Assembly (NCBI RefSeq): GCF_022012475.1
Contig: NZ_JAKLWS010000006.1
Location: 62,001-126,000, forward strand
Direction: 5' to 3'
DNA length: 64,000 bases
Origin: Rhodohalobacter sulfatireducens
GTDB lineage: Bacteria; Bacteroidota; Rhodothermia; Balneolales; Balneolaceae
Shown one piece after another: positions 1-64,000 of the stretch. The translations under genes were made by a program, and so were the position numbers. Position 1 is the first letter of the stretch, and every line of letters starts with the position of its first letter. A model generated the notes under the pieces. It saw nothing but the letters and a program-made list of their open reading frames with translations, had not been told where the DNA came from and searched no databases.

Positions 1-1
1 T

Positions 2-361
2 CTGGAGAACATTCGTATCTCAACGGATTATTTGAGGCTTGATGAAGATACCGGCAAAATCGACCGTGGCGGTATTTTTAGTTTAGATGGCCTCCATCCA
101 TCCACGATCGGCTACGGCCTGATTGCAAATATCTACAAAATGTCGATGGAAAAACGTAAGGTGGAATTTGAAAAACCTATAGATTGGGATTATATCATTG
201 AAAGCGAAACTCTTATAACTGATCCCCCGCCATTAATGAAAGATCTTCGCGTGCTGCTGAAATTCCTTGCATTGAGCCGGCAAGAGCGACTTACATTCCT
301 GGGCAAAAACTTATTACAACTTGTGCTCGAAGCGTTCTCTTCGAAACCGGAATTGGACTAG
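2..361 (+). CDS. C-terminal part of an SGNH/GDSL-like hydrolase (cut by left edge)
   Basis: The frame is open from base 2 to a TAG at 359-361, giving 119 visible residues of a longer protein whose start lies outside the window. The only diagnostic element is SLDGLHPSTIGYG near residues 27-40. Its Asp-x-x-His-Pro arrangement is the block V Asp/His of SGNH (GDSL) hydrolases, and the Gly/Tyr-rich run after it is usual there. The remaining 75 residues are charged, then hydrophobic, with no motif I recognise. The nucleophile block cannot be seen, so substrate and localisation are unknown. The next gene, hemY, is convergent. The 185-base gap between them holds only a weak CCCGG/CCGGG hairpin near 410-427. 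Confidence 0.6.
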   Translation: MENIRISTDYLRLDEDTGKIDRGGIFSLDGLHPSTIGYGLIANIYKMSMEKRKVEFEKPIDWDYIIESETLITDPPPLMKDLRVLLKFLALSRQERLTFLGKNLLQLVLEAFSSKPELD

Positions 362-546
362 TGTTGTTTCAAACCATAGCTGTCAGTAATGTGAAAGCCA
401 CAGAGCATTCCCGGTGCTTTTCCGGGTTTCTGTCAGCGTCGTTTGTTTAGAAAAGGATGAACAGATGATGATTTTCCAAAACCCAACGTTGTCAGATCCA
501 GTGGGTGCTGACAGGTTTCGGCCAACATCGTATCACTGACTTTACA

Positions 547-1890
547 TTAGTCTGCGAGCTCTTTAGCCAAATGCAATCCATTTTTAATACAATCCGGTAC
601 AGAGACCCCATCCCTGAAGTTACCGGCAAGGTGCAAGCCGGGGTTACTCTTCTCGATCGAGTTAAACGCGTCCAGCACACGATCATACCCTACATGATAT
701 CCCGGAATGGATTTTGGCCAAAAGACATGCTCTTTGAATATAGGTTCACCGGTAACTCCAATCAAATCTTCGAGTTCAGCTAAAACAATTTTTAAAAGTG
801 ATTGGCTCTCCTTTTGAGCCAGTTCGGGATTACGACCACCGCCAACAAATACAGTTAACAAGTGAGAATCGGCCGGTGCCCTGCCGGGAAAAAGCGTAGA
901 TGAAAAAAGTGCTCCGAGGATATTCCTGTTCTCTTTTTCCGGAACCAGGAATCCAAATCCATCCAATGGATGTGAAACCTGGCCTTTCTTAAATCCAAGG
1001 TGGAAAACAGACAATGGTGGATAATCAACTGTTTCAATTTCTTCATGTTTTTCCTGCTGAATCGGCAAAAGTCTTTTATTCCATTTATACAATGGTGCAT
1101 TCAGTATAACTTTTTCATAAGGCCCTTTATCTCCAAATTTACTTTTCAGATACCAGCCATCGTCCAATTTCTGGATTTTTTTAATTTGATGGTTGAAGTA
1201 GATCTCATCAAGTTGGTCGGTAATTGTCTCGACAATTTGATGAAGGCCGTTATTGAATGAAATCAGTTCACGATCGATTCGTCCTTCACTTTTTCTTTTT
1301 TTTCGTCCTGCGAAAGTTCCCCAAATCAGTGAACCATACTCCTGTTCCAGTTCATACATTTTGGGAAATGTATGGCGAAGAGAAAGCTTCTCGGGCCGGT
1401 TTGCATAAATTCCGGCAATAAATGGATTCAACGCATAATCCAGCATCTCTTTTCCGATTCTTCGTTTAACAAATTGAGCTACCGTTTCATCTTGATTATC
1501 TGTCTTTGATATAAAGGGCTCTTTCAAGACAGCTAACTTACCCAAAGTTGAAAAAAGCGGTGTCGAAATAGCTTCAGACAGGGAAGACGGAAGTTTTACG
1601 AGTTGTCCATTTTTTATGATAAATCGTTTTGAGCTTTCAGGATTGGCAATGATTTTCTCCTCCCAGATCCCTAGCTCTTTTAAAAAATCGGCTACTTTTT
1701 TGTCTTTCAAAAGCAGTGTATTCGGACCGTATTCGAGCAGCCACCCATCTTCTATAACAGACTTTATCGAACCACCGGCATACCCATGCTGCTCAAACAG
1801 TTCAACTTTATGTCCCATCCTTTTAAGTGACCACGCTGCGGTTAGTCCCGTAATACCTGCTCCGACAATCGCAATTTTATTTTCTTCCAT
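547..1890 (-). CDS. hemY: Protoporphyrinogen/coproporphyrinogen oxidase
   Basis: FAD-dependent oxidase of the HemY (HemG/PPOX) type, which oxidises the porphyrinogen ring late in haem synthesis using oxygen. The 447 residues match the family length. The N-terminus has the dinucleotide-binding motif VGAGITGLTAAW (residues 9-20) followed by an acidic ELFEQ strand end. The C-terminal block LAGNFRDGVSVPDCIKNG closes the FAD site and is typical of HemY. No signal peptide or membrane span is seen, so it is probably cytoplasmic or peripherally membrane-bound. Start is ATG at 1888-1890. It stands alone, divergent from the SDR gene across a gap rich in inverted repeats. Whether it uses coproporphyrinogen or protoporphyrinogen cannot be told from sequence. 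Confidence 0.93.
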   Translation of the reverse strand: MEENKIAIVGAGITGLTAAWSLKRMGHKVELFEQHGYAGGSIKSVIEDGWLLEYGPNTLLLKDKKVADFLKELGIWEEKIIANPESSKRFIIKNGQLVKLPSSLSEAISTPLFSTLGKLAVLKEPFISKTDNQDETVAQFVKRRIGKEMLDYALNPFIAGIYANRPEKLSLRHTFPKMYELEQEYGSLIWGTFAGRKKRKSEGRIDRELISFNNGLHQIVETITDQLDEIYFNHQIKKIQKLDDGWYLKSKFGDKGPYEKVILNAPLYKWNKRLLPIQQEKHEEIETVDYPPLSVFHLGFKKGQVSHPLDGFGFLVPEKENRNILGALFSSTLFPGRAPADSHLLTVFVGGGRNPELAQKESQSLLKIVLAELEDLIGVTGEPIFKEHVFWPKSIPGYHVGYDRVLDAFNSIEKSNPGLHLAGNFRDGVSVPDCIKNGLHLAKELAD

Positions 1891-2207
1891 TTCAATAAAT
1901 TACCGCCTTCAAAGAAAAATAAGATAGCGCAAGCGTACCGCTTGTGCTCCTCTATATAAGTCATAAAGATTTTTGGGGCACGAGCGAGTTTACTACGCCA
2001 ACGACTTCGTTCACCAAGGACACTCGCACCATCCCCAAAAAATCACCATACACAGATGGATATATAGGACTCATATTACCTGTCCTCTAAACTACTGAAA
2101 ATCTCTGTAGCATCGCGAACAAAATTTGGAACTATCATACAAAAAACCGCTTTTATTTTGGTGTGAGTTGTTCTTACTTTCCTGCCGCATTAACAAAGAA
2201 AATATTT
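1891..2207. other. Intergenic gap with clustered inverted repeats
   Basis: No gene is seen in this 317-base divergent spacer. It contains a tight hairpin at 1926-1948 (10-nt arms, one G-T wobble, 3-nt loop). It also contains a larger imperfect palindrome whose arms at 1968-1989 and 2022-2044 share an A/T-run next to GGGG/CCCC and a GCGAGT/ACTCGC block. The centre between those arms is itself partly self-complementary around AACGACTTCGTT. It may be a REP/MITE-like insertion or back-to-back regulatory hairpins; the promoters of hemY and the SDR gene must also lie here. Confidence 0.6.
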
Positions 2208-3026
2208 ATGATCATTTCAGTTTTAGGTTGTGGCTGGCTCGGTCTTCCCCTGGCCGAACGGCTGGTTTCACATGAGCATACTATTAAAGGATCAACAACA
2301 ACAGGGGAGAAATTATCCGTATTGAAACAAAGTGGAATTGACGCTTATTTGCTTCAACTCCCTGATTCCATTTCAGATGAAACCATTGAAGACTTCTGGG
2401 ATTGTGATATCCTGTTTTTGAATATTCCACCCGGACGCAGAAATCCAAATATTTTGGAAGAGTTCCCGGCAAATGTTAAAAAAGTTGTGGATAAAGCAAA
2501 GGAACATAAGATCTCCTGGATAATTTTTGCAAGCTCAACCTCCGTTTATCCGAAATTTGGCGGGATAACCGGCGAGGATGAAGCCCAACCGGGGAAAGCA
2601 GCAAGAACCAGTGGTGAAGCGATTTTAAAGGCAGAAGGAATTTTAAAAGATTCGGGAATCGACTACACCATTCTCCGATTTGCAGGTCTTTACGGCTACG
2701 ACCGACACCCTGTAAAATATATGAGCGGAAAGACCGACCTCAAAGAGGGACTGCGCCCCGTTAATCTTGTTCATCAATTGGATTGTGTGAATGTTGTCAC
2801 GGAAATCATCAGCCAAAAGAAAAGAAACGAGATTTACAATGTAGTATCTGATGGACATCCACCGCGAAAAGAGTTTTATAAATGTGCGGCAAAAAGTTTT
2901 GGAATAGCCCCTCCCACTTTTAAAGAGGACGATAATTCAGGATACAGAATTGTATCAAACGAGAAGCTTAAAAAGGATCTGTACTACAAATTTAAATATC
3001 CAAACCCGATGGATCACACCCATTAA
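2208..3026 (+). CDS. Atypical SDR / NAD-dependent epimerase-like protein (YeeZ type)
   Basis: A Rossmann-fold oxidoreductase of the extended/atypical SDR group. The start is taken at ATG 2208 because the protein then begins MIISVLGCGWLGLPLAERL, with the Gly-x-Gly-x-x-Gly NAD(P) motif directly at the N-terminus; an in-frame GTG at 2163 would only add 15 residues without a domain. Later elements are IIFASSTSVYP (the strand carrying the active-site Ser/Thr) and LRFAGLYG, both usual in YeeZ-like proteins, but the classic Tyr-x-x-x-Lys is not evident. Length is 272 residues and no membrane span is seen. Substrate unknown. Its stop overlaps the stop of the convergent DtxR-type gene by 4 nt. Confidence 0.8.
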   Translation: MIISVLGCGWLGLPLAERLVSHEHTIKGSTTTGEKLSVLKQSGIDAYLLQLPDSISDETIEDFWDCDILFLNIPPGRRNPNILEEFPANVKKVVDKAKEHKISWIIFASSTSVYPKFGGITGEDEAQPGKAARTSGEAILKAEGILKDSGIDYTILRFAGLYGYDRHPVKYMSGKTDLKEGLRPVNLVHQLDCVNVVTEIISQKKRNEIYNVVSDGHPPRKEFYKCAAKSFGIAPPTFKEDDNSGYRIVSNEKLKKDLYYKFKYPNPMDHTH

Positions 3027-3697
3027 ATTGCATCGGGCTTCACAACAAAAATATCCTCAGCGATATTATTTGCAATGGTAACAGTATCATTCTCTACTTT
3101 GACTTTCACAGGGCCATCAAATGGTTCTTTATCCAGTACTTTAACTTTCACTCCGGGTATTAGTCCCTGCTTCTCGAGATACCGCAACAACTCAGGATTC
3201 TGGTTTTTCACCCTTCGAATGATGTATGGTGTATCAAACGAAACTGAATGAAGCGGCTTTAATTTAATTTTTGGCATCTTCCCGTCCTTTGTAGGAATCG
3301 GATCACCATGCGGATCTTCTGTCGGATGATTCAGCAGTTCGGCAATTTTGTCCTCAAACTGTTCCGAAATATGGTGCTCAAGTTTCTCAGCTTCATCATG
3401 AACTTCATCCCAGGAATAACCGAGAATCTCTTTCAAATAGAGCTCAAGAAGGCGGTGGTGACGAATAATCTCAAGTGCAATTTTTAAACCGGCTTCTGTC
3501 AGACGTGAACCGTAGTACGACTCATAATTCACCATCTTCATATCTGAAAGGCGTTTCAGCATGTTCGTTACAGAAGCATTTGCAACCCCCATCTCTTCTG
3601 CAAGCCGGGATGTTGAAACTCCTTTATCGGGCGGGGTTTCACTCTCAAGCTTATAAATAGTTTTCAGGTAATCTTCAACGGATTGGCTCCGGGACAT
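3023..3697 (-). CDS. DtxR/MntR-family metal-dependent transcriptional regulator
   Basis: Fe or Mn-responsive repressor. Residues 1-65 form the winged helix (RLAEEMGVANASVTNMLKRL is the recognition region). Residues 70-140 form the dimerisation and metal-binding domain, with HHRLLELYLKE and HDEAEKLEHHIS. The family signature HPTEDPHGDPIP follows at about 124-135. Residues 150-224 are a FeoA/SH3-like domain. At 224 residues it is full length for the three-domain form. It starts at ATG 3695-3697. No metal transporter lies next to it, so its targets are elsewhere; I found no convincing palindromic box in its own short upstream region. Iron versus manganese specificity cannot be decided from what is visible. 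Confidence 0.92.
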   Translation of the reverse strand: MSRSQSVEDYLKTIYKLESETPPDKGVSTSRLAEEMGVANASVTNMLKRLSDMKMVNYESYYGSRLTEAGLKIALEIIRHHRLLELYLKEILGYSWDEVHDEAEKLEHHISEQFEDKIAELLNHPTEDPHGDPIPTKDGKMPKIKLKPLHSVSFDTPYIIRRVKNQNPELLRYLEKQGLIPGVKVKVLDKEPFDGPVKVKVENDTVTIANNIAEDIFVVKPDAI

Positions 3698-3752
3698 GTC
3701 AAAAAAATTAGATTAGAATCTGCCTGTCTTATTTCGATTGCTCATACCTACC

Positions 3753-4241
3753 CTATTTCTCACCCGCATAGTCTTGGAATGATTGATCCAGGTAAGCATC
3801 ACTTCCCACAAATTTCAGCAGATTTACAAAGAGATCTTGTTTTAGGAATCCGGGTTGTTTTCCAAGAATTGCACCTTCGGAGTTTAAAAAGTATGCTGTC
3901 GGAACATTTTGATTCTCTAAGGCAGATGCAAATTCAGCCTCTGTCATTTCTTCCCCGTGGTAGTTGACCTTTGCGTCTGACTCAACATCAATTCTTACCC
4001 AAAGAAAATAGTCGGATATTGCGTTTTGAACAGCTTCTGACGGGTAGATCTCAGAGTGCATTCGCTGGCAATAGGGGCACCAGTTCGCAAAAACATCCAC
4101 CAGTATTTTTTTGCCTTCCTGGGGTGCCAATTCAAGTGCCTGCTGTAACGGTATCGGCTCAACTTTTTGAGTTTGAGCTGACAGAACGACCGGCAGCAAA
4201 ACAAAAACTGCGATGGAAAGATATTTTAAAATCTGTTTCAT
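3753..4241 (-). CDS. Secreted thioredoxin-fold protein with CPYC active site
   Basis: A 162-residue thioredoxin-like protein with a cleavable signal peptide (residues 1-22, ending LSAQ), so it acts in the periplasm. The active site is WCPYC at 54-58 and the cis-proline loop is NVPTAYF. The fold matches the thioredoxin_7/DUF255-like group that reduces or oxidises disulfides in exported proteins. CPYC is more often seen in glutaredoxins and oxidising proteins than the CGPC of cytoplasmic thioredoxin, so the redox direction is open. It lies between the SpoIIE-type phosphatase gene (31 bases upstream) and the DtxR regulator (55 bases downstream), all on the minus strand, and may be co-transcribed with the phosphatase. 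Confidence 0.88.
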   Translation of the reverse strand: MKQILKYLSIAVFVLLPVVLSAQTQKVEPIPLQQALELAPQEGKKILVDVFANWCPYCQRMHSEIYPSEAVQNAISDYFLWVRIDVESDAKVNYHGEEMTEAEFASALENQNVPTAYFLNSEGAILGKQPGFLKQDLFVNLLKFVGSDAYLDQSFQDYAGEK

Positions 4242-4272
4242 ATAATAAAAATAATGAAGATTTATGAATTTC

Positions 4273-6855
4273 TTACTTCTTTTTGATAACGATCATTGTT
4301 AAGTCATCGTGTTGTGTAGATTTCTCTCCAAATTGTTCAAGATCTTCTTCAAGCTTCCTGAGTAACTCTTCTGATGATAACAGGTAATTTCGTTTTACAA
4401 GTTTTTGGAGCCGCTGGTCGCCATATAAATTATTTGTTTTGCTGATCGATTCAACAACGCCATCCGTGAACAGAATCAAGATATCGTCTTTTTCAAGATT
4501 GATAATCTCCTCCGAAATATTTTTGCGAAAGACCTCCTCCCCTGCCATGCCAATTGCAATTCCCTCCGGCTGATATTCATACAGTTTATTTTCACTTCTT
4601 CTATAATACAACAAGGGGTTATGGCCGGCCCTTGAAAATTGAAATCGGTTTTTTTGAAGATCCAGTATTCCAAAAATCAACGATATAAATGTTCCTCGGT
4701 TGGCATTATTCCGGAACATATTATTCGTTTTTGTAAGAATATCGATGGTGGACCGGTAATCACTGCAAAGGGCATGAAGAACGCCTTTTGTAAAAGTCAT
4801 ATAAAACGCGGCTTGAATGCCTTTCCCGCTTACATCACCAATGGTTATAGCCAGATTATTGTCTTTAAATGGAATAAAATCGTAGTAGTCGCCCCCGGTT
4901 TCATAGGCCGGTTTACAGATTGCGGCGATATCGTAGCCTTCCACCGCCGGGGTTTGAGTCGGTAAAAAGGATTGTTGAACATTTCGGGCAATTTTCAGTT
5001 CTTGGCGAATTCTGTCTTCCTGTGCAAGTTCCTCAATATACTCAGGTACAAATTTGGGCAGCTCACGGACTGAACTTCCCCTGTATATATTATATCCACC
5101 CGCAATAAATCCTACTACCAGAAGAGATAAAAAAGAGTAGAAAACTGTTGCATCCGGTGAGTTATCTATCAGCCAACCATTAGCTGTTGAGAGCATTGAT
5201 ATAAATACAAACAGGGCAATAAAAGTCGTCAAAAAATCTTCCCTGTAGTAAATAACACCCAAGCTGAGGCCAAGTAAACCTGCGGTTACCATTTCTGTGG
5301 TAAATGATCCCACCTCAAATGGAAACGGGTAAACAACAATAAACAGAAATGTAGGCACAAGAATTGACGCAACCGTTGATTTATAACGTGATCTGAGCAA
5401 TCCTGTAAATATCAAAAAGATGACTTGGGCAATAAGAAAATAGAATGCAAAATTTCCCAAAATTTCAGAAAGGTACGGCAGAAATGTAGTATCTGCTTCG
5501 AAATTGGCTTCAAGCGTGATGTAAGAATTGGGTATCAACATTAGGATGATACACCAGGCGAAGGCAAGCAGGAATCCAAATGAGATTCCGCGAATGATTG
5601 CCAGACCAACCGGAATGTTATTGAAATATCCGACCCGAAGCACATCTACCGTTCGCAGTTTTTCAGACCAGTACTGGCGGGTTATGGAATCGGAAATTGC
5701 GGTAACGGCAAAAAAACCGAGTGTGGCAACAGCTGCAGAAAAACCGATCACAATTAGTTGCATTAATACAAATTGTGTCTGTATCACTCCGAATGAATGA
5801 AGGTGTGAATAGAGCATCTCCAACGTTAAAACGAGGGGAAAAATCATTCCGGCCAACACAGCTACAAGCGTTGCTGCTTTGATATCAACCAAACGCAACC
5901 TAAAACGGATGAAAAGCAATACAATAATCCAAAAAGCACCAATCAAGAGAATGATTGCACGAATGCCCGTTTTTATCGTAGCGAAAAGGTCATCTCCCTC
6001 ATCTGCAGTTGGATGAGAGTAATCCATTGATACAAGCCCGCCCGACGGTAAAATTCGCACATCCAACTGAACGTTCGACCGAAGATCGGGAATAGAGTTT
6101 TCAAACCTCACAAGAGCTCCTTCCACGTCTCCAAGGGGGACCCTTTTAGTAGATATTACAGTAAAATCCTTAGCAGGCCACCCCGATTTCGTGAGATAAT
6201 ATTCTGCCATTCTCTGTGCAACAGTGTTGCCCAAATAATTTACCTGATTGCTTTCCAGTTGAATATTGCCTGTTTGGTTTAAGCCATTTTCACTAAACCG
6301 AAATTCAAGAGATTCCGATAACGGCCTGTTATCCGACAATGAGGAGATCTGTATAGAATCGCTCTGAAGACCATAGTTCAAAACCTCCGGCCTGAAGATT
6401 GGTTGCGGCAGAATATTATCTTGATTTATCAATTCAATTACCTCACCGGACTCGGAAAGACGAACCTCTATAGTTTCTACCGTCTCCTCATTAAAAATTC
6501 CACCCTCTGAGTCCTCTGCAGAACCCATTTTTATCGTTGTCTCCCAATAGAATACAGGGTAAAGTTTCTTGTTGCGGATATTCGAATAAAATTCCTTAAA
6601 ATTCGTCTGTTTTTGCAGTGAATCGAGAAGCTGTGTATCTGTTTGAAATCGGGTAACGGGTTCTACCTCAGACTCGAAACCAAATTCTCTGGCAATATCA
6701 TCCGCTTTTTCCCGGGCTGCAGATTCTCCAAGGCTGTTATCAGCGGCTGGTAATGGATGGAAATCAGAATAGAGCCAAAAAAAGAGGAGCAGGGCTACCA
6801 ATCCGGCTACAACCAATACTAAATCTTGTTTTGCAGTATCGCTTACAGGTTTCAA
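4273..6855 (-). CDS. Multi-span membrane SpoIIE-type PP2C serine/threonine phosphatase
   Basis: An 860-residue signalling protein. Residues 12-30 are a first membrane span. Residues about 31-290 form a large extracytoplasmic domain without a motif I know. A block of hydrophobic spans occupies roughly 290-600. After a short linker the C-terminal 200 residues are a SpoIIE/RsbU phosphatase, with IARNVQQSFLP, TGGDYYDF (metal-binding Asp pair), IGDVSGKG and a terminal HDDLTMIVI. Such enzymes dephosphorylate anti-sigma-factor antagonists in partner-switching cascades, but no antagonist or anti-sigma gene is nearby. The only start is TTG at 6853-6855, just before the first span; an in-frame stop lies about 25 bases upstream. 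It is divergent from the NRDE gene across 108 bases holding nested inverted repeats. Confidence 0.88.
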   Translation of the reverse strand: MKPVSDTAKQDLVLVVAGLVALLLFFWLYSDFHPLPAADNSLGESAAREKADDIAREFGFESEVEPVTRFQTDTQLLDSLQKQTNFKEFYSNIRNKKLYPVFYWETTIKMGSAEDSEGGIFNEETVETIEVRLSESGEVIELINQDNILPQPIFRPEVLNYGLQSDSIQISSLSDNRPLSESLEFRFSENGLNQTGNIQLESNQVNYLGNTVAQRMAEYYLTKSGWPAKDFTVISTKRVPLGDVEGALVRFENSIPDLRSNVQLDVRILPSGGLVSMDYSHPTADEGDDLFATIKTGIRAIILLIGAFWIIVLLFIRFRLRLVDIKAATLVAVLAGMIFPLVLTLEMLYSHLHSFGVIQTQFVLMQLIVIGFSAAVATLGFFAVTAISDSITRQYWSEKLRTVDVLRVGYFNNIPVGLAIIRGISFGFLLAFAWCIILMLIPNSYITLEANFEADTTFLPYLSEILGNFAFYFLIAQVIFLIFTGLLRSRYKSTVASILVPTFLFIVVYPFPFEVGSFTTEMVTAGLLGLSLGVIYYREDFLTTFIALFVFISMLSTANGWLIDNSPDATVFYSFLSLLVVGFIAGGYNIYRGSSVRELPKFVPEYIEELAQEDRIRQELKIARNVQQSFLPTQTPAVEGYDIAAICKPAYETGGDYYDFIPFKDNNLAITIGDVSGKGIQAAFYMTFTKGVLHALCSDYRSTIDILTKTNNMFRNNANRGTFISLIFGILDLQKNRFQFSRAGHNPLLYYRRSENKLYEYQPEGIAIGMAGEEVFRKNISEEIINLEKDDILILFTDGVVESISKTNNLYGDQRLQKLVKRNYLLSSEELLRKLEEDLEQFGEKSTQHDDLTMIVIKKK

Positions 6856-6906
6856 AATTGGGGTTTTAGCAGTTTTAGATTACCAGTCGTTCAATATTTA
6901 AATTTA

Positions 6907-6948
6907 CAGCGAAAATGAAATGATATTGTTTCATATTTATGTTCGCTG
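6907..6948. promoter_or_regulatory. Nested inverted repeat between divergent genes
   Basis: CAGCGAA at 6907-6913 is the perfect inverse of TTCGCTG at 6942-6948. Inside it, ATGAAA at 6915-6920 pairs with TTTCAT at 6929-6934 around an AT-rich centre. The element sits in the only space available for the promoters of the phosphatase (minus) and NRDE (plus) genes, so an operator is possible. Chance is also possible in AT-rich DNA. Confidence 0.3.
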
Positions 6949-6963
6949 AATAAAGAAATCATT

Positions 6964-7728
6964 ATGTGTTTAATAGTATTTTCTTACAAAGAATACCAAA
7001 ATTATCCATTTGTACTTGCAACCAACCGGGATGAATTTTATGATCGGCCTACGCAGGCTGCTCACGTTTGGCAGACCTCCCCAAAAATTCTTGCCGGAAA
7101 AGATCTAAAAGCTAGTGGTACCTGGTTAGGAATATCCGAAAACGGACGTTTTGCAGCACTAACCAATCACCGAAAAATGGATGATATCAAAGAAGATACA
7201 ACAAGCAGAGGTATCATAGTTAAGGATTTTCTACTCCATAAGGGTAATCCTCGTGAATATCTTGCGGAATTGCAACGGGCCGGGCATAAATTTAATGGAT
7301 TCAATCTTATTGCGGGAACTTTCGACAATCTTTTCTACATGTCGAACAAAAAAGAGGGAATTTTTAAGGTTCAACCGGGCAATCATGCACTCAGTAATGC
7401 TTTTTTGAATACCCCCTGGCCAAAAACGGAGGAATCTTCCACGGCTTTTAAAAATGTTTTAGATGAAGGTGAACCGTTTGAAGATAAGCTATTCGAAATT
7501 CTTTTAAATGATCAACGCTACCCGGGTGATAAACTGCCGGATACCGGACTTCCAAAAGATATGGAAAAGGCCGTTTCATCGGTCTTTATTGAGACAGATA
7601 AATACGGCACTCGCTCATCAACTGTGATAATTGTGGATCATACTATGCGGGTTCGATTTACTGAACGAACGTATATACCGGGTTCAAAAGAGACTGATCA
7701 GGTAGTCAGAAAGTCTTTTCAGCTATAA
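6964..7728 (+). CDS. NRDE-family protein (TANGO2-like)
   Basis: A 254-residue member of the NRDE/TANGO2 family. The protein starts MCLIVF; Cys2 would become an N-terminal nucleophile after Met removal, as in Ntn-type folds. The family's name-giving motif appears as ATNRDEFYDRPT at 20-31, followed by AGKDLKASGTWLGI. No signal peptide is seen. Eukaryotic relatives are linked to Golgi organisation and haem or lipid handling, while the bacterial function is not settled. It starts at ATG 6964 without a clear Shine-Dalgarno and ends 1 base before the convergent TPR gene. Confidence 0.93.
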   Translation: MCLIVFSYKEYQNYPFVLATNRDEFYDRPTQAAHVWQTSPKILAGKDLKASGTWLGISENGRFAALTNHRKMDDIKEDTTSRGIIVKDFLLHKGNPREYLAELQRAGHKFNGFNLIAGTFDNLFYMSNKKEGIFKVQPGNHALSNAFLNTPWPKTEESSTAFKNVLDEGEPFEDKLFEILLNDQRYPGDKLPDTGLPKDMEKAVSSVFIETDKYGTRSSTVIIVDHTMRVRFTERTYIPGSKETDQVVRKSFQL

Positions 7729-7729
7729 A

Positions 7730-8935
7730 TTACAAATTTTGCAGTTCTTCACGAGATCTCTTTCTTGCTTCGGGAATAGTTCGCTGATCAGCGGCAATTT
7801 CATAGTATTTTTTCGCTTCCTCTTTCTGGCCAAGCCTGTCGTTTGTTCTTCCTGCAAAATAAGCCGCCAGAATATAAATCTCCCTTTGCTTACTGTTCAC
7901 AAGTTCCTTGCCGATATCAACTGATTCGACTAGATGGGGTTTTGCATTTTCAAAGTTCCCATTGTAGTAGTATGCCCGCCCTTTCCAAAATTGAATTTCA
8001 GTTTCAAGTACAGGATCTATTGCCTTATCCTTGGATTGCCAGTATTCCAGCGTTTCATTCGAAAATGCCAATATTTCATCGTACTGATTGAGTTGAGATA
8101 GTGTCTGCAGGTACTCGCGCCGGTAATAGCTGTTATCAGGATAAGTTGCAATCAAATCAGCAAAGATCTCCCTCGCCTCGTCGTAACTATTTTCGTAGTG
8201 ATGTAAAATATTTGCCAGGAAATATTTCGACTCCGGCCGAGCGAAAACACCATTTTTTGCTGCAAAACGCAATTCCGTAAGTCCCTCTTTACGGTCGCCT
8301 TCCGGGAAAAACCACGACACCGCTTTTACAACAGGGTACTCTTCAGGGATGTAAGCAGCATAGTACAACTTCATTCCTTCAGCAAAATGATTGTCGGGAA
8401 GGTTTGGAGCTACCTTTATCAATTCCTGGTGCGCCTGGTACGCTTTTCTTCCCACTTGAACGCTTGTGAGCCAATCTTCCCGATTTGCGTGAAGCCGTGC
8501 AATATAACCGTTTGCGACTGCTCGAATAATCAATGCATCGGGATGGCCCGGTTCTGACCGTAAAATTTTCCCGGCCTCATAGTCTGCTTGCTGCATCCTC
8601 GCAATAAATTCCCTGTCAAGGGATTGATTGTCCAGGTCTTCCAACACATTCCACCAAACTTCCATACCGTCCCATAGTAGCCAAATTGGATGACCCGGAT
8701 GCTTCTCTCTCCAGGGGCCCAGGATTTCATCAGCTGCATCCGTATTACGATTGTAGAGCGAGTCGATAGCTTTTTTCGCATCAATCTCAAAAAAAGCGTC
8801 ATTAATCAGAACCGTTGTCTGAGCAAACGTCGAACTGAATGAAACGGCCGAAAGGCCAATCATCATAAAAAAGAAAAATAGGCTCTTGAGATTAATATAT
8901 TTTTCGTTCTTTTGAACAGCTTTTGGATGTATCAT
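7730..8935 (-). CDS. Exported TPR-repeat protein
   Basis: A 401-residue protein with an unusually long N-region before a hydrophobic stretch (residues about 18-38, ending TFAQ) that looks like a signal peptide, so it is probably periplasmic. A shorter start at the internal Met-Met pair is possible. The rest is helical and tetratricopeptide-like: repeated pairs such as AREIFADLIATYPDNSYY, FENAKPHLVESVDIG and EEAKKYYEIAAD towards the C-terminus. No enzymatic motif is visible. TPR proteins of this kind are scaffolds, and the partner is unknown. The alpha/beta hydrolase gene starts upstream on the same strand, with its stop 6 bases before this start, so the two are likely one transcript. Confidence 0.75.
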   Translation of the reverse strand: MIHPKAVQKNEKYINLKSLFFFFMMIGLSAVSFSSTFAQTTVLINDAFFEIDAKKAIDSLYNRNTDAADEILGPWREKHPGHPIWLLWDGMEVWWNVLEDLDNQSLDREFIARMQQADYEAGKILRSEPGHPDALIIRAVANGYIARLHANREDWLTSVQVGRKAYQAHQELIKVAPNLPDNHFAEGMKLYYAAYIPEEYPVVKAVSWFFPEGDRKEGLTELRFAAKNGVFARPESKYFLANILHHYENSYDEAREIFADLIATYPDNSYYRREYLQTLSQLNQYDEILAFSNETLEYWQSKDKAIDPVLETEIQFWKGRAYYYNGNFENAKPHLVESVDIGKELVNSKQREIYILAAYFAGRTNDRLGQKEEAKKYYEIAADQRTIPEARKRSREELQNL

Positions 8936-8941
8936 ACATCT

Positions 8942-9817
8942 TTACCTTAAATAATCGAGAAACCAACCCACTGTTAAGTCCAGTGCTTCGTTGAATTCCG
9001 GGGGGAACTCATTATTAGTAAACGGATGAGATATCTCAAAGGTATGTCCGGCATTTTCAATGAGTCGTATTTCTTTATCTGTTGCGGGAGAAGCCCTGAA
9101 AAGTTTTTCCGTCTCACTGAAAGGTACCGCCTCATCACTTTTCCCGGCAATAAACATCGATGGAATGTACAACTCTCTCACTCGATTGATGGCGATTACG
9201 CGATCGGCATTTTCCATTGCATCATCAAATACAACTTTATCGATGGGCAGTACCTGTCCTGTTCTCGAGTTTGTAATCTCGGTGTACCCTTTGGTCTTCC
9301 AATCTTTAACCATCTCGTCAGACCATCGTTTGTTATAATCTGCAACGGCCGACCATGTAACAAGACACTGAATTTCCGAATATTCGGCTGCAGCCACCAC
9401 TGCGGTATGCCCTCCTCTCGAGTGTCCAATAAGCCCGATTCTGTCTGTATCTAAAACGGCTTTATCACTTTCTATCTCTTTACTTTTGATCGCTTCAATG
9501 ACTGACCCGATATCCGCCAAATCCTGACTAAACGTTTCCCTGCGAAACAACTCCGGTTCGTCGAATTCGGTCATACTTGAGCCGACACCATTCAGCGACA
9601 AATTAAAAGCTGCGACTGCAAAGCCGGCTCGAGCCAGTTCTTCGCAAAGATCAGGAAACGCTCCCCAGTCCTTAAATCCTTTAAAACCGTGAACAAATAA
9701 CACAACCGGGAGGGCTGTTCCGTGCTCAACTCCGGGAATATAAAGGTCGTAGTAGATGGGTAAATTCTCTGTTGATGATATTTTGCCTTCTTTTTTGGAA
9801 ACCGTACTGTAATTCAT
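8942..9817 (-). CDS. Alpha/beta hydrolase (dienelactone-hydrolase/acyl-esterase-like)
   Basis: A 291-residue serine hydrolase with the complete triad visible: nucleophile Ser133 in GLIGHSRGGH, acid Asp228 in FIAGKSDEAVP, and His258 in ENAGHTFE. The oxyanion-hole HGF lies at 43-45. No signal peptide is seen, so it should be cytoplasmic. The Arg after the nucleophile Ser (HSRGG) is common in the dienelactone-hydrolase/acetyl-esterase group. The substrate cannot be inferred. It lies in a minus-strand run with rluB (3 bases upstream) and the TPR gene (6 bases downstream), consistent with one operon. Confidence 0.88.
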   Translation of the reverse strand: MNYSTVSKKEGKISSTENLPIYYDLYIPGVEHGTALPVVLFVHGFKGFKDWGAFPDLCEELARAGFAVAAFNLSLNGVGSSMTEFDEPELFRRETFSQDLADIGSVIEAIKSKEIESDKAVLDTDRIGLIGHSRGGHTAVVAAAEYSEIQCLVTWSAVADYNKRWSDEMVKDWKTKGYTEITNSRTGQVLPIDKVVFDDAMENADRVIAINRVRELYIPSMFIAGKSDEAVPFSETEKLFRASPATDKEIRLIENAGHTFEISHPFTNNEFPPEFNEALDLTVGWFLDYLR

Positions 9818-9820
9818 TTG

Positions 9821-10696
9821 TCAATCTTTATTGAATTCAAGTGTATCCAGTTTTACAAGTCTTCTGAGGTCATTAATCTCTTTTTGCCGTAAAAACCTCC
9901 ACCTGCCTACACGAATATCTTTGTCATTCAGCCCTGCATAGCGTATTCGTTTCAATTTTGTGACTTCAGCGCCGAAATAGGAGATCATTCTCCGAATCAA
10001 ATGATTCCTGCCTTCAAATACAGAAATTTGTATGGTATTCGGGAGATTTATAACCTCTTTCACCTCCGCCGGTTTGGCAGGACCATCCTCAAGCTCTATA
10101 CCTCGCAGCATCTCCCGCAATTCTGCTTCATTGAGCTGACGATCAGTTGTCACTTCATATGTCTTTTTCACACGATAACTTGGATGCATTAACCGGTGTG
10201 CAAGGTCGCCGTCGTTCGTGAGAATCAATAAGCCCATTGTATTTCGGTCCAGTCGCCCCACGGGATAGACCCTGTGGCCGGTTGCATCTTCAACAGCATC
10301 CAAAACAGTATTCCTGTTTTTCTCGTCATCCGTGGTGCTGATGGTATCTTTGCCTTTGTTTAACAAGATATATGTAAACGGCTCGAGTGACAGAGTTTGA
10401 CCCTCAATTTCAACATTGTCGCTCTGTTTAACTTTGCTTCCTAACTCGGTCGTTACCTTTCCATTCACTTTTACTTTACCGCCAGCGATATAATCATCGG
10501 CCTCTCTTCTTGAGCAAAATCCTGCATGAGCTATATATTTATTCAAGCGGATTTTATCTCTTAAATATTTTTTTTGAGAAGCGGTATTGGACCCTTTTGG
10601 AGACGATGACGATCGTTTCGCCCTGCCGGATTTGCTGCCGGGCCGGGGTCTCTTTTTCTTCCTGTTGATTCGGTTATCATTTCGACGGTTTGCCAT
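9821..10696 (-). CDS. rluB: Pseudouridine synthase, RsuA/RluB family
   Basis: Modifies a uridine in ribosomal RNA, probably 23S by similarity to RluB. Residues 1-47 are a Lys/Arg/Ser-rich disordered tail. Residues 48-105 are an S4 RNA-binding domain (RLNKYIAHAGFCSRREAD). The catalytic domain follows, with Asp150 in VGRLDRNTMGLLILTNDGD, the invariant motif of the family, and the later GRNHLIRRM motif. The basic N-terminal extension is longer than in E. coli enzymes and is common in Bacteroidota-type RluB. Starts at ATG 10694-10696. RsuA (16S), RluB and RluE/F are close paralogues, so the exact target is inferred rather than shown. Confidence 0.9.
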   Translation of the reverse strand: MANRRNDNRINRKKKRPRPGSKSGRAKRSSSSPKGSNTASQKKYLRDKIRLNKYIAHAGFCSRREADDYIAGGKVKVNGKVTTELGSKVKQSDNVEIEGQTLSLEPFTYILLNKGKDTISTTDDEKNRNTVLDAVEDATGHRVYPVGRLDRNTMGLLILTNDGDLAHRLMHPSYRVKKTYEVTTDRQLNEAELREMLRGIELEDGPAKPAEVKEVINLPNTIQISVFEGRNHLIRRMISYFGAEVTKLKRIRYAGLNDKDIRVGRWRFLRQKEINDLRRLVKLDTLEFNKD

Positions 10697-10758
10697 ATAT
10701 AAGTTTAAATAAAATTGTGAAAATTACACTGAATCCAATTCAAAAAATCGTTCAACAA

Positions 10759-11031
10759 TCACTTGTTATTCTTTTTTGGGACTGGATCAAATCCGGATGT
10801 TCCCCAAGGGTGACATTTTAAAAGACGTTTGAAACCCAGCCAGAATCCTTTAGCTGTTCCCCATTCGCGAATCGCTTCAATCATATAATTGGAACATGTC
10901 GGGGAATGGCGACAATTTGAGCCAAGATATGGAGAGATTGCAAGCTGATAAAATCTAACCAGCGAAATCAGAATCTTTGAGGTGATTTTTCCGGTCAGCT
11001 CAACCGTCGATTTCAAAAGTGGTTTTTCCAT
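10759..11031 (-). CDS. yidD: Membrane protein insertion efficiency factor YidD
   Basis: A 90-residue YidD/Hly-alpha family protein that assists YidC-dependent membrane insertion. The conserved core is visible: [31 protein letters not shown] with its Cys pair, and [12 protein letters not shown]. The N-terminal amphipathic helix is long but normal. Its ATG at 11029-11031 lies inside the end of cysS, with the two frames overlapping by 32 bases. No other start leaves the core intact, so the overlap is real and suggests translational coupling. yidC and rnpA, its usual neighbours, are absent here. Confidence 0.95.
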
Positions 11032-12514
11032 CTTTGTCGTCTTTTAGACGTATACCGATCTCTTGCAGATCATCCCTGATTTTGTCTGACGTGGCAAAAT
11101 CTTTATTCTCGCGAGCTTCAGATCGAATGTCAATCAATAAATTAACCAATTCTTCTGTTTTGCCATCTTTTGATTCAGAAATAGGCTGAAGTCCAAGAAT
11201 ATCAAACACAAAATCATTCATCGTGTTTTTCATCTTCTCAAAAGCCGATTTCGATACCTTCCCGGCATCCAATTGTTTGTTGTGAATAGCATTTATTTTT
11301 GAAGCGAGATCAAACAAAGCCGCCAAAACCTGGGCTGTGTTGAAATCGTCGTTCATGGAATCTTGGCATTGCTTGCAGGCGTCCAAAATCTCCCTATCTT
11401 CCGAAGCTTCATTTTCCGGACTTCCATCAGGAAGCTCAATCATATCCAAAAGATCTACAGCCGTCATCAATTTCTGAAGCCCCTTCTCAGCAGCAACCAA
11501 CGCCTCATTGGAGAAATCGATTTTACTCCTGTAATGAGATTGAAGCATCAGGAACCGAACTGTCATCGGGTTAAACGCTTTCTCGAGCTTATCATGGTTG
11601 CCTGTAAATAACTCTTCAAGGTTTATAAAATTTCCGGCCGATTTACTCATCTTGGCACCATCGATGGTAATCATGTTGTTGTGTACCCAATATTTCACAG
11701 GGTCATTCCCGTAAGCACTTTTACATTGTGCAATCTCGGCCTCATGGTGCGGAAACTGCAAGTCGAGCCCGCCTCCGTGAATATCAAATTTCTTGCCGAG
11801 ATACTTGGTACTCATCGTTGTACATTCCATATGCCAGCCGGGAAAACCTTCACCCCACGGAGAATCCCACCGCATAATATGTCCGGTGGACGCTTTCTTC
11901 CATAAGGCAAAATCGTAAGGATTTTTTTTCTCATCCATTCCTTCAGTATCCCGGCTTCCGGCTTGAAGGTCTTCCAATACCTTGCCAGAGAGTTCACCAT
12001 AGGAATTGTTCTCCCGGTATTTTTCCAGGTCGAAATAAACATTACCATCTACTTCATAAGCAAAGCCATTCTCAAGAATTTTTTTAACCAGCTCAATTTG
12101 TTCGATGATATGGCCCGTAGCCGTCGGTTCAATATCAGGACGCAGACAATTAAGTGCATCCATTCCCTTGTGATAGCTAATGGTATAGCGTTGAACAATC
12201 TCCATCGGTTCAACCTGTTCAATGCGGGCTTTCTTTAAAATCTTGTCCTCACCATGCTCTTCCTCTTCGTGCTCAAGGTGACCCACATCCGTAATATTGC
12301 GAACATATCGCACTTTGTAGCCAAGATACTGCAGGTAGCGATATATGACATCAAATGTAATGGCAGCCCTTGCATGTCCTAAATGCGGATCGCCGTAAAC
12401 TGTAGGACCGCAAACATAAAGGCCCACAAATGGTGGTTTGATCGGCTCAAAAAGCTCTTTTTTTCTTGATAAGCTGTTATAAATGTGCAGGGAAGATGAT
12501 TCACTTTTCGCCAT
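11000..12514 (-). CDS. cysS: Cysteinyl-tRNA synthetase
   Basis: Class I aminoacyl-tRNA synthetase charging tRNA-Cys. The HIGH-like motif is HLGH at 44-47 and the KMSKS loop is exact at 288-292. Zinc ligands are consistent with Cys35 (YVCGPTVYG), Cys231 (HMECTTM) and His256 (FPHHEAE). The C-terminal DALR-type helical domain and a tail around 440-504 complete a full 504-residue protein. Starts at ATG 12512-12514, 21 bases downstream of the folE stop on the same strand. Its 3' end carries the start of yidD in another frame. Confidence 0.98.
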
Positions 12515-12535
12515 AAAAAGCTTCTGATGTCGCTA

Positions 12536-13237
12536 TTACATTTCAGTTTCTGATTTTATGTAGTCGATAAACCGCTGCTGAGTTCGGTCTTCCTTAAAAG
12601 CCCCTCTGTACTCGGTTGTAACCGTACTGCTTTCCCGGTCTTCAATTCCGCGGGTAGATACGCACAGGTGCTTGCTTTCTATGAATACGGCAACATCTTC
12701 CGTTTCGAGAGCTGCCTGGAGTTCATCGGCCACCTGCAGTGTAAGCCTCTCCTGAACTTGCGGTCGCCTTGAGTAGTAATCAACAATTCGATTGATCTTC
12801 GACAATCCAATTACCTGGCCTGAGCTTATATATGCTACATGGGCTTTTCCTAGAAACGGCAGAAAATGATGCTCACAAAACGAAGTGACGTTGATATTTT
12901 TTTCGACTACCATCTGCTCGTAATTATACTTGTTAGAAAATTTACGAACGGATGGTTTCTCGGAAGGCTTTAAACCATGAAAAATCTCATTCACGTACAT
13001 CTTAGCCACCCGATACGGTGTACCACTCAAGCTTTCGTCGGTTGTATCCAAACCGAGCGTATCCATGATTTGCCTGAAATGATCTTGTATAATCTCAATT
13101 TTCTCATCATCGCTCATTTCAAAAGCATCATCCCGCATGGGTGTTTTAACAGTTGATGATGAATGAGCATCACCCATCTCATCGGCTTCTTCATGGTCAA
13201 TTGTAAGCGAATTATACGCGTCGTTGTCTTTACTCAT
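12536..13237 (-). CDS. folE: GTP cyclohydrolase I (FolE, zinc-dependent type)
   Basis: Converts GTP to dihydroneopterin triphosphate, the first step to folate and other pterins. I chose ATG 13235-13237 (233 residues); an in-frame TTG at 13270 would add 11 residues and is less likely. Zinc ligands are present as Cys121 and His124 in FCEHHFLPF and Cys192 in HLCVSTRGI; the allosteric/active-site block RPQVQERLT is also there. The first 45 residues are acidic, Ser/Thr-rich and not part of the fold. A second, unrelated GTP cyclohydrolase (FolE2) lies 33 kb away. It is probably the first gene of a run with cysS and yidD. Confidence 0.97.
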   Translation of the reverse strand: MSKDNDAYNSLTIDHEEADEMGDAHSSSTVKTPMRDDAFEMSDDEKIEIIQDHFRQIMDTLGLDTTDESLSGTPYRVAKMYVNEIFHGLKPSEKPSVRKFSNKYNYEQMVVEKNINVTSFCEHHFLPFLGKAHVAYISSGQVIGLSKINRIVDYYSRRPQVQERLTLQVADELQAALETEDVAVFIESKHLCVSTRGIEDRESSTVTTEYRGAFKEDRTQQRFIDYIKSETEM

Positions 13238-13373
13238 CGATTTTTTCGGATAAACATTGTCAAATTTCAAAGACTATAAAGTTACGGGTTCCCGTAGCAA
13301 TATCATAATTACGAGGAAATCCCAAAGTGTAACTTTCAGGTTGATTGAAACTTTTACTAAAGAGTAATCTTAC

Positions 13374-15332
13374 CTAAGCTTTCTGCTTTTTGTAAGCATT
13401 AATAACACTTCCGTCCAGAAGAGACTGTAATTGACGACCACTCAACGTGTGTAATGTTTTAATAGTTGTACCCTTGGTTGTATTTGTAACAGTAATATCA
13501 CTGCCGTTTTTAAGCTGTTCTTTAATATTCTCTATTTTAATATGATCCCCCTGGTCAATTCCATCCAAATCGTCAGGATTTTTAAACTCAAGCGGAATAA
13601 TGCCGAAGTTGGCTAAATTTTGCCATCCTATTCGGGCATAACTCTTTGCGATAACCGCCTTTTGTCCCAGGTAGCGTGGAGAAATCGCCGCGTGTTCCCG
13701 ACTTGAACCCTGGGCATAATTTTCTCCCGCTACTACAACATGCCCACCATGTTTCTCTTTCGCCTCAACGGATCGTTCATAAAAGTTTTCATCAACTACG
13801 GTGAAGGAAAACTTACTGATTTCCGGGATGTTACTTCGAAATGGCAATACATCCGCACCTGCACGTAAAATTTCATCGGTTGAGATGTTATCTCCCATCT
13901 TTAATAGCACAGGTACTTCAAAATCACTCGGGTCATCGAATTCAGGCATGGTGGAAATGTTTGGTCCTTTAATCAGCTCTGTGTCTTCACCATTCTCGGG
14001 AGGAGCCATCAGCATCTCTTTATTTATGATATAATCCTCAGGATCTTCATACTTTGGATAATTCATGCCATAAAGATCTTCGAGGTCTCTTGGGTCGGTA
14101 ATCTTACCGGTTAAGGCTGAGGCTGCAGCCGTTTCCGGACTGCAGAGAAAAACAGCATCCTCTTTGGTACCTGAGCGGTCAGGGAAGTTTCTTGGAACCG
14201 TTCGCAGGCTGTTTCGTCCGCTCGCGGGAGCCTGGCCCATTCCGATACAGCCGTTACAACCGGCCTGGTGCATCCTCGCTCCTGACTGAATCAAGTTCAA
14301 CATCACACCATTTTTAACCATATTCTGGATGATCTGACGGGAAGTTGGATTTACATCCAAGCTCACTTCATCGTGAACACGTTTTCCTTTTACGATTTCA
14401 GAAGTGATCCAAAAATCACGGTATCCGGGGTTAGCAGATGATCCTATGTAGGATTGATAGATCTCTTTCCCTTCCACCTCTCGAACAGGAACTACATTTC
14501 CCGGACTGCTTGGCAATGCAATCAGTGGTTCAACTTCGCTCATGTCTAGCTCTTCATATTCATCATATTCCGCTCCCTCATCAGCTGTAATCTCCGTCCA
14601 TTCATCCTCCCGGTTATTTTGAGCCATAAACCGTCGGACTTCATCATCTGAGGGAAAAACAGTAGTTGTAGCACCCATTTCGGTTCCCATATTTGCAATG
14701 ACATGTCGGTCCATCGTGGATAACTGATCCAACCCGGGCCCGAAATATTCAATCACAAATCCGCGTGCTCCTTTTACATCATAGCGGCGGAGCATCTCAA
14801 GTACAACATCTTTGGCACTTACCCAATCAGGCAGTTCTCCGGTAAGCTCTACCCCCAGTACTTTTGGCATCTTCAAATACATCGGCTCACCGGCTATTGC
14901 AAATGCAACGTCAAGTCCGCCGGCACCTAATGCAAACATACCTAAACAGCCGGATGCAGGCGTATGGCTGTCAGATCCCGCCAATGTTTTACCGGGCTGT
15001 GCAAAATGCTCTGAATGCACCGGATGACTGACTCCATTTCCGGGCCTGCTGTACCACAACCCGAATCGTTCAGCAGCAGATTTTAAAAACAGGTGATCAT
15101 CCGGATTCTTATTATCCGTTTGAAGCAAGTTATGATCTACATACTGGCAGGAGATATCTGTTTTGACCTCATCAAGATTCATCGCCTCCAGCTCCAGCAT
15201 TACAAGCGTTCCTGTAGCATCTTGGGTAAGTGTTTGGTCGATTTTAATTCCAATTTCCTCACCTGCTTTCATTTCACCGTCCACAAGATGAGATTTTATC
15301 AGTTTCTGAGTCACATTCAGCGCGTCTGACAT
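13374..15332 (-). CDS. Aconitate hydratase (short bacterial type)
   Basis: Citrate/isocitrate isomerase of the TCA cycle with a [4Fe-4S] cluster. The 652 residues fit the short aconitase/LeuCD-like family rather than the 750- to 900-residue AcnA/AcnB forms. Cluster cysteines are visible in ASGCLGM and in NGCIGMGQAP. Substrate-site blocks include GSDSHTPA and, in the swivel domain, GENYAQGSSREHAA with the catalytic Ser. The sequence between residues 245 and 265 is very acidic. Starts at ATG 15330-15332. It is divergent from the HU gene across 173 bases and has no co-directional neighbour close upstream, so it is probably its own unit. Confidence 0.95.
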   Translation of the reverse strand: MSDALNVTQKLIKSHLVDGEMKAGEEIGIKIDQTLTQDATGTLVMLELEAMNLDEVKTDISCQYVDHNLLQTDNKNPDDHLFLKSAAERFGLWYSRPGNGVSHPVHSEHFAQPGKTLAGSDSHTPASGCLGMFALGAGGLDVAFAIAGEPMYLKMPKVLGVELTGELPDWVSAKDVVLEMLRRYDVKGARGFVIEYFGPGLDQLSTMDRHVIANMGTEMGATTTVFPSDDEVRRFMAQNNREDEWTEITADEGAEYDEYEELDMSEVEPLIALPSSPGNVVPVREVEGKEIYQSYIGSSANPGYRDFWITSEIVKGKRVHDEVSLDVNPTSRQIIQNMVKNGVMLNLIQSGARMHQAGCNGCIGMGQAPASGRNSLRTVPRNFPDRSGTKEDAVFLCSPETAAASALTGKITDPRDLEDLYGMNYPKYEDPEDYIINKEMLMAPPENGEDTELIKGPNISTMPEFDDPSDFEVPVLLKMGDNISTDEILRAGADVLPFRSNIPEISKFSFTVVDENFYERSVEAKEKHGGHVVVAGENYAQGSSREHAAISPRYLGQKAVIAKSYARIGWQNLANFGIIPLEFKNPDDLDGIDQGDHIKIENIKEQLKNGSDITVTNTTKGTTIKTLHTLSGRQLQSLLDGSVINAYKKQKA

Positions 15333-15505
15333 ACGATCCCTTTTTAATTAACTATTCAACATCTATAAAAATATTGATCCTTTTTTCGTTCGAAATGTTT
15401 CAGTAACGCATGTGACAGATCTTTTATACCTTTCAGGGGAAGCTATCAATTAGGATTTTTTCGCTTTTTTTCCTTTTATATATATGAACAGAATGATGTA
15501 TACTC

Positions 15506-15799
15506 ATGAATTACAGTGAATTAATTGAACGGCTATCGGATCAAACCGGGAAATCAAAAAAAGAAACCAAGGAACTCCTGAGCGATGCAATTTCAGTTTT
15601 ATCCGACCAGTTGAGTAGTGGAACCGGTGTATCGATCCCCGATTTGGGAACCTTTCAAACCAAGGTTAATGAGGAGAAAAAGGTATACAATCCACATTAT
15701 GATGCCTATATGATTGTTCCACCTAAACGAGTTGTTAATTTCTCGCCCGCTTCGGGGTTAAAGGAAGAGGTCAAGTTTTTGAGTACTGACGAGGATTAA
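15506..15799 (+). CDS. Small HU/IHF-family DNA-binding protein
   Basis: A 97-residue HU-fold protein. The N-terminal helical half (MNYSELIERLSDQTGKSKK) and the SIPDLGTFQTK turn are HU-like. In the DNA-binding arm the usual NPQTG-type tip is replaced by YNPHYDAYMIVPP, so DNA bending by proline intercalation may be altered. The C-terminal tail is acidic. It starts at ATG 15506. The next gene, which also begins with an HU domain, starts 2 bases after this stop, so the two products are made together and could form heterodimers through the HU interface. This is inference from gene order and shared fold. Confidence 0.88.
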   Translation: MNYSELIERLSDQTGKSKKETKELLSDAISVLSDQLSSGTGVSIPDLGTFQTKVNEEKKVYNPHYDAYMIVPPKRVVNFSPASGLKEEVKFLSTDED

Positions 15800-15801
15800 A
15801 A

Positions 15802-17217
15802 ATGAGTGAAAAAATTACATTCAAGGAGTTAGTAGAGCTCATTGCAAAGCAATCCAAGCAGAGTGAATCATCTGCCAACAGCTTTATTCATGAGCTGGTA
15901 CAGATTATTGAAGGTGGTTTAAAGAATAGCGGATCAGTGAGTATTTCGGGGTTTGGCAAGTTTGAACTCCGATGGATGAAAGAACGCTCCGGCGTAAATC
16001 CTCAAACTGGAGATGAGATCACCATTCCGGGGCAAAATAAAGTTGTATTTAAACCATATAAAGCACTTCGAGAGACCGTAAACAAACCATTTGCAAACCT
16101 TGAACCGGAGATTCTTACCGAAAAGAGTGGAACTGAAGAGAGTTCCAAGGAGGAAGATAGTGAGAGTGAAGGTTCTGACGATCCATTTGGACTTGATGAA
16201 ATATTTGGAACAGACGCCCCACAGGATTCTGACTTTGGGGCGGACGATTCTATTAAGTCAAACGATCCTTTTGATTCCGACTCGGATGTAGATTATGATT
16301 CTGAAGATCCTTTTGGGTTTGAAAAAAAAGCAAAAGCATCAAGCCTTTCTCAGGATTATAACAAATACATTGACGACTTGATTTATGAGAAAGAGAACCC
16401 TCATTTTGGCAAATCTGAGCCCCGGGCTGCGGCTAAGGAGAATGATGAGGATGGTGATCTTTTAGTAATGGAACGGGAAAAAAAAGAAGAAGATGGTGAA
16501 GAGCTTCCGAAAGTAGCACCGTCTATTCCCGATGAATCTAAAATGGCAAGAAAAGTCCAGGAATCAGGCAGCTTTAAGTGGTCGTATGCAGCGGCAGTCA
16601 TTATCGTAATGGTGGCGTTAATTCTTCTTTTCTGGATGATGCAGAGAAGCGGGGATAGTCTTGAAGAAACCGCCTCAACTACCAATCCCGGTACTCAAAA
16701 TCAAACCGAGCAGGTTTTAGAACCATCTACTTCTGAAAGTGAAGCTGAGAGTACCGCTGATACTGAAACAGCCGGGGAGCAACAATCGGAAAGCAACGTT
16801 GATGAAGAATCACCTCCAACATCTGGCGAGGCACAAACAACCGGTGAGCTTGAAACTCAATCGTTTACTGTAGAAAGCGGCCAATCCTTATGGGATATTG
16901 CCGAGAATCAGTTGGGCAACCCCTACTTATGGCCGGTTATCTATTATCTCAACCAGGATATATTAAGCAATCCCAATCAATTGCTCGCCAACTCTGACAT
17001 AGATATTCCTACCTTTTCCGACCCTGATAATTTGAGTGAATTTGAAAGAGAACAGGTTGCTCTTGGATATTTTTCACTTTATCAATGGAATCAGGAGAAT
17101 AATCCTGATGAAGCGAGATACTTTTTATGGGCCGTCGGGGTCTTCTCGCAGGACCTTCTGGATCAACCCCCATCTGATGTTGATCCTGAAGATTTGGCTT
17201 TTGCGAGAAACAGATAG
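15802..17217 (+). CDS. Membrane-spanning HU-LysM fusion protein
   Basis: A 471-residue fusion. Residues 1-95 are a full HU domain with SGFGKFELR at 49-57 and the DNA-arm tip GVNPQTGDEITIP at 64-76. Residues 100-250 are an acidic, disordered linker with three DPF-type repeats (DDPFGLDEIFG, SNDPFDSD, EDPFGFEKK). Residues 261-279 are one hydrophobic span, preceded by Lys/Arg and followed by an acidic Ser/Thr/Glu-rich stretch, which predicts N-inside, C-outside. Residues 353-405 are a LysM-like domain (TVESGQSLWDIAENQLGNPYLWP). The tail 406-471 is helical. Domain content predicts DNA binding in the cytoplasm and peptidoglycan binding in the periplasm. It follows the small HU gene by 2 bases. The function as a nucleoid-to-wall tether is inference. 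Confidence 0.9.
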   Translation: MSEKITFKELVELIAKQSKQSESSANSFIHELVQIIEGGLKNSGSVSISGFGKFELRWMKERSGVNPQTGDEITIPGQNKVVFKPYKALRETVNKPFANLEPEILTEKSGTEESSKEEDSESEGSDDPFGLDEIFGTDAPQDSDFGADDSIKSNDPFDSDSDVDYDSEDPFGFEKKAKASSLSQDYNKYIDDLIYEKENPHFGKSEPRAAAKENDEDGDLLVMEREKKEEDGEELPKVAPSIPDESKMARKVQESGSFKWSYAAAVIIVMVALILLFWMMQRSGDSLEETASTTNPGTQNQTEQVLEPSTSESEAESTADTETAGEQQSESNVDEESPPTSGEAQTTGELETQSFTVESGQSLWDIAENQLGNPYLWPVIYYLNQDILSNPNQLLANSDIDIPTFSDPDNLSEFEREQVALGYFSLYQWNQENNPDEARYFLWAVGVFSQDLLDQPPSDVDPEDLAFARNR

Positions 17218-17253
17218 TATAAATCACATCGAAATTTTAAATGGAGTTTAATT

Positions 17254-17565
17254 ATGATACGTCATATTGTAATGTGGAAACTGAAAGAGAACGCTGCAGG
17301 CGCTACAAAGAAGAAAAATGCCGAAAAACTAAAGCTAATCCTGGAAGGATTGAGAGCAAATATTGAGGAGATTAAAGCTGTTGAGGTTGGAATTCAAATC
17401 AACGGTGATGAAGAGGATTCCCTCGATGTGGTTTTAACATGTGATTTTGAGACTGAACTTGATTTCCAGATGTATACACGAAATCCTCATCACAAAAAAG
17501 CAATCGATTTTATCGAGGAAGTTGCTGATGAACGATTCTTTGTTGATTACAAAGTTGATCTCTGA
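17254..17565 (+). CDS. Dabb-family (stress-responsive alpha-beta barrel) protein
   Basis: A 103-residue ferredoxin-like dimeric alpha+beta barrel protein. The family start MIRHIVMWKLKE is present and the C-terminal DFQMYTRNPHHKKAIDFIEEV matches the usual Y-x-x-HP-x-H helix. No signal peptide, so cytoplasmic. Dabb proteins range from stress-induced proteins to cyclases, and nothing here indicates a substrate. Start is ATG 17254 with a GGAG-like sequence about 10 bases upstream. It lies 36 bases after the HU-LysM gene on the same strand and may be read through from it. Confidence 0.92.
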   Translation: MIRHIVMWKLKENAAGATKKKNAEKLKLILEGLRANIEEIKAVEVGIQINGDEEDSLDVVLTCDFETELDFQMYTRNPHHKKAIDFIEEVADERFFVDYKVDL

Positions 17566-17683
17566 TCTTTGAAGATTTTCTTTTGAATTAAGTAAACTCA
17601 CTCCTGATTTCGTAATTTAGGCATGAACGTCTAGTTCTTAATAGTATAAGAACATCAAATCTGTAGTTTGTTTAGGTTTATTT

Positions 17684-18571
17684 ATGATTTCAAAGATTGA
17701 AACCAAAAATTCATCAATACCCTCAAAAGAACTTTTAAGCATTTTCAAGAACACCAAGCAGGAAATTAAACAGCTGGCCGATGAAGCGCCGGATCAGCTA
17801 GTTGAATCTGTCCATCTGATTAGAAAGCGGCTAAAGTTCTTGAGAGCGTTCGTGAAGCTGACCCAATTCTGTAGCAATGAGCATAACTATAAACCATCTA
17901 ACTACATTTTGAGGGACACCGGAAGAACTGTTTCCGATTGCAGGGATGCCCATGTCAGAGGAATGTTACTGGAAGAATTCTCCAAAAATGAATTGACAAA
18001 AAATCTTGTAGATGAATTAGCAGAGATCAATGACTCAGTTACAAGGAAAATTGAAACAAATTTGCTATCCGGCAGACCTGTTTTTGATGAAATAAACACT
18101 AATATCTCAAGTGTAGAATTGAATGATTATTTCGAATCACTTGACCCGGATGCCAACTGTTTGATCGATGGACTGGCCCTTGGATATAAAAAAAGTTATC
18201 ACGCTTTTCACTCAGAACTAAAATCACATGAAGCGGATCTGCTTCATGAATGGCGGAAACGAACCAAAGACTTACAGTACCAGCTTGAAGCTTTACTCAC
18301 CTCCTTTCCAGACCAAATACCTATCACTTATAATGATGTTTGTGAGTTGTGCGAAAAACTGGGCCGAATTAACGACCTCTTTATGTTTTTAGAATGGCTC
18401 GATTCGATTGAAGAATCAGTTGAGGAAAAAAATCAAATTAACAATTTAAAAAGCGCTCTTAACCGGGAACTTAAACGTTTGGAAGAGCAAGCCGATGCGA
18501 TGGGAAGTTCAATATTTAGTTTGAACCCTGTAGATTTTAGCGAATCATTGAATGATCAGCTTGAATTATGA
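17684..18571 (+). CDS. CHAD-domain protein
   Basis: A 295-residue all-helical CHAD protein. The conserved basic helices are visible: VHLIRKRLKFLRAF near 43-56 and the second-half repeat LLHEWRKRTKDLQYQLEAL near 187-205, with the YNDVCELCEKLGRINDLFM helix after it. In the family these His/Lys/Arg-rich faces bind inorganic polyphosphate. There is no CYTH triphosphatase domain, which often accompanies CHAD. Its stop TGA overlaps the ATG of the downstream Smr gene (ATGA), so the two proteins are translationally coupled. Start ATG 17684 follows a 118-base gap that could hold a promoter. Confidence 0.9.
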   Translation: MISKIETKNSSIPSKELLSIFKNTKQEIKQLADEAPDQLVESVHLIRKRLKFLRAFVKLTQFCSNEHNYKPSNYILRDTGRTVSDCRDAHVRGMLLEEFSKNELTKNLVDELAEINDSVTRKIETNLLSGRPVFDEINTNISSVELNDYFESLDPDANCLIDGLALGYKKSYHAFHSELKSHEADLLHEWRKRTKDLQYQLEALLTSFPDQIPITYNDVCELCEKLGRINDLFMFLEWLDSIEESVEEKNQINNLKSALNRELKRLEEQADAMGSSIFSLNPVDFSESLNDQLEL

Positions 18572-18840
18572 ACAATGATGAATTTCATATTGAGATTAAC
18601 GGCGTTTTAGACCTGCATGCATTCCGGCCGAGTGACCTTTCCACACTGATAGACGAGTATATTCAGGCTTGCCTCGAAAAGGAAATTTACGAAGTACGAT
18701 TTATCCACGGAAAGGGAATTGGTAACATTCGAAGAAGCGTACATTCTCTTCTCGACCGAAATCCCCACGTAACGGAGTATCAACTGGCAAACGAATCCGG
18801 TGGCGGATGGGGAGCCACAATTGCCAACCTAAAACCTTAA
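18568..18840 (+). CDS. Stand-alone Smr-domain protein
   Basis: A 90-residue Smr (small MutS-related) domain and nothing else. The two family motifs are LDLHAF at 14-19 (normally LDLHG, here with Ala after the catalytic His17) and HGKGIGNIRRSV at 47-58. Smr domains cleave or bind nucleic acids; as a MutS2 C-terminus they act on branched DNA, and stand-alone forms have been linked to RNA cleavage and ribosome rescue. The C-terminal GGGWGATIANL closes the fold. It starts inside the stop of the CHAD gene. The downstream TonB-receptor gene is convergent. Confidence 0.9.
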   Translation: MNNDEFHIEINGVLDLHAFRPSDLSTLIDEYIQACLEKEIYEVRFIHGKGIGNIRRSVHSLLDRNPHVTEYQLANESGGGWGATIANLKP

Positions 18841-18850
18841 TTGATTCAAC

Positions 18851-18915
18851 TTCCGGCAAACAGGCTCCAAGGTACAGGGATTCTGAAAAATGTACCCTGC
18901 ATCTTGAAACCGGAA
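18851..18915. terminator. Nested hairpin between convergent genes
   Basis: TTCCGG at 18851-18856 pairs with CCGGAA at 18910-18915, and inside it GGTAC/GTACC (18871-18875/18892-18896) or CAGGG/CCCTG can pair. The element fills the 84-base gap between the convergent Smr and TonB-receptor stops. No U-run follows on either strand, so termination, if any, would not be the classic intrinsic kind. Confidence 0.35.
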
Positions 18916-18924
18916 TCTTGAGAA

Positions 18925-21906
18925 TTAATTCAAAAACTGGTCAAACGTCAGAGACACGTAATAGATCGCCCCGAGATTAGGGCCGCCGTAATTCAGGAAA
19001 TGTCGATTATTGGTGATATTTGAACCACCCACCTTAACCATCGATTTGATACTCGGCACCCGGTAGGTAAACTGCGCATCCAATGTGGAGACAGATGGTA
19101 CGGTACCATTTGCGAAGGATGACGTCCAATCAAACTCTTCCTGCCATCTGAAAGTAACATTGAAGCCCAGCTGATCCGTCAACCTGCGATTGCCAAGCGA
19201 CAGGTTAACCTTGTGTTCGGGCGTGTTAAAATCAAAAATGAACCCTTCATCCTGGTCTGTGATTAACTTATTCCAGTTATAATTGGCTGACAATTTAAAA
19301 TTACTTGGAAGACTGTATTCAAATCCAAAGACAGCTCCCTGGGATTTCACAGTCTCGGCAACGTTTGTATAAAGCTGGAAGGTATTTAAAGCGTTTCCGT
19401 TCAGTAGCAGTGGCAGCGTTTCCGGGCTGGGATTTAAAATTTCGTTGGGTTGAATCATTCCATCCTGGTTGAAATCCGAATTAATCTGCCGAACTCTGAA
19501 CTGGGCTATAAAATCATCATAAATATTGTAGTAATAAGCTGCATCCAGCAGAAGCTTGTTCCCGAGAAGCCCTTTGTATCCTATTTCGAACGATTGAATC
19601 TGTTCAGGTTTTACGGGGTCAAATTCTTGATATGGCCTTAACTGGCCGGCAGCGGCGGCTTGATCTTGTGGAGTTTCAGCCTGTAGAATGGCATCTGTGA
19701 ATCGCTCTACAGACTCAAGTGTAAATGCACTTTCGGTCACCCTGTATTTCTCAGCGAGATATGGTAATCCGCCAAGCAATCGAGCTGTTAACACATTCAG
19801 ATCAATATACTGCCCTTGGGTCGTAGGATTTCTGAAGCCGGTTTGATAAGATGCCCGAAGATTCTGGTTCTCTGCCACCTTAATTACGGACGAAATCCGC
19901 GGATTAAACTGCCCGTCAAAATTTTCATTTTTATCATAACGGATAGACCCGGTTAGCCTCAACCTGTCTTCAAGAAGAGATTTTGATGCCTGCATAAATC
20001 CACCATACTCATTAATATCAACTCCGCCATTTTCATCGTCAAAGATAGTACCGTTGGAGCGAAGTTGATATTGACGGAAACTCAGACCTACCTGTAAATC
20101 AACAAAGGATATCTCATTCTTAAAGTTGTAAAGCCCCTCTGCATGTAAAAACCTTGACTGATCATCAAAACGGGCGCCATTTGGCACTACATCCGATATG
20201 GCATTGTCATAAGCTGCTTGAAAAGCGTCTGTTCCCGGCTGGATCCTTCCGATATCTGCTGTATTTCTTGCATTCTGATGCAATCCGTTCACTGCCTCCG
20301 GATTGTTCAAAATTGCATTCACAGTTGCGGGATTAAACGTGGGATTTCCTCCTTGAGCCTCTGCAGCAAGTTGCATCAAACCTCCGGCAAATGCACCACC
20401 GTATGTACCAAACCATTGATTCGTACTCCTGTATTCATCGTTGATCGAGAACCCAACAAAGTCGGCGATATATGAATCCCCGGAATTTTCGAAGGTACCG
20501 TAACCGCGTATCATGAAGTTATCGCCTTCGAATTGGAGCTTGTGCTGATGTATATAAAAATCTTTCAAACTATAGCGCTGAGCACCACTGTAAACCGAGG
20601 TTCCCGCTCCGTAATTTGCAGTATAGCTTCCCTCTAAATTATCTGTAAACCGGTAGTGAACAGATCCTCCAAATTTCATATTGTTTGCATCATGATCAAC
20701 CAAAAACTCTTCACGGTAGCCGGTTCTTGTGACGGGTTGAGCAGGTAACGCCCCTACGTATTGCTCCGTAATTGATGCAGGAACTCCTGTTTGGGATGAA
20801 ATCTGTTGTGCAATGGCCGTTCGGTTTTCACTTGGGAGACCCAACAAACCGAGATTGAATGATCCGTCATCACCATAAAGGTGTACACCATCATAAGCAG
20901 GATTATTGGATACTCCGGAAGGTGCGAGGCTTGCATTCTTATCAGAGTAGTTGATACCCACCCAATCCTGTGCTTGTGAGTAACTGAAGTTGACTTTAAA
21001 GGCAAACCGATCATTTATTACTTTGGCATACCTTGCTGCAAAATCGTACATCGGCTGGGCACCATCCGGTTCTCCGACTGACGGCCGGCTGTTGAGATGA
21101 TTCACCGAAGTTTTCACGTTCACACTGAGCCCCGGGTATCTGTAGGGATTTTTACTGTTTACCAACAATATTCCGTTAAAAGCATTTGGGCCGTAAAGTG
21201 CAGATGAAGCTCCCGGAATAAATTCCACACTCTCTACATCCAGTACGGAGGGCCCATTTAAATTCCCGATCGGAAAGTTCAATGCCGGGGCCTGAGTGTC
21301 CATTCCGTCTGTTAACTGCACCATTCTTGTGTTCCCTGTCGAATTAAATCCACGGGCATTAATAATTTGAAAGTTGATACTGCTCGTTGTCATATCAACC
21401 CCTTTTAAATTTTTCAGGGCCTGGTAATATGTAGGAGATGCTGTTTGATTTACGGAGATTATATCCATCTTTTCGATAGAAACCGGGGCTTCCAAAATAC
21501 TTTGTTCGACCCGGGAAGCCGAAACAACAACATCATTCCCGAGAATAGTTTCTTCAGACAGCTCAATTTCCAATCCTGATACGTTTTGCTCATCGATTAC
21601 AATTTCCTGTGTTGTGTACCCAATAATGGATGCAATAAGCGTAATGGGTGGTTCGCTGCCTACATTTAGAGAAAACTGACCCTGTGCATTTGTTGCCACG
21701 CCAACCATTGTCCCTTCTACTACGATATTTACACCGGCAAGAGGGTCGCCGGTATCGGCATCTACAACAGTTCCTGAAATGGTTACTTGATTACTGTTTT
21801 GTTGTACATACGGAGAGGCAAAAAGCGATTGAATTGTTACAAATGAGGTAAGTAGAGCAATTAAAAAGAAAAATAAAATTTTTGAAACGGCTATCTTTTC
21901 TTTCAT
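18925..21906 (-). CDS. TonB-dependent outer-membrane receptor 1
   Basis: A 993-residue TonB-dependent transporter. Residues 1-31 are a signal peptide. Residues about 43-120 are a CarboxypepD_reg-like domain (ISGTVVDADTGDPLAGVNI). A plug domain follows (VVVSASRVEQSILEAPVSIEKM through GASSALYGPNAFNGILLVNS), then a long beta-barrel to the C-terminus with many YxY/FxF strands. Imports an unknown ligand using TonB-ExbBD energy. No SusD-like partner or degradative enzymes are adjacent, so it is not an obvious polysaccharide locus. The 259 bases upstream (21907-22165) are AT-rich and show no gene or strong motif. Start ATG 21904-21906. Confidence 0.95.
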   Translation of the reverse strand: MKEKIAVSKILFFFLIALLTSFVTIQSLFASPYVQQNSNQVTISGTVVDADTGDPLAGVNIVVEGTMVGVATNAQGQFSLNVGSEPPITLIASIIGYTTQEIVIDEQNVSGLEIELSEETILGNDVVVSASRVEQSILEAPVSIEKMDIISVNQTASPTYYQALKNLKGVDMTTSSINFQIINARGFNSTGNTRMVQLTDGMDTQAPALNFPIGNLNGPSVLDVESVEFIPGASSALYGPNAFNGILLVNSKNPYRYPGLSVNVKTSVNHLNSRPSVGEPDGAQPMYDFAARYAKVINDRFAFKVNFSYSQAQDWVGINYSDKNASLAPSGVSNNPAYDGVHLYGDDGSFNLGLLGLPSENRTAIAQQISSQTGVPASITEQYVGALPAQPVTRTGYREEFLVDHDANNMKFGGSVHYRFTDNLEGSYTANYGAGTSVYSGAQRYSLKDFYIHQHKLQFEGDNFMIRGYGTFENSGDSYIADFVGFSINDEYRSTNQWFGTYGGAFAGGLMQLAAEAQGGNPTFNPATVNAILNNPEAVNGLHQNARNTADIGRIQPGTDAFQAAYDNAISDVVPNGARFDDQSRFLHAEGLYNFKNEISFVDLQVGLSFRQYQLRSNGTIFDDENGGVDINEYGGFMQASKSLLEDRLRLTGSIRYDKNENFDGQFNPRISSVIKVAENQNLRASYQTGFRNPTTQGQYIDLNVLTARLLGGLPYLAEKYRVTESAFTLESVERFTDAILQAETPQDQAAAAGQLRPYQEFDPVKPEQIQSFEIGYKGLLGNKLLLDAAYYYNIYDDFIAQFRVRQINSDFNQDGMIQPNEILNPSPETLPLLLNGNALNTFQLYTNVAETVKSQGAVFGFEYSLPSNFKLSANYNWNKLITDQDEGFIFDFNTPEHKVNLSLGNRRLTDQLGFNVTFRWQEEFDWTSSFANGTVPSVSTLDAQFTYRVPSIKSMVKVGGSNITNNRHFLNYGGPNLGAIYYVSLTFDQFLN

Positions 21907-22165
21907 AAGACATTTTTTTAGTTCTTGTTACCAGCTCGTTTTCGAACTAATTCAAATTGATAAACCCAAATCCACTCTCAAAATAACTGCCTATCATTGG
22001 TAGATGCAAGCGCTTCCATAAGAATTCTAAGGTTTGCAGATTGAGTACACAATGAAGTAATTACCGTTACCTATTAAAAAATAAGTAGATACCATTCAAA
22101 CTATTCAAATTTAAATAGATGTTGAATTCATTTGTTATCTCTCACTAATATAATTACAAATTCTT

Positions 22166-22849
22166 TTACTCTTTCTGCTTTTGTTTTTTGATAGATTGTC
22201 GAATCAACTTTAAATATTCTCTATGAAGTTCTTTTACCCTTCTTGACTGATTATTCTCGTGTATTCTTTTGAGATATAAAACTTTTTCGATCACACCTTT
22301 TCCTATTCCCGCATCTTTGGCCTTAAAGAACCAATCTACATCACTGGCATTTTCCACCTCTGTATCAAACATTCCAATCTCTTGAAATGCCGAAGCTCTT
22401 GCTACAAGAGATGAAGGAGAATAATCTACATTCTCTGAATCAAGTAACTCTTTTCTCAGCCATGAAGGCGGAGTGAGACCCGGTTCTAAAAATATTTTCC
22501 TTTTACAGATAACATATTCAGCTTCAGGATTGTCTAACAAATATTTAACCTGATCAGACAACTTATGTTTTTTCCACAAATCATCCTGATCTGAGTAAGC
22601 TATAAATTCTCCCTTCGCTTCCCTTAAACCACGATTTCTCGCTACCGGAACCCCACTGTTTTCCTGGTAAATGTATTTGACCTCACTAAACGACTGAATA
22701 ATCTCAGAGCTTCCATCCTCTGAACCATCATCAACAACAATAATTTCTTTGGAAGTATAATCTTGATTCAAAATAGTCTCCAACGTTTCTCCAATATATT
22801 TCTCACCGTTAAAAACAGGAACAATTACGCTTACGAGGGATTTTATCAT
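22166..22849 (-). CDS. Glycosyltransferase family 2
   Basis: A 227-residue GT2 (GT-A fold) enzyme. Visible are VSVIVPVFNGEKYI at 6-19, VVDDGSEDGS (nucleotide binding), SGVPVARNRGL and the metal-binding YSDQDDLW. The C-terminus is Lys/Gln-rich and lacks a membrane span, so it is cytosolic or peripheral. It uses a nucleotide sugar to extend a glycan, but donor and acceptor are unknown. It is isolated: no other glycosyltransferases, flippase or polymerase are nearby, and the gaps on both sides are long and AT-rich. Late acquisition is possible but not demonstrated. Confidence 0.92.
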   Translation of the reverse strand: MIKSLVSVIVPVFNGEKYIGETLETILNQDYTSKEIIVVDDGSEDGSSEIIQSFSEVKYIYQENSGVPVARNRGLREAKGEFIAYSDQDDLWKKHKLSDQVKYLLDNPEAEYVICKRKIFLEPGLTPPSWLRKELLDSENVDYSPSSLVARASAFQEIGMFDTEVENASDVDWFFKAKDAGIGKGVIEKVLYLKRIHENNQSRRVKELHREYLKLIRQSIKKQKQKE

Positions 22850-22993
22850 ATGATTTCTGTTTTGAAAGAAAGGTTTCTTGTCTAAGTTACATTCTCATTC
22901 TGCACCAAAATTCAGATCCTAATTATACCATGTGAATTCAAAACGCGTTGCATACATAAGTCAATGAAATCTAATAACTAACCGGTTTTCATC

Positions 22994-23683
22994 ATGAAGA
23001 AAGTAATATTATTATTTGCTATTTCAATCCTATCATTTTTAAATCTGCCTGCTCAACCCAATCCTGATGAATCCAGAGTTACAGTTGATGCGACCGGGGA
23101 AGTTCTTGTTCCGGCTGACAGAATCCACTTCAGGGTAAACATTACACAATTTAAACAAGATGCCAGGGAAGCGTTTCAGCTTCACAAAGAGCAGGAGAAA
23201 TATTTATCTGAGCTTCTTCTTGATGAAGGTATTGCAGACAGTAATATTACCGCAAATCCAATCAGCATTTCTCATGTCAGGCGATACAGCAACACCGATC
23301 AAAGTGGATATGAGACGCAGCAACAGGTGATGATTGTCATGAATGACGTTACCCAATTTGAATCGATGCAGATTAAACTGATTGAGAATGGATTTACAAA
23401 TTTTTCAGGATCATTTTCAGCTGCCAACCTGGATGATGCCAGCGACCAGGCTCTTCAGAAAGCAGTTGAGGAAGCCAGAAGGAAAGCTGATCTTTTGGCT
23501 GAAGCGGCCGGAAAACAAATTACAGATGTAGTAACCATCAACTATCATTCAAGCCGCCCCTATGCTTCAAGAAGTGGTAATATGGAGATGGTTGCATATG
23601 ATGCCGGCAGCGGTTCGTTACTGCAATTTGAACGAACTATTCCGGTCAGGGAAAATGTATCAATGCAATTCAGAATTGATTAA
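22994..23683 (+). CDS. Exported SIMPL-domain (DUF541) protein
   Basis: A 229-residue protein with a signal peptide (residues 1-20, ending LPAQ) and a SIMPL/DUF541 domain over most of the rest. The hallmark beginning RVTVDATGEVLVPADRIHFRV is split here as VTVDATGEV and PADRIHFRVNI, and the helix AVEEARRKADLLAEAAGKQI is the family's most conserved segment. Periplasmic or outer-membrane associated; the biochemical role of the family is not established. Start is ATG 22994. Its stop overlaps the convergent GDSL esterase stop by 4 bases. Confidence 0.88.
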   Translation: MKKVILLFAISILSFLNLPAQPNPDESRVTVDATGEVLVPADRIHFRVNITQFKQDAREAFQLHKEQEKYLSELLLDEGIADSNITANPISISHVRRYSNTDQSGYETQQQVMIVMNDVTQFESMQIKLIENGFTNFSGSFSAANLDDASDQALQKAVEEARRKADLLAEAAGKQITDVVTINYHSSRPYASRSGNMEMVAYDAGSGSLLQFERTIPVRENVSMQFRID

Positions 23684-24303
23684 GAGCTGATGAGCGGCCG
23701 GAGGACATTCCAAAGATTATCTGCCACAACCTGGTGTCCTTCGGCTGTTGGATGAATGCCATCCGGTAGATTTAACTCAGGGTTACCGGCTACCTCTTCC
23801 AATATAAATGGCATAAAAATAACTTCGTTTTGTTCGGCAAGCTCAAAGAAAATTCCTCGAAACTCCTCTGTATAGAGATCCCCCAGATTAGGTGGAGCCT
23901 GCATTCCCGTCAACACAATTTCTGCATCAGGATATTTCTGCTCAACTTTATCGATAATTCCCTGCAGGTTTTCCTTTGAACTTTGTGGGTCAATTCCTCT
24001 TAAACCGTCATTTCCACCCAGTTCCAGCACAAAAATATCCACATGCTGCTGCAAGATCCAGTCAACTCTGCGCAACCCACCGGCTGTAGTTTCACCACTG
24101 AGGCCTGCATTTACTACGTTGTAGTTTAAATCAAGGGAATCAATCTTTTGTTGAATGAGCGCCGGAAACGCCTGCTCAGTTTGAAGTCCATAACCTGCCG
24201 TAATACTATCTCCAAAAAAGAGAATAGTTTGATCATCCTGGGCGTAACTATTTGTAAAACAAAGTAACAACAGCCCCGTAAGTGCAACCTTTATAAATCT
24301 CAT
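23680..24303 (-). CDS. Periplasmic GDSL arylesterase / lysophospholipase (TesA-like)
   Basis: A 207-residue SGNH hydrolase with a signal peptide (1-21). All four blocks are visible: nucleophile Ser in LFFGDSITAGYGL, Gly in VNAGLSGETTAGG, Asn in ELGGNDGLRG, and Asp/His in DGIHPTAEGH. This set and length match TesA/ArE-type periplasmic esterase-thioesterases. The gene is divergent from an ABC ATPase-permease pair, the same arrangement as tesA with ybbA-ybbP in enterobacteria, supporting the assignment. Start ATG 24301-24303; 87 bases separate it from the ABC gene. Confidence 0.93.
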   Translation of the reverse strand: MRFIKVALTGLLLLCFTNSYAQDDQTILFFGDSITAGYGLQTEQAFPALIQQKIDSLDLNYNVVNAGLSGETTAGGLRRVDWILQQHVDIFVLELGGNDGLRGIDPQSSKENLQGIIDKVEQKYPDAEIVLTGMQAPPNLGDLYTEEFRGIFFELAEQNEVIFMPFILEEVAGNPELNLPDGIHPTAEGHQVVADNLWNVLRPLISS

Positions 24304-24390
24304 GCGTTATTTTTTGATATGTTAGTATCTCTATGGAATGGTTTATATTACCAATTCTGTTGGGTGATTGTTGAATTTAATAAATAAAGA

Positions 24391-25125
24391 ATGTTGAATA
24401 GTTCCATTTTATCTGTAAATAATTTATCAAAAACGTTTAAAAGCGGTAACAAAGAGCTCACCGTTTTGAAGGATATCAATTTTTCAATAGAAAAAGGGAT
24501 CTCCTGTGCAATTGTTGGCCCCTCGGGTAGCGGTAAAACCACTCTTTTAGGACTCTGTGCCGGATTAGATAAACCAACCTCCGGGGATGTTATCCTGAAT
24601 GATCAAAAAATTTCCGCTCTTAAAGAATCCGATCTTTCAGCTATCAGGAACGAACAAATTGGGTTTGTATTTCAATCTTTCCAACTTATTCCTACGCTCA
24701 CAGCTCTTGAAAATGTGATGGTTCCCATAGAGTTGAGGGGAGTCTCATACAGAGAAGTTGAGAAAAAGGCGATTGACCTTCTTGATAAAGTTGGATTGAG
24801 AGATCGGGTTACCCACTATCCCACTCAGCTTTCAGGCGGCGAACAGCAGCGAGTTGGCCTGGCAAGAGCATTTATCCACAAACCAGAGGTTCTCTTTGCC
24901 GATGAACCAACCGGTAACCTGGATGGGGATACAGGTTCACAGATTGAAGATCTTCTTTTTGAACTGAATAAGGATGAAGGAACTACACTCATTATCGTAA
25001 CTCACGACAGGGAGCTTGCATCGAAGTGCAACCGAATTATTGAGCTGAAAAGCGGCTCCATTATATCTGATACAACATCACCCGTCGAACAAACAGAAAC
25101 TATCCAGGCGGATCTGGCGCAATGA
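24391..25125 (+). CDS. ABC transporter ATP-binding protein (YbbA/LolD type)
   Basis: A 244-residue ATPase of the MacB/LolD/YbbA group. Walker A is GPSGSGKTT, the Q-loop is FVFQSFQLIPTLTALENVM, the signature is LSGGEQQRVGLARAF, and Walker B is VLFADEPTGNLD with the switch His in IIVTHDRE. It powers the FtsX-like permease encoded next, whose ATG overlaps this gene's TGA by 4 bases. Start ATG 24391 follows an AAAGA sequence. By synteny with TesA it is YbbA-like; the transported or extracted substrate in that family is unclear, possibly membrane lipids or lipoproteins. Confidence 0.95.
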   Translation: MLNSSILSVNNLSKTFKSGNKELTVLKDINFSIEKGISCAIVGPSGSGKTTLLGLCAGLDKPTSGDVILNDQKISALKESDLSAIRNEQIGFVFQSFQLIPTLTALENVMVPIELRGVSYREVEKKAIDLLDKVGLRDRVTHYPTQLSGGEQQRVGLARAFIHKPEVLFADEPTGNLDGDTGSQIEDLLFELNKDEGTTLIIVTHDRELASKCNRIIELKSGSIISDTTSPVEQTETIQADLAQ

Positions 25126-27674
25126 AACTGATCAACGAACTTTTTTCACCTTCGAGTTGGCGATTGGCTGGTCGGGATGCAAAACCTCAATGGAAAAGCC
25201 TGCTCCTTTACACGTCATCCATGATTGCAGGTATTGCCGCACTTGTGGCTATTTTATCGTTCAGGAGCGACGTGCTTCTCACGGTTAATGATCAATCAAA
25301 GGAGCTGCTGGGTGCAGACCTGGAGATGGATTCGAATCGCCCTTTCCCCGATGAGGCCATTGCCTTTATCGATTCCATAGGCGGAAGTGATGCAAACTCT
25401 ATAGAGTTTAACTCTATGGTTCTGTTCAAAAACAATGGTTCCACCCGCCTTTCTCAAATTCGTGCCATCGAGGGGCCTTTTCCACTTTATGGTTCGTTGC
25501 AGTCAAAACCTGCCAGCGCAGCAGATCGATACAAAGAAGAGAAGTTTGCCATTGTCGAAGAATCTGCCTTAAACCAATATGGTGTCCAGGTTGGGGATAG
25601 CATTCAGGTTGGAAATGTGACGCTAGAAATCGGTGGTGCATTAATCAGCGTACCGGGCGAAGCCGCTGCTTTTTCACTAATCGGCCCGAGAGTATATATA
25701 CCAAAATCGGTTGTTGAAGATTCAGGTCTATTGGAACGTGGAAGCCGGGTAGAGTACAAACAGTACTTCAAATTTGATTCTGAAGAGAAAGCCGGTGAGA
25801 TCGAGGAGGCGTTTGAACCTATTGCCGATGAATACCGAATCCGCACTGAGACGGTGGCCGAGGAACGGGAAGAGTTTGAAGAAGTGGTCAATAATCTATC
25901 CCGCTTTTTAGGGTTAATTGCATTCATTGCCATCATGCTTGGCGGACTTGGTGTTTCAAGTGCGGTATACGTATATATCAAACGAAAATCGAATACAGTT
26001 GCTACGCTTCGGTGCCTTGGGATTACTAAAGAGAAAATTTTGGCGACGTTTGCCATCCAGATCTCTGTGATGGGGCTGATTGGAGCGATTATTGGAACCG
26101 CGTTGGGTATCTTTATCCAGCTGTATATCCCGTCGCTATTTGAAGGACTCCTTCCATTTGAAATTGTTCAATCCATTTCCATTCCTGCTGTAACACTTGG
26201 TTTGATGACCGGTCTTTTGATCAGCTTGGTCTTTTCACTCTTGCCATTAATTACGATCAGTACTATTTCCCCACTGTTGACCCTCAGAACAGTTGAATTT
26301 TCTCCGATTAAAGCGCTGTCTAAACGGGCAAAAATAGTTTCTTTTTCCTCCACAATCCTTGTACTCATCACTGTGGTTGGATTGTTAACGGAAAGTTTTT
26401 TAGTGGCTCTCGGGTTTACGGGTGGATTGATAGCATGTGTCTTTCTGCTTTGGGGTGTTGCAGCACTGCTTATGGTGGTTATCAAAAAACTTCGCCTGAA
26501 ATCTTTCTCCTATACGGTGAGGCAGGGAATGGCGAACCTATTCAGGCCTAATAACCAGACTTCGATGCTCATGATTACACTCGGAATGGGCATGCTATTG
26601 ATTGGAACTCTTTATATGAGTCAGGATATGCTGCTTCAGCGAATAGAATTTCAAACCGGAGAGCAGATGCCCGACGCTGTTTTTTATGATATTCAAGTTG
26701 ACCAAAATCAGCCATTCCTTGATATTATTGAGCAGGGAAATGCTGAAGTCATTCAAAATGTACCTATCGTATCGATGAGACTTTCCAGCCGAAAAGGGAT
26801 TCCGGTTTCTGAAGTTCGTGAAGACACCACTCTGGACATCAGCGGCTGGGCACTTTCAAGAGAATACAGAGTAACATACAGAGATTCACTCATTGACTCT
26901 GAAACCATTATAGAAGGCGAATGGATTGGAGAGGCCGATGGAATCGGGTCCGTTGTACCGATCTCAATTGCAGACAATATCGATGATGATTTAAATGTAG
27001 CAGTGGGTGATACACTTGGATTCAACGTTCAGGGCGTTCCTGTAACGACTGTGGTTGCCAGTATCCGCGAGGTAGATTTTGACCGTCCTCAGCCCAACTT
27101 TTTTGTTCTGTTTCCAAAAGGCGTGCTCGAAGAAGCACCGCAGTTTTTTGCTTCGACTGTCAGAACAAATTCCAGGGAGCAGACTATAGCCTTACAACAG
27201 CAAGTAACCACAGAGTTTCCAAATATCTCCTCCATCGATATTTCTGTGGCACTTCAAAGTGTGCGAGAATTTTTGGATAAAATGGCTCTTGCCATCCAGT
27301 TCATGGCGTTCTTCAGTATTCTTACGGGTTTCATTGTCCTGGCAAGTTCTATCGCCATCAGCCGGAAACAGCGAACTCGTGAATCTGTACTTCTAAGAAC
27401 GCTGGGTGCCAATAAATCTCAAATCGGATCCATTCAAACCATTGAATACGCACTTTTAGGATTACTTTCAGGGTTGACAGGACTGCTGCTGGCCGTTGTT
27501 TCGAGCTGGGCTTTGGCATACTTTTATTTCGAGCTGGTCTTTGTTCCCGACCTGGTCACAGTTACGGTACTTTCTTTACTGATCACAGTTGCTGCAATCC
27601 TGATAGGCTGGAGTGGAAGCAGACATATTTTTAATCATTCACCTTTAGAAATTTTGAGACTTGAAACCGGTTAG
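25122..27674 (+). CDS. FtsX-like ABC permease (YbbP type)
   Basis: An 850-residue permease with an N-terminal membrane anchor, a periplasmic MacB-like region, two FtsX blocks (around residues 260-385 and 730-845) and a second periplasmic domain between spans at about 510-725. About ten spans are visible, matching the YbbP architecture rather than the four-span MacB/LolC form. It partners with the ATPase encoded immediately upstream (ATGA overlap). Such systems act by mechanotransmission on periplasmic or membrane substrates. A 55-codon membrane-protein ORF begins 2 bases after its TAG. Confidence 0.92.
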   Translation: MKLINELFSPSSWRLAGRDAKPQWKSLLLYTSSMIAGIAALVAILSFRSDVLLTVNDQSKELLGADLEMDSNRPFPDEAIAFIDSIGGSDANSIEFNSMVLFKNNGSTRLSQIRAIEGPFPLYGSLQSKPASAADRYKEEKFAIVEESALNQYGVQVGDSIQVGNVTLEIGGALISVPGEAAAFSLIGPRVYIPKSVVEDSGLLERGSRVEYKQYFKFDSEEKAGEIEEAFEPIADEYRIRTETVAEEREEFEEVVNNLSRFLGLIAFIAIMLGGLGVSSAVYVYIKRKSNTVATLRCLGITKEKILATFAIQISVMGLIGAIIGTALGIFIQLYIPSLFEGLLPFEIVQSISIPAVTLGLMTGLLISLVFSLLPLITISTISPLLTLRTVEFSPIKALSKRAKIVSFSSTILVLITVVGLLTESFLVALGFTGGLIACVFLLWGVAALLMVVIKKLRLKSFSYTVRQGMANLFRPNNQTSMLMITLGMGMLLIGTLYMSQDMLLQRIEFQTGEQMPDAVFYDIQVDQNQPFLDIIEQGNAEVIQNVPIVSMRLSSRKGIPVSEVREDTTLDISGWALSREYRVTYRDSLIDSETIIEGEWIGEADGIGSVVPISIADNIDDDLNVAVGDTLGFNVQGVPVTTVVASIREVDFDRPQPNFFVLFPKGVLEEAPQFFASTVRTNSREQTIALQQQVTTEFPNISSIDISVALQSVREFLDKMALAIQFMAFFSILTGFIVLASSIAISRKQRTRESVLLRTLGANKSQIGSIQTIEYALLGLLSGLTGLLLAVVSSWALAYFYFELVFVPDLVTVTVLSLLITVAAILIGWSGSRHIFNHSPLEILRLETG

Positions 27675-27676
27675 AT

Positions 27677-27844
27677 ATGACGCCCAATCAAACTGTTTGG
27701 TTGATATCATTTATCATTCTACTCGTTTGTATCCTGATTGCGCTACTTGTTTATATCTATACCGGTCACATTTTTATCGCCATAATCATTGCTCCGCCAA
27801 TCATTCATTGGATTCTTAAACATCGAAAAAACAACAGTTACTGA
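27677..27844 (+). CDS. Small two-span membrane protein, unknown
   Basis: A 55-residue ORF starting at ATG 27677, only 2 bases after the permease stop, and ending TGA at 27842-27844. Residues 7-28 and about 30-47 are hydrophobic, with IIAPPIIHWILKHRK at the junction to a basic tail (KHRKNNSY), which predicts a hairpin with both ends inside. No family is recognised. The tight spacing, hydrophobic code and absence of internal stops argue that it is real and co-translated with the ABC permease. An accessory subunit is inference. The following 118 bases show no gene. Confidence 0.6.
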   Translation: MTPNQTVWLISFIILLVCILIALLVYIYTGHIFIAIIIAPPIIHWILKHRKNNSY

Positions 27845-27962
27845 CACGTAATATTTTGTATTTAAGAGTTCTTTGTCTGTTTACGTTTATGCAGATTTTG
27901 ATGAACTTAGTAATAAGAGATAGAGCTATAACAGCACAAAATTCAACTAACTAAATACTCAA

Positions 27963-28829
27963 ATGAAAATCCTTGTCCCAATTGATTTCTCCGAGCGAAG
28001 CCAAAAAGCTTTACAGGTTGCAGACAAATTTGCACAGCTCTTTGACGGAACCATTACCCCCTTCTATTCTCATTTGCCAATATCGGAACTAGACGAACCT
28101 TATGCATTGGGTATGAGTTCTAAGATGTATCAAAATTTTGAAAACCTGGAAGAGAAGTTAAACAGTCGGGTGAAAGAAGTAGCAGAAAGTTATGTTGCCA
28201 AAAACAGACTTGAAGAACCCAACATTGTTCTGGGAAATCCTGCTGAAGGAATTATAGATGCCTCAGAGAAGTTCGATTATATTATTATGAGCAGCCATGG
28301 CCGAACAGGTTTTTCACGCTTTCTTTTGGGCTCGGTTGCAGAAAAAGTTTTAAGGCTTGCACATACACCGGTCATGGTGGTTGAGAACGAATCGGATGTA
28401 GGAGAATTTAAAAAAATATTAGTGACTACCGACTTTTCCGATAATGCAGCGGAGGCATATCCATATGCCATCAACATTGCTGAGAAATCAGGAGGTAATA
28501 TTGATTTGGTACATGTACTCAGTTTCGAACAATTTGACGAAGATGAAAAAGATCTCTCACTTCGAAAAATTCGAGAAGAACGCTTAAAACTGCTCGAAAA
28601 AGAACATTTTGGCCGTATTTCAGATCAAATGAGTAATCAAGTAATTGTTTCGAAAGATTCGGTTCATGAAGCCATTTTCCATCATATTGAAAATAATGAT
28701 TACGATCTGATTGTAATGGCTACAGTGGGTAGAACGGGTTTAAACTATTTGATGATGGGAAGCACAACAGCCAACACGGTACGACATGTAAAAACGGCTG
28801 TTTTAAGTGTAAATCCTAAAAAGAACTGA
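27963..28829 (+). CDS. Tandem universal stress protein (UspA x2)
   Basis: A 288-residue protein with two Usp domains, about 1-143 and 147-288. Each begins with an ILVPIDFSE/ILVTTDFSD strand and ends with an ATP-binding-type motif (SSHGRTGFSRFLLGSVAEKV and ATVGRTGLNYLMMGSTTANTV). Both keep the Gly-x-x-Gly-x9-Gly-Ser/Thr pattern, so both may bind nucleotide. Cytoplasmic. It starts at ATG 27963 and is followed by a strong intrinsic terminator at 28877-28915. Confidence 0.95.
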   Translation: MKILVPIDFSERSQKALQVADKFAQLFDGTITPFYSHLPISELDEPYALGMSSKMYQNFENLEEKLNSRVKEVAESYVAKNRLEEPNIVLGNPAEGIIDASEKFDYIIMSSHGRTGFSRFLLGSVAEKVLRLAHTPVMVVENESDVGEFKKILVTTDFSDNAAEAYPYAINIAEKSGGNIDLVHVLSFEQFDEDEKDLSLRKIREERLKLLEKEHFGRISDQMSNQVIVSKDSVHEAIFHHIENNDYDLIVMATVGRTGLNYLMMGSTTANTVRHVKTAVLSVNPKKN

Positions 28830-28876
28830 TTCAAATCTTGAAGCGAACAAGTATTTGAATTTTGTTAGAGCTTTCG

Positions 28877-28915
28877 ATCGTCCGCATTTCGTTAAGATTT
28901 GCGGACGATTTTTTT
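28877..28915 (+). terminator. Intrinsic terminator of the uspA gene
   Basis: A perfect 10-bp stem (28877-28886 with 28900-28909; arms ATCGTCCGCA and TGCGGACGAT), a 13-nt loop and a T-run at 28909-28915. It lies 47 bases after the Usp stop and its T-run touches the stop of the convergent FadL-like gene. Confidence 0.9.
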
Positions 28916-30455
28916 ACATCCTCACACGAATGGTCCCCAAAACCTGCCATTGGTCTACAGTTCTGTTTGCAGTTTCTGATCTAAAATTAACCCCCGGCAA
29001 ATTATCCGGCAGAGGTTCGTAATTATAATCACCATAATCGTAAACGGTGGATTCTTCATCCCACGTTAAGTAACGTGCAGCCGCTTCAAAACGAACGCCA
29101 TTTCCAATTGCAAATCCCGCTCCTAATGAGTAAGCCGTTCTGTCATCTATTCCATCTTCAAAGCGACTGGGTTTAAAACTGTATCCGCCCCGCACGGTTA
29201 AAGCTGGGTTTAATTCGTACTCTACCCCTGCTCTGTAGCTCCATACTGGCTGGAAAGCTTCCTGGATGAATTCATTTTCTATGACTTCATCTTCAAATAG
29301 ATCACTCTCTTCAAACTCAATCTCGGTACTTGAATAATCTACATACTCTGCGGAAAAAGATACAGACAATCCTGACAGATCCTGTACTGCCGCGCCGATG
29401 GCCAGCATTCCGGGGTAGTTTACATTGTAGGAAAATTCACTGTCCGTACCATCGCTGAATTCGGTGCCATTGTCGAATGTAGTTGTAACAGTGGCATCAA
29501 ACTCTTCATCAATAGTAATTTTTGTGGGAAGCGTGTAACTAACACCTACATTGAAATTCTCAGTCAGTTTGTAAAGAAGACCGGCCCGGGCCCGAAAACC
29601 GTTGTACCGGGTATTCAGGTTATCATCCAAAATTATATTGTCGATATCCGTATCAAAGGTGCCATCATCATCACTATCAATAATCTGGCTGTTGTAATCA
29701 TTAAATTCATCGACCTCCTGGAAAATTCGATCGTACTCGAAATTGCCTGATAACAAACCAATACTTGCACCAACCATCAGATTTTTTTGGAATTCGGTCG
29801 CAAAAAAGAGTGAATACTCGCCGCCGCCGCCACCCTGAAAAATTTCACCCTGTTGGCGAATGCCCAGGAAATCGTCAAAATCATCAAAACCTATTCGAAA
29901 GATAGACTCATCCCAATCCTCAAATTCATCGCCATAATCTGTTGCAAATGTATTAAACGCAATATTCTGATAAGGTGACCCATCCGTTTTGAACTGATCG
30001 GTAATAGTACTCTGCTCATTCCGTGCGCTAAATCCCAATGCCCTGTTAAATGTGGTGTGCCTTGAATATGCGGCGCCGATCACAAAACTTCCCTGCTGTG
30101 TCGGGAATGTGTACAAAAATCCAATGTTCGACAGGTTAAACTGATTATTATCCTGTATTTGTGAGTTGCTGAAGTAAGTGGCATCCTCCTGAACAGTTCC
30201 ATAGGATAATCCAAAATCAAAATAACTTTTGTCAAAGAGCGCCATACTTGCCGGGTTATCCATAAAAGATCCAATACCCGATTTTGCAGCTGTACCCGGC
30301 ATTATGATTGAAATGGGATCAAAGGAAGCCCCCTGGTCTCCAAAAAGAACGGCCTGGTTACTGTATAAAAGGCTGTTATTATCATGCTGTGAAAAGGCCT
30401 TATCAACACCAAACAGAAGAACAAACAGGATGATTATTTTTAAAATTTTTCGCAT
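28914..30455 (-). CDS. Outer-membrane transport protein, OmpP1/FadL/TodX family
   Basis: A 513-residue beta-barrel with a signal peptide (residues 1-22, ending AFSQ). The N-terminal segment ends in GSFMDNPASMALF, the Asn-Pro-Ala motif where FadL proteins read YNPA, and the rest alternates hydrophobic strands with Asp/Asn-rich loops. The C-terminal strands (RFEAAARYLTW and QVLGTIRVRM) fit a barrel. FadL channels take up fatty acids and other hydrophobic compounds; the ligand here is unknown. The loops are unusually acidic (for example the Asp-rich stretch near residues 260-285). Start ATG 30453-30455. Confidence 0.85.
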   Translation of the reverse strand: MRKILKIIILFVLLFGVDKAFSQHDNNSLLYSNQAVLFGDQGASFDPISIIMPGTAAKSGIGSFMDNPASMALFDKSYFDFGLSYGTVQEDATYFSNSQIQDNNQFNLSNIGFLYTFPTQQGSFVIGAAYSRHTTFNRALGFSARNEQSTITDQFKTDGSPYQNIAFNTFATDYGDEFEDWDESIFRIGFDDFDDFLGIRQQGEIFQGGGGGEYSLFFATEFQKNLMVGASIGLLSGNFEYDRIFQEVDEFNDYNSQIIDSDDDGTFDTDIDNIILDDNLNTRYNGFRARAGLLYKLTENFNVGVSYTLPTKITIDEEFDATVTTTFDNGTEFSDGTDSEFSYNVNYPGMLAIGAAVQDLSGLSVSFSAEYVDYSSTEIEFEESDLFEDEVIENEFIQEAFQPVWSYRAGVEYELNPALTVRGGYSFKPSRFEDGIDDRTAYSLGAGFAIGNGVRFEAAARYLTWDEESTVYDYGDYNYEPLPDNLPGVNFRSETANRTVDQWQVLGTIRVRM

Positions 30456-30507
30456 AGCTCGCCTACCTTAGATGATTTATACACTTTGAAATGTTACGAA
30501 GCCAAAG

Positions 30508-32085
30508 TTAGTTTCTGTCTCTCGAAGTTGAGGAGGACCGGCTTCTGCTTGAAGATCCCCGACTCTTACTAGACGATGATGAACTTCGGCTTGATCGGAC
30601 GGTAGATCGGTTTGAATTATTAGACCTGGACCGAGTTACACTAGACGATCGTTTGCTCGATGATGACGATCGATTGACGGATGATCTGCTGTTATTGTTA
30701 GATCGGCTTGTTCCAATGATCGACTTGTAAACATCCCGAACAGCCTTGTTGTTAAAAAAGCTGGAACTTCTGTCTCTTGATTGTCGGGTGTATCTCTGGT
30801 TTGGTGACTCTGCCTTCTGTTCTAACAAGCTATTTCTAATCGAGTTAAGCGATCGTTCTCTGCGTGTTTGAGGGCGATTAGACTCAACTGCATTTCGGTT
30901 GTTGGCATTGTTATAACTTCTAATGCGATTATTTACCGTTGCTGACCGATCACGCGAATTAATATCAACTCGCTGATTTACTGTATTTCGATTTCGATCA
31001 TTATCACGATTTCTTATGATCGACGTTCCACGGCTTATGATCACTCCCTCACTGCCTACATTCGCCCGTGATTGACTTGAGGATCGGCTCCGGTTTACAG
31101 TTCCGTTATTACTTCGATTATTTGACGATGATCTGCTTCTGTTCACAGTACCATTACTTCGGCTTGAAGAAGATGACCGACTGCGATTTACAGTGCCGTT
31201 ACTTCTTGATCGGTTTGATGAACCCCGGTTCACGGTTCCCCGACTGTTTGAGTTGCTTCCTGATCGACTTCTCACAGTTGAGGATGACCTGGAGCGGGTT
31301 GTTCCGCTGGATCGATTTACAGTACCACGGCTTCGTGTTGTCGATACATTTCTGGATCTTGCATTCGACCGTATATCACTTCTGTTCGCTGTATTTCTTA
31401 CCCTCGCATCAGATCGTGTTCTGCGAACTGTTTCTGATCCGCGAGATGACAAGCCGTTGTTCCTGGGGCCGTAATTACGGCTGGTTCCACGAGATCCGTT
31501 ATAGATTACAAACGTATTGCCGTAATAGGGTCGATAGCCCCAACCATAGTAACCTCCGTAATACGGGTAGTAACCGGGATATGCGTAATAGTCATAAAAC
31601 GGGTGGTAAGCATATCGATGACGCCAGCTGTTCCATCCCCAACCAAAGTGAAATCCAATTGAGAAGTTCCAGGAATCGAAATAGGAATAGTATGGATAAT
31701 GTGGATAGTAATAAGAGTGAAACGGTGAATATCCACGGCCATAGTATTGATTCAAGGTATAGTGCCGAACGTACGGATCGTGTGCAAGGGTAGCACCGTA
31801 CTCTTCGTACCATCTTTTTGCTTCATAATCTTTAAAATAATAAGCCTCGGCATCCGACCATCCGTCATCGTAACCCAGCGTATAGTCTTCTTCATTTACA
31901 ACCTGGTCGCCCCGTTCTTCTACAGATCTTTCACTCGATGCAACTCTTTCTGTATTGCTATCAGATGAATAGTATCCGTTTCCGGGATAGGAACTATAGG
32001 TAGTTCGAAGCTGAGTATAGCAGCTCGTTGCAGTCATCGCCAGTACTGCAATCAAAAAAGTGGTGATTTTCTTCGAATGTCTCAT
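30508..32085 (-). CDS. Tyr-rich / Arg-Ser-repeat low-complexity lipoprotein
   Basis: A 525-residue protein with three parts. Residues 1-22 are a lipoprotein-type signal ending TATSC, so Cys22 should be lipidated. Residues about 65-200 are very rich in Tyr, Trp, His and Gly, with many YYPYY-like runs. Residues about 200-525 are low-complexity Arg/Ser/Asn, including five copies of GTVNR separated by RSRSSS tracts (around 31090-31330 in DNA). A short non-repetitive island (NKAVRDVYKSIIG) interrupts the tail. No enzyme domain is seen. It is presumably on the outer membrane, and the positive tail could bind nucleic acid, LPS or polyanions; this is inference. Expressed in the same direction as the downstream FadL gene (52 bases apart). 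Confidence 0.75.
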   Translation of the reverse strand: MRHSKKITTFLIAVLAMTATSCYTQLRTTYSSYPGNGYYSSDSNTERVASSERSVEERGDQVVNEEDYTLGYDDGWSDAEAYYFKDYEAKRWYEEYGATLAHDPYVRHYTLNQYYGRGYSPFHSYYYPHYPYYSYFDSWNFSIGFHFGWGWNSWRHRYAYHPFYDYYAYPGYYPYYGGYYGWGYRPYYGNTFVIYNGSRGTSRNYGPRNNGLSSRGSETVRRTRSDARVRNTANRSDIRSNARSRNVSTTRSRGTVNRSSGTTRSRSSSTVRSRSGSNSNSRGTVNRGSSNRSRSNGTVNRSRSSSSSRSNGTVNRSRSSSNNRSNNGTVNRSRSSSQSRANVGSEGVIISRGTSIIRNRDNDRNRNTVNQRVDINSRDRSATVNNRIRSYNNANNRNAVESNRPQTRRERSLNSIRNSLLEQKAESPNQRYTRQSRDRSSSFFNNKAVRDVYKSIIGTSRSNNNSRSSVNRSSSSSKRSSSVTRSRSNNSNRSTVRSSRSSSSSSKSRGSSSRSRSSSTSRDRN

Positions 32086-32185
32086 AATAGCCTCCGGAAT
32101 TACCGTGAATTTCTTTTCTTATTTTAAAATACAACATAAATGAACAATCGACTATCACATAACCATGTGATGCGATTTCACATCT

Positions 32186-32818
32186 CTATATTTCGCCACG
32201 GAGGGATTTTGCAATGACCTCTGCTTTTGAGTTAACGTGTAATTTCTTATAAATGTTTCGTATGTGAGCGCGCACTGTGTCGATTGAAATATCGTACCGG
32301 TCGGCAATCAATTTATAGCTCAGTCCGTCAACCAAGCCGTTCACGATATCCTGCTCACGTGCTGTTAAATCACTTTTTGGTTTCTTTTCAGGCTCTGGTT
32401 TATTGAAATGTTCGATAACCTTTCGGGCAATCTGTGGAGACATTGGCGCACCACCGGCAACCAGGTTTTCTATCGATTCTTTGATTTCGGGCAGAGAGGT
32501 ATGTTTCAACAGGTACCCCGAAGCGCCGGCAACCAGGGAATCAAAGATTTTATGTGAATCGTGGTAAACGGTTAGCATGATAATCTCAATATCCGGGTAT
32601 TCTTTTTTAATGATGCCAATCCCTTTAATTCCCGACATTCCAGGCAATTGAATATCCATCAATATTACATCCGGAGGTTCGTGCTCTTTGAGATGATCGA
32701 GCATCTCTTCGACTGAATCCACGGCCACCTTACAACTCATTGATTCCTGCATATCGAGAAATCTCTGAATCAAATTCCTGATCTTCACATTATCTTCTAC
32801 TATTCCGATGTTAATCAT
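32186..32818 (-). CDS. NarL/FixJ-family response regulator
   Basis: A 210-residue two-component regulator. The receiver domain (1-120) has the acidic pair Glu8/Asp9, phospho-acceptor Asp55 in VILMDIQLPG and the Thr/Lys switch region (MLTVY, LLKHTS). The LuxR-type HTH occupies about 145-205, with LTAREQDIVNGLVDGLSYKLIAD and the helix SIDTVRAHIRNIYKKL. It follows the sensor kinase gene by 13 bases and has GGAG just upstream of its ATG, so the two form one operon and are almost certainly cognate. Target genes are not shown, but the RS-repeat lipoprotein and FadL genes lie directly downstream on the same strand. Confidence 0.95.
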   Translation of the reverse strand: MINIGIVEDNVKIRNLIQRFLDMQESMSCKVAVDSVEEMLDHLKEHEPPDVILMDIQLPGMSGIKGIGIIKKEYPDIEIIMLTVYHDSHKIFDSLVAGASGYLLKHTSLPEIKESIENLVAGGAPMSPQIARKVIEHFNKPEPEKKPKSDLTAREQDIVNGLVDGLSYKLIADRYDISIDTVRAHIRNIYKKLHVNSKAEVIAKSLRGEI

Positions 32819-32831
32819 GGCTATTCTCCGT

Positions 32832-35711
32832 CTATTTTATGGACCCGGTTGCACGAATTGTAAAACCGCCATTTGAAACGATCTCCACATCTGATCCTAT
32901 ACGATCAGCTCGCATCTTCATGTTTCGTAAACCTTGTCCCGTTTTCCTGTCATTTTTAATTTTGGTGCCATTATCATGAATTTCGAGCGTATACGACTTG
33001 CCGGAAAATGAAAATCTGATATCAATCCGGGACGCATTTGAATGCTTAACAATATTATTAATTGCCTCTTTAAAAATAAGGTATATGTTCTCCTTAACGT
33101 CAACCGGAAGCTTTTCATGCATTCTTAGATTTTCAAAATCATAAAAAACACTCACTTCACCATTTACAAATACTTGGTTAACATAATCCTGCATACGGTC
33201 TGTTAGGTCACCTGCCGTATCGTTCCTGGAATCGATTGACCAAACAATATCATCCAAACTGCTTACAATTTTTCGACTGTGCTTACCAAGTTGCTTTAGT
33301 GTCTTCTTAACATCATCGCCTGAAGTAACGGCCTGCAAAAAGTCTGTTTGGAGTGCAAGTTCTGTAAGAGATGATCCCACATCATCATGCAGATCACTTG
33401 CAATTTGAACACGCATCCGCTCAATATCCACCTGCTTTTTAATTCTGAAATACCGTATTGAGAATAATATTAACCCAACAATTACTAAAATAATCAACAC
33501 AAAAAACCACCATTGTAGATAATAGGGATAGGCAATATCAAAGGAGAACCGGGCTCTCTTCGCACTTACAAAGCCATCGGCATTATAGGCTCGAAGCTGA
33601 AATTCATACTCACCGGGAGATAAAGATGGATACCGAATGGTTCGTTCTGTTGTAATTTGCCATCCCTGGTCAAGCCCTCTCATTCGATATTCATAGAATA
33701 TTTGATCCGGTGCTTCATAGCTCAAACCGGAGTACGATATCTGTACAAAATTCTCATCATTATCAAAATCATGCTGCCCTTTCGGGTTAATCATACGACC
33801 GCTCACCATCACTTCCTCAAATTCAATTCCCGGTGGGGCGTTAATTTCCCTGATTTCACTTGGATAAAAATGGCTCAGCCCTTCTACTGTACCCAGCCAA
33901 ATAGTTCCGTCAGATGCTACATACGAAGCTCCGGCATTCAACTCATTGGCAATCAAGCCCTGATTCTTGTTGTAGACTCTGAATGATTGCAATCGTTCAA
34001 GTGTATTTTCGGCTTCTAACAATTCATCAGGGTTCAGCCGGTAAAGGCCTCGGTTGGTACCCACCCAATACTGATTTTCCAAATCCTGGATGGTGAAGTA
34101 AGTTATCAGGTCGATCTGTTCAGACTGTGACAGGCGCTCTATGGATTCACCATCATATTTTGCAACGCCGTTAAATGTAGAGAACCACTTATCCCCATTA
34201 TGATCAATGTGAATATGTATCACTCCATTACTTGGAAGGCCTTCAGCCATGGTTAAATATTCAAACTGTTCACCGTCGTACATAGCCACGCCGCCGTAAG
34301 TAGCAAACCAGTAATTTCCCTGCTCATCCCGCTTGATATCCATCACGGTGTTATTCAAAAACCCATTTCCCGTATGATGCTGAATATATCCTTCCTCCTG
34401 CAGTTGAATCACTCCGCTTTCATAGGTAGCAATCCAATATTCATCTTTTTCCACATCTTCATAAATTTTTCTAACCAAGCCGAATGGAAAACGATCGGGA
34501 CTGACAGTGTTGAATTGACCATCCTCATAAATGCTTATTCCACCCCGTGTACCGATCCAGAATCGATTTTGGCTATCCAGCAGAAATGAAAAAACAATAT
34601 TGTCAACCAAGCCATCCGATTCATCATAAGGCTGAAACGATTCTCCGTCATGCCTTAATAAGCCACCGCCATAGGTTGCAATCCAGACATCGCCGTTCGG
34701 TCCCTCCGCAAAACCGGTGATTACGTTATTTGTAAGTCCGTTTTCAATATTAAAACTTTGAAAATAATCACCTACATAAATACACATTCCTCCACCAAGC
34801 GTACCGAACCACATATTTCCCTCGTGATCTAACAGTGAAGATTGAACGATTGTACCCGGTACACCTTCGGTTCGCGTGTAATTTTGAAAATTCCTTCCGT
34901 CAAAAAGTGAAACTCCACTCTCCGTTCCAAGCCAAATCCGGTTCCTGTCTTCAACTGTTATTGTTTGAATTTTTTCATCCAGCAGTCCATCAGAGCGGTC
35001 ATAAATACTCAGATTCCCGTTTTCATATTTCACCAAACCGGAAAATGTACCGATCCAAATTCGTCCAAAATCATCTCCTGTGATATGACGAATTCGATTG
35101 TCGGGCAGTCCATTCTCTGTTGAATGATACCTGACCTGGTCATCATTAATGCGTGCCAATCCTGCCCTGGATCCGATCCAGATGGTGCCATCAGAAGCAG
35201 AATAGATCGTTTGCACCCATTGCATGGAAATCCCCATTGTTTCATTAACAGAGACAAGGTTGCCATTCTTCTCTAATATCCAAGCCCCATTCGATTCGGT
35301 TCCAAACCAAAAATTACCTTCCTGGTCTTCAGTGATGGAAATAACCGGGTATTCATTCAATTGTGAAACGGAAGACGGGGTTACAAGTGTATCTCCACGC
35401 AGAATAGAGATGCCAAATTCCGTTCCCACCCAGATGGTTCCCTCACTATCCTGGAAAAGGGCGTGAACATCATTTGAGGCAAGGCCGTCATCCTCATAAT
35501 ACTGTTTGAAGGAAACGCCGTCAAAACGATTCAAACCATAACCGGTTCCCACCCAGATATAACCTCGTTGGTCCTGGATCAGTGCTTGAGCTACAGATTC
35601 ACTGAGCCCTACCTCTATCGAGTAGGTTCGAAACGGCAGATATTGAGCTTTCGCCACCTGGAGAAAAGCAAAGCCTGCAATCAAAGAGAGTATGAGGAAT
35701 CGGATCTTCAT
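32832..35711 (-). CDS. Propeller-type sensor histidine kinase (Reg_prop / Y_Y_Y / HisKA_3)
   Basis: A 959-residue kinase. Residues 1-22 are a signal peptide. Residues about 25-640 are two-component propeller repeats (recurring WVGT/WIGT/WFGT with GL and FDG) forming a large periplasmic sensor. A Y_Y_Y domain spans about 650-730, a membrane span about 733-755, then HisKA_3 with phospho-acceptor His775 in IASDLHDDVGSSL. The HATPase domain fills the C-terminus (NNIVKHSNAS N-box; DNG and GQGLRNM G-boxes). It lacks the fused receiver and AraC domain of the hybrid regulators used for polysaccharides; its receiver is the separate NarL protein encoded next. The ligand is unknown. Confidence 0.95.
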   Translation of the reverse strand: MKIRFLILSLIAGFAFLQVAKAQYLPFRTYSIEVGLSESVAQALIQDQRGYIWVGTGYGLNRFDGVSFKQYYEDDGLASNDVHALFQDSEGTIWVGTEFGISILRGDTLVTPSSVSQLNEYPVISITEDQEGNFWFGTESNGAWILEKNGNLVSVNETMGISMQWVQTIYSASDGTIWIGSRAGLARINDDQVRYHSTENGLPDNRIRHITGDDFGRIWIGTFSGLVKYENGNLSIYDRSDGLLDEKIQTITVEDRNRIWLGTESGVSLFDGRNFQNYTRTEGVPGTIVQSSLLDHEGNMWFGTLGGGMCIYVGDYFQSFNIENGLTNNVITGFAEGPNGDVWIATYGGGLLRHDGESFQPYDESDGLVDNIVFSFLLDSQNRFWIGTRGGISIYEDGQFNTVSPDRFPFGLVRKIYEDVEKDEYWIATYESGVIQLQEEGYIQHHTGNGFLNNTVMDIKRDEQGNYWFATYGGVAMYDGEQFEYLTMAEGLPSNGVIHIHIDHNGDKWFSTFNGVAKYDGESIERLSQSEQIDLITYFTIQDLENQYWVGTNRGLYRLNPDELLEAENTLERLQSFRVYNKNQGLIANELNAGASYVASDGTIWLGTVEGLSHFYPSEIREINAPPGIEFEEVMVSGRMINPKGQHDFDNDENFVQISYSGLSYEAPDQIFYEYRMRGLDQGWQITTERTIRYPSLSPGEYEFQLRAYNADGFVSAKRARFSFDIAYPYYLQWWFFVLIILVIVGLILFSIRYFRIKKQVDIERMRVQIASDLHDDVGSSLTELALQTDFLQAVTSGDDVKKTLKQLGKHSRKIVSSLDDIVWSIDSRNDTAGDLTDRMQDYVNQVFVNGEVSVFYDFENLRMHEKLPVDVKENIYLIFKEAINNIVKHSNASRIDIRFSFSGKSYTLEIHDNGTKIKNDRKTGQGLRNMKMRADRIGSDVEIVSNGGFTIRATGSIK

Positions 35712-35807
35712 GATTTAAGCAAGCTAAAAAGATAATTGAATAGCACAAATCACATATTCATGTGAATTTGAAATCATTTGGTGGAATTGGAGAAGATTGC
35801 TGCAAAT

Positions 35808-35840
35808 AAAAAAGGTGAAGCGGGAAAACACTTCACCTTT
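35808..35840 (-). terminator. Intrinsic terminator of rpoD
   Basis: A perfect 10-bp stem (AAAGGTGAAG at 35811-35820, CTTCACCTTT at 35831-35840) with a 10-nt loop, followed on the minus strand by a T-run (complement of 35808-35813). It lies 25 bases past the rpoD stop. Confidence 0.9.
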
Positions 35841-35865
35841 GATCTATTAATTTTTTCGCGGAGAA

Positions 35866-36720
35866 TTATCCGAGATAAGCTCTCAGAGCAGCACTTCTGT
35901 TGTGGTGTCGAAGTTTACGCAGTGCTTTCTCCTTAATCTGTCGAACTCGTTCGCGAGTCAGGTCAAACCGCTCTCCGATCTCTTCGAGTGTGAGAGAGTG
36001 CTCGCGGCCAATACCAAAATAGAGCCTGATCACCTCAGCCTCTCGTTTTGTAAGTTTGGAGAGAGCCCGTTCAATCTCAACTTTCAGAGATTCTCCCATC
36101 AGGTCATTATCCGGATCGGGAATTTCTTCATTCTCCAGAACGTCCAGAAGTCTGTTATCCTCACCTTGAGCAAAAGGTGCGTCCATTGAAAGGTGACGAC
36201 CTGATATTTTCAGCGTATCTGCAACTTCAGACACGGTCATATCGAGGCTCTCTGCCAGCTCTGCTGCTGATGGAACACGCTCATACTCCTGCTCCAATTT
36301 GGAAAGCTCTTTACCGATCTTGTTCAAAGCCCCTACCCTGTTTAGCGGTAGACGAACAATCCGGCTCTGCTCGGCAAGTGCCTGCAGGATGGACTGACGA
36401 ATCCACCAAACGGCATAAGAGATAAATTTAAACCCTCTAGTTTCATCAAAACGTTTTGCCGCCTTAATCAACCCGAGATTTCCTTCGTTGATCAAATCAC
36501 CAAGAGATAATCCCTGGTTTTGATACTGCTTGGCAACCGAAACCACAAACCGGAGATTGGCTTTGGTTAAATCTTCAAGAGCTCGTTGGGAACCTTTCTG
36601 AATTTCTTTGGCAAGACGTACTTCGTCTTCCGGGGTGATAAGTTTCTCTTTTCCAATTTCGTGTAGGTAGCGATCCAGTGATTCTGATTCGCGAGTAGAA
36701 ATGCCTGAACTTTTAGCCAC
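35866..36720 (-). CDS. rpoD: Primary RNA polymerase sigma factor (RpoD/SigA, short form)
   Basis: A 284-residue sigma-70 of the Bacteroidota kind, without the long region 1.1 and non-conserved insert. Region 1.2 is [22 protein letters not shown]; region 2 includes [32 protein letters not shown] and the Trp pair of [11 protein letters not shown]; region 3 is [10 protein letters not shown]; region 4 contains [29 protein letters not shown]. The start is GTG at 36718-36720 (MAKSSGIST). Upstream is a 55-base run of mutually exclusive inverted repeats; downstream is a clear terminator. This is the housekeeping sigma factor. Confidence 0.95.
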
Positions 36721-36758
36721 TATGTTTTAAATCTAAGTTGAGATTCGATTATTTACTT

Positions 36759-36813
36759 CGGTTTAACTACGAACAGAAACCGAGTTTCGTATGTAAAAAG
36801 GAGGTAGTTAAAC
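36759..36813 (-). promoter_or_regulatory. Competing inverted repeats upstream of rpoD
   Basis: Four pairings overlap: GTTTAACTAC (36761-36770) with GTAGTTAAAC (36804-36813), TACGAA (36768-36773) with TTCGTA (36786-36791), CGGTTT (36759-36764) with AAACCG (36777-36782), and GAAAC with GTTTC (36776-36780/36784-36788). They cannot all form together. They begin about 40 bases upstream of the rpoD GTG, in its probable 5' UTR or promoter, so an operator or an RNA switch is possible. Confidence 0.4.
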
Positions 36814-36866
36814 AATCTTTCAAATATATGAATTATTAATGCTATAAGAAAACGGTTCAATCCATT

Positions 36867-38039
36867 TTAAAGCCTGCTTAAAAATGACTCTCCCTGCAAG
36901 CTATTCTTAATTTTATGCGTATCTAAAATTGTAGCCGATGTGTCTGAAAAAGTTTCCAGCGTTCCTAAGTCAACGCCTTTTTCTGTTCCTTTTTTATAGG
37001 CAAGAATCGGGACAAATTCTCGTGTGTGGTCTGTACTGTCATCCGCCGGGTCATTACCGTGATCACCGGAAATAAGTAAAAGATCATCTTCCCGGAGTTT
37101 ATCCAACATCGCCGGTAGTGCACGGTCAATTTCCTCAAGACAATTTCCATATCCTGAGGGGTCCTGGCGATGACCATATTTCTGATCCGTATCAATCAAA
37201 TTGATAAACGTAAAGCTGTTCTGAATATTGGCACTCATCAAACTCAGTAATTGAGAAATTCCCTCTGCATTACTGCTCGTTTTTCGATACTGTGTAAAAT
37301 AGTGATCAGCAAAAAGATCAATTACTTTTCCGATAGAATAGATCGGGATATTATGATCCTGGAGAACAGAAAGCAGGTTTGGCTCCGGCGGATGCAGTGA
37401 GTAGTCGTGACGCTTTTCAGAAATTCGTTCGAATGAACCCGGCTTACCTTCGAATGGCCGGGCAATAACACGCCCCACTCCATGTTCGTCAATCATCACC
37501 TCTTCCCTGGCAAATGTACACCAATCGTAAAGTTGATAAATGGGAGTTACATCCACATGACAGGCTACCTGGAATACACTATCAGCAGATGTGTAAACAA
37601 TTGGATTACCGGTTTTCAAATGATCTTTTCCATAATCAGCAATCACCTGAGTACCGGAATAGGGTTGATTGCACAGCACCTCTTGAACCCCAATTCCATT
37701 ACAGAATTTTCGAATGACTTCTTCGGGAAATCCATCCGGGTAAGTTGGAAAGGGTTGATCCAGGTGAATACCTGCAAATTCCCAATGGCCCGTAGTACTA
37801 TCCTTTCCTGCAGATACTTCGCGCATTTTACCAAAAGAGGCTATTGGAGAATCGACGGATCGAATCGAATAAAAATCGCGAATGTTTCCTAAACCTAGTT
37901 TTTCAAAATTTTGCAGGTTTACATTGGCAATTCGGCTAACATTTCCAAGGGTATCAGCTTCTTCATCTCCATAAAGACAGGCGTCCTCCTGTGCTCCAAC
38001 ACCCAGACCATCAATAATCAACAAAAACGTTCTTGGCAT
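36867..38039 (-). CDS. deoB: Phosphopentomutase
   Basis: Interconverts (deoxy)ribose-1-phosphate and -5-phosphate in nucleoside salvage. The 390 residues carry the alkaline-phosphatase-superfamily metal sites of DeoB: LIIDGLGVGAQEDA at the start, the phospho-acceptor Thr in GKDSTTGHWE, DTDQKYGHRQD, and the closing LISGDHGNDP with DHTREFVPILAY. Two manganese ions are expected. No other deoxyribonucleotide-catabolic gene is adjacent. It begins 2 bases after the stop of the GAF-domain gene, so the two are likely co-transcribed. Start ATG 38037-38039. Confidence 0.97.
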   Translation of the reverse strand: MPRTFLLIIDGLGVGAQEDACLYGDEEADTLGNVSRIANVNLQNFEKLGLGNIRDFYSIRSVDSPIASFGKMREVSAGKDSTTGHWEFAGIHLDQPFPTYPDGFPEEVIRKFCNGIGVQEVLCNQPYSGTQVIADYGKDHLKTGNPIVYTSADSVFQVACHVDVTPIYQLYDWCTFAREEVMIDEHGVGRVIARPFEGKPGSFERISEKRHDYSLHPPEPNLLSVLQDHNIPIYSIGKVIDLFADHYFTQYRKTSSNAEGISQLLSLMSANIQNSFTFINLIDTDQKYGHRQDPSGYGNCLEEIDRALPAMLDKLREDDLLLISGDHGNDPADDSTDHTREFVPILAYKKGTEKGVDLGTLETFSDTSATILDTHKIKNSLQGESFLSRL

Positions 38040-38041
38040 AA

Positions 38042-39499
38042 TTAAAGGCCCGAAATAGTGGCATTTTCATTTCTCATTGCACTACTGAGGGAATGTTTCA
38101 CCTCGTTCCATAATTCCTTCATATCCCCTGCACCGCGCTCAATTTTTTTTGATCCATATTGAATTTGAACCTCTACCTTTCGACCATCGCCAAGATCCAA
38201 TTTGTCTTTTAGATCTAATTTAATCTCCTGCAACCACTTATCGTGTTGATTTTTGTCCCTGCTCATCAACAGGTAAGAATAGACGTAGTCGCTGTGAAAA
38301 CCGATCAATCCATTAAGTCCCAACCTTGAAGGGTTTAACGCTTTGACCATCAATCGCTGTAGTTTTTTTAGGTCTTCGAGCCGAAACCTGGAGCGGATCT
38401 CCGAAAGATTTTCAATTCCTACCAAACCAAACCAGATCTGTTGATCTCCCGGATCTCTATCTATTTCATTTTGAATACAATGATCTATCAATTCCGGCTG
38501 AAAATTTCCATACTCGGTTGCTAATAAATTTTGATTGTAATCACCCGAATCGTGGTTTGCCTGTATCGTAAGGGATGCAATTTTCACCAAATTTTTCAAC
38601 TGGTGCTTTGTCGACTCTTTAAAAGTCAGCGGATTTTTATCATGAGCTAAAACTACGGCACATCGCTTATCGGCCATCAGCACGGGAATGGCAAGTGTGG
38701 CCCCGTCACTGGATTTTTCTGAAGCTGATATCCGCTTGGGATTTTGATTAAAATGGATCGAAAAGATAGCCTCCCCCTTTTGAAGCGCATCATAGGCCAT
38801 CGACTTTTCATCAACCATCAAGCCAATCGAAGGAGATTCCGCAGTTCTTGATGATCTAAGTACATTTACCCAGGTCTCCATTCCCCGAAGCACAACAGAA
38901 ACTCCACCCGAGGGTAAAAGTTTTTGCATCTCTTCAGTCATCACACCTAAGACTTCCACATCGCTTAACTTTGTTGTTATTCGATCTGTAGATTCATCGT
39001 AATCCGTCCATTTTTTTTGGTCATCATACAGATCCGTCAGTTCGAGATATGTATTCAGCACATTTATATGTGCATTCCGGTAGGCCGATATCGGCTTTTC
39101 AAACTCTTTAACATCCAGCGGTTGTTCAGTTTCAAGAATGGTCAGCGCAACCGTTGAGTTATTGTTTGCGAATGGAATAACAGTGAGATAGTTGGTAGGT
39201 ACACGATTGTAGTAATGTAACAGATCCTCCCTGTTGACTTGCTTTCCTACTTCAAGCTGAAGAATATCATTGATCTCTTTGAAACGGTCCAGGAAAAACT
39301 TTTCAAACCCAATCCTGTCTTTAAACATAACATTAGAGAACTCCGTATAGGTGGTCTCTAATACAAATTGTTGGCGCGACCTGTTCACCCAATATAAATA
39401 AGCCGTCTTGGCATTCGTTGACCGACTTACCAGCTGCATCAGGTCGTCCAAGATATGCTTAAATTCCAAGAGTGCTTTCTCTTCCCGTTTCGAGCTCAT
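38042..39499 (-). CDS. GAF-domain protein with degenerate GGDEF-like C-terminus
   Basis: A 485-residue soluble signalling-type protein. Residues about 15-160 and 195-335 each look like GAF domains (for example AKTAYLYWVNRSRQQFVLET and SGGVSVVLRGMETWVNVL to KRCAVVLAHDKNPLTF). Residues about 360-480 resemble the nucleotidyl-cyclase/GGDEF fold: IWFGLVGIENLSEI, then LQRLMVKALNP, then GLIGFHSDYVYSYLLM at the place of the GGDEF loop. The catalytic Gly-Gly-Asp/Glu-Glu-Phe is absent, so cyclase activity is not expected. No membrane span. Located 41 bases after pepF and 2 bases before deoB on the same strand. Function unknown. Confidence 0.65.
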   Translation of the reverse strand: MSSKREEKALLEFKHILDDLMQLVSRSTNAKTAYLYWVNRSRQQFVLETTYTEFSNVMFKDRIGFEKFFLDRFKEINDILQLEVGKQVNREDLLHYYNRVPTNYLTVIPFANNNSTVALTILETEQPLDVKEFEKPISAYRNAHINVLNTYLELTDLYDDQKKWTDYDESTDRITTKLSDVEVLGVMTEEMQKLLPSGGVSVVLRGMETWVNVLRSSRTAESPSIGLMVDEKSMAYDALQKGEAIFSIHFNQNPKRISASEKSSDGATLAIPVLMADKRCAVVLAHDKNPLTFKESTKHQLKNLVKIASLTIQANHDSGDYNQNLLATEYGNFQPELIDHCIQNEIDRDPGDQQIWFGLVGIENLSEIRSRFRLEDLKKLQRLMVKALNPSRLGLNGLIGFHSDYVYSYLLMSRDKNQHDKWLQEIKLDLKDKLDLGDGRKVEVQIQYGSKKIERGAGDMKELWNEVKHSLSSAMRNENATISGL

Positions 39500-39540
39500 T
39501 ACGTAATTATTTTATCTCTAAAGATTTATAAAGTAGGTTT

Positions 39541-41322
39541 TTAAAGGGAAGCTGCCAACTCCTCAGCCTCTTTTACCATCTCTCCGAAAATATCAAGCCC
39601 CCGGCTCCAAAAATTTTTGTCTTTGATGTCCAGCCCCATCGTTGAAACAAGGTTGTGCGGCCAGTCACTTCCCCCCGCTTCAAGGAGCGAAAGGTACTTC
39701 TCTGAGAAACCATTTTTCTGTGATTTATACGAATCATACAGAGCCAGCACCAGCAACTCGCCAAATGCATATGCATACACGTAACCGGGCGTGTGCAGGA
39801 AATGTGGGATATAGCTCCACCAGATTTTATACTCGTCCGTAAGTGTCACGGAATCCCCATATAAATCTTTCTGAGTCTCAATCCAAAATTCAGAAAACTG
39901 CTCTTTTGATAACTCTCCCTGCTCCCTTCTGGCTGTGTGGATTTTATCTTCAAATCGATTCATTGAGATCTGGCGAAAAACCGTGGCAATTGTATCATCA
40001 ATTTTACTGACCAGAAGTGCGAGTTTTTCACTCGGATCATCCAGTCGGTTCATCAGTTTGTTAAAAACAAGCATCTCGCCAAACACGGAGGCAGTTTCAG
40101 CGGTCGTCAACGGTGTAGAGGATTGTAATTCTCCCTGCTTTCTTGCCAGGTACTGGTGCACACCATGCCCCAATTCATGTGCCAACGTTTGAACGTCGCG
40201 CAATTTTCCGTCAAAATTCATAAATACATACGGATGAACGGAAGTCACCGTACTTGCTGAGTAAGCCCCTCCCCGTTTTCCCGGTTTGATGGCGGCATCA
40301 ATCCAGTTATTCTCGAAAAACTCTCCGGCAATGGAACTCATGTCGGGATGAAAATCTCCATACGCTTCAAGAACCATATCTTTAGCTTCATTCCATTCCA
40401 CTTTTTTTGTGGATTTTGTGATGGGTGCGTAACGGTCGTAATCAAACATCTCATCAACACCAAGCAGTTTTCGCTTCAACTTGTAATACCGCTGTGCGAG
40501 TGGGTAGTTGTCGGTTACAGCTGTAACCAAAGCATCTACGGTTTCAATGTCGGTTTGATTAGAAAGATTCCTCGATGTAATCCAGCTATCGTAATTGCGG
40601 AGTTTATCATTGGTTGATTTATCTGCAAGAATTGTATTGAAGATGAAAGTCAATGTCCTGGAATGATCCTGGAACGTTTCAGTCAGCGATGCATGTGCTT
40701 TTTTACGTAGATCTCGGTTTGGTTCATGCAGTTTACTTAATACTTCCTGCTCGGTAAGCATTTCATCATCCAGCTCAAACCGTGCAGCTCCCAGCGTTTC
40801 ATCAAAATATCGGTTCCAAGCAGCTCGTCCCGTTACCGATTTGGCGCTCATCACCTTTTCAGCTTCTTCGGAAAGCGTATGCTCTTTATAAAACCGGGAA
40901 ACCTCCAGGTAGTGTTTCCATTTGCTTAGCTCATCGGACTGAATCAGCTTATTTGCTTTTTCATCCTCAATCTTCAGCCACTCTACATCCGAAAAAACAA
41001 GTTTTTGGCTTACCTCCGAACTCAGCTCATTCGATTTCTGCAGCAGTTTACCAAGTTCGGAATCTTCCGTATTAGTCGACCAGATTAAATGAGCATAGGA
41101 ACCGATTTTACCTAATATCTGAATGATATCTTCGTATTCCTGCAACATTTTTGCGAATTCTGCAGCATCCAGTTCAGCAACTCGCCCGCGGTAAGCAGCA
41201 TTAAATTCATCCGCTTTTTTTATAACTCTGTTGGTATCTGATTCTAATGCCGTATCGGTGGGAGAATTATATAGATCGGATAAGTCCCAATGAATATTTT
41301 CAGCTCCGTTTTTGTTACTCAT
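39541..41322 (-). CDS. pepF: Oligoendopeptidase F (M3 family)
   Basis: A 593-residue zinc metallopeptidase that degrades oligopeptides in the cytoplasm. The M3 motif is ALAHELGHGVHQYLA (HExGH), and the downstream glutamate is in TAETASVFGEML. The N-terminal helical PepF domain (VIKKADEFNAAYRG onwards) is complete. The C-terminal WSYIPHFLHTPGYVYAYAFGELL is a strongly conserved M3B segment. No signal peptide. Start ATG 41320-41322, divergent from the 2-oxoglutarate dehydrogenase gene across 283 bases. Confidence 0.96.
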   Translation of the reverse strand: MSNKNGAENIHWDLSDLYNSPTDTALESDTNRVIKKADEFNAAYRGRVAELDAAEFAKMLQEYEDIIQILGKIGSYAHLIWSTNTEDSELGKLLQKSNELSSEVSQKLVFSDVEWLKIEDEKANKLIQSDELSKWKHYLEVSRFYKEHTLSEEAEKVMSAKSVTGRAAWNRYFDETLGAARFELDDEMLTEQEVLSKLHEPNRDLRKKAHASLTETFQDHSRTLTFIFNTILADKSTNDKLRNYDSWITSRNLSNQTDIETVDALVTAVTDNYPLAQRYYKLKRKLLGVDEMFDYDRYAPITKSTKKVEWNEAKDMVLEAYGDFHPDMSSIAGEFFENNWIDAAIKPGKRGGAYSASTVTSVHPYVFMNFDGKLRDVQTLAHELGHGVHQYLARKQGELQSSTPLTTAETASVFGEMLVFNKLMNRLDDPSEKLALLVSKIDDTIATVFRQISMNRFEDKIHTARREQGELSKEQFSEFWIETQKDLYGDSVTLTDEYKIWWSYIPHFLHTPGYVYAYAFGELLVLALYDSYKSQKNGFSEKYLSLLEAGGSDWPHNLVSTMGLDIKDKNFWSRGLDIFGEMVKEAEELAASL

Positions 41323-41605
41323 TTATTATGATTTAATTCTATAGTTTTAAGGATGTTGATGAGCTTGAATATAAAGAATGCAGCTCCCTCGATAAATGAT
41401 GAATTTGACAAAAATTAACTAAACAGGTGTACAAAAATCATCGTATTTTTGGGCATTATTGGTTAGTTTTAAACTGTTTTATGAAGTTAAATAAACGAAA
41501 GCTATTTATATTTTTCGAAAAAGCCAGAACAAGGCATCCCGCATTGACGCGCGTTCTCAAATCATTTCTACCTAACTACACAACCAATTTTCAAGACTCA
41601 CTATT

Positions 41606-44600
41606 TTGAAATCACTTGAAGCCATTTTTGGACCGAATTCCGCACTTGTAGATGAATTGTATAAACAATACAAGGAAGATCCCGATTCCGTACCGGGACA
41701 CTGGAAAAGATATTTCGATGAATTGGAAGGCATAGAGATTGAGGAAGCTCCAACTCAGGATAATGGAGCTCCTGCTGTAAAAGAGAAGAAAAAAGAGGCT
41801 CCGAAGAAAGAGAAACCGGCCGAAGAGAAAAAGGAACCTAAAATACCTGAAGGCGCTGAAGTTGAGAAAATTAAGGGTGTAGCTTCCAAGATTGTAGAGA
41901 ACATGGACGAAAGTGTCTATGTACCTACTGCTACTTCCCTGCGGGTACTTCCGGTTAAGATGATGACAGAGGACCGCAAGATCATCAACTCACATCTTCT
42001 GAAAACCAGTAACAGAAAAGCTTCTTTTACACACTTGATTGCCTGGGCGGTTATCCAGGCACTCAAGGAATTTCCAAACATCAATTCTTACTACGCTAAC
42101 AAAAATGGTGACCATTACCGAATCAAACCGGGCCAGGTAAACCTGGGAATTGCTGTAGATCTTGAGAGTAAAGACGGTTCAAGAAATTTGGTTGTCCCCA
42201 ATATTAAGAATGTGGACGAAATGAATTTCAGTGAGTTTCTTGATGCTTACTCTGAGTTGATTGAAAAAGCCCGGAGTGGAAACCTGGAAATTTCTGATTT
42301 TGACAATACGACTATAAGCGTTACGAATCCGGGTACTATTGGCACGGTTTCTTCTGTACCCCGCTTGATGAAAGGCCAGGGTGCGATCATTGCCACCGGT
42401 GCCATCAACTACCCTGCGGAATTCCAATCTATGGCGCAGGATGTGCTTAACCAGCTTGGTGTGAGCAAAGTAATGACGATGACCTGCACCTACGATCACC
42501 GGGTAATTCAGGGTGCTGAGTCCGGAATGTTTCTGCAACATGTTCACAATCTGCTGAATGGTAAGGAAGACTTTTATGAGAAGATTTTTTCTGATCTGGA
42601 TATTCCATATGAGCCTTTCCCATATGGTGAAGATAAATATGGAGGCCAGTTAGGTGGACGAGGAAATACCCTTGAGCAGGATCGCAGGGCTATTGCCGTT
42701 TGGAGACTTATTAACCTGTACCGATTACGCGGGCATGTTCTGGCTGATCTTGATCCACTTGGTACTGAACCGGGACAAGGTCCTGAACTTGACCTTGAAT
42801 ATTACGGATTAACACTTTGGGATTTGGACCGAGAGTTTTTCTGTGATGGACTTGGCGGCAAAAAGACAGCTAAACTGCGTGATATTATCCAGCTTCTTCG
42901 GGAGACATACTGTGGTAAAATCGGTGCAGAATATATGCACCTGTTGGATCTTGAAGAGAGAAAATGGCTGCGCGAAACGATGGAGTCGACAACAAATACT
43001 CCTGACCTCACAAAAGATGACAAAGAGGACATTCTGCACAAACTTAACCAGGCAATGGCCTTTGAACAGTTCCTCCATAAAAAATATGTAGGTCACAAGC
43101 GCTTTTCACTCGAGGGAGCCGAAACCCTGATTCCCATGATGCATTTTTTGATGGAGCATGGAGTGAAAAATGACGTGAAGAAATTTTTCCTTGGAATGGC
43201 TCACCGCGGTAGATTGAATATTCTCGTGAATATTATGAACAAACCGTACCGAAAGGTATTTGCAGATTTTGAAGGAAATGTTGACCCCGATACAATTCAG
43301 GGATCCGGAGATGTGAAATATCACCTAGGTTCAAAAGGTTCGTACAAAATTAATGATGAGGAATCGATAGAGCTTGAGTTAATGCCAAACCCAAGTCATC
43401 TTGAAGCAGTGAACCCGATTGTTGAGGGAGCAGCGAGAGCAAGCCAGGATCATTATGATGATGATGAGGCCCGTAAAAAAATTGTCCCAATCCTTATGCA
43501 CGGCGATGCTGCGTTTGCCGGCCAGGGCGTAGTTGCCGAAACGCTGAATATGTCTCAACTGAGAGCATATGAGACCGGCGGTACAATCCACTTTATCATC
43601 AATAACCAGATTGGTTTTACCACGCTGCCGAAAGATGCTCGTTCTACAGAGTATGCATCAGATCTTGCTAAAATGATCTTGGCACCCATTTTCCATGTAA
43701 ATGGAGATGACCCGGAAGCTGCCGTCCATGCAATCAACCTTGCGATGGACTATCGACAGAAATTTGGTAAAGATGTAGTTATTGATCTGATCTGTTACAG
43801 GAAACACGGACACAACGAGGGTGATGAGCCTGCTTTTACTCAGCCCGGCTTGTATAAAGAGATTGAAAATCACCCGACCGTTCGGGATATCTATGTAAAA
43901 GAGTTACTCAGGAAAGGGGAATTTACCGAAGAGGAAACTCAGGCAATTTTTGATGAGTTTGATGAACTGCTTCAGCAGGCTTTTGAAGATGCAAAGAGTT
44001 CACCATCCCTTGAGGTAACTGATAAAATGTTGAAACGTTCTGAAAAGGAACAAAATGAACGCGATGAATTTCCTGACACAACCTACGAAATTGAGGAACT
44101 GAAGGATATTGCTGTTCAACTCAATACCGTTCCCAAAGATTTCGATGCCAATCCCAAGTTATTGAGGCAACTTGCCAAACGTGCGGAAGCGGCTCAAAAT
44201 AATGACAAAAAAATTGACTGGGGATTTGCTGAAGCACTTGCTTTCGGATCTCTTCTTAAAAGCGGGCGAACGGTTCGGCTTGTTGGTCAAGATGCAGAAC
44301 GTGGTACGTTTTCACACCGTCATGCTGTACTGCATGGAACTCAAACCGCCCAACGATTTACACCACTCAACCATTTGAGTGATGACCAGGGAGATTTCTA
44401 TCCTTTTAATAGTCTCTTGAGTGAGTTTGCAGCTCTTGGTTTTGAGTTTGGGTATTCATCCGCAATACCTGAAGCACTTGTAATTTGGGAAGCCCAGTTT
44501 GGTGATTTTGTAAATGGCGCTCAAGTCATCATCGATCAATTTATCTCTGCTTCTGAGGAAAAATGGGGACAGAAGTCCGCTCTTGTGATGACCCTTCCCC

Positions 44601-45244
44601 ACGGTTATGAAGGCCAGGGCCCTGAGCACTCCTCGGCAAGGTTGGAAAGGTTTTTGCAACTCTGCGCTGAGGACAATATGCAGGTAGCCAATCTCACAAC
44701 ACCAACTCAATATTTTCACATCCTCAGAAAACAAACGTTACAGGAGAAGAAGAAACCGCTCATTATTATGTCTCCAAAAAGTCTACTGAGACATCCAATG
44801 GCTGTTTGCACCGTTGAAGAGTTGGCAAATGGAGCGTTTCAACCTTTTTTAGCTGATCCTGAAGTTGAGGATAAGGAATCTATTGACCGTTTAATTATCT
44901 GTTCAGGGAAAGTCTATTACGATCTCTACAAAGCACGTGAAGAAAGTGAAAAAAACAACATTGCGATCGGACGGATCGAACAGTTCTATCCATTTCCGGA
45001 CGAGGATATTGAAAACTTTTTACAGGAGTACAAACATGTGAAAGAGGTCATTTGGTGCCAGGAAGAACCCAAAAATATGGGAGCCTGGAACTTCCTCTTC
45101 CCTCGGCTTCAAGCGCTTCTTCAGGATGGACAAACTATTAGATATGCCGGCCGTCAGGCAGCCGCTTCAACAGCCGCCGGTCAAAAGAAAATCCATGATG
45201 CTGAGCAGGAGAGGCTTGTTAGTGAAGCTCTCAGATTAGATTAA
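41606..45244 (+). CDS. kgd: Fused 2-oxoglutarate dehydrogenase E1 / succinyltransferase E2 (OdhA/Kgd type)
   Basis: A 1212-residue multifunctional enzyme of the TCA cycle. Residues 1-40 are the E1o N-terminal helix (GPNSALVDELYKQY). Residues 45-85 are a Lys/Glu/Pro linker. Residues about 88-320 are an E2 acyltransferase domain with catalytic His298 in YDHRVIQGAES. Residues 345-1212 are the ThDP-dependent E1, with HGDAAFAGQG (632-641) and NNQIGFTT as part of the cofactor site. There is no lipoyl domain, so a lipoyl carrier must come from another protein, as in actinobacterial OdhA. No ATG is available: the frame opens after a stop at 41573-41575 and the first usable start is TTG 41606, without a Shine-Dalgarno. 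That TTG overlaps a short upstream ORF's stop. Confidence 0.95.
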   Translation: MKSLEAIFGPNSALVDELYKQYKEDPDSVPGHWKRYFDELEGIEIEEAPTQDNGAPAVKEKKKEAPKKEKPAEEKKEPKIPEGAEVEKIKGVASKIVENMDESVYVPTATSLRVLPVKMMTEDRKIINSHLLKTSNRKASFTHLIAWAVIQALKEFPNINSYYANKNGDHYRIKPGQVNLGIAVDLESKDGSRNLVVPNIKNVDEMNFSEFLDAYSELIEKARSGNLEISDFDNTTISVTNPGTIGTVSSVPRLMKGQGAIIATGAINYPAEFQSMAQDVLNQLGVSKVMTMTCTYDHRVIQGAESGMFLQHVHNLLNGKEDFYEKIFSDLDIPYEPFPYGEDKYGGQLGGRGNTLEQDRRAIAVWRLINLYRLRGHVLADLDPLGTEPGQGPELDLEYYGLTLWDLDREFFCDGLGGKKTAKLRDIIQLLRETYCGKIGAEYMHLLDLEERKWLRETMESTTNTPDLTKDDKEDILHKLNQAMAFEQFLHKKYVGHKRFSLEGAETLIPMMHFLMEHGVKNDVKKFFLGMAHRGRLNILVNIMNKPYRKVFADFEGNVDPDTIQGSGDVKYHLGSKGSYKINDEESIELELMPNPSHLEAVNPIVEGAARASQDHYDDDEARKKIVPILMHGDAAFAGQGVVAETLNMSQLRAYETGGTIHFIINNQIGFTTLPKDARSTEYASDLAKMILAPIFHVNGDDPEAAVHAINLAMDYRQKFGKDVVIDLICYRKHGHNEGDEPAFTQPGLYKEIENHPTVRDIYVKELLRKGEFTEEETQAIFDEFDELLQQAFEDAKSSPSLEVTDKMLKRSEKEQNERDEFPDTTYEIEELKDIAVQLNTVPKDFDANPKLLRQLAKRAEAAQNNDKKIDWGFAEALAFGSLLKSGRTVRLVGQDAERGTFSHRHAVLHGTQTAQRFTPLNHLSDDQGDFYPFNSLLSEFAALGFEFGYSSAIPEALVIWEAQFGDFVNGAQVIIDQFISASEEKWGQKSALVMTLPHGYEGQGPEHSSARLERFLQLCAEDNMQVANLTTPTQYFHILRKQTLQEKKKPLIIMSPKSLLRHPMAVCTVEELANGAFQPFLADPEVEDKESIDRLIICSGKVYYDLYKAREESEKNNIAIGRIEQFYPFPDEDIENFLQEYKHVKEVIWCQEEPKNMGAWNFLFPRLQALLQDGQTIRYAGRQAAASTAAGQKKIHDAEQERLVSEALRLD

Positions 45245-45254
45245 TACCAATCAA

Positions 45255-45350
45255 AAACATGGTATTTCTCGATATGGCACATAAATCATTGCTATTTAGT
45301 TGATATTTAAAGGCAAGAAATATTACAACTTTGAAAGAAATACCATGTTT
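45255..45350. repeat. Perfect 15-bp inverted repeat flanking 66 bases
   Basis: Arms AAACATGGTATTTCT (45255-45269) and AGAAATACCATGTTT (45336-45350) are exact inverse complements around a 66-base AT-rich spacer. They fill nearly all of the gap between the convergent kgd and folE2 stops. No T-run follows directly. Could be a bidirectional terminator with a large loop or a tiny mobile-element remnant. Confidence 0.55.
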
Positions 45351-45357
45351 CAGAATA

Positions 45358-46257
45358 CTACCTCAATCCATTCGGTACACCCTTGCAAATTCTACTTACT
45401 GCATCATGGCTGTGCAGGCTTTCAAGGTGAGCGCATCGAACCACAAAATCCCGAATTCGCTCCTCCTTATTAAGTTCATCATACAACAGACGAGCAGCAT
45501 CTTCCACAAACTTTTGGAATGCTCCATTCATCTCTGCAAATGCTTGTTCATCTTCTCGTTTTACGATTACCTGCGTTTCCGTTTGTAGAGCTTCACGGCA
45601 GATTTCAACCAAGTCATCTATAAACATTTCTCTGTTTAGCTGAACCGTAAGGCTTGCAACACTTCTTTGGCTGTGTGGAATCGCAGCAATATCTCTCGTT
45701 TCACGCGCATGTTCAGATAGTTCATAGGAACATGGGCATGCACTGCTGTATTCAAAATCCAGATGCATATGACTCGTAAAGCGATTATATTCATCTACTT
45801 TTCCTTCGATTGAAACACGATAATATTGATATCCTTCATAATCCGACCGAAGGCTCTCTTTTAGCATTGGATAATTAAGAGAGAGTTTTAAAAATGCAGT
45901 CTGGCTTTCCAAATCTTCCTTATAAGCCAGCAATACTTCTTCAAGCTTATCGGGGTGAAATACATCATCCTGGAACTTGTAGAAGGTTCGCATGATGCGC
46001 CCCATATTGATGCCCTTCTTATCTGCTTCAAGCCCCACATATCCATCAACGGAGGTCTCAAGTGTAAGTAACTCGCCGGATGGAGTGGGATACTTAAGCG
46101 GAAGTTTAAAATTTGAAATACCAACCTGCTGAATGGGGACATTGGCTCCCTCTATCAGGGATGCCGGGCCATTCTGCAAATCAGGCAGGCTTTCTTTGTA
46201 CTGGTCGGTTACAGCAAAGGTTGGATCGTAGAAACGTTTTAAGTTGGTTGTGATCAT
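45358..46257 (-). CDS. folE2: GTP cyclohydrolase FolE2 (type IB)
   Basis: Makes dihydroneopterin triphosphate from GTP with a fold related to tunnelling-fold enzymes but unrelated in sequence to FolE; family members work with several metals and often replace FolE under zinc shortage. The start is ATG 46255-46257 ([14 protein letters not shown]; 299 residues). A longer in-frame reading would run into the upstream PTPS gene. The conserved CPCS (174-177) carries the metal-binding Cys, with [18 protein letters not shown] and [13 protein letters not shown] downstream. It follows the PTPS gene by 22 bases, so they share a transcript and a pterin product. A canonical folE is also present at 12536-13237. 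Confidence 0.95.
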
Positions 46258-46279
46258 AACTAAATAGGAAAATAGATTC

Positions 46280-46708
46280 TTATATCGAAGGGTAAGGACA
46301 ATATTCCGCGCTGTTTCGTTCGGTTTCGTGTAGAAGAACCGAATACAGCTTGGCATTTATTGATAGTTGATTAATCTCATCCTCTATCTCGTGGAAAAAT
46401 ACTTTACAAAGATTTTCTGTTGAAGGAATGATCCCATCGAGAAATGGCACTTCAAGATTAAGGTTTTTATGATCGCACGGATCAATAACTCTTTTCTTGA
46501 TGATGCTTTTCAGTTCACCAAGGTCAATTACATACCCTGTTTCGGGATTTGGTTCCCCTGCCACAGTCACTTCAAGAAGATAATTGTGCCCGTGCCAATT
46601 TGGATTGTTGCATTTCCCAAAAACACGCTGGTTCCATTCATCCGATTTTTCAGGATTGTGGAGTCTGTGTGAAGCGTTAAAATGTGCCTTTCGGGTTACT
46701 TTTATCAA
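46280..46708 (-). CDS. 6-pyruvoyl-tetrahydropterin synthase / QueD family protein
   Basis: A 142-residue tunnelling-fold enzyme acting on dihydroneopterin triphosphate. Zinc ligands are His14 (ASHRL), His39 and His41 (WHGHNY). The active-site Cys33 lies in [13 protein letters not shown], with five residues between Cys and the first His. That is the spacing of biopterin-type PTPS; E. coli QueD has three. The C-terminal [12 protein letters not shown] supplies the catalytic Glu. So 6-pyruvoyl-tetrahydropterin is at least as likely a product as 6-carboxytetrahydropterin for queuosine. The only start is TTG 46706-46708 ([10 protein letters not shown]). No queC, queE or queF is seen here. Confidence 0.88.
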
Positions 46709-46786
46709 AACTATTACTCTTTGTTTATAGTCAGAAATCTTAACACAATGTTTTCAAGTCCTGTTCCCAATAAATGTAAATCAATT

Positions 46787-46829
46787 AAAAAAGCCGGCTT
46801 AAGATAGAATAAATCTATCTCAACCGGCT
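46787..46829 (-). terminator. Intrinsic terminator of TonB receptor 2
   Basis: AGCCGG (46792-46797) pairs with CCGGCT (46824-46829) and, after a small asymmetry, AGATAG (46802-46807) pairs with CTATCT (46815-46820). On the minus strand the stem is followed by a T-run (complement of 46787-46792). It lies 69 bases past the receptor's stop. Confidence 0.9.
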
Positions 46830-46897
46830 CATTAAACGCATAGTAAGACTGATTGTTATCGCAAAGGCGTAAATCAGCTTATCAATTGGTTCAACCC

Positions 46898-49774
46898 TTA
46901 GAAAGAATATTTGAACCCAAGACTCACAGTGGTATGAGGCTTATACTTGCTGAAAATCTGTTTATCTGCCCTGTATCCTTGATAGTATTCAGCCCTCGTC
47001 TCATTCAGGAGATTTGAAACACTTAAGTTCACGGATGCATTCGATCCGAGTGACTTATTCATATTCAATCTCAGATTGTGAAAAGGCTCAGTATATACAT
47101 CAGGGAATAAGCTGCCACCGACAACTGTTAAGGTTTCACCCTGAACGTTGTAAAATAATCCGCCGTCGAGGCCAATTTCAGGATTGTCATAAGAGATCCC
47201 TGCATTAATTATATAGGGTGCTTGACCCGCCATCTGTCTTTTGTCGTTAACATTTTGACCCTCTTTTTCAAAATTCTTTCTGGATCTAAATTCCTGTTCA
47301 GTCATATCAATAATTGACTCAACAATTGTAACATTACTGCTAAGTCCAAAATACTGAAGTGATTCAGTGATAAATCCGAGATTTTTTCTGAATTCAAACT
47401 CAGCACCAAATACTTCGCCGTCACCAACATTTCTTGGTTGGAATTCGCTTGATGTTTGCTGCGCCTGGATTCGAACTAATTCAATCGGGTCATCAAACGA
47501 TTTGTAAAACAAGCTTAATGACAGCAATTGCCCCTGGTTAAAGAACATCTCCCATCGAGTATCGAAATTATGAATTCGTGTCTCCGTTAGGTTTCCTTCC
47601 CATTGATCAATCGAGAATAAACCACCGTTAAAAATTCGATCTGATACCGGGTCTAAAATCTGGGCAAATGACAGTTCCTTGAAGGATGGCCTTGCAATTG
47701 TTCTTGAGTAAGATACCCGCAGATTTTGTCTGTCTGTAAGGAAATATGTGAGGTTTGCAGAAGGGAAAAAGTCAAATGAATCAAGCACTTTTTCGTTATC
47801 CAGATTATTTCCTGATGGATCTCCCTGGGCAAACAGTGCATCTCTTCCCGTATGCCGTTGTACATAATTCTCTACCCGAAGTCCTAAACTTGTTTTCAGG
47901 TTTTGAAAAAGATTAAATTCATTCGATAGATAAAAAGAGGTATTGCTAACGTTTGAACTGTAAGCATTCGGGTTTGGATCCGGATTTCCTGACTGATAGT
48001 AAATACTGCCATTTGGATATATGTTTTCCGGTTGGAGTATTTCTGACGGGTCTCCGGTTAAAGTTGGAATTGCCCCGAAAAACTGCATGTCGTATTTCAA
48101 AATTTCATAATCCCGTTCTTTATAAACATAGCTTCCGCCTGTCTTAAATTTAGCACCGGATCCAAATAACTGGTAGTCTCGGGTGATATCAACGCGGTTC
48201 ACTACATTCATTTCGTCCATGTATCTCCAAATTCTGCTTGGAAAACCACCAGCACCGGCATTAAATCTTGGTCCGTTAGGTGAACGCGTATATGCCGTTC
48301 TTCTGATGTCAGGATCGTTCATGGTTGAGAAGGTTGGCGAGATTCTCCAGTTGACTTCCCACATTGCATTATCAAAATAGTGAACACCATTCAACAGGAA
48401 ATTAGTTACTCCCCTTTCACTGTATTCAAGATTATAGGAATCGGCAAGATATCCGGATTGTCCGGGTGCGTCTACACTATTATCAATGAAAAATGATGTT
48501 GCCCGATCCTCCCCGTTTTGGAGATGCATTCCTGTTAATTTGTACTTGGAATTTGGAGTTTTAAAAGCCAGACCGGCTAAACCTCCCAAAAGGACATTAC
48601 TTTCGGACACTACTCCATTTTGCTTTGTGGCATAGATTAGGTCGTACTCCGATGGATTAGATTGTCGTTGGTATTCACCATACCTGTAATTATCGTAGTG
48701 GCTTGTTGATCTTTTATATGTACCGGACAGGATGTAACCGAAGGCGTTATCACTTCCCACACTAAATTGGTTGCCAAGAGAAACACCGGCACTTAAATCC
48801 ATTGGATTTGTTAATTCATTTGGACCTAAGTTAGAATTAAAACTATTGACAAAATTATTTACTTCCTGTTCTGAATTTCCACTGATAGGTGTTGGAATAC
48901 CTTCAACATTGGCACCACTGGGTAATTCTCTTGTACCTCCATCAAACCCTAACATGTCTGTATTGCTTCCATTATAACCTAAAAATCCGCTGTTAAAATG
49001 CATGGACGGGTTATAACTTGTACTTAATGAGACATCAATAATAGGTTCATCGGGGAAATCTTTCGTTTCAATATTTACAATACCACCTGTAAAATCGGCC
49101 GGCATTTCAGCAACTGCCGTTTTGGTGATAATCATATTGTCGATCAAATTTGTAGGAAAAATATCTATTTGGAGACTGTTTTTATCGGGATCTAAACTCG
49201 GGATATCCACAGAGTTCATCATTGTTTTCGTGTAGCGGTCACCCAATCCTCTTACATAAACATATTTTCCGCCCTCAACAGAAACGCCTGTTACCCTTTT
49301 CAATGCCTGGGCAGCGTCGGAATCTCCAATCGTTCGGAATCTTTCTGCTGAGATACCATCGAGCATATTTGCTGACTTCCTTTTTGTAGTGATCATAGCC
49401 GCTTCAGAAATATTCATCATTTCAGCGGTTACCACTACTTCTTCCATCTCTTCCACTGTTTTTTGCAAGCGGATATTGTCGATGATTGTCACTTCACCGG
49501 ATCCAACTCCAACCTCTTCAATGGTTACCGGAGTATATGACACATAGGAAATTTTTAAATTATAATCACCTTCTGTAAGAGAGAGGTTAAATTTCCCATC
49601 AAAATCGGTTGTTGTACCTGTTGATGTCCCCTCAACAAGTATAGTAACCCCGTAAACCGGGTCACCTGTTGCTTCTTCTATAACTGTACCTCTTATTGTT
49701 CCTTGCTGTGCAAAGACATCGTTTGAAAGAACAACAAAAGCAATTGTTAATACGATTGTGAGTAGTTTATTCAT
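46898..49774 (-). CDS. TonB-dependent outer-membrane receptor 2
   Basis: A 958-residue receptor with a signal peptide (1-22, ending VFAQ), a CarboxypepD_reg-like domain at about 25-105 (IRGTVIEEATGDPVYGVTI), a plug domain with KRVTGVSVEGGKYVYVRGLGDRY split here as RVTGVSVEGG and YVRGLGDRY, and a barrel ending in the aromatic LGFKYSF. The plug blocks PADFTGGIVNIETKDFPDEP mark a receptor subfamily different from receptor 1. Its partner is probably the acidic-start lipoprotein encoded 143 bases upstream on the same strand, with a hairpin between them. Ligand unknown. Start ATG 49772-49774. Confidence 0.95.
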   Translation of the reverse strand: MNKLLTIVLTIAFVVLSNDVFAQQGTIRGTVIEEATGDPVYGVTILVEGTSTGTTTDFDGKFNLSLTEGDYNLKISYVSYTPVTIEEVGVGSGEVTIIDNIRLQKTVEEMEEVVVTAEMMNISEAAMITTKRKSANMLDGISAERFRTIGDSDAAQALKRVTGVSVEGGKYVYVRGLGDRYTKTMMNSVDIPSLDPDKNSLQIDIFPTNLIDNMIITKTAVAEMPADFTGGIVNIETKDFPDEPIIDVSLSTSYNPSMHFNSGFLGYNGSNTDMLGFDGGTRELPSGANVEGIPTPISGNSEQEVNNFVNSFNSNLGPNELTNPMDLSAGVSLGNQFSVGSDNAFGYILSGTYKRSTSHYDNYRYGEYQRQSNPSEYDLIYATKQNGVVSESNVLLGGLAGLAFKTPNSKYKLTGMHLQNGEDRATSFFIDNSVDAPGQSGYLADSYNLEYSERGVTNFLLNGVHYFDNAMWEVNWRISPTFSTMNDPDIRRTAYTRSPNGPRFNAGAGGFPSRIWRYMDEMNVVNRVDITRDYQLFGSGAKFKTGGSYVYKERDYEILKYDMQFFGAIPTLTGDPSEILQPENIYPNGSIYYQSGNPDPNPNAYSSNVSNTSFYLSNEFNLFQNLKTSLGLRVENYVQRHTGRDALFAQGDPSGNNLDNEKVLDSFDFFPSANLTYFLTDRQNLRVSYSRTIARPSFKELSFAQILDPVSDRIFNGGLFSIDQWEGNLTETRIHNFDTRWEMFFNQGQLLSLSLFYKSFDDPIELVRIQAQQTSSEFQPRNVGDGEVFGAEFEFRKNLGFITESLQYFGLSSNVTIVESIIDMTEQEFRSRKNFEKEGQNVNDKRQMAGQAPYIINAGISYDNPEIGLDGGLFYNVQGETLTVVGGSLFPDVYTEPFHNLRLNMNKSLGSNASVNLSVSNLLNETRAEYYQGYRADKQIFSKYKPHTTVSLGFKYSF

Positions 49775-49860
49775 GTTATTTTTTAACGGCTTTTATTTTT
49801 AATAAAAATGATATAACGGTTATCAATTCTTTAATATGAATCTCTTGTATATGTGTAATG

Positions 49861-49897
49861 AATGGCTTGCTCCCGCCTTAAGCAGAAGCAAGCCATT
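49861..49897 (-). promoter_or_regulatory. Intercistronic hairpin between lipoprotein and receptor genes
   Basis: AATGGCTTGCT (49861-49871) pairs perfectly with AGCAAGCCATT (49887-49897) around a 15-nt loop, 20 bases past the lipoprotein stop. No T-run follows on the minus strand, so it looks more like an mRNA-stabilising or processing stem that sets unequal levels of lipoprotein and receptor than a full terminator. Confidence 0.5.
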
Positions 49898-49917
49898 TGT
49901 TGTAGACAGAATTTTAT

Positions 49918-51435
49918 TTAGAGTCCGATTGATTCAAGTGCATCGGATTGAGCAGCCCAGGTCCATCCGAAGTTTGATGCATCCGGACCAACGCTATTTC
50001 CATTTGCAGCAACTTCTGTAAGTGCTTCTGTTGGTACTCCAGTGAAGATTTCATCAACTGGCGCTCCGCCTTCGGCAAGAGTGTACTCCCAATTTGCTGA
50101 TTCACAGTTCCCGTCACCGCCAAATGAAGCGACTGGAGAAAATTCTTCCGTGGCCATGTAAGTATCACTGAATCCGTAGAAGTAGACGTCTGTCAATCCA
50201 GCATTAGTGTTATCATCAAAGTCTACCAGATTAGCAATTTCACCTCCTGCATAAACAACACCGTTGACAAAGTTGTGGCAGCCACGATTCAATTCACCTT
50301 CAGGTCCATCAAGTTCAAAAGCAGACCCTCCTTGTGGGGTAACAATGATGAAATTAGAAGCAGTACCGATCCAGTCTTGATCAGTATCCAACCCATCATC
50401 ACCGGAATTCCAAATCACAATACCATCAATACTGACGTTACCACCGAACCATTCAATACCATCATCCTGGTTGGCTACAACTTCGACGTTATTGATTGTA
50501 GTTCCGGTACCAACACCACCAAGTGTAAGGCCATTTATCTCGTTACCTTCTCCAATGTTAGATCCACCGTGACGGATTGAGATATAAGTAATAGTACCGG
50601 AGCTGTCCCCCTCGTCATCACCACCGTAAAGTCCGTTGGTATCAGAAGTAGGAATACCTTCAATCTGGGCAGGAGATTCAGCAGCAGAAATTGGCGCGTT
50701 ACCAAGAACGATAACACCGCCCCAAAGGCCATTGATATCTGGATCAAGGTTTGGACTTGTAAAGTCACCAGCCGCTACTTGCTCTGGTGTGATCTCGTCT
50801 GCAACGGAAGTAAATATGATTGGTGCATCTGCAGTTCCATTTGCATTAAGTGTTGCATCACGTGCAACAAGAAGTGCAGAAGCGTTAGCACCTGTTCCTG
50901 CTTCACCTTTCACTATTACTCCAGGTTGAATAGTAAGAGTAGCTCCGGCTTCAACTGCAATCCGGCCTCCAAGAATATAAACTTTACCGGTTTCCCAGGT
51001 GGTATCTGTGGTTATATTGCTGTTTAAGAGCACTTGATTTGCTTCTTCTGAAATGGAAACAGCAGTAGTGGCATCATCAGACATGCCATCTTCATCGGTA
51101 ACTGTAAGAGTTATTGTTGCAGCACCCGGCGTGTTAGCAGTAAAGTTAACTACAACGTTTCCACTTGTTGAGCCAACGGAAGGTTCTGAAGTAATTGATG
51201 CTGTACCATTGGTTGCGTCGACGCTTGAGGAAGCATATCCACCCGGAACATTTACATTAAATGTTAAATCAGCAGAATCACCAATAATCAAGTTTGGATT
51301 GTTTGATGATTCTGGGGCAGTAAGGCTGGGAGGATTAGCATCTGATGATCCGTTGTCATCATCACTACAAGAAACCAGCATTGTTAAAGCCAGTAGCACA
51401 CTGGAAGTGAATGTTAGTATTGATTTGAAATTCAT
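49918..51435 (-). CDS. Surface-type lipoprotein paired with TonB receptor 2
   Basis: Start is taken at ATG 51433-51435, because MNFKSILTFTSSVLLALTMLVSC then forms a compact lipoprotein signal with Cys23; the longer in-frame reading adds 15 residues. The Cys is followed by SDDDNGSSD, an acidic stretch like the lipoprotein export signals that send lipoproteins to the cell surface in Bacteroidota. Residues about 35-135 are Ig-like (ITLTVTDEDG). The rest is Gly/Asn/Asp-rich and resembles a right-handed beta-helix (ADAPIIFTS, WGGVIVLGNAPIS, DDGIEWFGG, DDGLDTDQDW). 505 residues. The upstream region carries a long palindrome. Substrate unknown; probably works with receptor 2. Confidence 0.75.
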   Translation of the reverse strand: MNFKSILTFTSSVLLALTMLVSCSDDDNGSSDANPPSLTAPESSNNPNLIIGDSADLTFNVNVPGGYASSSVDATNGTASITSEPSVGSTSGNVVVNFTANTPGAATITLTVTDEDGMSDDATTAVSISEEANQVLLNSNITTDTTWETGKVYILGGRIAVEAGATLTIQPGVIVKGEAGTGANASALLVARDATLNANGTADAPIIFTSVADEITPEQVAAGDFTSPNLDPDINGLWGGVIVLGNAPISAAESPAQIEGIPTSDTNGLYGGDDEGDSSGTITYISIRHGGSNIGEGNEINGLTLGGVGTGTTINNVEVVANQDDGIEWFGGNVSIDGIVIWNSGDDGLDTDQDWIGTASNFIIVTPQGGSAFELDGPEGELNRGCHNFVNGVVYAGGEIANLVDFDDNTNAGLTDVYFYGFSDTYMATEEFSPVASFGGDGNCESANWEYTLAEGGAPVDEIFTGVPTEALTEVAANGNSVGPDASNFGWTWAAQSDALESIGL

Positions 51436-51437
51436 AT

Positions 51438-51493
51438 TTGTAAGAATTGTTTTTTTGAGTGTTTTGAATAACACTCTCAAAATATTCTTACAA
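51438..51493 (-). promoter_or_regulatory. Nested palindrome directly upstream of the lipoprotein start
   Basis: Outer arms TTGTAAGAAT (51438-51447) and ATTCTTACAA (51484-51493) are perfect inverse complements, and inside them GAGTGTT (51457-51463) pairs with AACACTC (51470-51476) around a 6-nt loop. It ends 3 bases before the ATG. It may be an operator, or a 5' UTR hairpin that hides the ribosome-binding region. Confidence 0.5.
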
Positions 51494-51660
51494 TGTTACA
51501 GGTAGGTTAATCCAATGTTATGAAAATGATAAGAAAACGCATTTGGCTTGACTGGATCACGAAAGAGAATTATGAAAGATAAATTTTAACCCCTCATAGT
51601 AAATAACTAATTATCAGTTACTTATTTGTAAATAGACTCTCGAAATTAAGAGCCAAAGCA

Positions 51661-53760
51661 CTACTCATTCTTATCTTCCTCTTCACTCTCTTTTATCTTA
51701 TTCTCTTTTTCTGATTTTGGCTGTTCGTCAACTTTCTTAGCACCATTGGTAGTTTCCTTTTTTTCGTGGTCTGATACTTTTGGTGATCCGTTTGTAGTTG
51801 ATTTATCAGAACCAGTATTTTCAAAAATTCCTTCCGGATAATTACCACTTGGTCGGTCACCCAGCATCTCGCGGAGATCATGATGGTTTAATACCTCTTT
51901 TTCTAAAAGAGTTTGTGCCATCACATCCAATTTCTCCTCATGTTTTTTGAGCAGGTCAAGTGTTCGTTGGTAATTACGCTGAATAATTCCGCGGACAGCT
52001 TCATCAATTTGTTGTGCAGTATGCTCTGAATATTTCTTATTGAACCCGTAACTATTTTCCGGGCTATTTGAATCCTTAAGAGACAGGTAACCAAGCTCAT
52101 CGCTCATACCATACTCAGCAACCATTGCAAACGCCATGTTGGTAATTCGTTCAAGGTCGTTCTGGGCTCCGGTTGAAACTCTTCCAAAAATTATCTCCTC
52201 TGCCACACGCCCGCCGAGTAGTGCACAAATTTTGTCATCAAGCTCTTCGGTAGTCATCAAAAATCGGTCTTCGAGGGGAGTCTGTAGTGTGTAACCCAGT
52301 GCAGCAAAACCTCTTGGCACAATACTCACTTTGAGAACTGGATCCGTATACTCGAGCATCCAACCAACTATGGCATGACCCGATTCGTGGTAAGCTACAA
52401 TTTTACGTTCATTCGGGCTGATCAATTTATTCTTCTTCTCAAGTCCCGCCACAACTCTTTCAATGGCATCCTGGAAATCTACCATTTCAACTTTGTCTTT
52501 ATCACGTCGTGCAGCATAAAGTGCAGCTTCGTTACAGAGATTAGCTAATTCAGCACCAGCAAAACCAGGAGTTTGTGAAGCCAGTACTTTAAGATCAATA
52601 TTCTCGGACAGCTCCAAATTTCGAGAATGAACTTCCAGAACTTGCATTCTGCCTTTCAAATCGGGTTTGTCAATCATAATTTGACGGTCAAAACGACCCG
52701 GCCTCAATAAAGCTGAATCGAGAATATCGGGCCGGTTGGTTGCAGCCATTATTATAACTCCTTTATCGGAGTTGAACCCGTCCATCTCACTTAGCAACTG
52801 GTTGAGTGTATTTTCCCGTTCATCATTAGAACTCATTGCCATGCCTCGGCCACGTGTTCTGCCAATGGAATCAATCTCATCAATAAACACAATACATGGT
52901 GCCTTTTCTTTGGCTTGCTTAAACAAGTCACGAACTCGTGCGGCTCCAACACCTACAAACATCTCCACAAAATCCGACCCACTGAGTGAGAAGAAAGGTA
53001 CATCAGCTTCACCGGCTGTGGCTTTTGCCAACAGTGTTTTTCCGGTTCCGGGAGGGCCTACTAAAAGTACACCTTTGGGGAGTGTACCACCGAGTCTTGT
53101 AAATTTCTGTGGATTACTTAAAAATTCTACAACCTCTTCTACTTCTGCTTTTGCCTCTTCCAGGCCCGCTACATCTTTGAAAGATACTTTACTCTCTGTT
53201 TGTTTGTCATAAAGAGAGGCTTTGTTTTTGCCGATGTTCAATACCTGCTGACCCGGGTTCATTCTCCTGAAAATAAAGATCCAGAAAATGATGATCAGGG
53301 CGATCGGGATCAGCCAAATTAAAATTCCACTAAACCAGTCTTCTTCAATCCGAACATCGTAGACTACGTTATTTTCATCAAGGAGAGATCGAATCTCATC
53401 ACCTTCAAGCATAGTCGTAGCAAAACTACCGCTTGATCCTTCAGAAGTATTCGTCCAGCTATTATCATCAGGAGTTGGACGTTCTACCAATCCCTCTTCA
53501 AAAGCTTTTTCAGAGTAATCTCCCTGGATTTCTACTTGATTCGTGATCGTAATTTCTTTTACATATCCTTCTTCTACATACTCGAGGAATTCGCTGTATT
53601 TAATTCTTTCGGAACTATTACCCGGTACGAAATAGAGATTGAATGCTATAAGTACAAGAAATAAAACAACATAAATCCAGATTGGAAAACGCGGGGTTTT
53701 CTTATCGTTTTTTTTGTCTTTGTTGGATGATTTTTTTTGCGGAAAATTTGATTTCGCCAT
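51661..53760 (-). CDS. ftsH: ATP-dependent zinc metalloprotease FtsH
   Basis: Membrane AAA+ protease for quality control of membrane and short-lived proteins. A Lys-rich N-tail precedes span 1 (about 27-45). A periplasmic domain of some 95 residues leads to span 2 (about 144-164). Walker A is GPPGTGKT at 235-242, Walker B FIDEID near 292-297, the arginine-finger region RPGRFDR near 353-359. The zinc motif is HESGH at 458-462, with Asp in QNDLER near 534. The C-terminal 60 residues are a Lys/Glu-rich disordered tail. 699 residues. Start ATG 53758-53760, 127 bases past thiL. Confidence 0.98.
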
Positions 53761-53887
53761 TTCTACAATTTAAATATCAAAAGAGCCTTAAATATAACTC
53801 TTTTTTAAAACAATTCTTTATTTGAGGAGCAGATTCACTTTTAAAGTCGTTTTATTTAACGAACAATAACAGTATTTATGCGGATTT

Positions 53888-54913
53888 TTAAAGATCGAAT
53901 TGAATTGTTCGATCTTCTCCAGTATTAATTCTAAGCTCATTATATTCGTTCGACATCTTTCCAATTACTGAAAAATCTTCAAAATCTGCTTTTAATTTTT
54001 CTACTTGCGGTTCTCTGAGCGTAAATAACATTTCATAATCTTCGCCACCGTAAAAAGCATACTTATCCACATCTTCTTTCATTTCATCTGCTACATTACG
54101 AGTTTCAAGCGCTATGGGTACAGCCGGAGAATAAATTTCTGCACCCAAACCAGAACTTTTTGCAATTTCTTTTAAATCTGCGATCAATCCCTGAGTAAGG
54201 TCGATCAAGCTGGAAGGCTTCACATCCGTTTTCGATAACACATCAGCAAAGTCATTACGGGCTTTAGGCACGAGTTGTCGTTGCACCACAAATTCATAGG
54301 GTTCCAGTTCTGGTTGAAATTGTTCGGACTCCTGTTGTTGCCACTCTTTCTTTTCTCGCATCAATATTCTGAGCCCGGCAATAGCTGATCCCAAATCACC
54401 GGTCACACAAATGACATCTTCATGATGGGCGCCATTTCTTAAAATAATATTCTCTTTGGGAGATGTACCCAGTACAGTAACAGAAATAGCTAAAATTTGA
54501 TGAGAAGCTGTTGTGTCTCCGCCCGAGAGTTGAATTTGATAATCAGTACAAGCGCGGTCGATTCCTTTGTATAACTGTTCGATCATTTGAACAGAATATT
54601 TGTTTGGAATAGCAAGGCTAACAAGTATCTGAACCGGCTTGCTGTTCATTGCATAAACATCACTTACTGCAGCTGTTACAAGTTTGTAGCCTAAATGGTG
54701 AAGAGGCGTATATGTAACATCAAAATGAATCCCTTCCAAGAATATTTCTGAAGAAGCAGCAGTCAAATTACCTTCTTTTTCTTTATAAAGGGACGCATCA
54801 TCTCCAATTCCTTGTTCAATCTCTTCTCTTTTTTCTCCTGTATAATTTTTGAACTTTTCAATGAGAGAAGAAAAACCCAAATCTTTAATCTGTTGAAAAT
54901 CGTTTGTATCCAT
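53888..54913 (-). CDS. thiL: Thiamine-monophosphate kinase
   Basis: Phosphorylates thiamine monophosphate to the active diphosphate, the cofactor needed by the 2-oxoglutarate dehydrogenase in this window. Family features of the PurM-like ATPase fold are visible: GIGDDASLY near the N-terminus, SGGDTTAS, VTGDLGSAIAGL and the C-terminal GGEDYEMLF. 341 residues, normal length. No other thi genes are adjacent. It starts at ATG 54911-54913, immediately after the terminator of the ExbB/ExbD operon, so it needs its own promoter or read-through. Confidence 0.95.
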   Translation of the reverse strand: MDTNDFQQIKDLGFSSLIEKFKNYTGEKREEIEQGIGDDASLYKEKEGNLTAASSEIFLEGIHFDVTYTPLHHLGYKLVTAAVSDVYAMNSKPVQILVSLAIPNKYSVQMIEQLYKGIDRACTDYQIQLSGGDTTASHQILAISVTVLGTSPKENIILRNGAHHEDVICVTGDLGSAIAGLRILMREKKEWQQQESEQFQPELEPYEFVVQRQLVPKARNDFADVLSKTDVKPSSLIDLTQGLIADLKEIAKSSGLGAEIYSPAVPIALETRNVADEMKEDVDKYAFYGGEDYEMLFTLREPQVEKLKADFEDFSVIGKMSNEYNELRINTGEDRTIQFDL

Positions 54914-54960
54914 AAAAAAATAAAAAAGGCATGTATCCCTATTCAGGGATAGATGCCTTT
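54914..54960 (-). terminator. Intrinsic terminator of the ExbB/ExbD operon
   Basis: A 16-bp stem with one mismatch (54925-54940 with 54945-54960, loop ATTC) followed on the minus strand by two T-runs (complement of 54914-54927). It lies 32 bases past the second ExbD stop and abuts the thiL ATG. Confidence 0.92.
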
Positions 54961-54992
54961 AAATGATAAAATTAAATTTAACTATCTGTAAT

Positions 54993-55439
54993 CTAAATCT
55001 CGCGCCTTGTTGAGTAGTTGATTCGAAGTGTTCCGGCATGCCTGAGTTCTTGTTGAACATCGGTTACAACCCCAAACTCCGACTCATTATCTACACGTAA
55101 AGATACGATTAACCTTGGTTGTTCAACCAGCTTATCATACATGATGTTACGAATTGCCCCCATTTCATCAACAAGAGCATCATCAATTTGAACAGCAGTT
55201 TCGCCAACCTGGTTACCGCCCAAACGTTCCGGCCCAATGTAGACGTAACTCACGAGTCGTTTCTGCTCAATCTTTTCAATGTTTTCTGCAGATGCATAAT
55301 CAACTTGTACCTGCAGTTCCACTTCGCGGAGTACTGTGGTTACCATAAAGAAGATCAAGAGCATAAACACTACGTCGGGCATAGCCGATGTAGGAACAGC
55401 TTGACTGGTTTTCGCTTGTTTCTTTTCAAAATGTGCCAT
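54993..55439 (-). CDS. ExbD/TolR-family biopolymer transport protein (second copy)
   Basis: A 148-residue ExbD/TolR protein: basic cytoplasmic N-tail, one span (MPDVVFMLLIFFMVTTVL) bearing the functional Asp near residue 23, then a periplasmic domain. The span motif PDVVFMLLIFF is the family signature. It is the last gene of exbB - small membrane gene - exbD - exbD, starting 5 bases after the first exbD. Such double-ExbD operons energise TonB or related envelope processes with proton-motive force. Two ExbD copies suggest heteromeric assembly with the single ExbB. Confidence 0.93.
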   Translation of the reverse strand: MAHFEKKQAKTSQAVPTSAMPDVVFMLLIFFMVTTVLREVELQVQVDYASAENIEKIEQKRLVSYVYIGPERLGGNQVGETAVQIDDALVDEMGAIRNIMYDKLVEQPRLIVSLRVDNESEFGVVTDVQQELRHAGTLRINYSTRREI

Positions 55440-55444
55440 AAAGA

Positions 55445-55990
55445 TTAACCCTCGTCAGGTTCTGCAATTGAAATTTTCTTTGGGTACAATTCCTGTATCT
55501 CCTCCTGTTCAACTGAATTGTCTTCAAACGATTCGAATGGAACTCCGAAACGCTCCATCGATGCCTGGTTTCTCAATTCGGCATAAGCTCCCATCACCTC
55601 ATCAAGCATATCAATATATACATTGTAAGGTGTTTGCCGTGTTGTCTTAATTGAGACAATCGCATCATCGGGTGATTCTGATAGATCCGGATCAGCACCA
55701 TTATTATCGACGAACTCCTTAATTCTGTCTTTAACAATGTTCAATGATGCCGGTTCTTCATCAATAAGCACCATTCCCTGAGCATTCACCAGAATATTAA
55801 GAAGGTTTCGTTCTTTCACCGGTGGTGGTTCTGTATTCTCATCGGGAATGGGCGGGAGGATAAGCCCAATGCCTGTATCAACGTCAATCGTTGTTACAAC
55901 CAGAAAGAAAATCAGAAGCAGAAAGGCAATATCAGCCAGAGAAGACATTGGTATCTCGGCGTCTTCTCTACCTCGCTTTTTCTTTAACAT
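55445..55990 (-). CDS. ExbD/TolR-family biopolymer transport protein (first copy)
   Basis: A 181-residue ExbD/TolR protein, longer than its neighbour. The span IAFLLLIFFLVVTTI follows MSSLADIAF, whose Asp is the proton-coupled residue. The periplasmic part has NILVNAQGMVLIDEEP, a conserved ExbD strand, and a C-terminal acidic extension (EEIQELYPKK onwards) not present in the second copy. It begins 14 bases after the small membrane gene's stop. Confidence 0.94.
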   Translation of the reverse strand: MLKKKRGREDAEIPMSSLADIAFLLLIFFLVVTTIDVDTGIGLILPPIPDENTEPPPVKERNLLNILVNAQGMVLIDEEPASLNIVKDRIKEFVDNNGADPDLSESPDDAIVSIKTTRQTPYNVYIDMLDEVMGAYAELRNQASMERFGVPFESFEDNSVEQEEIQELYPKKISIAEPDEG

Positions 55991-56004
55991 ATTGGCCCTA
56001 CTTT

Positions 56005-56274
56005 TTAAAAGTTAAGTGTTCCTCGTGTTCCTGTTACTAATATAGATAGCAACATCAGAGATATCATAAATATCATCGTTGCTACACCCGCTTGTACAAA
56101 TGTTCCCATAATTGCAAAGGAAGCAGCAAAGATAATAACTGGTACTACCATAACGGCAATTCGCTTAAAATCAGAATTGCCGTTTATAATGTTTTTTATT
56201 CCGGATATGAATATTGCAATGACTCCTATCACAATAAGACCCATCGCTAAACCTATCGCTATATTGTTAATCAT
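56005..56274 (-). CDS. Small membrane protein of the ExbB/ExbD operon, unknown
   Basis: An 89-residue protein with three hydrophobic stretches (about 4-27, 38-60 and 62-82) separated by a short basic loop (NIINGNSDFKR). No named domain is recognised. It has the best ribosome-binding site of the cluster (GAGGAG, 7 bases before ATG 56272-56274). Its place between exbB and exbD, with gaps of 43 and 14 bases, suggests a subunit or assembly factor of the same proton channel. That role is inference from position. Confidence 0.75.
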   Translation of the reverse strand: MINNIAIGLAMGLIVIGVIAIFISGIKNIINGNSDFKRIAVMVVPVIIFAASFAIMGTFVQAGVATMIFMISLMLLSILVTGTRGTLNF

Positions 56275-56317
56275 AGAGTTCTCCTCTTAGGTATTCGATT
56301 ATTTATTGATTGAGGCG

Positions 56318-57028
56318 TTATTCTTCAGTTTCTTCCCCTTCAGGAACAATCTGTTTGCCTTCTTTAAGGAGTACAATAGAGTCAATAAGAGTGATTGAAC
56401 TTTCTTCCATATCAGAGATCAGTCGATCAATTTTAGACACACAATAATTGTAACCGATCTGGAGAATAATACCAGCAAGAAGTCCACCGGCTGTCGTTAA
56501 AAGTGCCACTTTAATACCACCGGCTACAAGGCTTGGTGAGATATCGGCAGCAGCTTCAATAGCATCAAATGCCTCAATCATACCAACTACCGTTCCAAGG
56601 AACCCAAGCAGAGGTGCAATTGCAATAAACAATGATAGCCAAACAAGTCCTCTCTCAAGAAAACTCATTTCAATGGAACCATAAGTTGTAATCGCTTTTT
56701 CAGCAGCATCGATACCTTCATCGGCACGCATCAAACCTGCTTGAAAAACAGATGCAACTGGTCCGCGAGTTTTTGCGCACAGCTCTTGTGCAGCCGGGAT
56801 ACCCCCCTCTTGCAGTGCTTGCTGTACTTCGAGTACAAATTTCCTGGTATTTATGTCAGCTAAATTCAATGTAATAATTCGCTCCAGAAAAATAGCCAGT
56901 CCGAGTATCAGGGCAATTAATACAGGCCACATGAACTCACCGCCTTCATTAAATTTTTCGACGATTACATTAAAAAAGCCAGCATCAGCCCCAGCTTGTA
57001 GAAAAAAGAGAGCTAAAGATGAAGTCAT
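56318..57028 (-). CDS. MotA/TolQ/ExbB proton channel family protein
   Basis: A 236-residue inner-membrane channel subunit. It has an N-terminal span (FMWPVLIALILGLAIFLERI), a cytoplasmic stretch, and two further spans with the family block LSLFIAIAPLLGFLGTVVGMIEAF followed by AGGIKVALLTTAGGLLAGI. Together with ExbD it converts proton-motive force into work at the outer membrane, plausibly powering the TonB receptors. It is the first gene of the operon, with GGAG before ATG 57026-57028. Tol, TonB or gliding-type partners cannot be told apart from the sequence. Confidence 0.94.
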   Translation of the reverse strand: MTSSLALFFLQAGADAGFFNVIVEKFNEGGEFMWPVLIALILGLAIFLERIITLNLADINTRKFVLEVQQALQEGGIPAAQELCAKTRGPVASVFQAGLMRADEGIDAAEKAITTYGSIEMSFLERGLVWLSLFIAIAPLLGFLGTVVGMIEAFDAIEAAADISPSLVAGGIKVALLTTAGGLLAGIILQIGYNYCVSKIDRLISDMEESSITLIDSIVLLKEGKQIVPEGEETEE

Positions 57029-57383
57029 ACGTTTACTCCGCGTTATGTTTTGGTTTGAGCTTAATTAGAAGCAAAATGATAGATCATTTGTCACATAAAG
57101 TCAAAATATCAAATTCAAGATGACATTTTGTTATTATGGACAGATCTATCATTCAGCAATTTAAATTGTATACTATTGGAATATATTAGTTGAGAGCACT
57201 AAGTGCCAAACAGATTATCCAATTTCTAAAGAAAAAATTCTTTATTTACCTATAAAGCAGATTTTTAGACGTTTTCTGTTTTATTTGCAAACGTCTGAAA
57301 GAGTTTCAATTCCATAAACACCAAAAACACCCCCTTGCTGAAACAAAAAACGCATCCGTTTGGGATGCGTTTTGAAAGGTTTG
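57029..57383. other. 355-base intergenic gap, no gene
   Basis: AT-rich spacer between the OmpA-lipoprotein stop and the exbB start, both on the minus strand. It holds the terminator at 57345-57373 and, presumably, the promoter of the exbB operon; I could not identify promoter boxes with confidence and see no ORF with coding character on either strand. Confidence 0.7.
57345..57373 (-). terminator. Intrinsic terminator of the OmpA-lipoprotein gene
   Basis: A perfect 11-bp stem (AAAACGCATCC at 57347-57357, GGATGCGTTTT at 57363-57373), a 5-nt loop and a T-run on the minus strand (complement of 57345-57350), 10 bases past the OmpA-lipoprotein stop. Confidence 0.93.
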
Positions 57384-57923
57384 TTAACTTGTTGGGTTTA
57401 TTGGATGCGATTCTGCCCGTCGATTTTTCTCACATCCGGGTGTGTCTGTATCCATCTCCATCTGCGAGCATGGTACAGGAGCTTTTCCTAAACCGCGAGA
57501 TTCAATTCTGTCTTCCCCGATACCGTTCTGTCGATAAAAATCTACAACGGCAGCAGCCCTTCTTAAGCTAAGTCTCAGGTTATACTGATCTCCACCTACA
57601 TGATCTGTATAGGCATCTATCCGAACACGTGTAGCAGGATTTTCCCGCAATAACGTGACATTATCTGCAAGTTGCCTTGCAGCCTGATCTGTAATGCTGT
57701 AAAGATCAAAGCCAAAATTAATTGTATTTAATTCTTCAACGATTTGTACTTCTTCTTCTTCTTCCGGCTCGTCTGCCATCCAATCGTTGTCATCATCAGT
57801 AGATTCTTCAGTTACCGTTGGCTCTGGTTCCGGCTCGGTAACCTCTTCTGCTGTCCGACAAGACATAAGCACAGTCCCAATTGCAAAAAAGAGAAGGAAT
57901 AGGGTAATTTTATTGATTTTCAT
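57384..57923 (-). CDS. OmpA-family (Pal-like) lipoprotein
   Basis: A 179-residue outer-membrane lipoprotein. The lipobox is VLMSC with Cys22. An acidic, Pro/Glu-rich linker (about 26-65) includes EEEEE. The OmpA C-terminal peptidoglycan-binding domain follows: INFGFDLYSI, VRIDAYTDHVGGDQYNLRLSLRRAAAVVDF, and the NRRAE block near the end. The Asp and Arg that clasp diaminopimelate in this fold are at AYTD and CEKNRR. It anchors the outer membrane to the wall. It lies upstream of the exbB operon, as Pal lies near TolQR in other phyla, but a terminator separates them. Confidence 0.92.
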   Translation of the reverse strand: MKINKITLFLLFFAIGTVLMSCRTAEEVTEPEPEPTVTEESTDDDNDWMADEPEEEEEVQIVEELNTINFGFDLYSITDQAARQLADNVTLLRENPATRVRIDAYTDHVGGDQYNLRLSLRRAAAVVDFYRQNGIGEDRIESRGLGKAPVPCSQMEMDTDTPGCEKNRRAESHPINPTS

Positions 57924-58118
57924 AAAGGTTTCGTTTGAATGTTAGCAAGTAAAATTTAAAATCATAAAAGGTGAGATTATTTGCAATAAGAAATCTTAAT
58001 CCAAAGCAATTATTTTATAAATGGTATCTAAACCGGATATTCTTAAGAAAACTCTCTCGAAATAAATCATCCACGAATACCTTTAAATAACAACTCCGGG
58101 CAATTTGTTATCTCTGAA

Positions 58119-58760
58119 TTACTTTTTTGAAGAATCTCTTCTTGCTGCTCGTATCATAAGCCATAAAAGGGATATACTTAGTAGCAGGAATATTATTGAG
58201 CCAATAATCAAAATTCTGCTTGCACCCTGCTGACTCGTACTAGTTTCTGTCTGTGCGTCTTGATAAGGTGAGTCTGCCACTCCATCCAGATACAGACTCG
58301 TGGTCATCTTCTTCGTTTTTGGGGGCAGGCATGAACGATCGTCACATACCTGGTAATAGACCTCGAGGGTTAATGCCTGATTCCCACGCAGATCTTCCTG
58401 AAATGCAATGGGTATGTTAAACTCTGCACTTTCTGAATGCCAACCTAATTCTGTTTCAAAGTTTGGATCATATTCTATTTCAGCCTCAGACTCTGTAACC
58501 GTACCAGCAATAACGAAATTTGATGAGCCTGCTGTAAATTGAGTCGGGTAGGGACCGAGATCAGGATGGTTTAAGGTGGAATACAGGTGCCAATTCTCAT
58601 CAATGGAAGCCTGAACAGTGACTTCGAACACCTCACCTGCCTGCACAGTATCCGGCCGTTCAGACACTGAATATGAAACTGGATCTAAGAGTTGTGCTTG
58701 AACAAAAAATGGGGATAACGCAAATAGCGCAATCCCCATAAAAAATATTTGTTTTTTCAT
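58119..58760 (-). CDS. Periplasmic DsbD-alpha-like protein with C-terminal membrane anchor
   Basis: A 213-residue protein with a signal peptide (1-22), an Ig-like domain similar to the N-terminal (alpha/DsbC-type) domain of DsbD, and a C-terminal span (about 183-205) followed by a basic tail (RAARRDSSKK). The Cys pair is VCDDRSC, the usual spacing in DsbD-alpha. The central membrane domain and C-terminal thioredoxin of full DsbD are missing, so it cannot carry electrons across the membrane by itself. It may pass them from another reductase or be a stand-alone disulfide relay. It starts 24 bases after rplI and may be its distal operon member. The 195 bases downstream are empty. Confidence 0.8.
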   Translation of the reverse strand: MKKQIFFMGIALFALSPFFVQAQLLDPVSYSVSERPDTVQAGEVFEVTVQASIDENWHLYSTLNHPDLGPYPTQFTAGSSNFVIAGTVTESEAEIEYDPNFETELGWHSESAEFNIPIAFQEDLRGNQALTLEVYYQVCDDRSCLPPKTKKMTTSLYLDGVADSPYQDAQTETSTSQQGASRILIIGSIIFLLLSISLLWLMIRAARRDSSKK

Positions 58761-58784
58761 TCGGCCAGATTAATTAAACAGTTC

Positions 58785-59234
58785 TTAAGAATCTGCTTTA
58801 ACAACCCAGACTTTAACTTGCGGATTCAGGTCTCCCATCAAATCGATTGTAGCTGTGTACTCACCGAGTGTCTTAATATCCTGATCGATAGAGATTTTTT
58901 TCCTGTCAATCAAAATATCTCTCTCTTCGAGAGCTTCAGCTATCTGTATATTTGTTACGGTACCGTGAATCCTGTCGTCCTCTCCCACAGTAACTGGGAT
59001 TGTAACAGATGTATTCTCAAGCTGCTGAGCCAACTCTTTCGCTTTCTCCACGGTAAGTTCTGCTCTTAATTCAGCTTCTCGTTTCATCTGTTCAAAATGC
59101 TTTATGGCTCCCTCAGTAGCCATTACTGCTTTAGCTTGAGGAATCAGGTAATTTCGGCCATATCCGGGCTTTACATCTACAAGGTCGCCGGCTGAACCAA
59201 GTTTTTCAACGTCTTCTTTTAATATCAGTTTCAT
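58785..59234 (-). CDS. rplI: 50S ribosomal protein L9
   Basis: A 149-residue L9. The N-terminal rRNA-binding domain has the L9 signature GYGRNYLIPQAKA near 24-36. The long central helix and C-terminal domain (IDLMGDLNPQVKVWVV at the end) are complete. Last ribosomal gene of rpsF-rpsR-rplI, 11 bases after rpsR, with GAGG upstream of its ATG. Confidence 0.98.
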   Translation of the reverse strand: MKLILKEDVEKLGSAGDLVDVKPGYGRNYLIPQAKAVMATEGAIKHFEQMKREAELRAELTVEKAKELAQQLENTSVTIPVTVGEDDRIHGTVTNIQIAEALEERDILIDRKKISIDQDIKTLGEYTATIDLMGDLNPQVKVWVVKADS

Positions 59235-59245
59235 GTGTATACCTC

Positions 59246-59497
59246 TTATCTCATGTTTTCACTTACGTACGGAATCAGCGCTAAAAACCTGGCTCGTTTT
59301 ACAGCCGTAGAAAGTTGTCGCTGATGTTTTGCACTTGTACCTGTCACACGACGAGGTAAAATTTTACCCTGATCGTTAATAAACCGTTCCAGGATATCGG
59401 TTTGCTTGTAATCGATGTACTCAATTCCTGCTTTGGTAAACTTGCAGTCTTTACTTTTTAAATGTCCTTTCTTCGGATGCGATGGATTGTTAATCAT
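59246..59497 (-). CDS. rpsR: 30S ribosomal protein S18
   Basis: An 83-residue S18 with the signature block [18 protein letters not shown] split as [12 protein letters not shown] and [13 protein letters not shown], followed by [20 protein letters not shown]. Lies 16 bases after rpsF. The ssb gene that often sits between rpsF and rpsR in other bacteria is absent. Confidence 0.98.
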
Positions 59498-59513
59498 TGT
59501 CTAATCTCTTTAT

Positions 59514-59894
59514 TTATTCGTCTTCGTCTGATTCTTCTTCTGTCTCTTCGTAGAGAGCGGGTAGCTCACCTTTTTGTGCGAGAGTGTAATGACGCATCAT
59601 TTTGGCATCATACTTAAGAGTGAGATATCTCATGATATCATCATGAATTCTCATATTTCTCTCAACCACATCAATGGTTTCACCGGGGGCCTTAAAGTAC
59701 ATGTTCACATAGAAACCGGTACTTTTTTTATCTATATCGTAGGCAAGCTTCTTTACTCCCCATTCGTCAACGTCAACGATTTCTCCATCGTTGTCTTCAA
59801 TCAATTTATTTACATGACTTACTACCTCTGAAAACTTATCCTCATCGAGGACAGGATTCAGGATATACGTCATCTCATAAAAATGCTTTTTCAT
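59514..59894 (-). CDS. rpsF: 30S ribosomal protein S6
   Basis: S6 binds S18 and the central domain of 16S rRNA. Visible are the starting strand HFYEMTYILNP, the GVKKLAYDI segment and KSTGFYVNMYFKAPG, then an acidic C-tail (EETEEESDEDE). I prefer ATG 59892-59894 (126 residues, MKKHFYEMTY), preceded by an A-rich stretch with AAGA; an upstream in-frame ATG at 59924 would add ten residues that S6 does not need. First gene of the rpsF-rpsR-rplI run. The 105 bases upstream hold no gene. Confidence 0.95.
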   Translation of the reverse strand: MKKHFYEMTYILNPVLDEDKFSEVVSHVNKLIEDNDGEIVDVDEWGVKKLAYDIDKKSTGFYVNMYFKAPGETIDVVERNMRIHDDIMRYLTLKYDAKMMRHYTLAQKGELPALYEETEEESDEDE

Positions 59895-60029
59895 ATATCT
59901 TTTTTGTCTTTGGTTGTTTTCCATTATTGGAAACAGTCGCCGTGCGTGCTGCCGACAACAGAGCCTGTAAAGATACGGATTGATCTTTAGTTAAACAATC
60001 ATACCGAAGCAGAATAATCTTTCGGTCGA

Positions 60030-61469
60030 TCAGACTGTATAATAGGAAGAGATTAGCTCCATCAGGCTTGAGGTAGGAAGAACCGGCTCAACACCGTAGT
60101 AAACAGTTAGAACGGCTAATAAAATGAGAGTCCATTTAAAGAGAAATCCGGGTGTTTTGAGGGAATACTCTTTATGAGCTTCTTTGAAATAGAGGTATAC
60201 CATCACTCTCAAATAGTAGTAGACACTCGCAGCGCTTGCCAGAACACCAATAATGGCAAGTGGTATTAAACCAGCCTGAACTGCGGCTGCAAACACATAA
60301 TATTTTCCGATAAATCCAACCATCGGTGGGATTCCCGCAAGTGAGAAGAGAAATACCGATAGCATTACACCCATCACAGGAACTTTAAAACCAAGTCCTG
60401 CATAACTGTCAATTTCTGTAAAATCCAAACCGTGATTTCGCTCATAGTATGCAATTACTCCAAAAGCACCTGCATTCATAATAGTGTATGCAAAGAGGTA
60501 GTACAGTACTCCGGCATATCCCGCCTCATTACCAGCTGCGAGACCAACCATTAAATAACCTGCATGCGCAATGCTTGAGTAAGCGAGCATTCGTTTCACA
60601 TTATCCTGGGCAAGTGCGATCAGGTTACCCACAATCATTGTGAGAATTGCGACAACCTGGAGAACACTTTGCCAGTCTCCAATTTCTGAGCTTGGCAGCA
60701 TTCTCGTTAGCACCAATACAAACGCTACAAACGTGGCAGACTTCGCCGCAGTAGCCATAAATGCCGTGATGGTGGTTGGTGTTCCCTGGTATACATCCGG
60801 AGTCCACATATGGAAAGGAACAGCTGCAACCTTAAAGAAAAGCCCAACAAACAGTAATCCTGTACCACAGAGGAATAAAAATGTGGGCTGGGCTGCCGCG
60901 GCGATCTCAGTCAGGTTTGTTGCTGCAGTGGCTCCGTAAATAAGAGCAATTCCATAAAGAAGAAAGCCGGTTGAGAAAGCTCCGAGCAAGAAATATTTCA
61001 GGGCCGATTCAGCTCCAATCTTTTCATTTTTCATCAGACCGGCAAGAACATAGAGACAGATCGACATTGTTTCCAGGCTGATAAACAGTGTGATCAAGTC
61101 ATTGGAAACGGCAAGTCCTAACATTCCTGTAGTAGAGAATAAGATCATTCCATAGACTTCACCATTATGGAGATCAAGATCACGCAGGTATTCTCTCGAA
61201 ATGGTTACACAAAAAAGTGCTCCCAATAGAACGACTACTGAGCCAAAAGCCCCAACCCCACCGTAAACAATCATACCGGAAAATGCCGTGCCAGCCTCGC
61301 CATAAAGCGATTGAATTGCAAATAACAATGCAACGGCAATACCACCAATGGTAACACTAAACGAAGTGTTTGCTGACTTTTTAAATGCTTCGAGCATGAT
61401 TGCCGCCAATCCGGCAACTGCTACGATTATGCCCGGTAAAAAGGATTGTAAATCTAAAAGATAATTCAT
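60030..61469 (-). CDS. nuoN: NADH-quinone oxidoreductase subunit N
   Basis: A proton-pumping, antiporter-like subunit of respiratory complex I with about 14 spans over 479 residues. Conserved features are SLETMSICLYVLAGL (the Glu of TM5), KYFLLGAFSTGFLLYG with its Lys, FKVAAVPFHMWTPDVYQG and KRMLAYSSIAHAGYLMVG. The start is ATG 61467-61469; a TTG directly before it would add one residue. Distal gene of nuoL-nuoM-phhB-nuoN. Confidence 0.97.
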   Translation of the reverse strand: MNYLLDLQSFLPGIIVAVAGLAAIMLEAFKKSANTSFSVTIGGIAVALLFAIQSLYGEAGTAFSGMIVYGGVGAFGSVVVLLGALFCVTISREYLRDLDLHNGEVYGMILFSTTGMLGLAVSNDLITLFISLETMSICLYVLAGLMKNEKIGAESALKYFLLGAFSTGFLLYGIALIYGATAATNLTEIAAAAQPTFLFLCGTGLLFVGLFFKVAAVPFHMWTPDVYQGTPTTITAFMATAAKSATFVAFVLVLTRMLPSSEIGDWQSVLQVVAILTMIVGNLIALAQDNVKRMLAYSSIAHAGYLMVGLAAGNEAGYAGVLYYLFAYTIMNAGAFGVIAYYERNHGLDFTEIDSYAGLGFKVPVMGVMLSVFLFSLAGIPPMVGFIGKYYVFAAAVQAGLIPLAIIGVLASAASVYYYLRVMVYLYFKEAHKEYSLKTPGFLFKWTLILLAVLTVYYGVEPVLPTSSLMELISSYYTV

Positions 61470-61539
61470 CAACTGTTATTGTTTAATCTAATCGATATAG
61501 ATCGCCCTCCATCATTTTGGGCGTCTTAAATAAAATTAT

Positions 61540-61824
61540 TTACTGGTAAACCTCTTCGATGGCTTTTGCCAATTTGATGTCTTTTTCGGTCACCTTGCCC
61601 CCCGCATCGTGAGTGCTTAAAGTAATTGAAACACTATTATATACGTTTGACCAGTCGGGATGGTGAACGAGTGCTTCAGCTTCAAAACCAACTCTCACCA
61701 TAAAAGAGATGGCTTCCTTGAAATCAGGAAATGAAAAATCTTTGGTGATCGTATCATCCTCAAAACTCCAACCATCAAGTTGTTCTAATTCTTCTTCAAT
61801 TTGTTTTTTGCTTAGTGTATCCAT
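61540..61824 (-). CDS. phhB: Pterin-4a-carbinolamine dehydratase
   Basis: A 94-residue PCD/DCoH. The family core is ALVHHPDWSNVYNSVSITL, with the catalytic His pair, and STHDAGGKVTEKDIKLAKAI. It dehydrates the 4a-hydroxy-tetrahydropterin made by aromatic amino-acid hydroxylases, regenerating the quinonoid cofactor; some PCDs act in molybdopterin or folate repair. Start ATG 61822-61824, 4 bases after the nuoM stop; a GTG just before would add one residue. Its place inside the nuo cluster is unusual. It matches the presence of a biopterin-type PTPS in the window. Confidence 0.95.
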   Translation of the reverse strand: MDTLSKKQIEEELEQLDGWSFEDDTITKDFSFPDFKEAISFMVRVGFEAEALVHHPDWSNVYNSVSITLSTHDAGGKVTEKDIKLAKAIEEVYQ

Positions 61825-61828
61825 CACT

Positions 61829-63439
61829 TTACTTGTTTGAAGTGAACGATTCTACTTTAGATTCTTCAACATCGTAAATTCTGTTTGTCCAGTTTGGTAA
61901 ATCACTGGAATCTGCTGTTTCAAGTACGGCAGTACTTTTTTCCTGGGATATCGTAATGTAACTCTCAACCCAGTTTTCGGAATATTTCGTAAAATCGACT
62001 GGACGTATTCCAATCCATACCATAAAAATGACAAGAGGAATCAGGAGTCCAATTTCTCTCCCATTCAAGTCTAACAATTTCTTATTCTCTTCATTGGTAA
62101 TTGGCCCGAACATCACTCGCTGGTACATCCACAACATATATGCAGCCGCAAGAATTACACCGATTGCTGCAAGTACTGCATATACTTTATTGGCATATAA
62201 CTCTGAGAAAAATGAGCCATTCAAAATCAGGAATTCACCTACAAAACCATTTAAGCCCGGAAGGCCGATGGATGCGAGCGTCGCTATCATGAAAAAAGTT
62301 GCGAAAACAGGCATCTGTTTTGCAATCCCGCCAAAATCTGAGATTTGCCGTGTATGAGCCCTGTCGTATATCATTCCTACTATCAGGAAGAGAGCGCCGG
62401 TAGACAGTCCGTGGTTAATCATCTGTATAACCGCACCTTGAACAGCTACCGTGTTAAATGCAAAAATTCCAAGTACAACAAAACCAAGGTGACTGACCGA
62501 TGAGTAGGCAACCAATTTCTTCACATCTTTCTGTACCATTGCCACAAGAGCCCCATAAATAATTCCGATAACTGCAAGTATGGCCATCATCGGAGCGAAT
62601 TCTGCAAACGCATTCGGAAATACAGGGAGACACACTCTAACCAATCCATAGGTACCCAACTTCAACATGATGGCAGCCAACACCACAGACCCAGCGGTTG
62701 GCGCTTCGGTGTGAGCGTAGGGCAACCATGTATGAAAAGGAAAAAGTGGTACTTTAATACAAAATGCCAACGCAAACGCCAGGAACAACCAGGTTTGCTC
62801 AACCAATCCTAAAGTAAACTCAGGACTTGAGATAAATCTCCAGTCGGCCGAAAATTCAAAAACTCCGGTTGCTGCACCTGCACTGTAGCCAAGGTAAATG
62901 AGTGCAACAAGCATAATAAGTGATCCAACAAGCGTATATATAAAGAACTTGATTGTTGCACGAACTTTATCACTCCCGCCCCAAATTCCAATAAGGAAGT
63001 ACATTGGAATCAAAGACAGTTCAAAGAAAACGTAAAAGACTACGAGATCAAGAGAAGCAAATACACCGAGTGAGGCTGTCTGTAATATCAACAGCATGGA
63101 ATAATATCCCATCAAACTCTTTTTGATGGAGTTCCATGATGAGAGAATCACAATAGGCCCCATCAATGTGGTAAGCATAAACAGGAGGAGGCTTAAACCA
63201 TCCAGGCCTACGAGATATTTCACATCCATTCCCGAAAAAACCGGAGAGCCTTCTGTTACATATTGGGGAATTGCAGAGTTCGCAACATCAAACTGGAATA
63301 AAAGCGGCAGCGACAATAAGAACGTGATGCTTGTCACAACAAGGCTGGTCCATTTTACAGCTTCATCATTCCGAAATACCAAGAATGCAAGAATCCCAAT
63401 CAGCGGGAAATAGATGGTAAGATTTAATAAAAACTCCAT
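61829..63439 (-). CDS. nuoM: NADH-quinone oxidoreductase subunit M
   Basis: A proton-pumping subunit of complex I, 536 residues with about 14 spans. Key elements are FYVFFELSLIPMYFLIGIWGG (essential Glu), KFFIYTLVGSLIML (Lys), CIKVPLFPFHTWLPYAHTEAPTAGSV and KKLVAYSSVSHLGFVVLG. Starts at ATG 63437-63439, 17 bases after nuoL. The C-terminal 50 residues are a soluble, acidic tail. Confidence 0.98.
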   Translation of the reverse strand: MEFLLNLTIYFPLIGILAFLVFRNDEAVKWTSLVVTSITFLLSLPLLFQFDVANSAIPQYVTEGSPVFSGMDVKYLVGLDGLSLLLFMLTTLMGPIVILSSWNSIKKSLMGYYSMLLILQTASLGVFASLDLVVFYVFFELSLIPMYFLIGIWGGSDKVRATIKFFIYTLVGSLIMLVALIYLGYSAGAATGVFEFSADWRFISSPEFTLGLVEQTWLFLAFALAFCIKVPLFPFHTWLPYAHTEAPTAGSVVLAAIMLKLGTYGLVRVCLPVFPNAFAEFAPMMAILAVIGIIYGALVAMVQKDVKKLVAYSSVSHLGFVVLGIFAFNTVAVQGAVIQMINHGLSTGALFLIVGMIYDRAHTRQISDFGGIAKQMPVFATFFMIATLASIGLPGLNGFVGEFLILNGSFFSELYANKVYAVLAAIGVILAAAYMLWMYQRVMFGPITNEENKKLLDLNGREIGLLIPLVIFMVWIGIRPVDFTKYSENWVESYITISQEKSTAVLETADSSDLPNWTNRIYDVEESKVESFTSNK

Positions 63440-63456
63440 AGAATATTGTCAGATGC

Positions 63457-64000
63457 TTAAAACAGTAATATGGTTAAAACAAGAATCACTCCGAGAATAA
63501 GGAACAGCGCATAATTGCTGGCAACGCCGGTTTGGATATATCGCAGTAAACTTCCGGAAATTCGCACAGTTCCGGCGATCGCATTTACAAATCCGTCTAC
63601 AATTTTCATATCGAAAACAGCTAATACCTTATCCGAAAAATTCACGGTCGGGTGCACAATGGCGCCTTCGTACAGCTCATCGAGGCTGTACTTGTCTTTC
63701 CAGACTCGATAAAATGGACCGAATTTAGAAGCAATCCACGCATCGGATTCTTCCTGCTGATCGTTTCCGTACATTTTATAGGCAATATACACTGAAACAG
63801 CGGCAACGATAATGGCAAATGTCATTAGCGCCCATTCAGCTGTGCCGGATAACGTTAAAGGAATATCTGCTGCGATGGTATGAAGCCATTCATGCAGCCA
63901 GTTTATATGACCATCGCCGCCAAATGTTTTAGAAACAAAATTCGGTAATCCGATAAATCCACCAACTATCGAGAGGCCTGCAAGCGACCACAGGGCAGTC
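63457..64000 (-). CDS. nuoL: NADH-quinone oxidoreductase subunit L, C-terminal part (cut by right edge)
   Basis: The frame is open from the stop at 63457 to the window end (181 codons including the stop). The visible protein reads LSIVGGFIGLPNFV near the edge, a conserved NuoL segment, then a periplasmic stretch with GDGHINWLHEWLH, a span (MTFAIIVAAVSVYIAYKMYG), the lateral-helix region (FYRVWKDKYSLDELYEG) and a last span (YALFLILGVILVLTILLF). The long lateral helix of NuoL clamps the antiporter subunits. First visible gene of the nuo run. Confidence 0.93.
   Translation of the reverse strand, partial: TALWSLAGLSIVGGFIGLPNFVSKTFGGDGHINWLHEWLHTIAADIPLTLSGTAEWALMTFAIIVAAVSVYIAYKMYGNDQQEESDAWIASKFGPFYRVWKDKYSLDELYEGAIVHPTVNFSDKVLAVFDMKIVDGFVNAIAGTVRISGSLLRYIQTGVASNYALFLILGVILVLTILLF

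Follow-up and report, generated by a model that had tools for sequence, protein, structure and literature searches.

The window analysed here, 64,000 nucleotides from the 5.1 Mb genome of Rhodohalobacter sulfatireducens (contig NZ_JAKLWS010000006.1, positions 62,001 to 126,000), carries a two-gene pair that is a widespread LysM-ended form of a predicted HU-to-envelope tether, the LysM form being the new part. Sequence comparison and structure prediction together establish the domain order and topology signal of the large protein, the pairing and ancestry of the two genes and the asymmetry of their HU arms. That the two HUs form a heterodimer which, through LysM, tethers the nucleoid to the wall is a reasonable hypothesis, now better supported by the pairing, the ancestry and the exchange of arms between partners; we put the probability of this reading, with the DNA binding, peptidoglycan binding, dimerisation and tethering that it would entail, at about one half.

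Both open reading frames (ORFs) lie where the earlier note had placed them, on the plus strand and separated by 2 bases. The first (15506-15799) encodes a small HU of 97 amino acids (aa) with an altered arm, YNPHY, and is the proposed heterodimer partner; the second (15802-17217) encodes a 471-aa protein with an HU domain, acidic linker, transmembrane (TM) helix, LysM domain and helical tail. Both products match the HU/IHF superfamily model PF00216 (E = 4.7e-21 and 1.2e-23), scoring 75.3 and 83.5 bits, respectively, against a cut-off of 22.4. In the large protein this match covers residues 7-94 of an HU domain spanning residues 1-95 (15802-16086), and the intact DNA arm described earlier is present in its canonical form, R-x-G-x-N-P-Q-T-G. 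An AlphaFold2 model of the large protein, built from a 17-member alignment, has an HU fold at residues 1-95 (fold match to HU structures with Z about 10), a TM helix at 259-282, a LysM unit at 352-403 and a helical tail, joined by disordered linkers. The tail (17038-17211; helices 413-470, pLDDT >85) is kept in Balneolaceae alignments and is mostly different in homologues from a second order (described below). Spurious or chance ORFs are ruled out, since both genes are conserved, as a pair, across dozens of genomes. A plasmid-borne element was likewise rejected: none of the plasmid records matches the large protein over 80% of its length, and the matches listed are ordinary HUs.

Among 146 genomes of the class searched with a profile, 60 of them from Balneolaceae, the large protein was found in 49 of the 60 and in no other family sampled. 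Named relatives at the HU-pair locus are Balneolaceae, and scanning named genomes for the small HU gave 24 loci, their labels being Balneola, Balneolaceae genera, Balneolales or Rhodothermia; all 24 have the large gene directly downstream. The idea of a gene confined to Balneolaceae was overturned by a LysM-profile search over the phylum, Bacteroidota: LysM matches in a second order proved to be HU-TM-LysM genes, seen in genomes of another family whose LysM-bearing ORF has the arrangement HU, acidic linker, TM, LysM, with a small HU upstream. Of 198 genomes in that second order, 36 are matched by a profile of these proteins (some matches cover part of the profile), and their spread over many families hints that the order may be Bacteroidales. 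Alignments of the Balneolaceae and second-order proteins agree with probability 100 and E = 1e-45 over residues 1-110 (hhalign). The aligned region reaches beyond the HU family model in both lineages, taking in a post-HU extension, VNxPFAxLE, which lies at 16084-16119 in the window and is common to the second-order homologues.

A second locus in the same genome (L005:457-1867, minus strand, contig C127) encodes a 69-aa HU whose gene overlaps the start of that for a 415-aa protein with an HU domain, acidic linker, TM and SPOR domain. This SPOR-ended HU pair is also split in two genes in other Rhodothermia and in further Balneolaceae genomes; in other families of the phylum, two HU domains matching PF18174 and PF18175 occur in one chain with a TM and SPOR. 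In an AlphaFold model of a single-chain HU-HU-SPOR protein, made to look for a pseudo-dimer, both HU halves fold (pLDDT mostly 80-90) and match HU monomers weakly (best E = 0.012); given a pTM of 0.41, the predicted arrangement of the halves was set aside as proof. Such CCDC81-type Bacteroidota HU proteins (Burroughs et al. 2017, Cell Cycle 16:1093, cited in PMC5906684) resemble the window pair in having two HU domains, a linker, one TM and a C-terminal glycan-binding domain. They differ in ending with SPOR, in matching PF18174 and PF18175 and in carrying their HU domains either in one chain or split, whereas the window pair passes PF00216, ends with LysM and, in all loci examined, has its HUs in separate genes. 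PF18175 scores 18.6 bits on the large protein (cut-off 35) and PF18174 12.7 bits on the small one (cut-off 26), and a Pfam search of the window protein gave no SPOR match. Because both scores fall below their cut-offs and a LysM domain is present, we class the window pair as a sister kind of the CCDC81-type group, not a member of it. Full-text searches of the literature for HU+LysM or HU+SPOR proteins returned nothing usable. The survey of HU+TM+LysM architectures proposed in the earlier note thus finds the arrangement in 49 of 60 Balneolaceae genomes and in many second-order families; the novelty that the note had tentatively attached to it was overstated, given this recurrence and the presence in Pfam of HU domains from the sister HU-HU-TM-SPOR proteins.

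A domain search of both termini, also suggested earlier, gives a significant HU match at the N-terminus and, by profile and fold, a LysM domain at the C-terminus (residues 352-404, 16855-17013). This LysM is divergent: the Pfam model (PF01476) scores 10.6 bits against a cut-off of 20.9 in the window protein and misses most homologues, its best match among those of the second order having E = 1e-4. The large protein does match the NCBIfam BON-LysM model (E = 9.6e-8), and among PDB entries the family profile matches the LysM domains of Kbp (7pvc; E = 4.9e-11) and TsaP (E = 4.7e-6). In the AlphaFold2 model, residues 352-403 adopt the LysM beta-alpha-alpha-beta fold with pLDDT >90, superimposing on the Kbp LysM with an rmsd of 1.0-1.3 A over 54-56 residues (Z 5.7-6.7). 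On these profile and fold matches, rather than on the Pfam score, the modelled C-terminal domain belongs to the wider LysM fold, as the earlier note had supposed. The closest solved LysM domain is that of Kbp (YgaU), a BON-LysM potassium-binding protein, and this, together with the low Pfam scores, allows the domain to be read as LysM by fold that has some other ligand or a periplasmic partner in place of peptidoglycan. We regard this as quite unlikely: in Kbp a BON domain precedes the LysM, whereas the window protein carries an HU domain and a TM instead and has no BON domain in a Pfam search at E up to 1; the LysM of TsaP is also a significant match; and the sister family has SPOR, another glycan-binding domain, at the same place.

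The single membrane span with an inside-positive flank that had been proposed is confirmed by the predicted TM helix (residues 259-282, 16576-16647) and by an excess of lysine and arginine on its N-terminal side. In 45 Balneolaceae homologues, the 15 residues before the TM hold 3.2 K/R and those after it 0.8 (p = 7.5e-9), and in the second order the values are 3.7 and 2.2 (p = 0.002), both p values being optimistic as the sequences are related. By the positive-inside rule, this excess places the HU domain in the cytoplasm and, past a further linker (16648-16854) that is disordered over most of its length (pLDDT <50), the LysM domain in the predicted periplasm. The cytoplasmic linker (16120-16575) is disordered nearly throughout (pLDDT <50) and, as described earlier, is acidic with three DPF motifs; these motifs are not conserved, however, occurring in 18 of 45 Balneolaceae homologues and in none of 31 others, and the linker was rejected as a conserved functional repeat. 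Across homologues it is about 30% D/E, ranges from 25 to 351 aa and lacks a conserved sequence, for which reasons a flexible spacer would fit better than a specific regulator, including the regulator of reach or DNA competition envisaged in the note. In one homologue (locus L011:1420-2631) the linker is a long Glu-Pro repeat, whose antisense strand gives a Trp-Leu repeat ORF.

The small HU was present in all 17 of the first homologous loci. Over all loci fetched, an HU ORF ends within 80 nt upstream of 75 of 76 distinct HU+LysM ORFs, most often overlapping the HU+LysM gene by 4, 8 or 11 nt; 21 of the 76 came from a scan baited with the small HU, and 54 of the other 55 are paired. In a tree of 69 HU domains, all sampled large-protein HUs form one group (support 99/97) and all small HUs another (100/98), although with 90 columns the alignment is short and does not support a finer branching order. 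Both groups contain both lineages, and canonical HU/IHF proteins fall in neither. This separation of large from small HUs points to an ancestral pair, the simplest reading being that it predates the split of the two lineages.

The pair has no fixed neighbour, and the flanking genes vary between genera. In the window, an aconitase gene lies upstream on the opposite strand, and a gene for a Dabb (stress-responsive A/B barrel) protein (17254-17565) begins 36 bases beyond the HU pair, on its strand, and is possibly co-transcribed with it. On short flanks, which make the counts lower bounds, Dabb is near at least 22 of 45 Balneolaceae loci and HemW near at least 21 of 45. Among second-order loci, motif counts show a MoxR-type ATPase gene beginning in at least 17 of 31, typically downstream, and a RimO-like C-terminus upstream in at least 9 of 31 (one MoxR and one RimO example were confirmed with Pfam). 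These neighbours do not settle a function for the pair. At L138:704-3607, a transposase-like ORF (2369-3607) takes the place after the HU pair that the MoxR-type gene occupies in many relatives. The recurrence of MoxR and of the stress-type Dabb gene would suit a membrane-bound one-component sensor, in which the LysM domain and tail sense the state of the wall and the HU pair affects either transcription or how DNA is bent locally, close to the membrane; the union of a DNA-binding fold, a TM and a periplasmic domain in one chain is in keeping with this. Long linkers of such variable length are poor signal transmitters, however, and HU proteins are generally not known to recognise specific operators, which leaves a sensor quite unlikely.

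The two HU arms were compared in 45 Balneolaceae and 30 second-order pairs (E. coli numbering). In Balneolaceae, the large HU has R58, G60, P63, T65 and K83 in all 45, and the small HU has P63 in 45, Tyr61 in 44, His64 in 45 and Tyr65 in 42, with R58 in 8 and K83 in 7. The altered arm that had been ascribed to the small HU is thus partly so: R58, R61, T65 and K83 are mostly replaced, but N62 and P63 are kept, both of them in the window protein. In the second order, it is the small HU that holds P63 (27 of 30) and R58 (25 of 30), and in the large HU position 63 is V, I or E in 24 of 30 and the arm is shortened in 4 of 30; the divergent second-order pairs L164 and L223 have the Balneolaceae arm pattern. 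As a rule, then, one partner has a canonical arm and the other an altered or lost one, the roles being exchanged between the lineages. Since independent homodimers would not readily allow such an exchange, it supports an obligate heterodimer of the small HU and the HU of the large protein. Four HU-TM-LysM proteins (L213, L217, L220 and L222) have no DNA arm, and their small partners retain an arm-length loop.

The net charge of the HU domains in the pair sums to between -6 and +4, as against about +8 for the E. coli HU dimer. Charge proved uninformative as a test of DNA binding, the canonical HU of the source genome being near neutral too (net -2). Together with the altered arm in each pair, the armless large HUs and a CCDC81-type sister family, the low charge is nevertheless what might be expected had the HU pair come to bind protein, with the complex acting in the envelope as a scaffold for division or shape. 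There are precedents: the N-terminal helix-turn-helix of RodZ binds MreB, not DNA, and the HU domains of eukaryotic CCDC81 are thought to bind protein. Yet the invariance of the five arm residues of the Balneolaceae large HU is not easily accounted for unless DNA is contacted, and the second-order small HU holds P63 and R58 at the frequencies given above; we therefore consider a scaffold of this kind unlikely, if worth keeping in mind.

Among better-known systems, the window pair shares with HU and IHF the fold, the arm motif and the PF00216 match, and as a two-gene pair it resembles the HU-alpha/beta and IHF heterodimers; it differs in being membrane-anchored through one subunit, and on the tree neither subunit groups with canonical HU/IHF. 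FimV and HubP are polar organisers, and HubP of Vibrio has been linked to chromosome positioning. In FimV/HubP proteins the LysM sits N-terminally and a FimV domain C-terminally, whereas the window protein has a C-terminal LysM and no match to the FimV C-terminal domain in Pfam or NCBIfam; FimV/HubP reach DNA via ParA-type partners, whereas the window protein would contact it directly through HU. A periplasmic LysM-like domain, a TM and an acidic cytoplasmic region, which PMC12918733 describes for FimV/HubP, are also found in the window protein, where their location is by prediction.

We favour the tether on account of the HU and LysM folds, the one TM with its positive N-terminal side, the pairing, the ancestry, the complementarity of the arms and the SPOR-ended sisters. 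In the proposed mechanism, the small HU and the HU of the large protein would form an obligate heterodimer in the cytoplasm, binding DNA mainly via the one arm kept canonical. The acidic disordered linker would serve as a flexible leash, the TM helix would cross the inner membrane and the LysM domain would hold peptidoglycan in the periplasm, so that the complex would tie the nucleoid to the wall. With LysM at the position of SPOR, it would correspond to the CCDC81-type HU proteins of Bacteroidota; Burroughs and co-workers reportedly suggested that these take part in chromosome partition. Counting against a tether are the low net charge of the HU domains, the identity of the nearest solved LysM (Kbp) and the four armless second-order large HUs, in which DNA contact is perhaps dispensable.

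What holds a bacterial chromosome in place with respect to the envelope is still an open question, and little is known of the machinery in Bacteroidota, a major phylum. More broadly, and quite tentatively, Bacteroidota may carry two parallel nucleoid-to-wall tethers built on HU heterodimers, one SPOR-ended and one LysM-ended, the latter independent of the septal glycan read by SPOR, with one arm of each pair used for DNA and the other repurposed. If this is true, a single protein would connect DNA to peptidoglycan while its paralogue reads another glycan feature, and deletion would put the question directly to the test. The natural exchange of the kept arm would also be well suited to studying what a lone arm can do in an HU dimer.
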